From Candidatus Nanopelagicales bacterium (lineage in GTDB: Bacteria; Actinomycetota; Actinomycetes; S36-B12): a stretch of DNA of 44,340 nucleotides. Positions within the stretch are counted from its first letter, which is position 1. Every line of letters begins with the position of its first letter. Both the position numbers and the translations under genes were made by a program. The stretch lies in NCBI GenBank assembly GCA_021741645.1, contig JAIOXK010000009.1, forward strand, positions 1-44,340, read 5' to 3'. Below the pieces are notes generated by a model. The model had not been told where the DNA came from. It saw only the letters and a program-made list of their open reading frames with translations, and did no database searches. Positions 1-44,340 of this stretch are shown here, piece after piece.

Positions 1-558
1 GAGACGGCCTACGCGGCCAGCAAGTACGTTGCGGCCAAGAACCTCGTGTTTGAACAGGACGAGCAGGAGGGCATGAAGTTCCTGTTCAACATCGAGACGA
101 TCACCGGCCTGAACAACCTCGACACCATGCGTGAGACGCTCGCTGACCCCGAGGGCACCGACGGTGTGGTCTTCGGTCGCGTCGACTTTGTCGGCTCCAT
201 GGGCTGGTCCCGCGAGAAGATCAACACCCAGGACGTCACGGACTACGTCCTCAAGGTCGCTGCGATGTGCCGCGAACTGGACAAGGATCTTGTGGTCGGT
301 GGCGGGGTCTCCCCTGACTCTCTCGACGCCTTGGCGCAGATCGCCGCGATCAAGCTGAGCCGCTTCGAGACCCGCAAGGTGATCTTCTCTGCCGGCGACG
401 CCCTCGCCGCCGACCGGATCGCTGAAGGCCTTCGGGAGATGGTCAAGTTCGAACTTCTCTGGCTCCAAAACAAGCAGGATCACTACGCCCGCGTCGCCCG
501 CGAGGATGCCAAGCGCATCGAGATGCTCACAGGGCGCAAGCAGGCGATCAACGTCTAG
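1..558 (+). CDS. HpcH/HpaI aldolase / citrate-lyase family protein, 5' truncated by window
   Basis: The reading frame is open from base 1 to a TAG at 556-558 (185 residues visible), so the N-terminus lies outside the window. The sequence fits class II pyruvate aldolases of the HpcH/HpaI/CitE TIM-barrel family: NIET carries the usual metal-binding Glu, and FGRVDFVGSMG carries the metal-binding Asp. The family cleaves or forms C-C bonds with pyruvate- or acyl-CoA-type substrates; the substrate here cannot be read from sequence. It lies 52 bases upstream of a CDP-glucose 4,6-dehydratase-like gene and pseG on the same strand, so a role in building an unusual nucleotide sugar is inferred from context only. 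Confidence 0.8.
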   Translation, partial: ETAYAASKYVAAKNLVFEQDEQEGMKFLFNIETITGLNNLDTMRETLADPEGTDGVVFGRVDFVGSMGWSREKINTQDVTDYVLKVAAMCRELDKDLVVGGGVSPDSLDALAQIAAIKLSRFETRKVIFSAGDALAADRIAEGLREMVKFELLWLQNKQDHYARVAREDAKRIEMLTGRKQAINV

Positions 559-610
559 GTGCTGGCGTGACGGCCACGACCCTCACCCCGCTGGCTTAAG
601 GTCTGATCCC

Positions 611-1660
611 ATGCGGTTCCTGATCACCGGCCACACGGGCTTCAAGGGCACCTGGCTGTCGCTCATGCTCCAGCAGCGGGGCCACAGCGTGTCGGGGCTC
701 GCCCTCGATCCGGAGCCTGGCAGCCTGTTCGATCGGATCGCCCTGTCGGACCACTTCGAGCACGACATCCGTGGGGACATCCGCGACCCCGAGGTAACGC
801 AGGCCGCCCTCTCGACTGTTCGACCCGACGTCGTGATGCACCTCGCCGCACAGCCTCTCGTGCGCGAGTCCTACCGCAACCCTCGCGGCACCATCGAGAC
901 CAACGTGGTCGGAACTCTCAACATGCTCGAAGCGGTCGAGGCCACCGAGAGTGTCCGCGCGCACCTCGTCGTCACGACCGACAAGGTGTACCGGAACGTC
1001 GGGCGCGTCGCCGGCTACGCAGAGGACGAGCCGCTGGGAGGAGATGACCCCTACAGCGCCTCCAAAGCCATGGCGGACATCCTCACCCACTCGTGGATCA
1101 CCAGCTTCAGAGGTCCCCCCACGGCGATCGCCCGCGCCGGGAATGTCATCGGGGGTGGCGACTTCGGCAAGGACCGCCTCCTTCCGGACATCGTCACGGC
1201 GATCGCCGCCGGACAGGCACCCGTACTGCGATACCCCGAGTCGGTCCGCCCGTGGCAGCACGTTCTCGACTGCCTGCAGGGATACCTGGCCCTCGTGGAC
1301 GCCATGGTCGACGACCCGGATGCGACCAGTCACCAGGGTGCATGGAATTTCGGGCCCGGCCCAGAGAGCTTCGTCACGGTCTCCGCGGTCACCGACCTGG
1401 CGATCGAGTTCTTCCGCGCAGACGTCCGCTGGGAGCCTGACACGACCCCGACCTTCGAGGAGGCAACCCTCCTGGCCCTCGACGCGAGGAAGTCGACCCG
1501 CGAGCTGAACTGGCGGAATGTGCTCCCCTTCCGCGATGCGGTTGAGTGGAGCGTCGACTGGTACGCCGCGGTCCTCCAGGGCGCTGACCCCGAGGAGACC
1601 ACGCGCGGGCAGATCAACGCCTTCGACCAGCGAGTGAGAGACCTCGGCGAACCGACGTGA
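611..1660 (+). CDS. CDP-glucose 4,6-dehydratase-like SDR
   Basis: This is a 349-residue extended short-chain dehydrogenase/reductase. The N-terminus has GHTGFKGTW, the glycine-rich NAD site in the form typical of CDP-glucose 4,6-dehydratases (RfbG/DdhB). TTDKVY and YSASK supply the Thr-Asp-Lys and Tyr-xxx-Lys active-site motifs. The expected reaction is NAD-dependent conversion of an NDP-hexose to the 4-keto-6-deoxy sugar. I chose ATG 611 because the Rossmann motif begins right after it and AAGG lies 9 bases upstream; the frame is open further upstream but that part is not protein-like. Its stop overlaps the pseG-like GTG start by 4 bases. No CDP-glucose pyrophosphorylase is visible, so the nucleotide carried by the substrate is uncertain. 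Confidence 0.83.
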   Translation: MRFLITGHTGFKGTWLSLMLQQRGHSVSGLALDPEPGSLFDRIALSDHFEHDIRGDIRDPEVTQAALSTVRPDVVMHLAAQPLVRESYRNPRGTIETNVVGTLNMLEAVEATESVRAHLVVTTDKVYRNVGRVAGYAEDEPLGGDDPYSASKAMADILTHSWITSFRGPPTAIARAGNVIGGGDFGKDRLLPDIVTAIAAGQAPVLRYPESVRPWQHVLDCLQGYLALVDAMVDDPDATSHQGAWNFGPGPESFVTVSAVTDLAIEFFRADVRWEPDTTPTFEEATLLALDARKSTRELNWRNVLPFRDAVEWSVDWYAAVLQGADPEETTRGQINAFDQRVRDLGEPT

Positions 1661-2610
1661 GGGTGGCCCTTCGCTGCGATGCCAGTGAATCCATGGGCAC
1701 GGGTCACGTCACCCGTATGTACGCGCTGGCCCAGCAGCTCCAGGCGCGCGGGCTGACCCCCGTCTTCACCGGTTCCGTCGAGGGACCCGAGTGGCTCCAC
1801 GTCCTCACGGCGGCCTACCCCTCTGCGTCCGCGACTCGCGGCGTGTCAGACGCCGACGCAGTCGTAGTTGACTCCTACCTGGCCTCGGTCATCGAGGAGG
1901 TGCTGGCCGCCAAGGGGTCGCGACCCCTCGTCCTCGTGGCAGATGACGCCACCCCCCGGGCACCCGCTGACGCCTACATCGTGCCGGGGGTCAACGCCGG
2001 TTGGAGGCCCGCCGTCGAAGCCGCCAACGTGCCAAGGATCGCTGGCCCCGGTGCCGTGCTGATCCGCGACGAGATCCGGCGCACCGGCCCCAGGCCGTCT
2101 CCCGCCTCGAGTGACCCAACGGTGCTCGTCGCCCTCGGAGGCGGCGGCGGCTACGGACTCACGGCTTCCGTGCTCGCGGTGGTCGCCTCGATCGGTGTCC
2201 CCTGCCGAGTGCGCGTGATCGGCAGCGGCGATGCGTCGCGGTCGTCAAGCCCCGGCCAGGTCATCGAGTACATCAGGCCCGGCATCGACATTGGCAACGA
2301 GTACCGCTCCGCGGACGCGGTCATCTGCTCGGCCGGCGTCACTGCGTGGGAGGTCCTCCACCACGGAATCCCCGCGGTCATCATCTCTGCCGTCCAGAAC
2401 CAACAGCCGAACTACGAGTTCATGACAAGCGGCCTCCTCGCGCTCGGGGCCGGTATGCCCTCACGGGGCGAGGCAGTCGAGGCCGAAGCCATCGGGACAC
2501 TTCTGAGCGACGCTGCGCTGAGAGCCCAGCTATCCTCCAACGCCTGGGATGCCGTGGACGGCCTAGGCGCCATGCGTGCCGCGGATATGATCGTGGCTCT
2601 GCTGCACTAG
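1657..2610 (+). CDS. pseG: PseG-like UDP-sugar hydrolase (UDP-2,4-diacetamido-2,4,6-trideoxy-altrose hydrolase)
   Basis: This 317-residue protein starts with GTG in a GTGA overlap with the preceding stop. The N-terminus (MRVALRCDASESMGTGHVTR) matches the PseG/SpsG GT-B-fold signature; His17 in GTGHVTR corresponds to the catalytic His of PseG. The C-terminal half has the ICSAGVTAWE nucleotide-binding loop. In the pseudaminic acid pathway PseG removes UDP from the diacetamido-altrose intermediate, giving the free sugar used by PseI. It is followed after 27 bases by the PseC-type aminotransferase, so the two probably share a transcript. A related glycosyltransferase activity cannot be excluded, but the other Pse genes nearby make PseG the best call. 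Confidence 0.85.
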   Translation: MRVALRCDASESMGTGHVTRMYALAQQLQARGLTPVFTGSVEGPEWLHVLTAAYPSASATRGVSDADAVVVDSYLASVIEEVLAAKGSRPLVLVADDATPRAPADAYIVPGVNAGWRPAVEAANVPRIAGPGAVLIRDEIRRTGPRPSPASSDPTVLVALGGGGGYGLTASVLAVVASIGVPCRVRVIGSGDASRSSSPGQVIEYIRPGIDIGNEYRSADAVICSAGVTAWEVLHHGIPAVIISAVQNQQPNYEFMTSGLLALGAGMPSRGEAVEAEAIGTLLSDAALRAQLSSNAWDAVDGLGAMRAADMIVALLH

Positions 2611-2637
2611 GCTCGGACCGCGAACGATTGGGTTGAT

Positions 2638-3765
2638 GTGATCCCGTACGGCCGACAGGACCTCAACGACGACGACCTCGACGCCGTTGCCCGGGTTCTG
2701 CACGGTGACTGGCTCACGACCGGACCCGCCGTGGCCCAGTTCGAGGCCGACCTCTCGGAACACACCGGCGGAGTTCCCGCGATCGCGGTCTCGTCGGGCA
2801 CCGCAGCGCTGCATGCCGCATACGCCGCTGCCGGTGTCGGACCGGGAGATGAGGTGATCACCCCTCCGATGACGTTCGTCGCCACCCAGGCGACGGCAGC
2901 GCTCCTCGGCGCGCGCATTGTGTTCGCCGACGTACGGCCCGACACGGCTACCATCGACTCCCAAGCCGTCGAAGCCGCGATCTCACCTCGCACGCGGGCT
3001 ATCGTCGCTGTCGACTACGCCGGCCATCCGGCCGACATGGACGCTCTCAGCGATCTCGCCCGTCGTCACGGTTCGGTGCTGATCGAGGACGCCGCGCACA
3101 GTATCGGCTCGACGTATCGCGACCGACCCGTCGGGGCCTTGGCCGATCTGACCACGCTGTCCTTCTTCCCGACGAAGAACATCACCACGGGCGAGGGCGG
3201 GGCCGTCGTGGCTCCAGACCCGGAAATGCTAGAGCGGGCCCGACTGTTCTCTCGACAAGGCCTGGTTCGGGATCCGGCTCGTATGGTGCTCGCCGACGAG
3301 GGCCCCTGGCATCAAGAGGTGCACGCCTTCGGCCTCAACTACCGCCTGCCGGACATACTCGCCGCGCTCGGCTCAGCCCAATTGAGCCGGCTATCCCACT
3401 TCAAGGCACGCCGACGTGAGATCAAGGCGCGCTATGACGCAGCCTTCGAGGCCGTTCCCGAACTGCAGACACCGCACTGCGACCCGGGTGTCGACCCGAT
3501 GTGGCATCTGTATCCACTGCAGGTGCCTGCCGATCAGCGTCGCCGGATCTTCGAACACCTCCGCGCCGAAGGCGTGCTGGCGCAGGTCAACTACATCCCG
3601 GCGTATTGGCACCCGGCCTTCGACAGCCGGGAGTACCCTCGGGGACTTTGCCCCGCCGCCGAGGCGTTCTACCGGCGGGAGATCTCCCTGCCGATGCATA
3701 CGCGACTCACGCTGAGCGAACAGGATCAGGTGATCGAGGCACTGCTTGCCGCCCTTCAGAACTGA
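2638..3765 (+). CDS. pseC: PseC-type PLP aminotransferase (UDP-4-amino-4,6-dideoxy-N-acetyl-altrosamine transaminase)
   Basis: This is a 375-residue DegT/DnrJ/EryC1/StrS-family aminotransferase beginning with GTG. The opening MIPYGRQDL and the WLTTGP motif around residues 25-30 are typical of PseC. SSGTAALH binds PLP phosphate, EDAAHS (150-155) holds the cofactor-contacting Asp, and Lys180 in FFPTKNITTGEGG is the Schiff-base lysine. PseC adds the C4 amino group from glutamate to the 4-keto product of PseB. It is last in the + strand run that starts with the aldolase; its 3' end overlaps the convergent pseI gene by 10 bases. Confidence 0.9.
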   Translation: MIPYGRQDLNDDDLDAVARVLHGDWLTTGPAVAQFEADLSEHTGGVPAIAVSSGTAALHAAYAAAGVGPGDEVITPPMTFVATQATAALLGARIVFADVRPDTATIDSQAVEAAISPRTRAIVAVDYAGHPADMDALSDLARRHGSVLIEDAAHSIGSTYRDRPVGALADLTTLSFFPTKNITTGEGGAVVAPDPEMLERARLFSRQGLVRDPARMVLADEGPWHQEVHAFGLNYRLPDILAALGSAQLSRLSHFKARRREIKARYDAAFEAVPELQTPHCDPGVDPMWHLYPLQVPADQRRRIFEHLRAEGVLAQVNYIPAYWHPAFDSREYPRGLCPAAEAFYRREISLPMHTRLTLSEQDQVIEALLAALQN

Positions 3766-4820
3766 AGCTGGGCGTCGACATCGGCAGCGGTCACGAAGTC
3801 ACCTCGTCGCAGATCACGGGTAGTGACTGACCCAATGACACGTTCGAGAGCGGCCGGCGGCAGGCCTCCAGCCGGCCTGCGGACAACCACGTCATCCGGG
3901 CCGACGATGTGCCCTACCTGCATGTCGGTGGCCGCCATGAGGGAGCGGCGGAAGGCCAGTGAGGGCACTTCACTCGGCGTCGGTCCATAGGCCGCCTCAC
4001 CGACGGCTAGCGCGGCCACCCGCGCCGCCCTGACATAGGCGCCCATGTCCGAGGCAGTCATTGAGAAGGCCGCATCGGGGCTCGACTCGCTGCCGTCGGT
4101 CTGGACGTGCTTCTCAAGGATGCAGGCGCCCATCGCTACCGCCGCCACGGCGGCGACTGTTCCGATCGTGTGGTCCGAGTAGCCCACCGGAACACCGAAG
4201 TCGAGCTTCATCTGAGGGATCAGAGCGAGGTTGAGATCCGACATGTCTGCGGGATACGAACTGGTGCACTTCAACACGGCGACCTGCGACGCACCGAACT
4301 CGGCGAGCGTCGCCAGCGCTTCTGAAACCTCCACCTTGGAGGCCAGGCCCGTGCTGACGATGACCGGCTTGCGTGTGCGCGCAACGCGGCGTAGGAGTGG
4401 GAGGTCCGTGATCTCAAACGATGCGACCTTGTAGGCCGGCACATCACACGACTCGAGGAAGTCCACGGCCGTCTCATCGAACGGTGAGGAGAAGAGCACC
4501 ATGCCCAACTGCTCGGCCAGGTCCTTCAGAGGCAGGGTCCACTCCCACGGCATTTCCGCTCGACGGTAGAGCTCAAACAGCCGCTCGCCGGCCCAGGGCC
4601 CGTCGTTGATCTGGAAGGCGGGCAGATCCGTGTCGATCGTCATCGTCTCGGCCCGATAGGTCTGGATCTTGATGGCGTCAACACCCGCGTCGGCGCACTC
4701 GCGCACGATGCGGAGCGCCACAGCGAGGTCCTGGGCGTGATTCGCTGAGATCTCGGCAATCACGTAGGGCGGGTGCCCGAACCCGATGGGTCGGCCAGCG
4801 ATGCTGAAGCCCTGCGGCAT
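3756..4820 (-). CDS. pseI: PseI pseudaminic acid synthase
   Basis: This 354-residue NeuB-family synthase condenses the free 2,4-diacetamido-trideoxy sugar with phosphoenolpyruvate to give pseudaminic acid. The barrel carries IAEISANH near the N-terminus, IKIQTY, PWEW, FSSPFDETAVDFLE, YKVASFE, STGLA, CTSSYPA and GYSDHTIG, in the PseI rather than the sialic acid synthase style. A C-terminal SAF (antifreeze-like) domain occupies roughly residues 285-354 (FRRSL through GGLPP). The ATG is preceded by GGATAGGAG at proper spacing. The gene is transcribed away from pseH across a 43-base gap with overlapping -10 boxes, and converges on pseC. Confidence 0.92.
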   Translation of the reverse strand: MPQGFSIAGRPIGFGHPPYVIAEISANHAQDLAVALRIVRECADAGVDAIKIQTYRAETMTIDTDLPAFQINDGPWAGERLFELYRRAEMPWEWTLPLKDLAEQLGMVLFSSPFDETAVDFLESCDVPAYKVASFEITDLPLLRRVARTRKPVIVSTGLASKVEVSEALATLAEFGASQVAVLKCTSSYPADMSDLNLALIPQMKLDFGVPVGYSDHTIGTVAAVAAVAMGACILEKHVQTDGSESSPDAAFSMTASDMGAYVRAARVAALAVGEAAYGPTPSEVPSLAFRRSLMAATDMQVGHIVGPDDVVVRRPAGGLPPAALERVIGSVTTRDLRRGDFVTAADVDAQLQF

Positions 4821-4851
4821 GGCTGAGACTCCTATCCGTCACCTGTCCGCA

Positions 4852-4858
4852 TAACCTA
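4852..4858. promoter_or_regulatory. Bidirectional -10 element between pseI and pseH
   Basis: ATAACCTACC starts at 4851. Read on +, TAACCT (4852-4857) is 6 bases from the pseH ATG, giving a leaderless message. Read on -, TAGGTT (4858-4853) gives a start near 4846 and a leader of about 26 bases with an SD before pseI. The same 10-mer recurs at 7281-7290. No convincing -35 boxes were seen. Confidence 0.5.
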
Positions 4859-4863
4859 CCTCT

Positions 4864-5358
4864 ATGGGTTCACCCGGGCCGTGCTTCATCCGCCAGGCGG
4901 TATGGGGGGACAGTTCCTCCCTGCTCGCATGGCGCAACGATGCCGCGACGCGCAGCGCCTCACGCGACCAATCACTCGTGGATCCGACAGATCACCATCG
5001 GTGGCTCGAATTCATGCTCACTGATGACACGTCATGGTTGCTCGTCGCCGAAGACGCGGTCCAGACGCCGATCGCGACGCTTCGCTTCGATCGCCTCGAT
5101 GACCTGCCCGACAGCTTCGAGGTCTCCATCACGCTCGCTCCTTCGGTACGGGGAGAAGGATGGTCGCCTATAGTCCTCGCCTCCGGCGAGGACTGGCTCC
5201 GCGCGCACGAGCCCGTGGCGACGATCGTGGCCGCCGTACGGGCGTCCAATGCAGCCTCGCTCCACCTGTTCATCTCGGCCGGCTACTCGCTCGACAGCCA
5301 GACAGCCGACCTCGTGACGCTGTCGAAACGGTTCACGCAGTCACAGGCCGAGCAGTGA
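4864..5358 (+). CDS. pseH: PseH-like GNAT N-acetyltransferase
   Basis: This 164-residue GNAT-fold protein carries LLAWRND near residues 21-27, a motif shared by PseH/SpsD acetyltransferases, and a C-terminal ASNAASLHLFISAGY stretch typical of the GNAT acetyl-CoA fold. PseH acetylates the C4 amino group made by PseC, using acetyl-CoA. Given PseB, PseC, PseG and PseI in the window, this is the natural candidate for that step. The acetyl-CoA pyrophosphate loop is weak: VRGEGWS stands where Q/RxxGxG/A is usual. ATG 4864 follows TAACCT by 6 bases. The 3' end overlaps the ABC exporter gene by 18 bases, tail to tail. Confidence 0.75.
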   Translation: MGSPGPCFIRQAVWGDSSSLLAWRNDAATRSASRDQSLVDPTDHHRWLEFMLTDDTSWLLVAEDAVQTPIATLRFDRLDDLPDSFEVSITLAPSVRGEGWSPIVLASGEDWLRAHEPVATIVAAVRASNAASLHLFISAGYSLDSQTADLVTLSKRFTQSQAEQ

Positions 5359-7254
5359 GGCCTGCCGGTCGAACTCGGGCACCGCACGTCGCACCTGGTC
5401 GAACGAGCCATGGGCTACTACCCGACCACCCTCGAGGTAGAGCAGCTGATCCACGTGTCGCACCGTCGCGAGGCGGTGAGCCACGGTGATCGTGGTCACC
5501 TCGCCCTCCAGCTCCTGCAGCGTCGTGATGATCGACTGCTCGGTCTCTGCATCCAAGGCGCTGGTCGCCTCGTCCAGGACCAGAAGCTTGGGGCGAGTGT
5601 AGAGAGCGCGCGCGATGCCGAGGCGCTGCCTCTGCCCACCGCTGAGCCGGAAGCCGCGCTCGCCGATCTTCGTGTCCAGCCCTTCGCGGTTCTCCACGAG
5701 AAACTCGTCGAGGTGGGCGCGCTGAAGCGACTCCCACACGAGCTGGTCATCAATCGCTTCCGCCGGCATTCCCAACGCGATGTTCTCGCGGACGGTGCCA
5801 GCCACCAGGGCTACCGCTTGCGGCACATACGCGATTGCACCAGGCCAGCGATCGATCGCCTCACGAGGTGGCACTCCGCTGATCCGAACCTCGCCGGCTT
5901 GCGGCCGCATGACTCCGAGAATGACATCGGCCAAGGTCGACTTGCCCGCGCCGGTGGAGCCCACCAAGGCCACAGATGTTCCCGGCGGTGCCATGAAGGA
6001 CGCGTTGAGCAGGGCAGGCTCCAATGCGTCCGAGTAGGTCAGGCTGACTCCGTCCACGACGACTGTTGCCTCGAAGTCGTCATAGCCGCGCACAATGTGC
6101 TCGTGTATCCGCGCCGCGGTCATCCGCGACGTGGGGTCCTGAGCGCGCTCCTTCTCGCTGATGGTTCTCTCGAGGTAGTCGGCCATGAAGAAGGTCGGCT
6201 GCGCCTGAATGGAGGCGTTCCGGATGGTGATGCCCGCACCCTGCAATCGCAGGAGGGCGGGGATGATGCGAGACCCAGCCGCGAGGAACAGCGCCACCGT
6301 TGATGCTGCCGCCGTCCAGTCCTTCGTCAGGAACTGCACCACCGCGAGAACCAGGATGCCGAGATACAGGGCGGCCTCGAGCACGTACTTTGGAATCTCG
6401 AGGATGAAGGTGGCGGTCGAGCTAGCGCGGGCGTAGCGGCCCACCAGACCCTCGTAGCGGGTCACGTACAAGTCACGGCGGTTGAGGACTGTGGACTCCC
6501 GATACGTCGCCAACGCCTCGGACACGGCTGTGAGTGTGTCGATTGACGAATCGGTCATGATCTGGGCGTTCTTGGCGGTCCACCGCCCCAGGACGTTGTG
6601 CAGGAACACCACGATCGTGCCGAAGAGCAATACGCACACCATGGTCAGGACAGGATCGTAGAGCAGCAGGGTCACGCCCACGATGGTGAACAGGAATACC
6701 TCAGACCCGATTGTTATGGCCGAGCCCAGCAGCGACACCGTCGCGGCGCCGACACCGTTGCCGAGGGCATACATGGCTTCCGGAGTAGTCCACCGCTGCA
6801 CATCCGCCAACGGCCTGCTCAGGAACTCCCGCGCGAGCCTTACGGAGACATCGGCCTGCCTGTTGGCAAGAAAGCGAATGATCCGGCGTGACATGAAGGC
6901 GGAAAGGATGGTCTTCATCACCAGGATGGTGACCGCCGCCAGAGCGATGTACACAGACAATTGGGAGATGGTTGCGTCCCCGAGTCCCAGTCGGTCCAGG
7001 ATGCTCTGTGCCCATTCGGGCACGCTTGCCGAGTTGATACCGGATACCGCGACGGCGGCCACAAGACCAATGAGTGCGATGCCGATCAGGTCCAGGATAC
7101 CGAGGGAGATCTGGACGGCGGACGCCAGGAACAGCAGTCGTCGCTTGCTCTCCGGCAGCAGGCGCACCGCCTTGCGGATCGACGTAAGGACTCCCGGATC
7201 CGGGAAGTCGACGACGTTCAACCCCCGGTGGGGAACACCAGGTTCGGGTGTCAT
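5341..7254 (-). CDS. ABC exporter, fused permease/ATPase (PglK/MsbA-like, putative glycan flippase)
   Basis: With the ATG at 7254 the protein has 637 residues: a six-helix type IV exporter domain and a C-terminal nucleotide-binding domain with Walker A GSTGAGKS (about 432-439), signature LSGGQ (about 537-541), Walker B LLVLDE (about 557-562) and the H-loop AHR. Single-chain exporters of this type in glycan loci (PglK, WlaB) flip lipid-linked oligosaccharides; that role is inferred from context. An upstream in-frame start at 7308 is possible, but a candidate -10 (TAGGTT, 7288-7283) lies downstream of it, and GAGGACGAG precedes 7254. Divergent from the GT25-like gene. Confidence 0.87.
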   Translation of the reverse strand: MTPEPGVPHRGLNVVDFPDPGVLTSIRKAVRLLPESKRRLLFLASAVQISLGILDLIGIALIGLVAAVAVSGINSASVPEWAQSILDRLGLGDATISQLSVYIALAAVTILVMKTILSAFMSRRIIRFLANRQADVSVRLAREFLSRPLADVQRWTTPEAMYALGNGVGAATVSLLGSAITIGSEVFLFTIVGVTLLLYDPVLTMVCVLLFGTIVVFLHNVLGRWTAKNAQIMTDSSIDTLTAVSEALATYRESTVLNRRDLYVTRYEGLVGRYARASSTATFILEIPKYVLEAALYLGILVLAVVQFLTKDWTAAASTVALFLAAGSRIIPALLRLQGAGITIRNASIQAQPTFFMADYLERTISEKERAQDPTSRMTAARIHEHIVRGYDDFEATVVVDGVSLTYSDALEPALLNASFMAPPGTSVALVGSTGAGKSTLADVILGVMRPQAGEVRISGVPPREAIDRWPGAIAYVPQAVALVAGTVRENIALGMPAEAIDDQLVWESLQRAHLDEFLVENREGLDTKIGERGFRLSGGQRQRLGIARALYTRPKLLVLDEATSALDAETEQSIITTLQELEGEVTTITVAHRLATVRHVDQLLYLEGGRVVAHGSFDQVRRAVPEFDRQASLLGL

Positions 7255-7281
7255 CTCGTCCTCGACTCCCGCCACGGCCGA

Positions 7282-7288
7282 TAACCTA
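7282..7288. promoter_or_regulatory. Bidirectional -10 element between ABC exporter and GT gene
   Basis: ATAACCTACC (7281-7290) is identical to the element between pseI and pseH. TAGGTT on - implies a start near 7276 and a short leader to ATG 7254. TAACCT on + implies a leader of about 31 bases containing AGGAG (7314-7318) before GTG 7325. Confidence 0.45.
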
Positions 7289-7324
7289 CCCGTTGAACGC
7301 CCGCGCATCCCTCAGGAGTGATCC

Positions 7325-8170
7325 GTGACAACCCTGTTCATCGGTGTCGTGAGCCACGAAGGCTCACGATTCGCCGTCAGCCAGGGTCCAGAAGGACTGG
7401 CTCGGCAGCTGGAATCCCGACTTGGCGACGAGGGCGTAGGCGTCACCGTGAAGGTCAACACCGCCGATCTCCACGACACTGGCATGGAACCCGTGAACAG
7501 CTCCATGGTCCAGGCATGCCTGACCGCGCAACTGCACCTCGATCGCGAGTGGGCCGTCTTTCTGGGGCGGCGCCGAGACCTTCGCTGGTGGGGCGGACAG
7601 GTACTTCGCTGGATGCGGCGGGTCGAACAGACCGTTCGGAGGCCGCGGCCACAAGTCGTGGAGCGCCTCCTCAACATCGAGCTCTCGCACCTAGATCTGA
7701 TGCGGGAGGGCATCCGATCGAAATCCGAGTGGGTGCTCATCCTCGAGGACGATGCGGCAGCGATCAATGTCACCGACTGCAGCCAAGGCCTCCGGGGACT
7801 CCTGGCGCTCGAAGGAGACCAACCGGCGTACGTCAATGTCTCGGCCTCTTTCGCCAACGACGAACTGGGCATCGGACATCTCCTCACGCCCGTGGGTGGG
7901 GGCGCATGGGCGGGCACCCTGACGCGTGCCGTGCTGCGTGCAGAGCGTCCCGTCACCAACACTGTGTGCGCGATCCTCTATCGCGGCTCCTTCCTATCCT
8001 CCTTGGTGTCGGCCATGGACGCCCTCCCGATGCAGCCAGTGGTGCCCATCGACTGGAAGCTGAACCTGGCCCTCATGCGCATGTTCGACGAGGGCGCCAT
8101 CCGCGCGGGTGACTGCTGGCTCGTCGATCCTGCCCCAATCGACCAGCTCTCCATGCGGACGCTGCGATAA
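7325..8170 (+). CDS. Putative glycosyltransferase, GT25-like (LEDDA motif)
   Basis: This 281-residue soluble protein starts with GTG after AGGAG. Its central WVLILEDDAAA resembles the metal-binding acidic motif of GT25 and related GT-A glycosyltransferases, and the N-terminal VVSHEGSRF fits the start of such a fold. Other parts match nothing I recognise, so donor and acceptor are unknown. It opens a four-gene + strand run (this gene, a TylF-type methyltransferase, a GT2 and a large membrane protein), so it probably acts on a lipid-linked intermediate in the cytoplasm. The remaining doubt is whether it is a true GT25 or a diverged relative. Confidence 0.6.
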   Translation: MTTLFIGVVSHEGSRFAVSQGPEGLARQLESRLGDEGVGVTVKVNTADLHDTGMEPVNSSMVQACLTAQLHLDREWAVFLGRRRDLRWWGGQVLRWMRRVEQTVRRPRPQVVERLLNIELSHLDLMREGIRSKSEWVLILEDDAAAINVTDCSQGLRGLLALEGDQPAYVNVSASFANDELGIGHLLTPVGGGAWAGTLTRAVLRAERPVTNTVCAILYRGSFLSSLVSAMDALPMQPVVPIDWKLNLALMRMFDEGAIRAGDCWLVDPAPIDQLSMRTLR

Positions 8171-8177
8171 TGCGGAT
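8163..8177 (+). promoter_or_regulatory. Extended -10 just before TylF-type methyltransferase
   Basis: TGCGATAAT (8163-8171) is an extended -10 (TGN plus GATAAT) ending 6 bases before GTG 8178. It is embedded in the stop codon of the preceding gene, suggesting an internal leaderless promoter inside the operon. Confidence 0.4.
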
Positions 8178-8948
8178 GTGAAGTCCTACGAAAAGGTTAT
8201 CGACTCCGTCGCTCGACGCATGGGTCTTCAGATCTCGCGTGTGAGCAGCGCCGGAACCCGACTCCCCTCGGAGGCCACACCCTCCGATGCCGATCTGATC
8301 GCCTCCCTGCGCCCGTTCACGATGACGAGTGCCGAGCGCCTATGGTCTCTTCTGAACGCCGTCCGCTACGTGACAGAGGAGGGCCTTCCGGGTGACTTCG
8401 CCGAGTGCGGCGTCTGGCGTGGGGGAAGCGTCATGGCTATGGCCCTCGAACTCAAGCGGCTGGGAGTGGCGGACCGACGGATCTGGCTGTACGACACCTT
8501 TGCCGGGATGACCCCGCCCACGAGCGCCGATGTCGAAGCCGGCTCAGGTATCACCGCCGAGGACATGCTGGCCACGACGTCCGTGGGCGACGGGAACAAC
8601 GTGTGGTGCGTCGCCGGTCGACCCGATGTGGAGGCCAACGTCCGCTCGACGGGTTACCCGTTCGATCAGTTCACCTTTGTCGAGGGCGACGTTGCCGTGA
8701 CACTTCCGCAGCAGGCTCCCGATCAGATAACCCTGCTCAGGCTCGATACTGACTGGTACGAATCGACTCGGCTCGGTCTGGAGATTCTCTACCCGCGCCT
8801 TGTGCCCGGTGGGGTGTGCATACTCGACGACTACGGACACTGGCAAGGCGCGCGTCGCGCCGTTGACGAGTACTTCGCCGCGCGAGGAACTCGCCCGTAC
8901 ATGCACCCGATCGACTACTCCGGCCGCGTCTTCATCAAGACCAGGTAG
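8178..8948 (+). CDS. TylF/MycF-family SAM-dependent sugar O-methyltransferase
   Basis: With GTG 8178 the protein has 256 residues. It shows the TylF hallmarks in order: GDFAECGVWRGGS (SAM site), LYDTFAGMT, LLRLDTDWYEST (metal-binding Asp pair) and DDYGHWQGARRAVDEYF. The family methylates sugar hydroxyls (macrocin, mycinamicin) and is common in surface polysaccharide loci. A GTG at 8109 is in frame but would place 23 poorly conserved residues inside the preceding gene; the 8178 start follows a good -10. It is co-directional with the flanking glycosyltransferases and likely caps or decorates the glycan. Confidence 0.85.
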   Translation: MKSYEKVIDSVARRMGLQISRVSSAGTRLPSEATPSDADLIASLRPFTMTSAERLWSLLNAVRYVTEEGLPGDFAECGVWRGGSVMAMALELKRLGVADRRIWLYDTFAGMTPPTSADVEAGSGITAEDMLATTSVGDGNNVWCVAGRPDVEANVRSTGYPFDQFTFVEGDVAVTLPQQAPDQITLLRLDTDWYESTRLGLEILYPRLVPGGVCILDDYGHWQGARRAVDEYFAARGTRPYMHPIDYSGRVFIKTR

Positions 8949-8953
8949 GCGCA

Positions 8954-9760
8954 GTGGACGCGACGACGAACCATCACACCTGGCTCAGCGTCATCACTGT
9001 CCTGAAGGACGATCCCGACGGTTTTGCCCGCACGCTTGAGTCGGTCGCCTCCCAGGACCTCCTTGGTGTGGAGTACGTCGTCATCGACAGTTCGCTGGAC
9101 CGAAACGCCATCGAGGGAGCACTCGCAGCCCTCCACGCGAAGCAGCCTGACCTGACGATCCGGTACAAATGGATGGAACCGCGCGGCATCTACGCCGCGA
9201 TGAACCTGGCACTCGACACTTCCCTCGGGACGTATGCTTACTTCGCAAACGCAGGAGACCACCTGCACGGACCCTCCGTGCTGCGCGACGTCCGACGGGC
9301 GCTCGCCGATGAGCCCATCTGGGCATTCGGAGGGATCGAGATCGTTCAGGCGGACGGTATGCGGGTCGTGACGCCGAGGTGGGAATACAGGAAGGAGAAG
9401 TCTGCTCTCTTTAGCCGAGGCCATTTCCCGCCACACCAGGGGACGTTCGTCCGCCGGGACGTTCTTCAGCGGCTGGGTGGCTTCGACACCTCCTACCTGA
9501 TCGTCGCGGACTACCACGCCTTCCTTCGGCTCGCAGCAGTTGCGGACCCCCTGCACCTCGACATGGTGGTGGCGACCTTCTTCGAAGGCGGCGTCTCGAC
9601 GGATCGCTGGCGCGAATCCCTGCGAGAGTTTCACCGCGCGCGTAGGGAAGTCCTGGCTCCCAAGGGGTTCGACGCGGTCCGGGAGCTGGTCGCAACGGCG
9701 CGCCAGGCCGCGGTCATGTCTGTACACCGCGGCCTGCGATCACGTGGTGATCGGCCGTGA
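8954..9760 (+). CDS. Glycosyltransferase family 2 (WcaA-like)
   Basis: This is a 268-residue GT-A enzyme with GTG start. LSVITVLKDDPDGFARTLES is the family 2 opening, YVVIDSS the first acidic region, GIYAAMNLAL the donor-binding GIYDAMN-type motif, YFANAGD the DxD-like position and GTFVRRDVLQRLGGFD the acceptor-side motif. It transfers a sugar from a nucleotide donor at the cytoplasmic face. Its last four bases overlap the next gene's GTG (GTGA), indicating translational coupling. Confidence 0.88.
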   Translation: MDATTNHHTWLSVITVLKDDPDGFARTLESVASQDLLGVEYVVIDSSLDRNAIEGALAALHAKQPDLTIRYKWMEPRGIYAAMNLALDTSLGTYAYFANAGDHLHGPSVLRDVRRALADEPIWAFGGIEIVQADGMRVVTPRWEYRKEKSALFSRGHFPPHQGTFVRRDVLQRLGGFDTSYLIVADYHAFLRLAAVADPLHLDMVVATFFEGGVSTDRWRESLREFHRARREVLAPKGFDAVRELVATARQAAVMSVHRGLRSRGDRP

Positions 9761-11868
9761 CAGCCATGCTGCTCGTCATCCTCTTCATCGCCATCCAGAC
9801 CGCCGCCGGTGCCCTGTGGTGGCGCTGGGCAAGGGGCACCTCGACCACGCTACTCGAGGCCCTCGGCATGGGCCTGGCCCTCGGCACCGCCGCGGCGAGT
9901 CTCGGTGGAACCCTCCTGTTCCCGATTCTTCCGTCCACGCTCGCGTGGGCTGCACCCGCGATCCTCACGGTGGTTCTGTGGGCCGCTGTGCCGCGTCTGC
10001 GTCGCACGCGAGGCCTTCGCGCGACCCAATGGGGACCATCTCTGTGGGCGATCGGCGTGGGCGGTCTCGGAGGGCTGATCACGATTGCTGTCAACCTGCG
10101 CAACTACCCCCTGGACAGGGCTGACTCCATCGGGACCTATCACCCAGACATGCTGTTCTTCGAGGCCCTGTCTCGGTCCCTGGCCGTGCTCGGTCCCTCA
10201 GACAGCATCTTCTTGTCGGGTGGCGAAGTCCGCTACCACTGGCTCACCTACGCATGGAGTGGACAGCTGGCAGCCAGTGCCGCCACCGAGCCCTTCGTGA
10301 TGCTCACACGCGTGATGCCACTGGTCTCGTTGGCAGGCACCATCCTGGTGGCGATCACGTGGACCATGCGCGCCACCCGCGCGTTCTGGGCGCCGACCGT
10401 CGCCGCGGTCCTCGTCGTCCTCGGCGGCTACGTCGGCGCCACGTACGGCACCGTCCTCAACTTCGACTCTCCGTCCCAGTCGCTTTCGACGGTCTGGATG
10501 CTGGGACTGTGCGTTGCATTGCTGTCCTGCACCACACGGCGTTGGACGTCGCACGCGGCCCTTCTCGGTCGCCTCGGCGTCGTTGCCATGCTGGGTGCAG
10601 CAACGGCCGGAGGGAAGATCAGCTCAGCCGCGATCGTCGTGGCCGGATGGCTGATCGCCAGTGTCGTAGCGACCGTTCGACGGGAGTTATTCGCGACCCG
10701 CGCCTGGGTCGCGTTCATCACGATGACGCTTGGGGCCGCGTTCTTCTACTTCCTGTTCATTGCCGGATCTGCGGAGCAAGGTGGTCTCGGCCTCGGGCAG
10801 CTGCTCAACAAGGCATCGAGCGTTCAAGGCTTGAACCCGACCGACTACTGGTGGGGGATCATTGCCGGGACTCTGATCCTCGCGGTGGCGGTGATCCCAC
10901 GATGGGCCGGTATGGCGTGGCTGCTCGCCTCGAGTCGCTCGCGTTGGTCCCCCATGAGCATGCTGAGCCTGGGCATGGCGGGCGCCGGGATCGCGACGCT
11001 GCTCCTCTTCAGCGGCGGGCTCAACGACACTTGGTTCGCCTTGGCAGCCTCAGCACCGCTGAGCGTTGCATCGGCGGTGGGAGTCTCACGAGCGCTAAGT
11101 CACACGTACCCGGGACGGACGTTCCGCCCTGCCGTTCAGGTCGTTGCCGTCATGCTGGCCGCCTCCTGCCTCAGCGTGGTCGTCGCCCTCCTGTGGACTG
11201 CCGGCCCTGGAGGGACGTTGACCCTGCGCTGGCTGGCTCCCCTCGTGGGGGTGGCTGGCGCCGTCATCCTCAGTTCCGTGATCGCCCCCACCGGCGGTCG
11301 AGGATCACTGCCTGCTCGGATGCTCGCCCTCACTATAGTCGCGCTCCTGACGTTGGCCGCCCTTGGGCGCATGCTCAGCCTCGGCGCATCCTCGTTCGCC
11401 GTCCAGCCTGAAGCAGGTATGCGCCCCACCGAGTTCCGCCCGGTTCTGCCCTTCACTGACGCGGTGGACAGGACGACCGTCACATCGTGGACCCGCTCGC
11501 AGGTCGATGCAGGGCAGTGGCTGAAGAATCGTGCGACGCCCGGTGAACTGACAGCGACAAACATCACCTTCAGCCCCCTGGTTCCGGCCCTGAGCGGTCA
11601 GCCGACATATGCCACTGCAATCCAATACCAAGCCCCGTACGGACGCCCTGCTCAGCTTGACGAGCTTCTGGCCCGGGAGCGGGCATCGATCTCCTTCATC
11701 GACACCCCTCGGATGACCGTCGCAAAGGAGCTCTGCGCTGACGGTGTCCGCTGGGTGTGGGTCGATCCAGCCCGGACCTCTACCAGCTCGTGGGAGCCAT
11801 TTGCCAAGACGATGGTCACGTCCGCTGACGTGGCAATCCTCCGGATCAACCCGTCAGCGTGCGGCTAG
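9757..11868 (+). CDS. Large polytopic membrane protein, GT-C-like
   Basis: This 703-residue protein has at least ten hydrophobic helices followed by a C-terminal extracytoplasmic part of about 150 residues. The first large loop contains TYHPDMLFFEALSRSL and SGGEVRYHWLTYAWSG, acidic and aromatic loop content like that in GT-C membrane glycosyltransferases that use polyprenyl-phosphate sugars. I do not recognise a named family. It ends the + strand run begun at 7325 and overlaps the convergent GT2 gene by 15 bases. A polymerase-like role is also conceivable but unsupported. Confidence 0.7.
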   Translation: MTAMLLVILFIAIQTAAGALWWRWARGTSTTLLEALGMGLALGTAAASLGGTLLFPILPSTLAWAAPAILTVVLWAAVPRLRRTRGLRATQWGPSLWAIGVGGLGGLITIAVNLRNYPLDRADSIGTYHPDMLFFEALSRSLAVLGPSDSIFLSGGEVRYHWLTYAWSGQLAASAATEPFVMLTRVMPLVSLAGTILVAITWTMRATRAFWAPTVAAVLVVLGGYVGATYGTVLNFDSPSQSLSTVWMLGLCVALLSCTTRRWTSHAALLGRLGVVAMLGAATAGGKISSAAIVVAGWLIASVVATVRRELFATRAWVAFITMTLGAAFFYFLFIAGSAEQGGLGLGQLLNKASSVQGLNPTDYWWGIIAGTLILAVAVIPRWAGMAWLLASSRSRWSPMSMLSLGMAGAGIATLLLFSGGLNDTWFALAASAPLSVASAVGVSRALSHTYPGRTFRPAVQVVAVMLAASCLSVVVALLWTAGPGGTLTLRWLAPLVGVAGAVILSSVIAPTGGRGSLPARMLALTIVALLTLAALGRMLSLGASSFAVQPEAGMRPTEFRPVLPFTDAVDRTTVTSWTRSQVDAGQWLKNRATPGELTATNITFSPLVPALSGQPTYATAIQYQAPYGRPAQLDELLARERASISFIDTPRMTVAKELCADGVRWVWVDPARTSTSSWEPFAKTMVTSADVAILRINPSACG

Positions 11869-12651
11869 CCGCTCAGCTCGCCGCTGCACTTCACCCGCGG
11901 CCAGGCGCGTGGCGACGCGCACCGGACCCTCCCACATCCATGCCAGACGACGCGCGGCAGGACCAAGAGCGGCCCGCTTTGCTCTCTCCGACTCGGCGAT
12001 GTTGGTGCTGCGATCATCAACCGTCAACGACGACGCATGCCACCTGAAGGACGACACGACCTGCCCGACATCCACTAGATCGCCGACGCGCTTCAGCTTC
12101 AACAACAGGTCGAGGTCGAATGCAAGGCGATAGCCCTCGTCCAGTCCGCCCACACGATGCCAGGCATCGGCACGCACAAGCATGCCTGGCTGCGGTATCA
12201 GATCGGGACCCCACGAGAGCACTCGAGGCGCCCACCTACCGGCGCGACTGATCCAGAGCTCCTCTCCCGCCTCATCGATGTAGCGACATGCGCCGAACGC
12301 GACCACCGCGCGTGGATTCGCGTCGAGGGCCGCAGTTGTGGCCGCAAGCGAACCGGGCTCGAGCAGGTCATCGTCGTTCAGCCAGTTGAGATAGCGGTAA
12401 TGGTGGGGGCTCTGCTCGATGCCGAGGTTGATGGCCCCTGTCAGGCTGCCGGGGTCCGGAAGGAATCGTGCGCCGTGGCGGTTCGCGGTGTCGCGTGCGG
12501 ATGCGCTGTTCTCAGGGGCGACGATGACCACATCAGCGGGGACGTCTTGGCTCGCGATCGAGGCCATGGTCTGCTCGAGGTACTGCGGGCGCTGACCGCG
12601 GGTCGCCACCACGAGCAGCACTTCCGCCTGCACCCCAGTCACATCCGCCAT
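11854..12651 (-). CDS. Glycosyltransferase family 2
   Basis: This is a 265-residue GT-A enzyme. From ATG 12651 it reads LLVVATRGQRPQYLEQTMAS, then SLTGAINLGIEQS, LNWLNDDDLLEPGSL (acidic donor/metal motif) and a C-terminal helical segment rich in Arg. Upstream in-frame starts reach 12798 but would run through the divergent DUF4910 gene and are not protein-like. TACGAT (12664-12659) lies 7 bases before the ATG, so the message may be leaderless. It stands alone between two + strand operons. Confidence 0.85.
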   Translation of the reverse strand: MADVTGVQAEVLLVVATRGQRPQYLEQTMASIASQDVPADVVIVAPENSASARDTANRHGARFLPDPGSLTGAINLGIEQSPHHYRYLNWLNDDDLLEPGSLAATTAALDANPRAVVAFGACRYIDEAGEELWISRAGRWAPRVLSWGPDLIPQPGMLVRADAWHRVGGLDEGYRLAFDLDLLLKLKRVGDLVDVGQVVSSFRWHASSLTVDDRSTNIAESERAKRAALGPAARRLAWMWEGPVRVATRLAAGEVQRRAERLAAR

Positions 12652-12657
12652 ATTCGC

Positions 12658-12664
12658 TATCGTA
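12658..12664. promoter_or_regulatory. Overlapping divergent -10 boxes in a 19-base gap
   Basis: In the gap 12652-12670, TATCGT (+, 12658-12663) is 7 bases from ATG 12671 and TACGAT (-, 12664-12659) is 7 bases from ATG 12651. Both start codons sit where transcription would begin, so two leaderless promoters would share five base pairs. Confidence 0.45.
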
Positions 12665-12670
12665 GGGAGC

Positions 12671-13999
12671 ATGGTTCCTGCCCCCGACAGCACCATAGGG
12701 GGCGAAGAGCGTGGCGCCTTCATGCACGAGCTGGCAACCAGGCTCTTCCCGATCTGCCGAAGCCTGACGGGGGAAGGGGTTCGGGAGACGCTGGCCATCC
12801 TGCAGGAGCACCTCCCGGCGCTGTCCCTTCATGAGGTTCCCTCGGGTACCGCCGTGTTCGACTGGACTGTCCCGGACGAGTGGAATATCCGAGCCGCGTA
12901 CGTCGAAGGCCCCACGGGTGACCGAGTCATCGACTTCAGCGACTCCAACCTGCACGTCGTCAGCTACTCGATGCCGATCGACATCGAACTCCCCCTGGAG
13001 GAGCTGCAACGCCACCTTCACTCGATCCCCGAGCTCCCCGACGCCATTCCGTACGTCACGAGCTACTACCACCCCACTTGGGGCTTCTGCTTGTCCAACA
13101 ATGTGCGAAACAGCCTTCCGGCCGGCACGTACCGCGCAGTGATCGACAGCACGCTGGCACCGGGGCACCTCACCTACGGGGAGCTCATCATTCCTGGTGA
13201 GTCAACAGACGAAGTGTTCGTCTCCACATACGTCTGCCACCCGTCGATGGCCAACAACGAACTTTCCGGGCCTGTGGTCGCGGTCGCTCTTGCCCAGTGG
13301 GTGGCTTCCCTGCCGCATCGGCGCTACACCTACCGCTTCGTCTTCGCACCAGAGACCATCGGGGCCTTGACCTATGCCTCGCGTAACCTCTCGACGCTGA
13401 AGCTGAACGTCCGGCATGCCATCAACCTCACCTGCATCGGCGATGATGGCGATTACTCCTACCTGGCTTCTCGGCTGGGCAACACTGAGTCGGACCGAAT
13501 CGCCCGACACGTGCTGTCGAGCCGCTCGCCCGCAGTGGAGTACTCCTTCCTCGAGCGCGGCAGCGACGAACGCCAGTATTGCGCTCCCGGGATCGACCTC
13601 CCCATGATCTCACTGATGCGCACCAAGTACGCGCGCTTCCCCGAGTACCACACATCGCTCGACGACCTGAGCTTCGTGACGCCCACGGGTCTTCAGGGCG
13701 GCTACGACATGGTTCGGGAGTTCGTCCGCATCGTCGAGTCGAACATCCATTTTCGCACCACGGTTCTGGGTGAGCCCCAGCTCGGCAGGCGCGGCCTCTA
13801 CCACACGATCCTGCCGCGGGAGATCGAGGATATCGTGCGACTGCGCACGGATGTGCTGGCCTACAGCGACGGAGACCACTCACTCCTCGATATCTCTGAC
13901 TTGCTCAAGGTTCCCTTGGAGACGGTTGTCGAGTTGGCGAGAGAGCTGGCGGAGCATGGGCTTCTCCAGGAGCAAGATTGCACGGTAAAGGAGTCCTGA
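12671..13999 (+). CDS. DUF4910 aminopeptidase-like protein with C-terminal winged helix
   Basis: This 442-residue protein matches the DUF4910/DUF2172 family found in many polysaccharide loci. Visible motifs are LFPICRSLTGEGVRETL (about 25-41), PTWGFC, YVCHPSMANNELSG (zinc-ligand region of an M28-like peptidase fold), FAPETIGAL, GSDERQYCAPG and EYHTSLDDLSFV. The last 80 or so residues look like a winged-helix module (DISDLLKVPLETVVELARELAEHGLL). The fold suggests a zinc hydrolase or amide-processing enzyme, perhaps acting on N-acyl sugars, but its reaction is not established. GGGAG lies 2 bases before ATG 12671; a second in-frame ATG is at 12722. Its TGA overlaps the next ATG (TGATG). Confidence 0.85.
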   Translation: MVPAPDSTIGGEERGAFMHELATRLFPICRSLTGEGVRETLAILQEHLPALSLHEVPSGTAVFDWTVPDEWNIRAAYVEGPTGDRVIDFSDSNLHVVSYSMPIDIELPLEELQRHLHSIPELPDAIPYVTSYYHPTWGFCLSNNVRNSLPAGTYRAVIDSTLAPGHLTYGELIIPGESTDEVFVSTYVCHPSMANNELSGPVVAVALAQWVASLPHRRYTYRFVFAPETIGALTYASRNLSTLKLNVRHAINLTCIGDDGDYSYLASRLGNTESDRIARHVLSSRSPAVEYSFLERGSDERQYCAPGIDLPMISLMRTKYARFPEYHTSLDDLSFVTPTGLQGGYDMVREFVRIVESNIHFRTTVLGEPQLGRRGLYHTILPREIEDIVRLRTDVLAYSDGDHSLLDISDLLKVPLETVVELARELAEHGLLQEQDCTVKES

Positions 14000-14883
14000 T
14001 GTCGGTTGCCTCCCATTACGACGGCAGCGCTGCGGAATACGGCGAGCAGTACAAGGAGGAGAACCTCCTGTCCCTCGACGACTATCCGGCCAACTACTTC
14101 CGCCTGCAGCTGATGCAGCGCCGACTGGGCGAGGTCGGATCGTTATCCGTCTACGAGATCGGTGCTGGAGACGGGACCCCCCTCGCGACGCTCGCTCGGC
14201 AGGGCCTTCGGGTAGCAGGCTGTGACCTCTCCGCCAACATGGTCAAGCAGGCGCGGAACACCTTCGCGGACGCGGGGCTCGATCCGCTCGCAATCGTCCA
14301 CGCGGACATCCTCGATGCCGATGCCCGCCGGGCTAACCTCGAGGCGGTCGGGCAGTTCGATGCCGTCATGGCGTTGGGGGTGATCCCGCATGTGCCGGAC
14401 GACCAGGCCTTTGTCGCCGCGATGTCGGAGTTTCTGGCCCCCGGTGGCCGACTGTTCATGGAGTTTCGCAATTCGCTGTTCTCGCTGTTCACGTTCAATC
14501 GCTATACGAAGGAGTTCGTCCTCGACGAACTCCTTCGTGACGTGTCGCCCGGCATTCGCGCTGTTGTGGCTGCCGACCTCGATCGGCGCCTCGCTGTCGA
14601 CAAACCGCCGATCCGGAAGGGGACTGAGGAGACGCCGGGATACGACGAGATCCTCGCTCGCTTCCACAACCCCTTCGAGCTCTCCGATGTCATCACGGGT
14701 CTGGGCTTCACCGGGGTCCGTTTCCACTGGTATCACTACCACCCTGCCTACCCGATGCTCGCGTCGGAGATCGGCCGCGAGAACTTCAGGCGAGGTGCCT
14801 TCGCGCTCGAGCATGAGGGGTCGTGGCGGGGGATGTTCCTGTGCTCAGCGGGAGTCATCGAAGCCGTGAAGCACGGGGACTAG
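13999..14883 (+). CDS. Class I SAM-dependent methyltransferase
   Basis: This 294-residue protein has the seven-strand methyltransferase core: VYEIGAGDGTPLATLA (motif I, SAM glycines), GCDLSANMV (post-I), FDAVMALGVIPHV and LAPGGRLFMEFRN. The C-terminal 120 residues are family-specific and may bind substrate. ATG 13999 is preceded by AAAGGAG and overlaps the DUF4910 stop by one base; an earlier ATG at 13978 has no such site. It likely modifies a sugar of the glycan, N- or O-linked unknown. Unusually, the coding sequence contains a perfect 15-bp inverted repeat at 14506-14538. Confidence 0.82.
   Translation: MSVASHYDGSAAEYGEQYKEENLLSLDDYPANYFRLQLMQRRLGEVGSLSVYEIGAGDGTPLATLARQGLRVAGCDLSANMVKQARNTFADAGLDPLAIVHADILDADARRANLEAVGQFDAVMALGVIPHVPDDQAFVAAMSEFLAPGGRLFMEFRNSLFSLFTFNRYTKEFVLDELLRDVSPGIRAVVAADLDRRLAVDKPPIRKGTEETPGYDEILARFHNPFELSDVITGLGFTGVRFHWYHYHPAYPMLASEIGRENFRRGAFALEHEGSWRGMFLCSAGVIEAVKHGD
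14506..14538. repeat. Perfect 15-bp inverted repeat inside methyltransferase gene
   Basis: ACGAAGGAGTTCGTC (14506-14520), spacer CTC, then its exact reverse complement (14524-14538). It encodes part of TKEFVLDELLRD. The hairpin also presents AAGGAG in its stem. Confidence 0.85.
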
Positions 14884-14885
14884 AG

Positions 14886-15815
14886 GTGGAGCCCGTATCG
14901 CTGCTCCTGAAGTCCTTCCGAGGTGACCACGCCTACGCTGTTCGGCTCGTAGAGAGTTTTCATGAGTTCAACGTCGATGGGCTGAGGCTTCATGTAGTGG
15001 TGCCACACGAGGATGTGGAACTGTTCGCGCCACTCGCCGGGGTAACGGTCGACGTCATCGACGAGTCCGAATTCGCGCCGCACCTCGTACAGGAGCCCGT
15101 TGCTGGGCTCCGGGCCGGCTACATCAATCAGGAGATCGTCAAGCTCGCCTTCTGGGAGCTGGAGCTGACCGAGAACTACTTCTGCGTGGACTCGGACGCT
15201 GTTTTCATCCGCCAATTCACGGCCTCCGACTTCATGTTCGACGACAGAACCCCCTTCACGGTTCTGGTCGAGGACAAGGAGTTGGCGGTGGAACCGCGCT
15301 ACTACCGGGAATACTGGACCGTTCGCGAGGCCGCGATTCGTCGGATTCAACAGGAGGTCGACTACGAGGATCCCGTCATTCGCACCTGCCACGGGCACCA
15401 GGTCTTCTCCAGCGCCGTGCTTCGATCTCTCAAGACTGACTTCCTGGATCCGCGGGGCTGGGACTACGCCGACGCGCTAGCCGTGGCGCCGTACGAATTC
15501 AGCTGGTACAACATGTGGCTGCAGAAGACGCACCTCATCGACATCCACGGCCGCGAGCCCTACGCGAAGGTGTTCCACCATGAGGGTCATCACCTGGAGT
15601 ACGTGCTCCGCGGAATCCGGCCCAAGGATATCGCCCGGGGATACCTGCTGCTCGTCATGAACTCGAACTACTCCCGGGACCTGGGCATCATCGACCCTGG
15701 CGCGACCAAACCGGAGACGTTGAGCCATTACCTCTCGTACGGGGAAGTGGCAGCCGTACTGCGCAGCAAGGCGAAGGACACATGGAGGCGTCGTGTCACA
15801 CGCCGTCAGGCCTGA
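14886..15815 (+). CDS. DUF6492-type putative glycosyltransferase
   Basis: This 309-residue soluble protein resembles the DUF6492 family. LLLKSFRGDHAYAVRLVES at the N-terminus, HVVVPHEDVELF, and YFCVDSDAVFIRQF with its DSD metal-type motif suggest a GT-A fold related to GT8. Further conserved-looking parts are RTCHGHQVFSS and YEFSWYNMWL. GTG 14886 follows the preceding stop by two bases and is preceded by CGGGGAC; the 14823 start would overlap the methyltransferase by 61 bases. It closes the DUF4910/methyltransferase operon and ends 3 bases from the convergent pseB stop. Confidence 0.7.
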   Translation: MEPVSLLLKSFRGDHAYAVRLVESFHEFNVDGLRLHVVVPHEDVELFAPLAGVTVDVIDESEFAPHLVQEPVAGLRAGYINQEIVKLAFWELELTENYFCVDSDAVFIRQFTASDFMFDDRTPFTVLVEDKELAVEPRYYREYWTVREAAIRRIQQEVDYEDPVIRTCHGHQVFSSAVLRSLKTDFLDPRGWDYADALAVAPYEFSWYNMWLQKTHLIDIHGREPYAKVFHHEGHHLEYVLRGIRPKDIARGYLLLVMNSNYSRDLGIIDPGATKPETLSHYLSYGEVAAVLRSKAKDTWRRRVTRRQA

Positions 15816-15818
15816 GCC

Positions 15819-16802
15819 TCAGAGCCCGAGTTCATCCAGCATCCGCCGAAGATCCTCCACAGACAGCCACAGATCGTTCGAGTCCGACGTGTACGAGAAG
15901 CCGTCGGGAACCGGCACTCCATCCGGGACCGTGAACCCCCACTCCGCGAGGGTGGGCAGCACGACATACCGGTCTGACTGCAGCAAGGTCCGACGCGAGT
16001 CCTCCGGCGAGATCATCTCCTCGTGGAGCTTCTCGCCCGGACGGATACCCGTCTCGACCATGTCCGTACCCGGTGCGATCGCCTCGGCGAGATCGACGAC
16101 GCGCATGCTCGGGATCCGCGGGACGTACAGCTCCCCACCGTTCATGGACTCGAAGCTTCGCACGACGAAGTCGACCGCCTGCGGCAGCGTGATCCAGAAG
16201 CGCGTCATCCGCTCGTCGGTGATAGGCAGCGGTTCGCCCCTTTCTGCCAACCCGCGGAAGAATGGGATGACCGACCCTCGGCTCCCCATGACGTTGCCGT
16301 AGCGCACGACCGAGAACTTGGTGCCATACGTGCTTGAGTAGTGATTGCCCGAGATGAAGAGTTTGTCCGCCGTGAGCTTCGTGGCCCCGTAGAGATTCAC
16401 CGGGGAGGAGGCCTTGTCCGTCGACAGCGCGATGACGGCCTTCACACCCGCATCGATAGAGGCGAGCATCACGTTCTCTGAACCCAGGATGTTCGTCTTG
16501 ACGTACTCCATGGGGTTGTACTCCGCCGTGTCGACCTGCTTCAAGGCGGCAGCGTGCACCACGTAGTCGACTCCATGCAGCGCCATGCGCAATCGGTCTC
16601 GGTCGCGAATGTCTCCGATGAAATAGCGGACCCGTGGATCATCGCCCAGCGACAGCCTCATCTCGTACTGCTTCAGCTCGTCACGTGAGTAGATGACCAC
16701 TCGGCTTGGCTCATGGTCCTTGAGCACTGCCGCGAGGAAGGCCTTCCCGAACGACCCGGTTCCACCCGTGATGAAGAGAGAGGAACCACTTAGTCGAGAC
16801 AC
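15819..16802 (-). CDS. pseB: PseB UDP-N-acetylglucosamine 4,6-dehydratase (inverting)
   Basis: This 327-residue SDR starts the pseudaminic acid pathway: NADP-dependent dehydration and C5 epimerisation of UDP-GlcNAc. Motifs are FITGGTGSFGK (cofactor), VVIYSRDELKQYEM, HAAALKQVDTAEYNP, STDKASSPVNLYGATK (Asp-Lys and Tyr-xxx-Lys catalytic set), GNVMGSRGSVIPFF and TRFWITLPQAV, all typical of PseB/FlaA1. GTG 16802 is chosen because GGAGGGG lies about 9 bases upstream and the Rossmann motif follows shortly; an in-frame start at 16835 lacks both. It is separated from the other pse genes and is divergent from the aldo/keto reductase. Confidence 0.93.
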   Translation of the reverse strand: MSRLSGSSLFITGGTGSFGKAFLAAVLKDHEPSRVVIYSRDELKQYEMRLSLGDDPRVRYFIGDIRDRDRLRMALHGVDYVVHAAALKQVDTAEYNPMEYVKTNILGSENVMLASIDAGVKAVIALSTDKASSPVNLYGATKLTADKLFISGNHYSSTYGTKFSVVRYGNVMGSRGSVIPFFRGLAERGEPLPITDERMTRFWITLPQAVDFVVRSFESMNGGELYVPRIPSMRVVDLAEAIAPGTDMVETGIRPGEKLHEEMISPEDSRRTLLQSDRYVVLPTLAEWGFTVPDGVPVPDGFSYTSDSNDLWLSVEDLRRMLDELGL

Positions 16803-16864
16803 GAGGATCGCCCCTCCGGTCGGCTGGCTTAACACCCCACTCTATCTCGCGTTTAGGTCGGGGC
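16803..16864. promoter_or_regulatory. Divergent pseB / aldo-keto reductase intergenic region
   Basis: These 62 bases hold the pseB SD (GGAGGGG on -) and, on +, TTAGGT (16853-16858) 6 bases before GTG 16865, a weak leaderless-type arrangement. A possible - strand -10 is TAGAGT at 16844-16839. Evidence is limited to position and similarity. Confidence 0.3.
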
Positions 16865-17707
16865 GTGCAGCCCATTGTGCTGGGAACTGCCCAATGGGGG
16901 AGTTCGTACGGCGTGACCAATCAGGGCGGGCGAGTATCCGATGTGGAACTCGCCCGACTTCTTGTACGGGCAGAGAGTCTCGGCATCCGCGTTCTGGATA
17001 CTTCAGCCGCATACGGCGACGCGGAGGACCGCATCGGGCAGTTGGCTGGTCGATTCGTGGTTCAAACGAAAGTCGCCGGATCCGCCAGTCTGGAGGATGT
17101 CGCGCAGCGGGTACGAGACGGAAGCAGGCGAACTGCATCCCCGGTTCTTGCTCGAGTCCTGATTCACGATTGGCCGAGTCTGTCAGCCGAAGCTCGAGCA
17201 TCGACGGTCGACGTTCTCGAAGGTCTTCGGAGTCAGGGGAGCGTCGAACTGGTGGGGGTCTCTGCCTACTCGGAATCGGATCTAATGGCCGCAATCGCGG
17301 CCTTCGAACGCCTCGACATCGTGCAGCTACCGGTCAGCGTCCTTGACCAGCGCGTCGCCGACTGGAGCGCTTTGCCCGAGGCGCGGGCCTTCGGAACGCT
17401 GATCCAAGCGCGCAGCGTTCTCCTCCAGGGCGTCGCCGTGGCGACGAAGTCCCCGTTCAGTGATCATCCCGACGTCGCGAGGCTTCACGAGCGCGCTCGC
17501 GATGCCGGACTCAGCCCCCTTGCGCTCGCTCTCGACTTCGTCAAGGCGGCCTCCTACCTCGACGAGGTGGCGGTTGGCGTAACCTCTGCTGCGGAACTCG
17601 GCGAGATATGGGGGCTCTGGCAGGCCGAGGCCAGCCAGCAGGACTGGGACACACTCGCCTCTCACGATCTGAACCTTGTAGATCCTCGGCAGTGGCCCTC
17701 GACGTAG
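16865..17707 (+). CDS. Aldo/keto reductase family protein
   Basis: This is a 280-residue TIM-barrel aldo/keto reductase. VLGTAQWGSSYG opens the barrel, VLDTSAAYGDAED carries the catalytic Asp and Tyr, VVQTKV supplies the active-site Lys, and VLIHDWPSL stands at the His position; GVSAYS follows. The expected activity is NAD(P)H-dependent reduction or oxidation of a sugar carbonyl. Such a gene is often adjacent to SpsF-type cytidylyltransferases and GSA-type aminotransferases in nonulosonic acid clusters, as here, but its substrate is not established. GTG start; it ends 15 bases before the proposed CTG start of the next gene. Confidence 0.8.
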   Translation: MQPIVLGTAQWGSSYGVTNQGGRVSDVELARLLVRAESLGIRVLDTSAAYGDAEDRIGQLAGRFVVQTKVAGSASLEDVAQRVRDGSRRTASPVLARVLIHDWPSLSAEARASTVDVLEGLRSQGSVELVGVSAYSESDLMAAIAAFERLDIVQLPVSVLDQRVADWSALPEARAFGTLIQARSVLLQGVAVATKSPFSDHPDVARLHERARDAGLSPLALALDFVKAASYLDEVAVGVTSAAELGEIWGLWQAEASQQDWDTLASHDLNLVDPRQWPST

Positions 17708-17708
17708 C

Positions 17709-17725
17709 GGAGGTGAGAGGGCCTG
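17709..17725 (+). promoter_or_regulatory. Strong SD and CTG start of cytidylyltransferase
   Basis: GGAGGTGAG (17709-17717) is close to a perfect anti-16S match. The only in-frame initiation candidate behind it is CTG at 17723; a TGA at 17714-17716 blocks any start further upstream, and the next ATG (17753) would cut off the conserved first strand. Confidence 0.6.
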
Positions 17726-18442
17726 AGCACGCTCGCCGTCATTCAAGCGCGCATGTCCTCGTCCCGACTCCCCGGCAAGGTGCTCGCCCCGATCCTCGGT
17801 CGGCCCATGATCAACCTCCAACTCGAGCGAATTTCGCGGGCCCGCTCCCTGGACGCCATCGTTGTCGCCACGTCAGTCGACGAGAGCGACGATCCCCTAG
17901 CGGATGCGGTCGCGGACCTTGGCTACCCGGTCGTTCGCGGCTCGCTCGATGACGTGCTCTCACGGTTCCTGTCCGTTCTGGATGAGATGACCCCGAACAG
18001 AGTTGTCCGCCTGACCGCGGATTGTCCATTGACATCACCTCACGTGATCGAGCGCGTGGTCGATTTCGCCCGAGCGGGCGACTTCGACTACGCATCGAAC
18101 ACCCTCGAACGCACGTACCCCGACGGCCTTGATGTCGAAGTGCTGACCCCGGCAGCGTTGCAGTGGCTGGGTGCCCATGCCCTCGAGGCGGAGGAACGGG
18201 AGCATGTCACCATCTGGGCCTTCCGGCGTCCCGACAGATTCACTCTGGGCAACTACGCGGCTGAGCGGGACCTTTCCCACCTGCGCTGGACGGTTGATGA
18301 GCCCGAGGACCTCGACGTCGTGCGCGAGGTCTACCAGCACCTGTACCCGAGCAATCCAACATTCGATGTGGCGGAGATCATTGCCGCCATCAGCGCAGGG
18401 AGGATCCCGCCGCATCTGAGCACCAAGGCGCGCAACATCTAG
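17723..18442 (+). CDS. pseF: SpsF/PseF-type cytidylyltransferase (CMP-pseudaminic acid synthetase candidate)
   Basis: From CTG 17723 the protein has 239 residues. AVIQARMSSSRLPGKVL is the nucleotidyltransferase signature of SpsF and CMP-sugar synthetases, followed by VVATSVDESDDPL, VVRGSLDDVLSRF, VVRLTADCPLTSP (metal-binding Asp) and LRWTVDEPEDL. It should activate pseudaminic acid with CTP. The ATG at 17753 would remove AVIQAR, which forms the first beta strand of the fold, so the CTG is preferred. The stop TAG (18440-18442) lies inside the TCTAGA left flank of the IS element. An intact, functional C-terminus is likely but the original 3' context is lost. Confidence 0.8.
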   Translation: MSTLAVIQARMSSSRLPGKVLAPILGRPMINLQLERISRARSLDAIVVATSVDESDDPLADAVADLGYPVVRGSLDDVLSRFLSVLDEMTPNRVVRLTADCPLTSPHVIERVVDFARAGDFDYASNTLERTYPDGLDVEVLTPAALQWLGAHALEAEEREHVTIWAFRRPDRFTLGNYAAERDLSHLRWTVDEPEDLDVVREVYQHLYPSNPTFDVAEIIAAISAGRIPPHLSTKARNI

Positions 18443-18443
18443 A

Positions 18444-18469
18444 TGTAATCGGTCATGGCGTTGGTGACA
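18444..18469 (+). repeat. IS481-family left terminal inverted repeat
   Basis: Starts TGTAA and contains GCGTTGGTGACA at 18458-18469. It overlaps the last codons of the transposase. Confidence 0.85.
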
Positions 18470-19394
18470 GGAATCGGGTGGTGGGGAGCTTGCCTCCGAT
18501 GCCGTGGTGGTGGCGCTGATTGTTGTAGTAGTGGAGCCAGGGGTCTAGGGCCTGGCTGCGCGGTTCGTTGGTGGAGTAGGGGCGTCGGTAGGCCCATTCG
18601 GCTTGCAGGGTCCGGTTGAAGCGCTCGACTTTCCCGTTCTGCCAGGGGCAGTGGGGCTTGATGAACAACTGTCGGGCCCCTAGGGCGGCGAGGGCGTTGT
18701 CGCTGATGACCTCGCGGATCGTGACGCCGTGGGAGGCGAAGGCCTCGGCGGCCCGCAGCAGGACCGCGGCTGCGGTCGATCCCTTCTCGTCCGGGTGGAT
18801 CTCGGCGTAGGCCAAGCGGGAGTGGTCGTCGACCACGGCGTGGATGTAGTCGAGGCCGATCCTTTGGTGCTTGAGCTGGTGCTCGCGGCTGATGCCGGGG
18901 CCGTGCGCGCGCCAGCCGCCGCCGTCGGGGATGCGTCCGAGCTTCTTGACGTCCACGTGCACCAGGTCGCCAGGGGCAGCGCGCTCGTAACGCAGCCCGG
19001 TCACCGTAGACGCCCGGATCAGCAGCCCGGTCACCGGATCCAACGCGCCGATCGCGGGCATCGCGTGGCGGGCGCGGATCCTGCTGACCGTGCGCGCAGG
19101 CACGCCGGTGATCTCCGCGATCCGGTCCCGGCCCAGGCGCAGGTCCCGTCGCGCCGCGACCACCGCGGCCTCGACCACCGCCGGCGTGCGGGTCGGGAAC
19201 GACCGGGCCCGGCTGGAGCGGTCGTGCAGGCCCGTCCAGCCCTCCGCGTCGAACCGCGCAACCCAGCGATGGGCGCACTGCCGGGACACTCCCATCTCCT
19301 TGGCCACGTGGGAGACCGGCCGATGGTGCATTCGAACACGCTCGACCAGCAGGCAGCGACCATGAAACGTCTGGTGGGCATTAGCGTGGCTCAT
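18453..19394 (-). CDS. IS481-family transposase
   Basis: The 313-residue protein has an N-terminal helix-turn-helix region (VSHVAKEMGVSRQCAHRWVARF, then a second HTH around GVPARTVSRIRARH) and an rve/integrase-core domain with the DDE triad visible as HVDVKKLG, VISDNALA and NGKVERFNRTL. ATG 19394 has GGAGG six bases upstream; a start at 19433 lacks this. Full length and undisrupted, so the element may still be active. Transcription runs against the cytidylyltransferase and aminotransferase genes. Confidence 0.92.
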   Translation of the reverse strand: MSHANAHQTFHGRCLLVERVRMHHRPVSHVAKEMGVSRQCAHRWVARFDAEGWTGLHDRSSRARSFPTRTPAVVEAAVVAARRDLRLGRDRIAEITGVPARTVSRIRARHAMPAIGALDPVTGLLIRASTVTGLRYERAAPGDLVHVDVKKLGRIPDGGGWRAHGPGISREHQLKHQRIGLDYIHAVVDDHSRLAYAEIHPDEKGSTAAAVLLRAAEAFASHGVTIREVISDNALAALGARQLFIKPHCPWQNGKVERFNRTLQAEWAYRRPYSTNEPRSQALDPWLHYYNNQRHHHGIGGKLPTTRFLSPTP

Positions 19395-19471
19395 CGAGAC
19401 CTCCGGGATGGTGAGTGACGTCGCAATCACCACCGCACCGGAGGTCTCACCTCATTTCAAGCCCCCATGCG

Positions 19472-19497
19472 TGTCACCAACGCTCTGGCCGGTTACA
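19472..19497 (-). repeat. IS481-family right terminal inverted repeat
   Basis: Ends TTACA and carries TGTCACCAACGC (19472-19483), the reverse complement of the left-end core. Confidence 0.85.
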
Positions 19498-19546
19498 TCG
19501 ACTCGGGGACAGTTTGCCGACGACATCCGGGGGAGGCAGGGCTCAC

Positions 19547-20845
19547 GTGACTAAGCGCCTACGGGAGCGGTACGCCCAGTCGATCGAGCAGCTCGCTCGC
19601 GCCGAGACCGTAATTCCACTCGGCTCACAGACCTTCAGCAAGTCTCGGACCCAGTACCCAGTCGGAGCCGCGCCCCTGTTCGCCGAACGCGCATCCGGTT
19701 CCCATCTCTGGGATGTCGACGGCAACGAGTACGTTGATCTGGTGAGCGCTCTCGGAGCGGTCATCCTGGGATATGCCGACCCGGATGTGGATAATGCGGT
19801 CCGGCGTCAGCTTCGCAACGGAGTCACACTCTCGCTCGCCACGCGGCTCGAGTCGGAGGTTGCCGAACGTATCGTGGAGTTGGTTCCCTGCGCCGAGAGC
19901 GTCCGATTCGGCAAGAACGACACGGACGCTACGTCCGCGGCCATCCGCTTGGCCAGTGCCTTCACCGGACGTGACCACGTCGTGGCGCTCGGATACCACG
20001 GCTGGCAGGACTGGTACATCGGCTTGACAACGCGCGATCTCGGATTCCCAGAGGCAGTCAAGGCCCTCACCCATCGTGCGCCCTACAACGACCTTGACGT
20101 GCTCCAGGCTGTCATTGCCGGGCTTCCCGATCAAGTAGCTGCAGTGATCCCGGAGCCCATGACATCCGAGTGGCCCGTGTCCGGCTACCTGGAGGGGGTC
20201 CGACAGCTCACCTCGGAGCAGGGGATAGTCCTAGTCTTCGACGAGATGCTCATCGGCTTCCGGTTCGCACCGGGAGGGGCCCAGGAGTACTTCGGCGTGA
20301 CACCTGACCTCGCAGCATTCGGCAAGGCCCTTGCCAACGGATATCCCTTGTCAGCCATCGTGGGACGCGCCGACATCATGCGGCTGATGGAAGACGTGTT
20401 CCTCTCCAGCACCTTCGGCGGGGAGACCCTGTCCCTGGCCGCCGCACGGGCCGTTCTCACTCGAATGGCTACGGGTGAACCCACCGCTCGGCTCGCGAAG
20501 ATCGGGTCACAACTGATGAACGCCGCGCAGCGCTCCATCGACGGCTACGGTGCCAGTCTGGTGACTCTCTCCGGCCATCCGTCCTGGGCCCTTCTCAACT
20601 GGACACTCACCGACCCGGACCGATTGGCGGAGGCCAAGACCCTGTTTCTGCAGGAGATGCTTCGCCACGGCGTTCTGGTCCTCGGGACACATGACATCAC
20701 GACGGCATTCACCGATGCCGACATCACCGCAATCGAATCGGCGTACGCGCACGCGCTGACGGCGGTTGCCGATGGGGTTGCCAGCGGCGACCTTCGGTCG
20801 CGGCTCGAATGTGAGCCGATCAGGCCGCTGTTCACGCTCCGCTGA
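19547..20845 (+). CDS. Class III aminotransferase, glutamate-1-semialdehyde aminomutase-like
   Basis: This 432-residue PLP enzyme shows WDVDGNEYVDLVSALGAVILGY, SVRFGKNDTDATSAAIRLA, GYHGWQDW, VFDEMLIGFR and the Schiff-base Lys in AFGKALANGYP. The GSA-type fold is widely reused in glycan loci as a sugar aminotransferase or aminomutase, and its neighbours (aldo/keto reductase, SpsF-type enzyme) suggest a sugar substrate; this is inference. GTG 19547 follows GGGGGAGG at good spacing; the longer frame to 19415 runs into the IS right end and is not protein-like. It overlaps the convergent membrane-protein gene by 14 bases. Confidence 0.85.
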   Translation: MTKRLRERYAQSIEQLARAETVIPLGSQTFSKSRTQYPVGAAPLFAERASGSHLWDVDGNEYVDLVSALGAVILGYADPDVDNAVRRQLRNGVTLSLATRLESEVAERIVELVPCAESVRFGKNDTDATSAAIRLASAFTGRDHVVALGYHGWQDWYIGLTTRDLGFPEAVKALTHRAPYNDLDVLQAVIAGLPDQVAAVIPEPMTSEWPVSGYLEGVRQLTSEQGIVLVFDEMLIGFRFAPGGAQEYFGVTPDLAAFGKALANGYPLSAIVGRADIMRLMEDVFLSSTFGGETLSLAAARAVLTRMATGEPTARLAKIGSQLMNAAQRSIDGYGASLVTLSGHPSWALLNWTLTDPDRLAEAKTLFLQEMLRHGVLVLGTHDITTAFTDADITAIESAYAHALTAVADGVASGDLRSRLECEPIRPLFTLR

Positions 20846-22493
20846 TGGGTTCAGGCCGAACCACGCGATCGATCTGCTCGCGGATGCAGGCACCGGTTGC
20901 GGTCCTGTCGGGCTCGATGGGAACGAACAAGGTAGGGAACGATGCGACCGGCTGGTAGCAGCGCTCCGTGACGGCCTCGAACGGGAAGATGATCTCCTCT
21001 GGCGTGCCAATGGAGGGCAGCAGCGCCGTCTCGCCGCGCACGGCCTCGTCGAGGACGAGCACCGCCGGTGGATTCCGCACCAGGTCGTCCTGCATCTGCT
21101 GTCGGTAGGCGGGATCCAGCGCGAGTGGCGGGACGACGAACCGGCTGCATGACGGTCGAGCCGCGTACACGTAGTAGGCGGTGGCAGACCATCCGTAGGC
21201 GGCCTGGATGCACTGATCGGTCGGTGTCAGGTCGGCGATCTTGCGGAAGACGGATAGGTCTGACTCCGATTCGAGACTCGAGGCGCTTTCCACGAAGGAA
21301 AGAGGATCAAACGTGCGCACGCGTCCGTACGACCACGCAACAGATGACACCGCAGGTGCAGCGGTGGCGAACGTTAGAATCACGATGAGGGTGCGCCATG
21401 GACGAGCTATCGGCGTCACACAGGATTGAACCCAAGCGAGTGCTGCCCCAGCAAGAAGATATGCGGGTAGCACAAGCGCGAGCGCGTAGTGACGAATCGG
21501 CGGAGCCCCCTGCCACAGCATTCCGATTGCCACCGAGGCGAACAGAATGATCACCGAAGCGGCCGCAACTTGTCGATCACCGACCAATGGATTGATGCCG
21601 CGATGCGAAAGCAGCCTCCACACCAGCAGGCCGACGACGATCACCACCAGTAGGCCCAGCCAGGGAAACCAGTCTCGGACGGTTGCGAGGTAGTGCGGCA
21701 GGTCCGACGCAATGCGGCTCAGCGTGGGCGCGGGGAACTTCTCGCGCTTGAAGCCCAGTACTTCGAGGTACCCGCCCAGTGCGCCACCGCCCCAGAGCAC
21801 CAGCGCACCGCCCACCGCCAGGATTGCAGCAACCGATCCGGCGGCGATGCACAACACTCCACGGAGCCATCCTCGCGGGAAGCGGGACGCCACAGGCAGC
21901 AGCGCTAGAGGAGCCAGGATGAAGACCTCCTTCACCTGACCCGCCGACGCGACCAACGCGGCCGACGCGATGAGCCAGGCGGGTCGTGAACCGAGGCGCA
22001 ACGCCAGAGCAAGACCACACAGCACGAGGACAAGGCAAACCGTCTCGGTCACGAAGAAGAGCTCCTCGAGAAGGCTCAGACCCACAACGCTGAGGCAGCA
22101 GGCGGAGAAGACGTAGAGGGCCGGCCACGGGTCGAGCAAACGTCGCAGCACCAGCCAGAAGCCGGCGAACATGGAGGCCAGCAGGAGGGCGTACAGCACC
22201 CACATCCCCGCGAGACCGTGGCCGAAGAGGGCGAGCCAGGGCAAGAACATGGCGTATGCCAACGGCGGCTTGATGTCGAAGAAGTCGACGTAGACAGTCC
22301 CCTGATCCCGCTGTCGCGCCACCCCCGGCAACAGATACGTGGAGAGGTCGGCCTGAAGGATGTGCCACTCCGAGAACACTCCGTATGCCAGAGCGATCAC
22401 CACGAGGGCGCCTCCAGCCGCCAGAGCCGGGGCCGCCCATCGTGAGGCGAGCCCGGCCCCAGACGGTGGCGAGTTCCCTTCATCCTGTTGCAT
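20832..22493 (-). CDS. GT39/ArnT-like membrane glycosyltransferase
   Basis: This 553-residue polytopic protein has about ten or more hydrophobic helices. The first periplasmic loop carries ADLSTYLLPGVARQRDQGTV and then FFDIKPPLAYAMF; the D-x-KPPL motif is typical of PMT/ArnT (GT39/GT83) GT-C enzymes that use polyprenyl-phosphate sugars. A soluble C-terminal region of about 140 residues follows (from TPTDQCIQAAYGW). The role is probably transfer of a sugar onto a lipid-linked or cell-wall acceptor outside the membrane. ATG 22493 has TAGGTT only two bases upstream, which may be coincidental. Confidence 0.78.
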   Translation of the reverse strand: MQQDEGNSPPSGAGLASRWAAPALAAGGALVVIALAYGVFSEWHILQADLSTYLLPGVARQRDQGTVYVDFFDIKPPLAYAMFLPWLALFGHGLAGMWVLYALLLASMFAGFWLVLRRLLDPWPALYVFSACCLSVVGLSLLEELFFVTETVCLVLVLCGLALALRLGSRPAWLIASAALVASAGQVKEVFILAPLALLPVASRFPRGWLRGVLCIAAGSVAAILAVGGALVLWGGGALGGYLEVLGFKREKFPAPTLSRIASDLPHYLATVRDWFPWLGLLVVIVVGLLVWRLLSHRGINPLVGDRQVAAASVIILFASVAIGMLWQGAPPIRHYALALVLPAYLLAGAALAWVQSCVTPIARPWRTLIVILTFATAAPAVSSVAWSYGRVRTFDPLSFVESASSLESESDLSVFRKIADLTPTDQCIQAAYGWSATAYYVYAARPSCSRFVVPPLALDPAYRQQMQDDLVRNPPAVLVLDEAVRGETALLPSIGTPEEIIFPFEAVTERCYQPVASFPTLFVPIEPDRTATGACIREQIDRVVRPEPISGA

Positions 22494-22637
22494 GCAACCT
22501 ACTCGTCTCGGAGATGTGGCTCCCTGATCCTAGACAAGCACTTCGCGTTAGCAGTTACTGGAGCGAGGGGTTGCCTGCACTAGATTGGCCCTTGCGTGCG
22601 GACACGCACGACTCGAGCGGCCTAGACGCGGGAGACC
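22494..22637. promoter_or_regulatory. Divergent intergenic region (144 bases)
   Basis: The largest non-coding gap of the window separates two membrane-protein genes. Candidate boxes are TAGATT (22581-22586, +) and TAGGAT (22532-22527, -). A 6-bp stem TGCGTG/CACGCA with loop CGGA lies between them and the + start. GGGAGA precedes ATG 22638. No strong -35 was found. Confidence 0.3.
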
Positions 22638-23738
22638 ATGGACGACAGGGTGGTGCAGGACAGGTCGGGCCTGCCTGCGGCCCGCCGCGGCTGGCTCGTC
22701 GGTGCCGGGATCCTCGCGGCGGCCGGGTGGATGGTGTTCCGTGCGGGTGTCACGGTGACCCCTTCACTGGCCGATATCGTGGCATCAGCGACCGTATGGC
22801 CCGAGCGTCTCGACGGCGAGTTCCGCGGTTTCTACGCCGACAGCCCTCTGGGGCTCCTCCTATTCCGCGCTCTTGGACTCCAGACCAACGGGGGCATGCT
22901 CGTCGCCGCAACTGCCATCACGGCAGTAGTGATCATCGGCTACGCCGGCTGGGCGGCCATGGCCGCATCGACCGGCGATCGTGCCCGCGCAACGCGCCTG
23001 GCCCTGCTGGCCCCGCTGCCCGCTGTGCTGCTCGCGTGGCTCGGCTCGTACGACGCCTTCACCATGCTGGCCTGGCTCATCTGCCTCTACCTGTGGTGGA
23101 CGGGATCACGCCTCGCGCTCGTATCAGGCGGCATCCTGCTCGGATTCCAGCACTTCGAACACACCCTCCTCGGCGGAGTCGTTCTTGTGCTCGTATGGGC
23201 CGCGACTCGTGACCGCATCCCTGATCGACTCGCAGCGCTCACTCCCGGGTGGCTGATCGTCGGCATGCTTGTCGGCAAGGGGCTCCTCCTCACGGTGCTG
23301 GTCGCCTCAGGCTCCACTGCATCCGGTCGGACAGAATGGCTCGCCCCCTACCTGCGTGACTGGACGGTCACCGGCATAAACGTGCTCCCGATGCTGATCT
23401 GGTCGCTGTTCGCTGGTTCTTGGGCCGTGGTCATCGCCTTCTGGGCCAGTGCGCCGCAGCGGCGAACGCGCTACCTGATGCTGGCGGCGGCGGCCGTGGC
23501 CCTGACGGCAACGGCCCTGAGTGGTGACCGCCCGCGCGTGTTCGTGATCGTCTGCGGCAGCGCCATGCTTCTCCTGATCGTCGCGTACCTCAATGCGCCG
23601 AAGCACAGCGATCGGGAACTGCGGCTGGTCGAGGCCGTCGTGTGGCTGGCGCCCCCCATCGCGCTATGGGGCAAGGAGGTCGTCGGTGCCAACGTCGTCG
23701 ACCAGTTGATCATCGCGTGGCAGCAACTCGTCGGCTAG
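22638..23738 (+). CDS. Polytopic membrane protein of unknown family
   Basis: The 366-residue protein is mostly hydrophobic, with eight or more predicted helices and short loops. The first extracytoplasmic loop carries WPERLDGEFRGFYADSPLG, with acidic residues after the first helix as in GT-C enzymes, but no family signature is recognised. It is 13 bases upstream of the 738-residue membrane gene on the same strand and likely forms an operon with it. Its ATG follows GGGAGA at close spacing. Confidence 0.6.
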   Translation: MDDRVVQDRSGLPAARRGWLVGAGILAAAGWMVFRAGVTVTPSLADIVASATVWPERLDGEFRGFYADSPLGLLLFRALGLQTNGGMLVAATAITAVVIIGYAGWAAMAASTGDRARATRLALLAPLPAVLLAWLGSYDAFTMLAWLICLYLWWTGSRLALVSGGILLGFQHFEHTLLGGVVLVLVWAATRDRIPDRLAALTPGWLIVGMLVGKGLLLTVLVASGSTASGRTEWLAPYLRDWTVTGINVLPMLIWSLFAGSWAVVIAFWASAPQRRTRYLMLAAAAVALTATALSGDRPRVFVIVCGSAMLLLIVAYLNAPKHSDRELRLVEAVVWLAPPIALWGKEVVGANVVDQLIIAWQQLVG

Positions 23739-23751
23739 GGGATCGGGAACA

Positions 23752-25968
23752 GTGGCACAGGATGTGAGTGCGGCCAGCAGAATCGACGGCCGGTCGTATC
23801 TCCGCGAGGCTGCACTAGCGGCTCTCAGCGCGATTCTCGCGTTCGTCGGCGGCTGGTGGACTCTGCGGTTGCCGCTTGCCCAGCTGTCCGGGCTGTGGTC
23901 CACGGACCTGGGTTCCGAGTGGTCGAACAGCGACCTCACACTGCAGTACGGAGCCGACGAAGTGCTCGCACGGACCGGGTCACTGACCATCAACCCCTAT
24001 CTGGGCTTCCCCTCCGTACAGGACTTCTCCCACCTCCCGAACACCGGCATCATCAACGTGGCCGAGGTCAAGGCCCTGCTCCTCCTGGGGCTGGACGCCG
24101 TCAGCGCGACGAACATGGTGTTTGTACTCTCCTTCCCCTTGGTCGGGGCAGCCACCTACCTCGGATTCCGGTACATCGGTATTCGCCGGGTGTTCGCCGT
24201 GCTTCTCGCGGTTGGACTCGCCCTGTTGCCCTGGCACTACTACAGATTCACGCACCTGTTCCTCGCCAACTACTGGATCCTTCCCGTCATCCTCGTCTGG
24301 CTGGCAATTGTGCTGAACGCCCAGTCTTCCCGGGTCCCGCGCTCGACACGCGGGATTGCACTCCTGGGCGTGGCCTGCGGACTGGCCATCGGTGTCCACG
24401 AGCCCTACTACGCCATCTTCGGTGTGTGTCTCGGCGTCATCGGACTTCTTGCCCGATGGCGCACGAATACTCGGGGGCTCAGTCCCGTCGCGCGACTCGC
24501 CATCCTGGCCGTCGTCCCCATCACAGTTCTCACGGTGTCCCTTGCCATCCGAGTGAGCCGTGAGGTTCCTGCGATAACGGCGGTCGCCAATCGTGCCGTC
24601 GATCAGCAGTACGCCTACAGCGGTCACCTGCTGTCCCTGATCACGCCGAACCGCGGATCGTGGACCGGTGACCTCGCACCGGCGCGCGTCATTCAGGAGG
24701 CCCTTCGCAATCCCTATCCGACCGGTCTCGGTGAGGGCCTCGGGCACTTGAACCTGATGGCAGCGGTGGCCTTCCTCGTGGCGCTGACCTTCGCGGTCGT
24801 TTCCCTCCTGCGGGCAGGAAGCCACGGCAATCCCTACGCGGCCGTGGCGCGTGCCACCACCTGGTCAGGCCTCCTAATCGTGGCCCTACTCCTCTTCGTG
24901 ACGACGGGATTCGGCCTCGCCGTTGGCGCATTCGCAACCGACCAGGTGCGCGCATGGGGACGCATGTCTGTCCTGATCGCGATGCTGTCCTTGGCAATCC
25001 TCGGACTACTCCTGACCGCGATCTGCCAGGTCGGGGCGGGGCGTGTCCGCACGACGATCAACGCGACGGCCGTCGGCGTCCTGGTGCTCCTGGCACTCGA
25101 CGCCTTCACGTTCCGAGGTCAGATCGTGGCCGATGTCGAGACCCCGGCGGCGCTCATCGAGTTCGACACGACAGCGGATGCCATCTTCGGCACCACGTGC
25201 CCGATTCTCACGGTTCCATGGATTCCGTTCCCGGAGGCCGAATCCGAGACTGGGACATCGACCTATGACCAGTTCCTGCCGTTCCTCTACTCCGGCGAGC
25301 GGACGTTCAGCTTCGGGGCCTTCTCAAGCCAGTTGGGATCCCAGTGGGCGGCGGCCCTGCCCACGGACGCAACCGAGCTCGCCCAGCGTGCGAAGGCCAG
25401 CGGCTTCTGTGGAATCCAGCTCGATAGCCGGGCACTCAAGGATCCCGCCCCGGTTGTTGACTCGTACACTCCGGTGATGGGCCAGCCGATCGCGACGGCT
25501 GGCGACCGGTGGCTGCTGTACTCCCTCGAGTACGTTAATCCTCCCGTGGGAACTCAGCTGCTCACCGACGCTCTCGATGTCCGCCAGCTGTCCGGCTTCC
25601 ACAGTGCGGAACTCTCCCCGGAGGGCGACGCCTTCCAATGGATGAATGCCCCGACGGCCCGGATCGCGATCGGCAATCCGACCGAGAACGCGACCTCAGC
25701 GATCGCGACGCTGAACATCGGCGCCCCTGCCTGCGCCGATGCGGCGACGGTATCCGTCACCCTCGACGGCACGACGATCACGACAGTCGATCCGCGTCGT
25801 ACTGGCACGTCGCCTCAATCGGTGCAGGTTCCGATCTCCCTGCAACCCGGAGCGATCGCCAACGTCGACATAACCCAGTCCTCGCCGCTGTGTCGCGACC
25901 CCGATCAGCCGCGTGACATCGGAGCAAGCATTCGCTTCAAGGTGGAACGGAGAGCCTCGAGTGAGTAA
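23752..25968 (+). CDS. Large membrane protein, YfhO/GT-C-like, with C-terminal extracytoplasmic domain
   Basis: This 738-residue protein starts with GTG. It has one N-terminal helix, a loop with EWSNSDLTLQYGADEVL and FSHLPNTGIINVAEVKALL, then about ten helices including LPWHYYRFTHLFLANYW, and a soluble C-terminal part of about 270 residues ending in a beta-rich segment. The layout resembles YfhO-like and related GT-C proteins that add sugars to cell-wall polymers from a polyprenyl-phosphate donor. The specific sugar is unknown. Its stop overlaps the GTG of the PhyH gene by 8 bases. Confidence 0.65.
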   Translation: MAQDVSAASRIDGRSYLREAALAALSAILAFVGGWWTLRLPLAQLSGLWSTDLGSEWSNSDLTLQYGADEVLARTGSLTINPYLGFPSVQDFSHLPNTGIINVAEVKALLLLGLDAVSATNMVFVLSFPLVGAATYLGFRYIGIRRVFAVLLAVGLALLPWHYYRFTHLFLANYWILPVILVWLAIVLNAQSSRVPRSTRGIALLGVACGLAIGVHEPYYAIFGVCLGVIGLLARWRTNTRGLSPVARLAILAVVPITVLTVSLAIRVSREVPAITAVANRAVDQQYAYSGHLLSLITPNRGSWTGDLAPARVIQEALRNPYPTGLGEGLGHLNLMAAVAFLVALTFAVVSLLRAGSHGNPYAAVARATTWSGLLIVALLLFVTTGFGLAVGAFATDQVRAWGRMSVLIAMLSLAILGLLLTAICQVGAGRVRTTINATAVGVLVLLALDAFTFRGQIVADVETPAALIEFDTTADAIFGTTCPILTVPWIPFPEAESETGTSTYDQFLPFLYSGERTFSFGAFSSQLGSQWAAALPTDATELAQRAKASGFCGIQLDSRALKDPAPVVDSYTPVMGQPIATAGDRWLLYSLEYVNPPVGTQLLTDALDVRQLSGFHSAELSPEGDAFQWMNAPTARIAIGNPTENATSAIATLNIGAPACADAATVSVTLDGTTITTVDPRRTGTSPQSVQVPISLQPGAIANVDITQSSPLCRDPDQPRDIGASIRFKVERRASSE

Positions 25969-26977
25969 GCCCCTGGAGACAGTGCTCCGCGCGCCACGAC
26001 TGGTCAGCACGATGCTGGCGGCACGTGCCTTCAGCCGATCGCCCGTCACCCCAGCCAGCACGGACGGGCAGCAGCAGTTCCGTATGCGATCGGCAATGGA
26101 CCTGGATCCCCGTCTGGGTAAGTGGGTCTCCCGACGGAGTATCCACACGAGTGAAGCCAGCGAATCAACGCAGACGCACACGTCCTCGAGCCGCGTTATC
26201 GACTCAGGGGAAATCGAGCCTGCCGTCACCGGTCTGGCGCACGACGGGTACTACGTGTTCGAGAACCTCGCCGATGTCCACCTCGTCGATGCGATCCGCA
26301 AGTTCGCCCTGCAGGTACCCTGCCGCGCCAGGGGCGAGGAGAACGACTCGGACGCATATCCCCGCGAGCGTCCACTCGCTGGCCGCTACGACTTCACCGA
26401 AGAGGTTGCTCTGCGATGCCCCGAGGTACAGGAGTACCTCACCGATCCCGTGGCCGCTGAGATTGCCCGGCAGTACCTGCGACAGTCGGTGATCATGGAC
26501 AGCATGGCCTTCTGGTGGACGACGCCGATGCGGCCGGAGGACGCGAGCCTGAACGCCCAGCAGTTCCATCAGGACCGGGATCGACTGTCGTTCCTCAAGT
26601 TCTTCATCTACCTCACGGACGTCGATTCCGAAACGGGGCCGCACGTGTACGTTCAGGGCACGCACCGGCACCTGCCCTGGGCTCTTCGGGGCGATGGTCG
26701 GAAGTCGGACGAGTCTGTCTCGGCAGCCGGTCTGGCTGAACAAGTGAACGAACTCTGCGGGGCCGCCGGAACCGTCCTTGCGGTTGACACGATTGGCCTG
26801 CACAAGGGCAAGACGCCGACAACGGGAGACCGACTCATCCTCCAGAGCCAGTACGCGACATCCCTGTTTGGTGCGGACTATGAGCGCCCCCTGTTCTCGC
26901 CCAGTGCAATGACGTCAGATCGGTATGCCGCCTCGCCATGGACTCTTCAGCGACTCGCGGGGGCCATCAGGGCGTGA
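25961..26977 (+). CDS. Phytanoyl-CoA dioxygenase (PhyH) family Fe(II)/2-oxoglutarate oxygenase
   Basis: The 338-residue protein carries the cupin-type 2OG oxygenase core: DGYYVFENL early in the fold, QQFHQDRDRLSF with the His-x-Asp iron pair, FFIYLTDVDSETGPHVYVQGTH, and DTIGLHKGKTP with the distal His. The first 90 or so residues (up to SSSRVIDSGE) are an extension without recognisable motif. Members hydroxylate varied small molecules; in a glycan locus the target may be a sugar or a lipid moiety, but no substrate can be assigned. GTG 25961 follows GGAGAG; an earlier in-frame ATG at 25913 overlaps the previous gene by 56 bases. The 3' end overlaps the methyltransferase relic by 11 bases. Confidence 0.85.
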   Translation: MSKPLETVLRAPRLVSTMLAARAFSRSPVTPASTDGQQQFRMRSAMDLDPRLGKWVSRRSIHTSEASESTQTHTSSSRVIDSGEIEPAVTGLAHDGYYVFENLADVHLVDAIRKFALQVPCRARGEENDSDAYPRERPLAGRYDFTEEVALRCPEVQEYLTDPVAAEIARQYLRQSVIMDSMAFWWTTPMRPEDASLNAQQFHQDRDRLSFLKFFIYLTDVDSETGPHVYVQGTHRHLPWALRGDGRKSDESVSAAGLAEQVNELCGAAGTVLAVDTIGLHKGKTPTTGDRLILQSQYATSLFGADYERPLFSPSAMTSDRYAASPWTLQRLAGAIRA

Positions 26978-27634
26978 CCACTCGGGTCGGCCTTGTCCCA
27001 ATCGCGTAGATCGACTCGTGGTCGCGCTCCTCGAGGTCCGTTGCGGCATCGAAGGTGCGAGGGCGCACCTCGTCCAGGCCGGCGGCGCGGAGGATGTGCA
27101 GCAGGTTCTCCTGATCGAACATGTACTGATGCTCACCCGCCATGTAAGCGATGTAGTTGACCGCATCGATCGACGTTGTCGCGTTGAAGGCTGGCTTCCA
27201 GCCGAAGTAGGAAGCAGGCAGTTCCGTCTGCCCAAGGTACGCCTCGATGTACATGCGTGCGTTCGGCACCACGATCGAGAACGTGCCACCATCCTTGAGA
27301 ACCCGCATGATCTCCGCGAGCAGCACCTGGCCCTGTTCATACGTGAGGTGTTCAAAGAGATGACTGGAGTACACCTGATCGACCGTGCCGTCAGGGAAGG
27401 GATGCCGAATCGGAGGTCCCAGAACAGGTCCGCCTCATTGGAGACGTCGATGTTGATCCAGCCATTTCGTCCGGGCTGATACCCCCCACCGAGATCGAGC
27501 TTGATGGACCGTGCCGAGGCGAGAAGATCCCTTACCTGTCCGCGAGACCGTGACATACGGCGTTTTGCCCTAGCCATGACATAGGCGTCCTCACTGAACG
27601 GCACTCGCCGAATGAGGCCCCGTATCGAGGTCAT
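26967..27634 (-). pseudogene. SAM-dependent methyltransferase split by a one-base frameshift
   Basis: Read from ATG 27634, the N-terminal frame gives LDLGGGYQPGRNGWINIDV (SAM motif I) and LFWDLRFGIP, then goes out of frame near 27396-27402. The other - strand frame continues without loss as FPDGTVDQVYSSHLFEHL, LKDGGTFSIVVPNARMY and so on to a stop at 26967. One missing base in the run ATCCCTTCCCT accounts for the break. Rejoined, the protein would have about 222 residues, a normal Methyltransf_11/ubiE-like size. ATG 27634 forms an ATGA overlap with the upstream glycosyltransferase stop, with GGAGG 8 bases before. The break may be a real mutation, phase variation or an assembly error. Confidence 0.82.
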
Positions 27635-29154
27635 CGAGCATCCCTCCGCCGATTCAGTCGCCAAGCCTCGAACCTGCCGGCGAGATGGCTTGCGTGCCGG
27701 ACGCGCGGTGCGACCTGGTCGATCCGCACACCACCCACCTCGAACTCATCCCTTCCGCTGCTGTTCACATGCTCATGCACGAATCCACGCCTCCGCATCA
27801 TCAGGCCGTAGGCAAGCACCCCGTCCCATTCGCCTGCCGACGCCCGATCCAGCGCATCCTGCAGTTCTTCTACCGTGTGCACGTCTACCGCGCATCCCAG
27901 AAGGTCGTACACGGAGGGCCCCATGACGATCACGGGTTTCCCAGCGAAGGCCGCCTCCACACCGGTCGTGGAGCCATACGTCACGACAACATCCGCTTCA
28001 CGCATGAGTTGGTAGGAGTCCACGGTGGAGTGCGGGTCGAGGTGCACATCAGGCTTGGCGTCGCTGACCGCCTCGAGCCAGTCCTCGACATCCCTCGTCG
28101 GCTTGCGTCGCTTGTGCGGATGCGACCGGACCACAAGGGAATAGTCGGGACGACGTCGACAGGCCTCCGCAAGCAGCTTCAATGCATTCGCCTGCCCGCC
28201 GAAGTACTCGGACCAGTCGTACTCCAGCTCCGCCACCTCATCTCCCGAGGAGCTGAAGTAGACCACCAATCTTTGTCCTTCGACGCGGCCGAGTCCGGTC
28301 CCCTTCTCCTGGGCGTCGATGAAATGTGAGTTCAGCGGATCGGAATGATTCGCCCTTTCCTCGAACCAACTCGCCCCCAAGGTCTCCCTCGAGTCCGGAT
28401 CCCAGCGGTCGTACAGTCGCAGCATTCGGCGCTGGTACTCAGGCCAGTCATGGGTCGACTCCACAGTCAGGTCAAAGCCAGTATCACTGCCGCCGATATC
28501 GAAGGAGAGCACGGGAAGCCCTTGGGTCCGCGCAGCCTCGGCCGCAGCCCTGTCATGGAGAAAGCGTCCGTTGAACACCACGACTGCTGTTGCCTCGCTC
28601 TGGCGGATCAGCTCCGTGACCTGGTCGTAGACGAAAGCATAGGAACGCGCAGCAGCGTTGACCCACTTCCGTGGCCAAAGGTGGTCGTCTGTGATGGGCG
28701 TGTTGCGATCCGGATGCACCTGGAGTATCGCTCGGCCCATGGGGGTGCCTCGGTACGTCAGTTCCCTTATGTGTGACCGATTCAGCGTCTGCCCGATGTC
28801 AATCCGCGTAGTCGGCCTCCAGTGACGAATGGGAGGCGCGACGAAGGCCCTCGAGTCCAACCCCTCCGCGAGCAGTCCGCGCCGAGTGAGTTCGTCGGGG
28901 GTCGAACCCAGGAGAAGCCGAGCAAACCGATCGTCCGTCGTCCACGCCATGTCATGGAGAGGAGTCCGATTCGCCCAGAAGCCAACTTGAACGTCCGATC
29001 CCATAGAACGCAGACTGAGGGCAGTGTCCGCAAGAGCAGCCAAGGCGAACGGCCACTGGGTGAAGGACGGGAATATGACAGTGCTCAGCTGACTCGCGCT
29101 GAGTCGTGACTCGAGGTAGTCACGCATCGACTTGTGCTCGGCCTGCTGACTCAC
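27631..29154 (-). CDS. Capsule-type GT-B glycosyltransferase / glycerophosphotransferase-like
   Basis: With GTG 29154 (AAGGAG ten bases upstream) the protein has 507 residues; ATGs at 29190 and 29175 are alternatives. The N-terminal half has VIFPSFTQWPFALAAL. The C-terminal half has VVYFSSSGDEVAELEYDW, VRSHPHKRRKP, and MREADVVVTYGSTTGVEAAFAGKPVIVMGP, the nucleotide-binding end of KpsC/KpsS and CDP-glycerol glycerophosphotransferase-like GT-B enzymes. It probably links a sugar or polyol phosphate in the cytoplasm. It lies between a GT4 gene (stop 29192) and the methyltransferase relic in one - strand operon. Confidence 0.72.
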   Translation of the reverse strand: MSQQAEHKSMRDYLESRLSASQLSTVIFPSFTQWPFALAALADTALSLRSMGSDVQVGFWANRTPLHDMAWTTDDRFARLLLGSTPDELTRRGLLAEGLDSRAFVAPPIRHWRPTTRIDIGQTLNRSHIRELTYRGTPMGRAILQVHPDRNTPITDDHLWPRKWVNAAARSYAFVYDQVTELIRQSEATAVVVFNGRFLHDRAAAEAARTQGLPVLSFDIGGSDTGFDLTVESTHDWPEYQRRMLRLYDRWDPDSRETLGASWFEERANHSDPLNSHFIDAQEKGTGLGRVEGQRLVVYFSSSGDEVAELEYDWSEYFGGQANALKLLAEACRRRPDYSLVVRSHPHKRRKPTRDVEDWLEAVSDAKPDVHLDPHSTVDSYQLMREADVVVTYGSTTGVEAAFAGKPVIVMGPSVYDLLGCAVDVHTVEELQDALDRASAGEWDGVLAYGLMMRRRGFVHEHVNSSGRDEFEVGGVRIDQVAPRVRHASHLAGRFEAWRLNRRRDAR

Positions 29155-29191
29155 AAGTTGGACTCTCCTTGACATTCCTGACGGCCACATT

Positions 29192-30280
29192 CTAGGCGAG
29201 TACGGCTCGGTAGACCTCAGCCGTTCTCTCTGCGCTGGATTGCCACGTGAACCGCCGGGCTCTCCTCAGTCCAGCTGTGGAAAGCCTCGCACGAACGGTC
29301 GAATCGTGAAGCACGAAAGCCAACAGGTCTGTCAATCGATCGACGTCACCGGGCTCGAAGTAGAGGGCGGCATCGCCGCCAACCTCCGGCAACGACGTTG
29401 CCCTCGCGAGAATGGCTGGAGTGCCGCTTGCCATAGCCTCCAGCGCGGGAAGCCCAAAGCCCTCGAAGCGCGATGGGAACACGAAGACCTCGGCGTGTGT
29501 GTAGGCCGAGGCCATGTCCGCATCGGACAGATAGCGTTGTGAGACACGCTCCCGAATCCCTCGTCCACGCAGCCAGTCGACCTCGTGGGGGGAGAGCCCC
29601 GCGCCGCCGACGCACAGCAGCTGAATTGACCGGTCTTCCTCGGCGATGCTTGCGAAGGCCTCGAAGAGCACCTGCGCATCCTTGTACTGATCGCGATTGC
29701 CAACGAAGAGCACGTACCTCTGGGGGAGAAAGTCCAGACGTGGGGCGCCCGGGTGGAACCGCTCGTCGACGCCGTGGTGGACCACGGTCACGGGCGCCCG
29801 AACCGGGCCGTACACCTCCTGCAGGTCGCGCTGGGTAGCCGCTGACACGCAGATGATGTGGTCGGCACGTTCCACGTAGCGGCGCTTCATGGTGAGCCAG
29901 TCCAGCCGTCGGCGGGTGTGCGGGAGCAGCTCGGGGATCATGTCGTGCACGGTGACCACCCGCTTGGCTCCTCGCTTGGGTGCGAGTCCGTGCGGAAGGT
30001 AGAACGAGTTGTGGACGATGTCGCAGGACGGGTGCGTCCCCGGACGGGTCAGGTAACGGGCCAGCGCAGACCACTCGTTGCGCGCCGGACGGGCCCCCAG
30101 CGGGTCGCCGATCTCTGGGTGGTCCAGCAGGTACCGATTGACCACCGGCGCATCGAACGGCAGGAGGTCCACGTCCGCCACCTGGTGGAGCACGAACTGT
30201 CGCGCGAGCTCGGCGAACATGCGAGAGATGCCCCCGTAGCGCTGGATGGCGAAGATCTGCTCGTCGATGGCCACCTGCAC
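29192..30280 (-). CDS. Glycosyltransferase family 4
   Basis: This 362-residue GT-B enzyme starts GTGCAGGTG at 30280. The N-terminus has AIDEQIFAIQRYGGISRMFAEL, which contacts the acceptor side; VTVHDMIPELLP and HIICVSAATQRDL follow; the C-terminal Rossmann domain has VLFVGNRDQYKD, VFVFPSRFEGFGLPALEAMASG (the EX7E-type donor motif) and LPEVGGDAALYFEPGD. It retains the donor anomeric configuration. TAGGAT lies 6 bases before the GTG, so the transcript is probably leaderless and opens the operon that runs to 26967. Confidence 0.9.
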   Translation of the reverse strand: MQVAIDEQIFAIQRYGGISRMFAELARQFVLHQVADVDLLPFDAPVVNRYLLDHPEIGDPLGARPARNEWSALARYLTRPGTHPSCDIVHNSFYLPHGLAPKRGAKRVVTVHDMIPELLPHTRRRLDWLTMKRRYVERADHIICVSAATQRDLQEVYGPVRAPVTVVHHGVDERFHPGAPRLDFLPQRYVLFVGNRDQYKDAQVLFEAFASIAEEDRSIQLLCVGGAGLSPHEVDWLRGRGIRERVSQRYLSDADMASAYTHAEVFVFPSRFEGFGLPALEAMASGTPAILARATSLPEVGGDAALYFEPGDVDRLTDLLAFVLHDSTVRARLSTAGLRRARRFTWQSSAERTAEVYRAVLA

Positions 30281-30286
30281 TCCCCG

Positions 30287-30325
30287 ATCCTATGGGCGTC
30301 GGGTGCCGCTGCCTCGCTCTAGGAT
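30287..30325. promoter_or_regulatory. Paired leaderless -10 boxes TAGGAT
   Basis: TAGGAT occurs on - at 30292-30287, 6 bases from GTG 30280, and on + at 30320-30325, 7 bases from ATG 30333. The boxes are identical and face apart, separated by 27 bases. Confidence 0.5.
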
Positions 30326-30332
30326 CGAGTGG

Positions 30333-31316
30333 ATGCATGCACACGAGGACGGGACGCCAGCGCTGGACCACGTGATCGTCGTGCCCCGCAACGGCTACAT
30401 CAACCGGCTGCAGGCGTGGGCGTCCAGCGCCATACTCGCGGCCGAGCTACATGTTCCCCTCAGCGTGGCGTGGGAGCCCGAGCCGGTCGCGCCGGCAGCA
30501 CTGACGGATCTGTTCATCCCGGACCGTCCCGGTGTCTCCCTCATCTCGGCGGCGGCCCTGCGATCGTGCGTGGGCATGGACCACGATCTGCTGGACCGCT
30601 ACCTCTGGGTGGACGAGTCGCGTCGGCTGGTCGTCCTCGCCGGCCACGATCGCGGCGAGCAGGCGTTCATGCCCTCCCTAGCCGCGGCGTTGGGCCACCC
30701 ATGCGAGCCGACCACCCTCCTGATCATCGCGGGCGGGAAGTTCCACCTGCAGGGAACCACCGGCTTCGAGGAGCAGCGGCGGCTCTTCTACCGCCGGCTC
30801 CCCTGGAGCACTGCGGTCTCGTCCCGAACGCAGGCCGCCCTGGCGGGTCGCGACGACTTCATCGGACTGCACATCCGAGAGACGGATCGGGCCGTCACCG
30901 CGCCCACACGGCGGGAGGTTCGCGACGCGATCGTCACCCTTGCTGATCGCACGGGCGTGACATCGGTGTTCATTGCCGCTGACTCGGTATCGGCGCGCCT
31001 GCGCTGGCTCGAGGAGGTGGCAACCGTCGGCCTAGAAGGCTGGTCGGCGTCCGAACCGGAGCTGGACAGGTCATCCGCCCGGGCAGGCGTCGACGCGATG
31101 GTCGACTGGAGGCTCCTCGGCCTGTCCATGGGAGTGGTCTACTCCCGTGAGTCCTCCTTCGGCGAAGAGGCAGCGATCGCTGTCGATGCCGGCCGCACGT
31201 CGATTCCGCTCTCCGCAGGGCAGGCCCGTCAGCGGTCGCGGATGGCAGTGGCACTCGGGCGATCGGCCGTCGGCTACCCCCATCGACGGTGGGTTCAGGG
31301 GAGGAAGCCCTCCTGA
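30333..31316 (+). CDS. Fucosyltransferase-like protein (GT11/GT23-type HIRxxD motif)
   Basis: The 327-residue protein carries FIGLHIRETDRAV (about residues 178-190), matching the GDP-binding H-x-R motif of O-/alpha-1,6-fucosyltransferase superfamily members, with SVFIAADS and MVDWRLLGLSMGVVYSRESSF further on; the latter resembles the SxxS/SxF-type donor loop. The N-terminal VIVVPRNGYINRLQAWASS fits the first Rossmann unit. A GDP-6-deoxyhexose donor would agree with the GDP-mannose dehydratase genes at the right edge; that link is inferred. ATG 30333 is chosen over an in-frame 30246 start because of the -10 just upstream. The 3' end overlaps the next gene by 22 bases. Confidence 0.65.
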   Translation: MHAHEDGTPALDHVIVVPRNGYINRLQAWASSAILAAELHVPLSVAWEPEPVAPAALTDLFIPDRPGVSLISAAALRSCVGMDHDLLDRYLWVDESRRLVVLAGHDRGEQAFMPSLAAALGHPCEPTTLLIIAGGKFHLQGTTGFEEQRRLFYRRLPWSTAVSSRTQAALAGRDDFIGLHIRETDRAVTAPTRREVRDAIVTLADRTGVTSVFIAADSVSARLRWLEEVATVGLEGWSASEPELDRSSARAGVDAMVDWRLLGLSMGVVYSRESSFGEEAAIAVDAGRTSIPLSAGQARQRSRMAVALGRSAVGYPHRRWVQGRKPS

Positions 31317-33058
31317 ATCCCTGTTCCGCGCAACGAAACCAAACCATCGATCTGCGCGGTGCACAGGGGGTAGTTGAGCCAGCACTGGTCCGACTCGGTC
31401 GGGACTAGGACTGTCAGTCCGCTCGGCAGCGTCTGCTCCGCCACGGGAACATCGATAACGGGGGCGACCGCGTAAGGGATCTCGATTCCCAGGGTCCAGG
31501 TCCGCTGCTCGGTCAGTCCTGAGACGTCGAACCGAGTGACCGCGCTGAAGCCCACCACCATTGCGATGGGCAGGGCGACGCTCAGGACCGTGATCCACTG
31601 CCAGCGGCCCCGCACTGCAGGCGCACCGGCGCCGGGCAGCGTCAGCCGCCAGAGCGCCCACCCCGCCGGAATCGCGGCGAGTGTGAAGAGCGGTCCCCAG
31701 ATGAAGCGGTAGGACGGGGGCGTCGCCACCCACCAGAAGGCGAACGCCGTGGCACTGGGGACCATGACCAGCAGGAGGGGCCGGGTCCGAAGCGCCACCC
31801 GAGACCGGCTCGCCAGCACCATCAGCACGATCGCGGCGAGCGCAAGGGCGGCGAACTCGTAGGTCTCCCACTGACGCGGCAGACGCCCAAACCATGCTGC
31901 GACCCAGCCCCATCCCTCCGCCGCAGCCCACAGGTCCTCCAGATCGCGCGCCGCGCCCAGCGTCGGCACGCGGAACTGCGTGGGATCAGGAGCCCGCCAG
32001 GGGACGGCAAAGGCGAACACCGACAACGGGTACTGCAGCCAGCCACTGAGTATGACGTCACGCAGCGTCGTGACAATCGCCGCGAACACGGCCAGAGTCG
32101 AGGTCAGGACAAGCACCAGCCACACGCGTCTACCTGCTCGCCTCGTTCGCCACACGACCATGAGGACCACCATGACCGTGGTGGCGGCAAAGACCGCCAT
32201 CGTCGGGCGCAGCATCACCGCAAGCACCGCGGTGACAGCGGCGACCGCACCATCGGGCGCCGCGCGCGTCGGCGCCGTGACCGCGTCAGCGAGGTACGCC
32301 GCCGACACGATGCTCAACACAAGAACGGCCGAATCGGAGGTCGGGCTGGTGACCCAGTAATCAGAGAGCGCCACCATCGGGACGAAGGCCGATGCAGTCC
32401 CCACTGCAAGCACATACGAACCTGCACGCATACGGCCGCACCGCACCCGCAGACCGAGGTCCAGCGCCATCGCCGCGAGTAGCACTCCATTGAGGAGCCG
32501 GTAGCCCACGCCGTCCCATGGCCCATTGCCCAGGAACGCCGCGATCGGGAATTCGGCGTTCGCGTAGCCGAACGGGAAGTAGAGGTTTGCCAGGCCCGGG
32601 ATCGCGCGGTATTCGCCAGCATAGGCGATGGCACCCAGGTGGTACAGCCCTGTGTCGTAGTTGGTGACCGGCCCGAGCGCTGCTGCCGCTAGGTACAGGA
32701 CTGCAGCGGCGAGCGCGCCCACAATGATCCAGGTCGACGGCGCACGGCGACACCGCCTTGGAGAAAGGCTTCGGCCACCCGCCACCCGAACGGCCACGAC
32801 CCCGGCGAGGACGAGGGCCACAGCCACCACGACGACCACGACCGCTGCCAACCCGCTGCGCATCGGCAGGACGAGACTGACGCCGCTGATCAGGACGGCC
32901 AGTATTGCGATGCCCCACCACAGGGCGCCGCGCACGAGGCCCAGACCCCGCCGGCCAGGTCGCAGCATGAGAGCCGGTGCCATGCCGACTCCGATGGCTG
33001 CGCCCAGCATGACCGCCCAGCTCAGCAGCACGAGAGCCGTGCCCGACAGCAGGGTCAT
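31295..33058 (-). CDS. Polytopic GT-C-like membrane protein (LIC_10190/DUF8201-like)
   Basis: With ATG 33058 it has 587 residues and about twelve hydrophobic helices. The second loop carries NYDTGLYHLGAIAYAGEYR, then ANLYFPFGYANAEFPIAAF, the arrangement seen in LIC_10190-type membrane proteins of polysaccharide loci. The C-terminus is a short soluble segment with VLVPTESDQCWLNYPLCT. It may be a lipid-linked sugar glycosyltransferase or a polymerase. In-frame codons up to 33259 overlap the UDP-glucuronate decarboxylase gene and are not protein-like. It is last in the - strand operon begun at 36031. Confidence 0.68.
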   Translation of the reverse strand: MTLLSGTALVLLSWAVMLGAAIGVGMAPALMLRPGRRGLGLVRGALWWGIAILAVLISGVSLVLPMRSGLAAVVVVVVAVALVLAGVVAVRVAGGRSLSPRRCRRAPSTWIIVGALAAAVLYLAAAALGPVTNYDTGLYHLGAIAYAGEYRAIPGLANLYFPFGYANAEFPIAAFLGNGPWDGVGYRLLNGVLLAAMALDLGLRVRCGRMRAGSYVLAVGTASAFVPMVALSDYWVTSPTSDSAVLVLSIVSAAYLADAVTAPTRAAPDGAVAAVTAVLAVMLRPTMAVFAATTVMVVLMVVWRTRRAGRRVWLVLVLTSTLAVFAAIVTTLRDVILSGWLQYPLSVFAFAVPWRAPDPTQFRVPTLGAARDLEDLWAAAEGWGWVAAWFGRLPRQWETYEFAALALAAIVLMVLASRSRVALRTRPLLLVMVPSATAFAFWWVATPPSYRFIWGPLFTLAAIPAGWALWRLTLPGAGAPAVRGRWQWITVLSVALPIAMVVGFSAVTRFDVSGLTEQRTWTLGIEIPYAVAPVIDVPVAEQTLPSGLTVLVPTESDQCWLNYPLCTAQIDGLVSLRGTGIQEGFLP

Positions 33059-33068
33059 TGCGGGCGGA

Positions 33069-34012
<944 letters not shown>

Positions 34013-34016
<4 letters not shown>

Positions 34017-34939
34017 GATGCCCTCCTTCGACGCTGCTTACGGTAGCGATCCGCCTGGTCAAGCATGCCGCGCCACGTCGCCTGGAAGTGATGATGGCGA
34101 GTCCAGGCGTCCGCTCGACTGTCATGCTCCACAGGAACCTCCGCCATGGGCAGCCTGATGGACTCCACTGGCTGGAGCTCCTGCCGATCGACCGTGGTGT
34201 GGGTCGCCTGCTCGTTGAACCCGATGTTCTCAATCAGATTGACGTTGCTCGTGGCTGTCCACGCGTCCTCGGCCATCGCGGCGAGCACGAGCTGGCCGTC
34301 CCAGGTGTCGACCTCCTTGCGCGCGAGCAGCTCGAAGGTGCTCGTCCAGTACACGGTGCTGGGGATCGAATGCCCGACTCGCGACCAAAGCGTCTTCACG
34401 GGAAGCACCTCGCGCCAACCGACGATATCGAGGCGGTGCTTGGCCCATGACCTCCGCCACGTTGCCCAGCCCCAGATGTGCGGAACCTGGCTGAATCGAT
34501 ACGGAAGTTCCGGGTGCCTCTGGTGCTCTGCCGGCACAAAGTTGCATCCGCTGATCGCGAAGACCCGCTCGTCATTCTCGTATCGCTCCAGGAGCTCCTC
34601 GCAGTAGGGGAAGAAGGACGGATCCGGAATGATGTCGTCCTCAAGGATCACGCCTCTGTCCACGTTGTCGAAGAACCATGAGATCGCGGTGCTCACACCG
34701 AGGCCGCAGCCAAGGTTGGCGTTCTGAAAATTGGTCTGCACGTCGCAGGACCAGTCCACGGTGGTCGCGAGATCACGACACGCCTGGACACGCTCGAGCT
34801 CACCCCCCTTGTGGGGTCGAGGGCCGTCCACGGCGATGAACAACTGGGTCGGCTGCACCTCGCGCAATCGGTCCATGAGCACCGAAAGGTGGTCAGGGCG
34901 GTTGAACGCGATGACCAGAACGGGTTCAGCGAACGTCAC
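34013..34939 (-). CDS. Nucleotide-diphospho-sugar glycosyltransferase (GNT-I-like)
   Basis: The 308-residue GT-A protein starts with GTG inside the end of the DUF2304 gene. [39 protein letters not shown] and [15 protein letters not shown] (the EDD metal motif) match hemolytic-type/GNT-I-like bacterial glycosyltransferases, and [12 protein letters not shown] is a conserved C-terminal element of that group. It is a likely cytoplasmic enzyme of the same - strand operon. Sugar specificity is unknown. Confidence 0.8.
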
Positions 34940-35282
34940 GATCGTCTTTCAGGGTCTTGATCTCAGAGTCGAGCAGTGCGACCTCTTCCGCGAGCCGCCT
35001 GATGCGGGCTTCGTGCCGACTGAGCTCGTAGCTCAACTGCACCGCCACCAGAATCAACAGGACGATCGTGACGAAGAAGAGCAGGTTCGATGGCGTCTCG
35101 ATCCGGAGCACGTCGGTGACCCAGCGAAGCAGCCTCGGGAAGACCGCCAGCACCAGCGCGGCGCCACTGACGGCCAGCCACAGGACCGCGTATTTCTCCT
35201 GCAGCGACCCGCGACGCAGCATCCAGAACACGAACACGAAGGTGAGGAGCGAGGCGACGACTCCAAGGATCTGCGCGGTCAT
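34926..35282 (-). CDS. DUF2304 small membrane protein
   Basis: The 118-residue protein has three hydrophobic stretches, the RRGSLQEKYAVLWL signature of DUF2304 near residue 24, and a charged C-terminal tail likely to form a coiled coil (SRHEARIRRLAEEVALLDSE). DUF2304 genes sit next to DPM1-type GT2 genes in many glycan loci and may help or anchor that enzyme; the same pairing occurs here with an ATGA overlap. Confidence 0.88.
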   Translation of the reverse strand: MTAQILGVVASLLTFVFVFWMLRRGSLQEKYAVLWLAVSGAALVLAVFPRLLRWVTDVLRIETPSNLLFFVTIVLLILVAVQLSYELSRHEARIRRLAEEVALLDSEIKTLKDDRDVR

Positions 35283-36031
35283 GCGGCATCACTCCTGGGC
35301 GTGGACTTTCCCTTGAGTCCGGTGGCAAGGATGGCCAGACTCGCTCGACCAAGGTAGAGCGCAGACCACAGGGCGTTCTTGCTGGGGCGTCCGTGTTGGC
35401 GGAAGTACATCGTGACCGGGACCTCATGAATGACCAGTCCGCGCCTGATCGCGATCGCCAGTGAGCCGACGGTATCGCCGAGGTACTCCGCCGGGTAGTC
35501 CGTCGCGAAGAGATCAATGGCTCGCGGGCCCGCGGAGCGAAAGCCACTCGTGGGATCCGAGATCGGGCCGCGATTCATTCGGCTGAGGGACTTGCTGAGG
35601 AGCACCATCGCCCATCGCCGGGGACCGCCAACGAAGTACATCGAGTCCGGATGGAATCGGGTGCCGACCACGACGTCCGCCTCCGCGAGGCCGTCGAGAA
35701 CCCGATCGAGATCCGCCGGATCATGCTGGCCATCGGCGTCCACTTGCACCAGTGCCTCATAGTCGTTGCGCTTGGCGTAGAGGAAGGCCGTGCGCATGGC
35801 ACCCCCAACACCGACATTGAAGGGGAGCGAGACAACCGTGGCACCCGCTGCCTGCGCCAAGGCAGCGGTGTCGTCCGTGGACCCGTCGTTCACGACCAAG
35901 ATGTGCGCGTCCGGACGGTGCTCTCGGACAGTGGCGATGACCGCGGCGATTGAACCCCGCTCGTTCCACGCGGGTATCGCGACGAGAGTACGCGCGGGCC
36001 GACGGCCGCTCTCGCGAGTCTCCTCAGTCAC
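35279..36031 (-). CDS. GT2 polyprenyl-phosphate glycosyltransferase (DPM1-like)
   Basis: The 250-residue protein reads VAIPAWNERGSIAAVIATV, ILVVNDGSTDDTA, NVGVGGAMRTAF, LVQVDADGQHDPADL (DxD with QHDP) and SDPTSGFRS, the set typical of dolichol/undecaprenyl-phosphate glycosyltransferases. It would load a sugar on the lipid carrier for the GT-C membrane proteins nearby. No membrane anchor is present; DUF2304 downstream may provide it. GTG 36031 lies 6 bases behind TAGACT (36043-36038), so this five-gene operon probably has a leaderless first message. Confidence 0.9.
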   Translation of the reverse strand: MTEETRESGRRPARTLVAIPAWNERGSIAAVIATVREHRPDAHILVVNDGSTDDTAALAQAAGATVVSLPFNVGVGGAMRTAFLYAKRNDYEALVQVDADGQHDPADLDRVLDGLAEADVVVGTRFHPDSMYFVGGPRRWAMVLLSKSLSRMNRGPISDPTSGFRSAGPRAIDLFATDYPAEYLGDTVGSLAIAIRRGLVIHEVPVTMYFRQHGRPSKNALWSALYLGRASLAILATGLKGKSTPRSDAA

Positions 36032-36037
36032 CTCGAC

Positions 36038-36043
36038 AGTCTA
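36038..36043 (-). promoter_or_regulatory. Leaderless -10 box TAGACT before GT2 operon
   Basis: TAGACT ends 6 bases before GTG 36031, matching the spacing seen at several other starts in this window. Confidence 0.45.
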
Positions 36044-36111
36044 CTGACAGCCACGGCGGCGATCCGGGACGTCAAGTAGGGTCACGCGCACCCCCTCTCA
36101 GAGGAGAATCC

Positions 36112-36786
36112 ATGAGACATCTGTCTCGCGGCCTTGTCGCGCTCGCGATTGCCGCCATGGCAGCCATCGGCGCCGTCCCCGCACAGGCCGTGCCTGGCAC
36201 CACGACCGAGCTCCTCGTGCCGAACCTCGTCCAATCGGGGGTTCCGACAACACTTCTGGCCGACGTGACGCAGGATGCCTCGCTCGGCGCTCCCACTGGG
36301 ACCGTCACCTTCTGGACCGGCTACGGCACCTCACTGGGCACCGCGTCTCTCGTGGCCACGGGAAACGGCTCGGCGCGCGCGTCACTGGCCTGGACACCTC
36401 CACCTGAGCCCACCGTCCCCTTGATTGCCCGCTACACCCCCACGGGCGCCACTGCCGTGGCCGCCACCAGTGCCTACGCTCGACCGGGCATCACCAGCGC
36501 GCCCGTGCCGGTGGCGCTTCGCTTCACCCAGACGCTTCGTGAGGGGCCGATCACGCTCGAGGCCGTGCTCGGTAACGGCTTCGGTGCCGGTTCGGTCACC
36601 TTCTTCGTGGATGGCCGTGGCTGGACGGGCTCGGTGCCCACGGTCGATGGTGTGGCCTCGCTGGTGTGGGACGCGACACCAGGCGTGCACACGATCCTCG
36701 TGCAGTACAGCAGCAGTGCGAAGAACACAGCCGGATTCTCGGTTTCGTCGGGCTCCTCAACGCAGTCGGTGGAGGTACTGCCCTAA
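36112..36786 (+). CDS. Secreted protein with two Ig-like (Big_3_5-type) repeats
   Basis: The 224-residue protein has a Sec signal peptide (hydrophobic core ALAIAAMAAIGA, probable cleavage after VPAQA, residue 26) and then two tandem beta-sandwich units of about 90 residues with the marks of bacterial Ig-like domain 3: TTTELLV, PTGTVTFWTGYGTSLGTASLV and later AGSVTFFVDGRGW. There is no LPXTG, lipobox or membrane anchor, so it is predicted to be released or held by the wall polymer. GAGGAG lies 5 bases before ATG 36112, with TAGGGT (36077-36082) as likely -10. It is a lone + gene amid glycosyltransferases. Confidence 0.8.
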   Translation: MRHLSRGLVALAIAAMAAIGAVPAQAVPGTTTELLVPNLVQSGVPTTLLADVTQDASLGAPTGTVTFWTGYGTSLGTASLVATGNGSARASLAWTPPPEPTVPLIARYTPTGATAVAATSAYARPGITSAPVPVALRFTQTLREGPITLEAVLGNGFGAGSVTFFVDGRGWTGSVPTVDGVASLVWDATPGVHTILVQYSSSAKNTAGFSVSSGSSTQSVEVLP

Positions 36787-36794
36787 CGGCTGAG

Positions 36795-37937
36795 TCAGTC
36801 GGCGAAGGCCTCAACCACGCCTTTGGCAAATGCTGACCAGGTGGGCACGGATTCGGGATCGAGTTCTGCACGCAGCTGAGACAGCGCCTCCGGCGCCGAC
36901 CAACGCTGGAATGCCTGCGCCATCCCTTCATGGCTCATGGCATCCATGCGCTCGGCGCCCCGGCCCTGCATGAGCTCAGCCGCCGGCTGCATCCCGTCGT
37001 AGAGGACGGGCGTGCCAAGTCGGATGGCCTCGAGCACCGGGATGCCGTAACCCTCGACACCGATGGACAGGAAGGCCGAGGATCGGTGCATCAGATCCTC
37101 CACCTCGGCATCACTGGCACCCTCGATCCAGCGCACGCCGCCCTTCTCGACCTCGTCTCGAATCGCTCGGTTGATCCCCTCGTCAGAGTGGGAGTGGCCC
37201 CCGACGAAGAGGAGCTCGGCATCGAGGTTCCCCGCCTCGCGGGCGGCACGGAACGCCTGCGCGATCTCCACCGGTCGCTTGCGTGCCTCAAGGGTGCCCA
37301 AGCGCATGAACAGCGGGTGATCGGGCGGCTCTGGCGCACGGATCGGCACGTGGTCGCCGCCCGGATGGGTAACGGAGATCGGCAGCGCCGGATCTCTCCT
37401 GAGGTCTCGCATGATGGCGTCCTTGGCGGCAGCGCTGATGCAGACGACCGAGCGTGACGTCGCGAGCAGTCGGAAGTACTCACTCGCCCATGGCGCCACG
37501 CCGGGGCGGAATCGATAGTTCGCGGGCTCGGACATCGGGAGGGTGTCGTAGCCGATCATGACCGTCGGCACCCGCTCGGCGAAGTCCTCGAACCTGCGCA
37601 GCACGGTGGGCAGGTAGGACACTTCACCGAGCAGCCAGGCGTCGAAGACCTCGTTGAGTTCGTCGTCAGTCAGCGTTGCGGGATCGAACTCGGCGATCCT
37701 GGCGAGGACGGGCTCGCGCAGGTCGTGCTCGCCGCCGCGCGGCAGGAAGGGAGTCGTGAGGAGGTCTGCCGCCTGCTCTCGGGTCAGCAGGGCGTGGCCG
37801 CCCGCCCAAGGCACCACAAACTCGGCCGTCATCTCGCCAGCGGGCCACTCCTTCGCCAGGTACTGCAGCACTCGCTGAATCCCCGACCCGTGCGGATCGG
37901 TGACGAACTGCTCGAGGTCGATGCCGACGTGCGTCAT
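36795..37937 (-). CDS. Glycosyltransferase family 4
   Basis: This 380-residue GT-B enzyme has GIDLEQFVTDPHGSGIQRVLQYL at the N-terminus, VMIGYDTLPM, VVCISAAAKDAIMRDL, LFMRLGTLEARKRPVEIAQAF, AFLSIGVEGYGIPVLEAIRLGTPVLY (EX7E-type donor site) and a C-terminal helix. The start ATG overlaps the AAA ATPase stop as ATGA, so its translation is coupled to the ATPase and it shares that gene's promoter. Confidence 0.88.
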   Translation of the reverse strand: MTHVGIDLEQFVTDPHGSGIQRVLQYLAKEWPAGEMTAEFVVPWAGGHALLTREQAADLLTTPFLPRGGEHDLREPVLARIAEFDPATLTDDELNEVFDAWLLGEVSYLPTVLRRFEDFAERVPTVMIGYDTLPMSEPANYRFRPGVAPWASEYFRLLATSRSVVCISAAAKDAIMRDLRRDPALPISVTHPGGDHVPIRAPEPPDHPLFMRLGTLEARKRPVEIAQAFRAAREAGNLDAELLFVGGHSHSDEGINRAIRDEVEKGGVRWIEGASDAEVEDLMHRSSAFLSIGVEGYGIPVLEAIRLGTPVLYDGMQPAAELMQGRGAERMDAMSHEGMAQAFQRWSAPEALSQLRAELDPESVPTWSAFAKGVVEAFAD

Positions 37938-39163
37938 TGCGCACCCCTTGGGGGCTTCCTGGTTGATCTTGAGGTCGGGACAGGAAGGTCGGGCATGGTG
38001 CGAATCATGAACTGATCGAAATGAGGAACGGTGAAGGCCGCGTAGCCATGCTCAGGGGTGTACAGCAGGCCCATGCCAATGAGTTCGGCGCGCGTCGGCG
38101 CCACCTGAGGTGACGTGCGCCCCAGTACACGTGCGACATCTGCAGCCTTTTGAGGTTCACTGCCGAGGCTGGCCATTGCTCGCAAGTAGGCCTTCTGCGC
38201 ACCCGTTGTCCGGTCGAGCCGGACCCGGAAGAAGGACGAGTCAAGTTTGGACTCATAGATGTCGAGGGCTTGCTCAACGTCATCACGTGTCACAGGGGAG
38301 GCGTCTGTACTTCGCCAGATTGCGTAGCCGAGCTCCTGAATGAAGTACGGGTATCCGCCGGTGATCTCCCGGGCCCGAGCGAGGGCCTTGGCACTGAAAT
38401 CGACCCCCTCGGCCCGAGCGGGCGCGGCCAGCGCCTCATCGGCATCGTCGCCGTCTAGGACGCCGATCACCGGAAACCGCAGTAGCCGTTCAGCGTAGGA
38501 CTTCGCGTCACCAGCCAGTTCGGCGATCTGCGGCAGGCCCGCGCCGACCATGGTTACCGGCAACTTGCGCTGCACCAAGCGATGAAGGGCCCCAATGACC
38601 GCTTCAAGTTGCGCCGAGCTGAGGAACTGGACCTCGTCGAGCAGCAGAACGACTCCACTGTCGACGCTTGCAGCTGCCTCACCTACGGCAATCAGCAGGT
38701 CAGTGAGATCGAGGCTGAGGTCGCCGTGGTCTGCGTAGCCCTCCGCATGCTCGCTCTGCGTCGAGACCGAGATGGAGCCGTCCGGCTGGAGTCCCAGGGT
38801 GAATGACTGCAGGACTGCAGACGCGAACCGGAGCCGCTCTCCCCATCGTGCTCGAGGACTCAGTTCGAAGAGCGCAGAACGCAGGCCTGCCGCCAGTTCA
38901 CGTCGGAACCCGGCGTCGTCATGCTTGCTGACCTCGAGTTCGACGACGACCCACCCGGCGCCGAGCGCGAGGGAGCGGAACTTCCCGAGCACGACTGTCT
39001 TGCCGACGCCACGAAGTCCGGTGATCACCATCGACTGATCGGTGCGGCCCGACCGCAGACGCCTGAGGAGGATGTCGAACGAATCGAACAGGTCGTCACG
39101 ACCGGTGATGACCTCTGGTTCGGCCCCTGCATTGGGGGTGTAGGGGTTGCGGACGGGGTCCAT
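37934..39163 (-). CDS. AAA (archaeal-ATPase-like/AAA_16) ATPase with C-terminal winged helix
   Basis: This 409-residue protein has VITGRDDLFDSFDILLRRL, Walker A GLRGVGKT (49-56), Walker B LLLDE (173-177), a VGAGLPQI region and a GGYPYFIQELGY lid segment, all typical of STAND-like AAA_16 ATPases. About residues 325-390 (AYLRAMASLGSEPQKAADVARVLG through HGYAAFTVPHFDQFM) look like a winged helix, which suggests DNA or protein binding. No nuclease or effector domain is seen. It probably starts from a leaderless message (TAAGAT 6 bases before the ATG) whose -10 overlaps the nested palindrome upstream. The function is unknown; a regulator or defence role is possible. Confidence 0.85.
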   Translation of the reverse strand: MDPVRNPYTPNAGAEPEVITGRDDLFDSFDILLRRLRSGRTDQSMVITGLRGVGKTVVLGKFRSLALGAGWVVVELEVSKHDDAGFRRELAAGLRSALFELSPRARWGERLRFASAVLQSFTLGLQPDGSISVSTQSEHAEGYADHGDLSLDLTDLLIAVGEAAASVDSGVVLLLDEVQFLSSAQLEAVIGALHRLVQRKLPVTMVGAGLPQIAELAGDAKSYAERLLRFPVIGVLDGDDADEALAAPARAEGVDFSAKALARAREITGGYPYFIQELGYAIWRSTDASPVTRDDVEQALDIYESKLDSSFFRVRLDRTTGAQKAYLRAMASLGSEPQKAADVARVLGRTSPQVAPTRAELIGMGLLYTPEHGYAAFTVPHFDQFMIRTMPDLPVPTSRSTRKPPRGAQ

Positions 39164-39175
39164 GACTTGATCTTA
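39164..39175 (-). promoter_or_regulatory. -10 box TAAGAT of ATPase operon
   Basis: TAAGAT (39175-39170) with a 6-base spacer to ATG 39163. Its first three bases are the last three of the palindrome arm, so a protein bound there would block RNA polymerase. Confidence 0.5.
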
Positions 39176-39227
39176 GGGGTGTTAGGTGACTTTAGCGATT
39201 CTTCCTAAAGTTAGCTAACACCCCTAA
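39173..39227. repeat. Nested inverted repeat upstream of AAA ATPase (candidate operator)
   Basis: The outer arms TTAGGGGTGTTAG (39173-39185) and CTAACACCCCTAA (39215-39227) are perfect 13-bp complements. Inside, ACTTTAG (39189-39195) and CTAAAGT (39205-39211) are a second perfect 7-bp pair with a 9-base loop. GTTAGCTAAC (39210-39219) is also a perfect palindrome. The segment is AT-richer than its surroundings. It fills the gap between the 939-residue GT gene and the ATPase. There is no U-tract after it on -, which argues against a standard terminator. Confidence 0.88.
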
Positions 39228-39232
39228 ACTCG

Positions 39233-42052
39233 TTATCGAGTCTGACCTTGGAGCACTCCGAGGAGTTGCTCGGCGTAGCGCTGAGGCGACTTCTGCTCCA
39301 GATACTCACGGCGCATCGCCTCGCGCTCCTCGAGTGATCGCGGATGCGCGAGGGCCGTCTCGATGGCCTCGGCCACCATCACGGGGCTGACATCGTCGGG
39401 GAGTCGGTCGATGAAGTCCGGGGTGTCCACATCGATCGCCAGGCCCCGATTGGCGATGGCTGGCGTGCCATATGCGGCCATGTCACTCAAGGGGCCGCTG
39501 ACGCCCAGAAGCGGGCTGACGCGCAGCTGGATGCCGAGGTCGACGCCGAGCAGGTAGTCGCGGAAGGTGCTCTCGGGGGCGTAGCCGGTGATGGTGAAGC
39601 CGGTGAGACCAGCCTTCTCGGCCCGCTCGGTGAGTTCAGCTTCGAGGGCCGGTGATGCCGACCCGACGAGATGCAGGTGCACCTTGCGGCCCCACTGCTG
39701 CAGCCAGGCTGCGGATTCCACGACGGTGTCGGTGAGCTTGGTGCGGGTGTCGATGTAGCCGAAGGACGCCAGGTGGATGACGGAGTCGTCCCAGATGCCC
39801 AGGTTGCGCCGCGCCTGGGCGCGCATCGGCTCGGTGAGCCGCTCCACGCTGGGCCGGCGGTAGTTGGCGAAGGGAAGCACCCCGACGGGGCGGTGAGTCT
39901 GGGCGCTGATGGCCGGTGACGCGCAGGGCGAGTGGGTGATGAGCAGGCTGGCCCGCCGGGCGATCTCCCAGAAGCCGGCGTTCTCGAGCAGGCGCATGTC
40001 GTTGACCTGCTCGTCGAGATCCGGGTCAAGGGTGCGTCGGCCACTGCCGCGCAGCATCAACTCCTGCGCGCCCCCGGCACCGCGCAGTGCCATGTAGTAC
40101 TCGATCATCCGCGTGTCATGGCTCAGGGCCACGGTGTCGATTCGATCGAGCAGATCCAGGTGCGGCAGATGGAAGTGGCTGTTGCCCAGGACGGTGAGGA
40201 ATACGTCATGGTCGTCGGCATGGGCCGGCGCGTCGCCCACAGGCCTGCTGGGGATCTCCTCGTCGACTCTCGCGTCGGAGGTCGTGTAAACGGTGACGTC
40301 CGCGATCTCAGCCAGCGCGCTGATCGTCGCGACCGAGTAGTCCGCGACGCCGGACTTCTGCGGTGACCAGGGGGTCGCCACTCCCACGCGCAGTCTGCGT
40401 TCCCCGACATCGATGGTCGCCGGGGGAGGAACTGGAAGATCGTTGGTACTGATGGACTTTGCATGCTTGGTGACGGACTCGGTGACGACCTGCTCCAAGG
40501 GCAGATGCTCGTGCTGGGCGAGCCGTTGCCACTGCTGCTGGGCGGTGTCAGCCTTGTCGCGGTGCTTGCGCACCGCGCGGTCGATGTCGGTCGGCGACGT
40601 CGGGTCGACAAGGAAGGGGCCGGTGCCGATGAGCTCCCGGTGCGAGGGGATGTCAGAGGCGACGATCGGCGCGCCGGCGAGGGCCGCCTCGATGACGGGA
40701 AGGGAGAGCCCTTCATCGAAGGAGGGCACGACCACCAGACTCGCGCTGGCCAGCAGGTCAGCCATCTCCTCGTCAGGTATGCGGTCGAGAGTCGTCGCCT
40801 CACCCGGGCGCATCATCGCTGCGATGGACCAGTGATGGACCCGGACACCCTGCCCAGCCATGCCGAGGACGACGACGTCGCGGGTGGCATCCGCCGAGGT
40901 CGCAGCACCGATACCGGCCAGGCCGCCGAAGGTGTTCTTGCGGGCATCGTCACCGGTCATCAGCACGATCGGGCCGGTGCTGCGATGGGTCGCCGCTGGT
41001 GGCTGGGCATCCTCGGGCAGCACAGCACCGGGCCACGCCACCGTGGCATCGATCTCCCGGCCCAGGATGCGTTCGGTCTCGTCCTTCACCATGTGCGAGA
41101 TGCAGATGAACTCGTCATAGCAGCGCAGGGCATCGAGACCTGCTGCGTACTCCACTCGAGCCGCAACGTGCGGCACGTAGACATCAGGCAGGTGCATCGG
41201 GATGTAGTCGAAGACGATGGCGGCCTTGTGCGCACCGGACGACAGGACGGGGATGAGCGGCTCGGGTGAGGCCGTCATCGGCGAGGGCTCGAGCAGGTAG
41301 GCGTACTGCTCGGTGATGCGGGTGATCTGCCTGCAGGCACCTGAGATCTGCTCAGGTAGATCGGGCAGTGCGCGATCGACGAGGAGGTCGACTCTTTCGT
41401 CGCCGCCAGCTTCTCGCAGCGCGATCACGGCCGCGCTGGCGAAACGGCCGATGCCTCGGGTGCCGAAGGCCGCAGACTGGAGGCTGCGGGCGTCGATGAG
41501 GATCCGGTCACCAGTGGGGGCTGTGCTGGGGCCCTGCTCGCGCGCGCGGGCCAGTCCGCTCAGGGCGAGTCTCGCGGCGAGGGCCCTTCTTGCGCGTCCG
41601 AGTTCGTCCCCCTGGCCGTCCATGCGGCGGTCGAGCATGGCGTCGTCGTCGTAGGTGCCCGAGGCCAGCCACGCAGTGACGTCTGCGGCTGCCCGATCGT
41701 CGAGAGGCTCCCAGCCCAGCCCCGCGGAGGGGACGTCGGGCAGGCCATCGGGGTTGATCCAGCCGATGGGCCTCGGCTCCGCCGCTCCGAGCAGTGGGGC
41801 GGGGGTGAGGTGGCCCATGTTGATCGTGACGTGCTGCAGGTGGCGGCGCCGGGTCAGGCGGCGCGACAGGGGTCCGGGCAGGTGCTGGAGGGCCTGCTTG
41901 GCCCGGAATCGGGCTACGAGGGCGGCCTTGCGGGGCAGCCCGATGGGCTCGGGCTCTGGCTCACGGGCCGCATCACGGGCGGCGTCACGGCGCTGGCGAG
42001 CCTGGTCGAGGACGGCTGACCTCGCCGTCGCACCCGCTGCCTCGTCCTGCAC
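39233..42052 (-). CDS. Two-domain GT4 glycosyltransferase (939 residues)
   Basis: This GTG-start protein joins two GT-B modules. After a charged N-terminal region (about 180 residues), the first reads ILIDARSLQSAAFGTRGIGRF, VFDYIPMHLPDVYV, FICISHMVKDETERIL, and LVVPSFDEGLSLPVIEAALAGAPIVASDIPSHRE. The second begins LRVGVATPWSPQKSGVADYS and ends VSPLLGVSGPLSDMAAYGTPAI. Tandem GT4 enzymes often add two sugars or polymerise a repeat; the second module lacks a clear E-x7-E, since SGPLSDMA stands there. TAGCCT lies 6 bases before GTG 42052, so the transcript is probably leaderless. Confidence 0.88.
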   Translation of the reverse strand: MQDEAAGATARSAVLDQARQRRDAARDAAREPEPEPIGLPRKAALVARFRAKQALQHLPGPLSRRLTRRRHLQHVTINMGHLTPAPLLGAAEPRPIGWINPDGLPDVPSAGLGWEPLDDRAAADVTAWLASGTYDDDAMLDRRMDGQGDELGRARRALAARLALSGLARAREQGPSTAPTGDRILIDARSLQSAAFGTRGIGRFASAAVIALREAGGDERVDLLVDRALPDLPEQISGACRQITRITEQYAYLLEPSPMTASPEPLIPVLSSGAHKAAIVFDYIPMHLPDVYVPHVAARVEYAAGLDALRCYDEFICISHMVKDETERILGREIDATVAWPGAVLPEDAQPPAATHRSTGPIVLMTGDDARKNTFGGLAGIGAATSADATRDVVVLGMAGQGVRVHHWSIAAMMRPGEATTLDRIPDEEMADLLASASLVVVPSFDEGLSLPVIEAALAGAPIVASDIPSHRELIGTGPFLVDPTSPTDIDRAVRKHRDKADTAQQQWQRLAQHEHLPLEQVVTESVTKHAKSISTNDLPVPPPATIDVGERRLRVGVATPWSPQKSGVADYSVATISALAEIADVTVYTTSDARVDEEIPSRPVGDAPAHADDHDVFLTVLGNSHFHLPHLDLLDRIDTVALSHDTRMIEYYMALRGAGGAQELMLRGSGRRTLDPDLDEQVNDMRLLENAGFWEIARRASLLITHSPCASPAISAQTHRPVGVLPFANYRRPSVERLTEPMRAQARRNLGIWDDSVIHLASFGYIDTRTKLTDTVVESAAWLQQWGRKVHLHLVGSASPALEAELTERAEKAGLTGFTITGYAPESTFRDYLLGVDLGIQLRVSPLLGVSGPLSDMAAYGTPAIANRGLAIDVDTPDFIDRLPDDVSPVMVAEAIETALAHPRSLEEREAMRREYLEQKSPQRYAEQLLGVLQGQTR

Positions 42053-42058
42053 CGTCCA

Positions 42059-42064
42059 AGGCTA
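42059..42064 (-). promoter_or_regulatory. Leaderless -10 box TAGCCT before double GT4 gene
   Basis: TAGCCT (42064-42059) ends 6 bases before GTG 42052, the same geometry as at the other leaderless-type starts. Confidence 0.4.
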
Positions 42065-42125
42065 GGGGCGAGCCCCATGTGACCAGAGGTGCGCCTCGCG
42101 ACAAGATTGGCCTTTAGACCCTCAG

Positions 42126-42136
42126 TATTCTATTCT
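42126..42136 (+). promoter_or_regulatory. Promoter of HigBA relic
   Basis: Two overlapping TATTCT boxes (42126-42131, 42131-42136) lie just before ATG 42140; TTGGCC (42107-42112) is 18 bases upstream of the second. Confidence 0.45.
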
Positions 42137-42139
42137 GGG

Positions 42140-42371
42140 ATGAAGCAATCATGGAATGTGGCGATCACTAGCGAGGTGTCAGCCTGGCTCACCAGCCTGC
42201 CGGACGACGCCTACGAGCGGGTCATGGCAGTGCGCTGGCGAACCTGAAGGCGTTGCGGTACTGCTCGTCGCGGGGGATGAACGCGGGCAGTGGTCTCGCT
42301 GGTACACGGAGGCCATTCCCGAGGCAGAGAGACGATTCACAGCATGGATGGAGCGGGAGGAACGGCCATGA
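42140..42371 (+). pseudogene. HigB/RelE-type toxin with internal deletion and frame change
   Basis: From ATG 42140 the first frame gives WNVAITSEVSAWLTSLPDDAYERVMA, a typical N-terminus of HigB-like phage-derived toxins, then stops within a few codons. A different + frame resumes as GVAVLLVAGDERGQWSRWYTEAIPEAERRF and on to a TGA at 42369-42371, the C-terminus of the same family. Together about 70 of the usual 110-120 residues are present; the middle, which carries the GRP/KELR RNA-contact region, is missing. The toxin is therefore almost certainly dead. The TGA overlaps the antitoxin ATG (ATGA), as in intact higBA pairs. Confidence 0.8.
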
Positions 42372-42682
42372 AGCAGGAATTCACGACCCTCGACGATGTG
42401 TTGGCGCAGCGCCCGATCGATCCGGAGGTGCTGGCCGAGGAAGTATCTGCCGTCGAGGCGCAGATGTCCGGTTACCTGCTCCGTCAACTCCGCAAGGGCC
42501 AGGGCCTCAGTCAGGAGCAGCTCGCGGAGCGAATGGGGGTGTCGCAGCGGCGAGTCTCGGCGATCGAGCGCGGCAAGGTCGACAGGTCCGAGATCGCGAC
42601 GATCCGTGCCTACGTGACGGCGCTCGGCGGTGAACTCGAGCTCGTGGCCCGGATTGACGGAACGACCACGCAGATCGCCTGA
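42368..42682 (+). CDS. higA: XRE-family antitoxin (HigA-like)
   Basis: The 104-residue protein has an N-terminal dimerisation-type segment (EFTTLDDVLAQRPIDPEVLA) and a helix-turn-helix (LLRQLRKGQGLSQEQLAERMGVSQRRVSAIERG). It is full length, ending ELELVARIDG, so it can still bind DNA although its toxin partner is broken. ATG 42368 is taken from the ATGA overlap with the toxin relic; the frame is open to 42290 upstream but that part is antitoxin-unlike. It likely represses its own promoter and possibly others. Confidence 0.85.
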   Translation: MKQEFTTLDDVLAQRPIDPEVLAEEVSAVEAQMSGYLLRQLRKGQGLSQEQLAERMGVSQRRVSAIERGKVDRSEIATIRAYVTALGGELELVARIDGTTTQIA

Positions 42683-42683
42683 G

Positions 42684-43655
42684 TCAGGGGATCTGCCAGA
42701 GGGCTTCCGGGTCGTCCAGCAGCGCGAGGTCATGGCCGACCATGATCGCGGCCATCGAGTCGAAGTCGACGGTGTGCCGCCAGCCCAGTTCGAGGTAGGC
42801 GGCCCGGCTGTCGCCGACGAGCAGGTTCGTGTCAACGCGCCGTGAGTTGTCGGCCGTGCTGATCACGAGGTCGTGCCAGTCGTCGATACCCGCCGCCGCA
42901 AACGCCTTGTCGATGAAGAAGCTCAACCGATGCGAGATGCCGGTGGCGAGTACGTAGTCGTGCGGCACGTCTGCGCGCACCATGAGCTGCATCGCCCGCA
43001 CGTAGTCAGGCGCCCAGCCCCAGTCGCGTGCTGTCTCGATGTCGCCGAGCTCGATGACGCTCTGCAGGCCCTTGGCGATCCGGGCGACGCCCATCGTCAC
43101 CTTGCGGGTCACGAAGTTCTCACCGCGCAGTGGCGACTCGTGGTTGTAGAGGATGCCGGCGACAGCGTGCGCCCCGCGATCGCGAGCAGCGTCGACCAGA
43201 TCCATGGCGTCGCGCTTGGAGACCGCGTACGGGCTCTTCGGCTCACGCTCCATCCGCTCGGTCTGCGGAGCACGGTCAACGCCTTCGAAGATCGATGCTG
43301 ACGACGCCTGGAACATCCGGCAGTCCGGCAGTGTTTCGACTGCCTCGAGGATGGCCGTGACCGCATCGACGTTGACGACCCGGACCTCGTCCTCGTGGCT
43401 CCATGACTCACCAGGAGCGGTGAACCCGCCGAGGTTGTAGACCTCGTGCGGGCTCGCATCCGTGACGGTCGACCTCAAGCCCTTCGTGTCGGCCAGATCC
43501 TGCTCGACGACCGTGGTGCCAGGGGCGTAGCGAAGAAGGTGATCAGTGTTCGTCCCCGGCTTGACCAATGCCGTGACGTCAGCGCCCTCACGCCGCAGCA
43601 GGGTGCACAGAATCGTGCCGTCCTGACCGGCGGCTCCGGTGACGAGGGCGCGCAC
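42684..43655 (-). CDS. GDP-mannose 4,6-dehydratase-family SDR with altered active site (possible reductase or epimerase)
   Basis: The 323-residue protein starts with GTG 43655, with GGAAGG just upstream. It is clearly a Gmd paralogue: ALVTGAAGQDGTIL, VYNLGGFTAPGESW, LYNHESPLRGENFVTRKVT, DWGWAPDYVRAMQLM. The Gmd active-site run QASTSEMFG is replaced by QASSASIFE, so the Thr-x-Glu pair used for dehydration is Ser-x-Ser, while the Tyr-xxx-Lys (SPYAVSK) is kept. Loss of the catalytic Glu suggests it no longer dehydrates; reduction or epimerisation of the GDP-4-keto-6-deoxymannose from the neighbouring Gmd is plausible, as for RMD-type enzymes. It is 7 bases downstream of gmd. Confidence 0.8.
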   Translation of the reverse strand: MRALVTGAAGQDGTILCTLLRREGADVTALVKPGTNTDHLLRYAPGTTVVEQDLADTKGLRSTVTDASPHEVYNLGGFTAPGESWSHEDEVRVVNVDAVTAILEAVETLPDCRMFQASSASIFEGVDRAPQTERMEREPKSPYAVSKRDAMDLVDAARDRGAHAVAGILYNHESPLRGENFVTRKVTMGVARIAKGLQSVIELGDIETARDWGWAPDYVRAMQLMVRADVPHDYVLATGISHRLSFFIDKAFAAAGIDDWHDLVISTADNSRRVDTNLLVGDSRAAYLELGWRHTVDFDSMAAIMVGHDLALLDDPEALWQIP

Positions 43656-43662
43656 AGCCTTC

Positions 43663-44340
43663 CTAGAACTGGCCTTCAGGAGCGCCTTCGAGGCGGGCGA
43701 TGTCCGCGTCGACCATGATCTTGGCGAGCTCGGGCGGCAGGACCTTGGCCTCCCAGCCGAGCTTGCGCTTGGCCTTGCCGGCATCGCCGATCAGCTCGTC
43801 GACCTCGGTCGGGCGCAGGAACTTCGGGTCGAACTTGACGTAGTCCTCCCACTCCAGGCCCACGTGCTCGAAGCACAGCTGCAGGAAATCACGGATCGTG
43901 TAGGCGGTGCCCGTCGCGAGGACGAAGTCCTCGGGCTCGTCGGCCTGCAGCATGCGCCACATGCCGTCGGTGTACTCCGGCGCGTAGCCCCAGTCGCGGA
44001 TCGCGTCGAGGTTGCCCATCCACACCTCGGTCTGGTGTCCCTTGAAGATGTTCGCCACGGCGAGGGAGATCTTGCGCGTCACGAAGGTCTCGCCGCGGCG
44101 CGGGGACTCGTGGTTGAACAGCTGACCATTGACGGCGAACATGTCGTAGGCCTCGCGGTAGTTCTTGGTGATCCAGTAGGAGTACACCTTCGCCGCGCCA
44201 TACGGCGAGCGCGGGTAGAACTCGGTCTCCTCGTTCTGCGGCGGCGGGGAAGCACCGAACATCTCGCTGGTCGACGCCTGGTAGAAGCGAATGCTCGTAT
44301 CCGTGGTGCGGATCGCCTCGAGCATGTTCAGGGTGCTGAT
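43663..44340 (-). CDS. gmd: GDP-mannose 4,6-dehydratase, 5' part outside window
   Basis: The frame is open to the window edge (225 residues visible). It shows [20 protein letters not shown] with the catalytic Thr and Glu, [12 protein letters not shown] with the Tyr-xxx-Lys pair, [38 protein letters not shown] and [17 protein letters not shown]. It makes GDP-4-keto-6-deoxymannose from GDP-mannose with NADP, the precursor of GDP-fucose, GDP-rhamnose or related sugars. The N-terminal cofactor motif lies beyond base 44340. Confidence 0.95.

Follow-up and report, generated by a model that had tools for sequence, protein, structure and literature searches.

How does a perfect inverted repeat come to lie in the middle of a protein-coding gene, and does it have a role there? 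The question is raised by a methyltransferase gene of a Candidatus Nanopelagicales bacterium, located in the 44,340-nt stretch of DNA that was analysed as a whole (the window).

A perfect hairpin in codon register

The original prediction described a perfect 15-bp hairpin, with arms three bases apart, inside a methyltransferase coding region. This description proved exact: the two arms are complementary at 15 of 15 positions around a CTC codon (Table 1), and no other of the window's 16 listed inverted repeats (arms of 12 nt or more, distance of at most 60) is 100% complementary. The host protein matches the Pfam families Methyltransf_12, Methyltransf_11 and Methyltransf_25, all above their gathering scores, and the Methyltransf_12 match (E-value = 1e−17, 65.1 bits against a gathering score of 30) assigns it to the class I SAM-methyltransferases; none of the equivalog cut-offs of NCBIfam was reached. 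Both arms and the spacer sit on codon boundaries of the methyltransferase frame and encode TKEFV-L-DELLR (residues 170-180). Three codons of the 3′ arm are infrequent in sampled ORFs of the same genome, namely GAA, CTT and CGT, with shares of 0.20, 0.09 and 0.14 among the codons of their own amino acids.

Table 1. Coordinates of the methyltransferase gene and of the parts of its hairpin
Feature	Position	Strand	Sequence or product	Basis
Methyltransferase gene	13999..14883	+	class I SAM-dependent methyltransferase, 294 aa	open frame, translation, Pfam profiles, full-length homologues in same-family genomes
5′ arm	14506..14520	+	ACGAAGGAGTTCGTC, codons ACG AAG GAG TTC GTC (TKEFV)	inverted-repeat listing; identical to 5′ arm of L002
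Spacer	14521..14523	+	3 nt, codon CTC (L175)	sequence and inverted-repeat listing
3′ arm	14524..14538	+	GACGAACTCCTTCGT, codons GAC GAA CTC CTT CGT (DELLR), includes R180	inverted-repeat listing

The hairpin occupies a mid-gene position, not a gene junction. Upstream of the methyltransferase gene is a gene for a DUF4910/DUF2172 protein with a winged helix, downstream is a DUF6492 protein, and a Polysacc_synt_2-type (polysaccharide-biosynthesis-type) enzyme is encoded nearby on the opposite strand. An IS481-family transposase gene (18453-19433; NCBIfam NF033577, above cut-off) is found about 4 kb downstream of the hairpin, and the 5′ end of this ORF is spanned by an 18-nt inverted repeat of 83% complementarity (19396-19448).

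Pairing imposed by the encoded peptide

Read as antisense, DELL nearly gives KEF(I/V), and genes with the motif therefore tend to carry an imperfect palindrome; the two codon halves of TKEF(I/V)LDELL are largely complementary around the central leucine codon. Much of the motif is well kept among relatives (T170 in 44/49, F173 in 46/49, I or V174 in 46/49, D176 in 39/49, L178 in 46/48 and L179 in 39/48), K171 (26/49), E172 (34/49) and E177 (23/48) being more variable. In terms of pairing imposed by amino acids, the hairpin site ranks first of 258 sites of the gene family, with 7.92 of 15 pairs per relative versus a mean of 4.19 (sd 0.94), and all 17 nearer relatives (at least 56% identical) have an imperfect palindrome at the site, with 7-12 of 15 pairs. 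The location of the stem is explained by the protein: the encoded peptide imposes a quasi-palindrome. Perfect inverted repeats with both arms coding, situated in conserved parts of protein genes, are also reported for mitochondrial genes of Nematomorpha (PMC6649704). Those palindromes are described as numerous and up to 284 bp long, whereas the methyltransferase hairpin is single, bacterial, has 15-bp arms and was not found in relatives.

Rarity against codon-preserving controls

Long perfect stems inside genes call for caution, because the encoded peptide can largely dictate them, and their rarity should therefore be judged against codon-preserving controls and relatives. Permutation of synonymous codons within the gene produced a stem of at least 15 bp anywhere in 0 of 3000 trials (the best, of 14 bp, appeared once), and at the hairpin site a perfect stem arose in 25 of 300,000. 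When the peptide is fixed, one codon choice alone gives the perfect stem, with a probability of about 8.6e−5 according to the codon usage of 117 ORFs.

The same kind of permutation was applied to 361 ORFs of at least 200 aa (450,318 nt) from the window, 20 contigs of the same genome and 18 stretches of four relatives, counting stems with loops of 3-20. Two stems of at least 15 bp were observed versus 0.083 predicted; one is the methyltransferase hairpin, and the other is in an ORF of L075 that has no Pfam match and may not be coding. Scaled by length, the permutation leads to an expectation of about 0.0075 stems in the 40,362 coding nt of the window and of roughly 0.4 stems of at least 15 bp in the 2.39-Mb genome. 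The hairpin is thus rare for its gene and for the window, and unremarkable in a genome-wide scan because the permutation scales to a fraction of one stem per genome. The original assessment that the repeat is far beyond chance holds for the first two scales and lapses at the third.

Stems of at least 13 bp in the 361-ORF set numbered 8 versus about 0.58 expected, and a less strict selection (390 ORFs, minimum 150 aa) yielded 4 stems of at least 15 bp versus 0.033 expected. Several stems of the looser set are in short or unverified ORFs, one has its first base at position 3 of its own ORF, and some of these ORFs are probably not genes. One L074 hairpin was counted in two overlapping ORFs, 9-18 nt from an ORF end, and three ORFs of L075 and L066 that match no Pfam family contain four of the stems of at least 13 bp. 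When four stem-bearing ORFs (two of L075, one each of L066 and L060, L074 being excluded) were compared with Pfam, L060 alone matched, and its stem ends 14 nt before the end of the ORF. Given the double-counted L074 hairpin, the ORFs without a Pfam match and the ORF-end positions, we do not claim an excess of coding stems; a general process behind long coding stems was considered and dropped, most stems being in unverified ORFs or at ORF ends. Long stems are common outside ORFs as well, where the examined genomes have 8 of at least 15 bp in 537,437 bases. The L060 stem itself (ORF L060:276-2033, minus strand, from the same genome) is a perfect 13-bp stem with a loop of 16; it lies in the final codons of the ORF and overlaps the end of the encoded PEP-utiliser domain.

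Comparison with relatives

Homologues were collected from 99 relatives, with 14 genomes of the genus, 85 of the family, 166 of the order and 396 of the phylum (the groups overlap, and the phylum was sampled), and further from genome contigs, viral contigs and plasmids. No relative listed from any of these sources exceeds 63% identity over the full length, the best full-length relatives being 61-63% identical to the window protein. Two fragments are closer, L050 (68% identical), which covers the site, and G027 (86%), a 21-residue C-terminal piece that does not. Of 50 relatives found, the 48 distinct ones that span the site, with 37-69% identity, made up the comparison set.

The full 15-bp stem is present in none of these 48 relatives, in which 4-12 of the 15 positions are Watson-Crick paired; counted outward from the loop, no relative exceeds 11 pairs in a row (L044). 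L042, L044, L003 and L006 have nearly the same peptide and 10-12 of 15 pairs. Arginine at position 180 is likewise absent from all 48, the usual residues being alanine (22) and valine (10). Nucleotide conservation of both arms, proposed originally as a check, is not observed: as far as these rather distant relatives allow, the arms are not conserved and what persists is a good part of the peptide motif, the outcome that the original prediction had named as its refutation.

In the phylogenetic tree, an end branch of 0.45 changes per site leads to the window protein alone, whose best identity to any other member is 63%. The nearest relative by tree path is L002. Its 5′ arm is identical at 15 of 15 bases, and its 3′ arm differs at 6 of 15, so that all six arm differences across this long branch are in the 3′ arm. 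The divergence of the 3′ arm is nonetheless average for the gene, with rank 141 of 288 five-codon windows. Judging from these sequences, the relatives are too distant to tell a single templated event from accumulated drift.

The same homologue as in L002 (G055, from the family of the window genome) was also retrieved as L021 (CAMAWO010000203.1), titled as a Bifidobacterium breve MAG; it lies at the same contig position (4263) and agrees codon for codon over the compared stretch, and the Bifidobacterium breve label is probably wrong. L009, L010, L016 and L017 each have two neighbouring methyltransferase paralogues, whose identity to the window protein is about 50-57% for one and 37-40% for the other.

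Watson-Crick pairing at the site in relatives

With the window left out, Watson-Crick pairs at the site number 166 in the 17 relatives of at least 56% identity, versus 143.2 expected from their own codon usage; this excess at synonymous positions is the largest of 269 sites. The site ranks 4/256 in the 34 relatives of at least 49.5% identity and 65/243 in the 17 relatives between 49.5 and 56%; the 14 more distant homologues show a deficit (86 pairs versus 96.5 expected), with 203 of 204 sites scoring at least as high. When G-U pairs are also counted, the excess of the near group ranks 25/269. Removing redundant rows also lowers the rank. After removal of rows more than 85% identical, the rank is 10/269 at the 56% cut-off, 6 to 12 of 268-269 at cut-offs of 52-60%, and 8/253 at 50%; after removal of rows more than 75% identical, it is 84/267 at the 56% cut-off and 18 to 84 of 259-269 across cut-offs. 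Because the rank shifts from 1 to 84 of about 267 sites with the choices of identity and redundancy, we regard the excess as weak; shared ancestry, a slight bias from arm copying, or chance could each account for it.

Origin of the perfect pairing

The best explanation, to which we give about even odds, is that the hairpin is a by-product of coding: a protein-imposed quasi-palindrome that was completed in this lineage by codon drift and has no conserved function. The TKEF(I/V)LDELL motif provides an imperfect palindrome around the central leucine codon, and in the window sequence codon choices (GTC/GAC, GAA, CTC and CTT) together with one replacement (the usual V/A at 180 by R, encoded by CGT) make the pairing perfect. 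Neither an RNA nor a DNA function would be needed, and in the mRNA translating ribosomes would presumably open the hairpin like other coding-region stems. Among the sequences examined, that of the window alone is perfectly paired, and the change presumably proceeded toward perfect pairing in the window lineage. Since the divergence of the 3′ arm does not exceed the gene average, ordinary drift suffices, as it also does at the scale of the genome. At the same time, drift alone must have been lucky at this site, because a single codon choice gives the stem; the Watson-Crick excess in near relatives (rank 1/269) and the surplus of stems of at least 13 bp (8 versus 0.58) were also counted against it. 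On balance, ordinary codon drift on a long branch appears slightly more likely than template switching, which follows close behind.

Template switching associated with the quasipalindrome, which would have left a scar without function, is the most serious alternative, and we regard it as a tentative but real possibility. In this case replication would stall at the imperfect palindrome, and the nascent strand would fold back and use one arm as the template for the other; a single event or a few would convert the 3′ arm and bring in the replacement of V/A180 by R (CGT opposite ACG). Quasipalindrome mutations of this type are documented in E. coli (PMC7202029), in coding genes of yeast (PMC8604942) and in RNA genes (PMC8794818), the last source describing template switching as a maker of perfect RNA stems. 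Like the cases described there, the methyltransferase hairpin consists of short arms and a short spacer within coding DNA; its relatives carry imperfect versions and the window a perfect one, and its departures from the nearest relative cluster in one arm. It differs from them in that the comparison is with relatives at 61-63% identity (68% for the fragment), at which event and drift are inseparable.

Several observations agree with the scar put forward in the original prediction. A suitable precursor exists in the four relatives with 10-12 of 15 pairs and was presumably present in the ancestor, all arm differences from L002 are confined to one arm, and R180, seen in no relative, is encoded exactly opposite ACG by a codon, CGT, two changes away from GTT, a codon found there. 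In addition, the Watson-Crick excess of near relatives is weakened when G-U pairs are counted, as DNA templating would give. However, every relative is too remote for several clustered base changes on a short branch to be recognised, the divergence of the 3′ arm does not exceed the gene average, and the excess in near relatives weakens once redundancy is removed. Should template switching prove to be the correct reading, the gene would be a bacterial case in which an error of replication rewrote part of an enzyme motif in a single step. It is also conceivable, but rather unlikely, that the motif is a standing hotspot of template switching across the bacterial family, where copying from arm to arm would bias synonymous codons toward Watson-Crick complementarity and sometimes change the protein (V/A180 to R), so that a mutational process and not selection would shape part of an enzyme motif.

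Searches for function and dispersed copies

A functional cis-acting mRNA hairpin, which would act in ribosome pausing, RNase processing or differential stability within the operon, is improbable. The stem is strong by prediction: the fold of its 111-nt context has −43.4 kcal/mol (z = −4.57), a stability reached by 0 of 200 shuffles. The alignment of the 17 near rows has a covariation score of 0.148 versus a shuffled mean of 0.121, reached by 0 of 500 shuffles, and a share of paired cells reached by 3 of 500; a single pair (A-U 8, G-C 4) accounts for 4 of the 9 cells in which both sides have changed. With 33 distinct rows, cells changed on both sides are still reached by only 2 of 500 shuffles, but the score is reached by 15, the paired cells by 36 and the pairs with two-sided changes by 267 of 500, and related rows exceed such shuffles even without structure. 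Further arguments against a functional hairpin are the lack of the full stem in all 48 relatives, the modest rank of the near-relative excess when G-U pairs are counted, the below-expected pairing in the 14 distant homologues and the position in mid-gene, away from a gene junction.

The AAGGAG of the 5′ arm was considered as an internal Shine-Dalgarno sequence and rejected, the first start codon after it on the plus strand being a GTG 22 nt downstream. Neither strand has a terminator-like site between 13900 and 15000, and no Rfam family reaches its gathering score within the window; terminator, promoter and Rfam-family readings were abandoned, the searches having found nothing. In arm length (at least 8 bp) and spacer (at most 8 bp) the hairpin falls within the range given for bacterial intrinsic terminators and gene-end inverted repeats (PMC6060812), but unlike intrinsic terminators it is mid-gene, is not followed by a T tract and has no terminator-like match on either strand. 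The translational pause or processing site originally proposed for the AAGGAG-containing stem, with neither a near start codon nor a conserved full stem, has found little positive support.

Arm copies were sought in the 2.39-Mb assembly (83.7% complete), in which the only exact ones are the two arms themselves. Within two mismatches there are 31 matches to the arm versus 10 to the reversed pattern, and the other 29 listed matches all have two mismatches; this surplus is perhaps due to the arm being built from common codons. A dispersed repeat or family of recognition sites was rejected, the assembly having no further exact copy. A DNA-level element (site-specific inversion, recombination or transposon target, protein-binding palindrome) or an assembly artefact is very improbable: the surplus of near-matches and the IS481-family transposase downstream would fit an element, but each match other than the two arms carries two mismatches, the 33-mer pattern with free spacer has no match in viral contigs, and the gene keeps an intact frame that follows the family motif in register.

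Another inverted repeat in the window

A longer inverted repeat is present at 39173-39227, with 23-nt arms of 91% complementarity and a 9-nt spacer. Two ORFs of the minus strand, 39233-42052 and 37934-39163, flank it and leave a gap of 69 nt; the second of them matches an orc1/cdc6-type model far below the cut-off. This repeat could be a terminator or an operator.

Follow-up and report, generated by a model that had tools for sequence, protein, structure and literature searches.

A six-half-site dyad array as a candidate self-operator of a predicted leaderless AAA ATPase gene

We propose that a palindrome in front of an AAA_16 ATPase gene in an actinobacterial contig (the window, the whole stretch of 44,340 nucleotides analysed here) is a DNA operator through which the ATPase would control its own leaderless gene, a reading to which we assign a probability of roughly three in four. 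An autoregulatory operator was one of two possibilities raised in the original prediction, and comparison with relatives supports it through the position of the element, its conservation and its restriction to the ATPase gene. On this reading, an anonymous "ATP-binding protein" would become a self-regulating switch that can be tested and whose recognition code can be read, each subfamily or paralogue matching its own winged helix to its own array. Through the operator one could also approach what the ATPase senses, because the signal would show itself as de-repression of the ATPase promoter.

The palindrome is an unstranded inverted repeat with 23-nt arms (39173-39195 and 39205-39227; 91% complementary, 21/23 paired) around a 9-nt spacer. 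It occupies the gap upstream of the ATPase, whose ORF starts at 39163 on the minus strand, and has the nested anatomy first noticed by inspection: within the 23-nt arms (39173-39227), a perfect 13-bp outer repeat (TTAGGGGTGTTAG / CTAACACCCCTAA) is followed by a 3-nt step containing two mismatches and a perfect 7-bp inner repeat (ACTTTAG / CTAAAGT), and a third short palindrome (GTTAGCTAAC, 39210-39219) sits in one arm. None of 200 mononucleotide shuffles (70 bp) matched this symmetry. When the palindrome was folded as RNA, z was -5.6 and none of 200 dinucleotide shuffles was equally stable. The sequence occurs once in its own 2.39-Mb assembly, and we therefore rejected a repeated genomic element; a plain nucleotide search found the palindrome DNA in 0/58 relatives, that is, in one of 59 genomes, the window's own. 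The palindrome is better described as an array of six half-sites, a candidate operator on the minus strand at 39172..39228: TTTA (S1, 39225-39228), GTTA (S2, 39216-39219), TTTA (S3, 39206-39209), TAAA (S4, 39191-39194), TAAC (S5, 39181-39184), and TAAG (S6, 39172-39175). The 13-bp perfection is a peculiarity of the window copy.

To look at the array in relatives, we scanned the collection genome_contigs with the protein and obtained 52 homologous loci, nearly all from scattered Actinomycetota. We stacked 49 of these together with the window, aligned on the start codon without gaps and excluding two partial genes (L068, L072) and one broken frame (L070); a smaller set, A2, additionally omits near duplicates (L022, L053), loci with an unclear start codon (L041, L048), and a divergent array (L060). 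The 50 upstream regions contain six short conserved blocks at fixed positions, T-rich at about -65, -55, and -45 and A-rich at about -30, -20, and -11, with little conservation beyond -66. Spacing is 9-10 bp within each arm and 15 bp across the axis. Counting a half-site as at least three of its four bases, we find all six in 32 of 50 sequences and at least five in 43 (for this count L022 and L053 were removed and two plasmid copies added), whereas the 50 controls, taken 90 bp farther from the gene, never exceed two. Covariation extends to mirrored positions beyond the core half-sites (572 of 972 cells complementary versus 512 +- 11.5; 0/2000 permutations), in a test on the 36 of 50 sequences that share the same dyad-centre parity; centring for this test drew on symmetry at distances 11-19. 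In 37/52 loci the dyad axis falls at -37 to -38, and 27/52 loci have individually significant dyads. These sequences are kin and not independent, and shared ancestry inflates some of the counts. The original prediction had made its survival depend on a palindrome being present upstream of ATPase homologues; nearly all 49 usable actinobacterial relatives keep a dyad array equally far from the start codon, and the idea survived.

At two loci, 10-bp direct repeats replace a clean dyad before the ATPase: L061 (3910-4000; GTAAAACGCA), where they stand in place of one arm, and L147 (G107:C78, about 660-760; ACTATAAAG). These repeats give the impression that further half-sites can be added in phase with the helix.

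We then used a sequence model of 47 arrays (R1) to search whole genomes. Among the 38 genomes behind the loci, 37 have an R1 match, always at an ATPase start (coordinates compared by hand), and one genome with two ATPase copies (G489) has two sites. Only weak matches (E of 0.026 and above) were found in G502, at a direct-repeat version of the array, and G496, the genome of L060, has no R1 match. In a further eight genomes, R1 matched in seven; the eighth (G409) contains only a C-terminal fragment of the ATPase. Across 82 genomes of the window's family, R1 is found at E <= 0.01 only in G000, G010 (two places), G013, and G087, and every one of these matches directly precedes an ATPase homologue; a match in G070 (E of 0.24) is at chance level. 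Four of the eight family genomes with any homologue thus have an R1 match, and the other four (G002, G005, G107, G108), whose homologues are more distant or broken, have none. For the 296 genomes sampled across the phylum, all five with a homologue of at least 59% identity have a match, three of these outside the training set, and four other genomes have matches at E of 0.004-0.009, about the number expected by chance (n = 296). At about 57% identity and below, R1 matches are lost (G200, G150). Training sequences match by construction (38 loci were covered in one genome run and eight in another), and what carries weight is the lack of other sites together with the held-out cases G338, G363, G384, G087, and the second copy in G010. 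Across these searches, the array accompanies the ATPase gene and does not recur at other places in the genome. We had also considered an iron-box-like operator, given the TTAGGTTAG-like half-sites; this reading was dropped because no gene but that of the ATPase has the array.

The array coincides with a promoter of leaderless type. A -10 element of the form TANNNT (TAAGAT, 39170..39175, minus strand) lies six nt before the ATG, and the arm covers its first three bases (TAAGAT reads from 39175 to 39170), in agreement with the overlap initially predicted. TANNNT is found at exactly -12..-7 in 31/52 loci and within 1 nt of that position in 40/52, against a background of 4 in 5928 upstream positions; Shine-Dalgarno-like words are present at two of the 52 loci and absent at the window ATPase. 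In M. tuberculosis, the centre of TANNNT is reported to lie 7-12 bp ahead of the transcription start (PMC3898074). Based on this spacing and on the missing Shine-Dalgarno sequence, transcription of the ATPase gene is predicted to start at the A of the ATG at 39163. The array covers the -10 and the -35 region, and its last half-site is the -10 box; the array would therefore lie outside the ATPase mRNA, and this points to a DNA operator and not to an RNA switch. Simple scans found neither a sigma-70-type consensus pair nor an intrinsic terminator or terminator-like site with a T run. Two plasmid homologues, from Protochlamydia (L079) and Pantoea (L080), have no obvious leader and carry A/T dyads before the ATG, and leaderless starts may be common to Gram-negative members as well.

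As a mechanism, we suggest that the six half-sites of about four bases, spaced about 10 bp apart on either side of the axis near -37, would be bound by the winged helices of an ATPase oligomer, six of which would sit roughly on one face of the DNA helix. Binding would block RNA polymerase, because the outermost half-site is the -10 box, and the gene would thereby repress itself until a changed nucleotide or ligand state of the ATPase releases the array. We infer each of these elements, namely the ATPase itself as the binder, the oligomer, repression as the effect, and release by a signal; the effect may instead be activation. Array and ORF would be carried between sites and species as one unit. 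With promoter and brake both supplied by the unit itself, it could land anywhere without local control, and this would fit the varied neighbourhoods described below.

Different subfamilies of the ATPase have different arrays. More distant homologues, whether plasmid-borne or chromosomal, frequently carry a dyad of different sequence at the corresponding position (examples are L117 with 19-nt arms, L126 with 18-nt arms, and L082 with TGTCTGTCA/TGACAGACA), and significant dyads are present in 12 of 39 distant homologues versus 12 of 191 control stretches from the same loci. A second subfamily is marked by the winged-helix region GRKPxSLSPARDxLLKKGLIYS. For this group we built a model (R3) from six upstream stretches with no coding bases, having set aside a version (R2) that contained nine coding bases. 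R3 matches in 57 of 393 genomes of the class. We fetched 30 R3 loci, 25 of them from outside the training genomes and five from within: in 29 the match stops 1-6 bp short of an ATPase start, the encoded homologues being 37-42% identical to the window ATPase, and the single miss lies 1.26 kb from an ATPase gene. Many R3 sites are long palindromes of their own sequence (L218 has 18-bp perfect arms), significant dyads occur in 12/29 versus 7/87 controls, and the -10 (CATAGAGT) lies in the right arm. Paralogues within one genome can also differ in their dyads, as in G118 (L142 and L139) and G384 (L141 and L138). Our reading of these sequences is that each winged helix has probably co-evolved with its own operator. 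Homologues that do not fit the pattern are those of G200 and G150, L060, and L131-L137; the last of these, the most distant, have no dyad before start codons that are themselves uncertain.

The protein itself (409 aa, 37934..39163, minus strand) is an AAA_16 (STAND/Orc1-like) ATPase with a C-terminal winged helix. It contains a Walker A motif (GLRGVGKT), a Walker B motif (DE, residues 176-177), and an AAA_16 match at 7e-16. Residues G49-T56 are invariant except at V57-type positions, and D176, E177, and P272, the last of which we take to be part of a GxP-type lid motif, are invariant in 34/34 members. An AlphaFold2 model from 34 sequences (pLDDT 79.5, pTM 0.71) predicts a helix-helix-helix-strand arrangement for residues 321-377. 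Folding the C-terminal domain by itself yielded a poor model (pLDDT 43.6), and so the assignment of the winged helix named in the original prediction is based on the full-length model together with structure alignments. These match the model to SSO1545, PABY2304, Orc/Cdc6, RuvB, and MalT, and the P-loop, the DE Walker B, the GxP-type lid, and the winged helix after the ATPase are all features of STAND or archaeal (SSO1545-like) ATPases. By profile, 31 of 34 members match ATPase_2 (PF01637) at E up to 0.01 (best 5.2e-07), the window protein itself having no such match, and weak matches among members include ATPase_2, nSTAND6, TniB, BrxC/D, and ORC-CDC6-like families. No relative of the window ATPase was found by sequence in the PDB, no named NCBIfam family scored above its cut-off, and no PADLOC-DB family matched at E up to 0.01. 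A known anti-phage defence protein was rejected given the lack of a PADLOC match.

Among known systems, the archaeal STAND-type proteins SSO1545 and PABY2304 (PDB 2fna, 2qen) are the best structural matches (VIA Z 13.1 and 13.7, about 295 aligned residues) and, like the window ATPase, have an AAA+ core followed by a winged helix. However, there is no sequence match in the PDB, and the large rmsd (about 13 A) means that the match does not fix the domain arrangement. We know of no such operator array for either protein. Orc1/Cdc6 and other AAA+ DNA binders such as DnaA are self-controlled, and Orc1/Cdc6 resembles the present case in its AAA+ plus winged-helix build and in having a repeat array next to its gene. 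Profile similarity to this group is weak (TIGR02928; PF24389 in 10/34), the initiator cut-off being missed by a wide margin (TIGR02928, 25.3 versus 181.3 bits), and, unlike Orc1/Cdc6, the window ATPase is bacterial, patchy in distribution, and dispensable, with an array that overlaps a promoter. The mycobacterial signal-transduction ATPase IniR and MalT are likewise STAND-type and both control promoters. IniR is reported to be an 818-aa protein with a MalT-like sensor domain that acts on iniBAC, and its ATPase domain was also matched to SSO1545 (PMC5760070). In contrast, the window protein is shorter (409 aa), and the array occurs at no gene but its own. Lastly, TnsC/TniB, SspC, and BREX proteins belong to the same broad Orc/CDC6 ATPase clade, in mobile contexts, and weak TniB and BrxC/D Pfam matches were found here. 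The ATPases of this clade that act in transposition and conflict are reported to lie in multigene systems (PMC10853773), whereas we find no recurring partner gene beside the ATPase, no PADLOC match, and no conserved right end such as a Tn7-like (TnsC/TniB) element would have. By analogy, a transposition or conflict role might be considered as a lead only. Among titles and the openings of abstracts, we recognised no description of this ATPase family or its operator.

In the window, the unit of array and ORF (about 1.3 kb, 37934..39228, minus strand) lies between two glycosyltransferase genes on the same strand. The upstream gene (939 aa, 39233..42052) ends with a TAA (39233-39235) 4 nt before the first half-site, and the start of the downstream GT4 gene (380 aa, 36795..37937) overlaps the ATPase stop as ATGA. 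Around the unit, positions 31000-43800 are occupied by clustered glycosyltransferase and nucleotide-sugar genes (GT4, GT2, GDP-mannose dehydratase type). The overlap in the proposed ATPase-GT4 operon is thus real in the window; neighbours vary among loci, however, and in three relatives of the same genus (L173 in G007, L174 in G012, L176 in G003) the two glycosyltransferase genes are adjacent with the whole unit missing. A functional operon with the GT4 gene was therefore rejected, the link to glycosyltransferases being accidental and not conserved. A fourth relative (L172, G008) has other sequence between these genes. Fixed neighbours are found only within Curtobacterium and a few close pairs, in a survey whose crude gene calling missed the ATPase itself in L030, L034, L050, and L066.

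Empty sites are found in other genera as well. At seven Curtobacterium loci, the aligned flanks lie 15-76 bp apart, and ten Microbacterium loci have both flanks without the ATPase; in 7/10 of these the match ends exactly at the upstream stop codon, beside the array. Such edges are not base-exact evidence of transposition, because coding DNA is conserved better than spacers. Where the ATPase lies elsewhere (G538, G621, G684), only array and ORF are common with the query. Loss by deletion also occurs, since one Microbacterium empty site (L182, G570) keeps a decayed array-like relic (CTTACAAGCTTCAGATGACTTCATTGGTTCTGGATAAAACCGAG). From these comparisons, array and ORF appear to behave as a self-contained, context-free unit of about 1.3 kb that is gained and lost. 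At another locus (L185, G587), a 615-bp insert that by eye looks like a Phd/RelE-type toxin-antitoxin pair lies where Microbacterium galbinum (L050) has the ATPase unit. Beside the ATPase stop in L037 (5235-5303) is an element of about 55-70 bp that is recurrent across Curtobacterium chromosomes and looks like a repeated terminator hairpin.

The same observations bear on other explanations of the palindrome. A host factor might bind the array in place of the ATPase, for instance a general regulator or Lsr2, a silencer of AT-rich DNA, and the window's subfamily does have AT-rich arrays in genomes that are GC-rich, which is what silencing of foreign DNA would predict. The fixed spacing, the dyad, and the covariation are hard to reconcile with such a factor, as are the absence of a second site in most genomes and an array that varies with the ATPase subfamily (including GC-rich arms) and between paralogues of one genome, and we consider this explanation unlikely. 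An RNA stem-loop, acting as a switch in the ATPase leader or as a terminator of the upstream glycosyltransferase gene, strikes us as highly improbable, even though the RNA fold is very stable and read-through from upstream would transcribe the palindrome. The leaderless architecture is conserved in the family, the array is found behind genes of either orientation, L061 and L147 retain half-sites but lack a good stem, other subfamilies have dyads of different sequence at this DNA position, and there is no terminator-like site with a T run. We accordingly find no support for the RNA hairpin switch of the original prediction: 6 nt separate the -10 box from the ATG, there is no Shine-Dalgarno sequence, and no Rfam family reaches its gathering score.

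It is also conceivable that the array is chiefly a working site of the ATPase, similar to an origin or an element end (compare Orc1/Cdc6 or TnsC), with promoter control secondary. An Orc/Cdc6-like AAA+ plus winged helix, the 10-bp iterons of L061 and L147, and the gain and loss of array and ORF as a unit would all agree with this. We nevertheless judge it decidedly unlikely: no nuclease, recombinase, or transposase recurs alongside, no right end is recognisable beside the stop codon, and for most members of the window's subfamily the -10 box marks the end of the array, while deletion leaving an array relic (L182) or recombination between flanks would also give such presence and absence. Very unlikely, too, is a minimal single-gene mobile element, in which binding of the array by the ATPase would serve self-silencing and would also mark or drive the spread of the element via borrowed host enzymes; the 1.3-kb unit would then be a kind of selfish gene without a nuclease or transposase of its own. 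Self-control of the ATPase gene through the array remains the explanation that we prefer.

The ATPase is held by 35 of the 296 sampled phylum genomes, and relatives are present on 115 of 72,556 plasmid records, including those of Pseudomonadota and Chlamydiota. A phage collection gave one match, an unannotated 5.9-kb contig, and the collection viral_contigs one locus (L085), whose upstream 110 bp equal those of L049. A contig labelled Stenotrophomonas maltophilia (L044, JACEFY010000074.1) carries an actinobacterial-type ATPase with its array and is possibly a contaminant.
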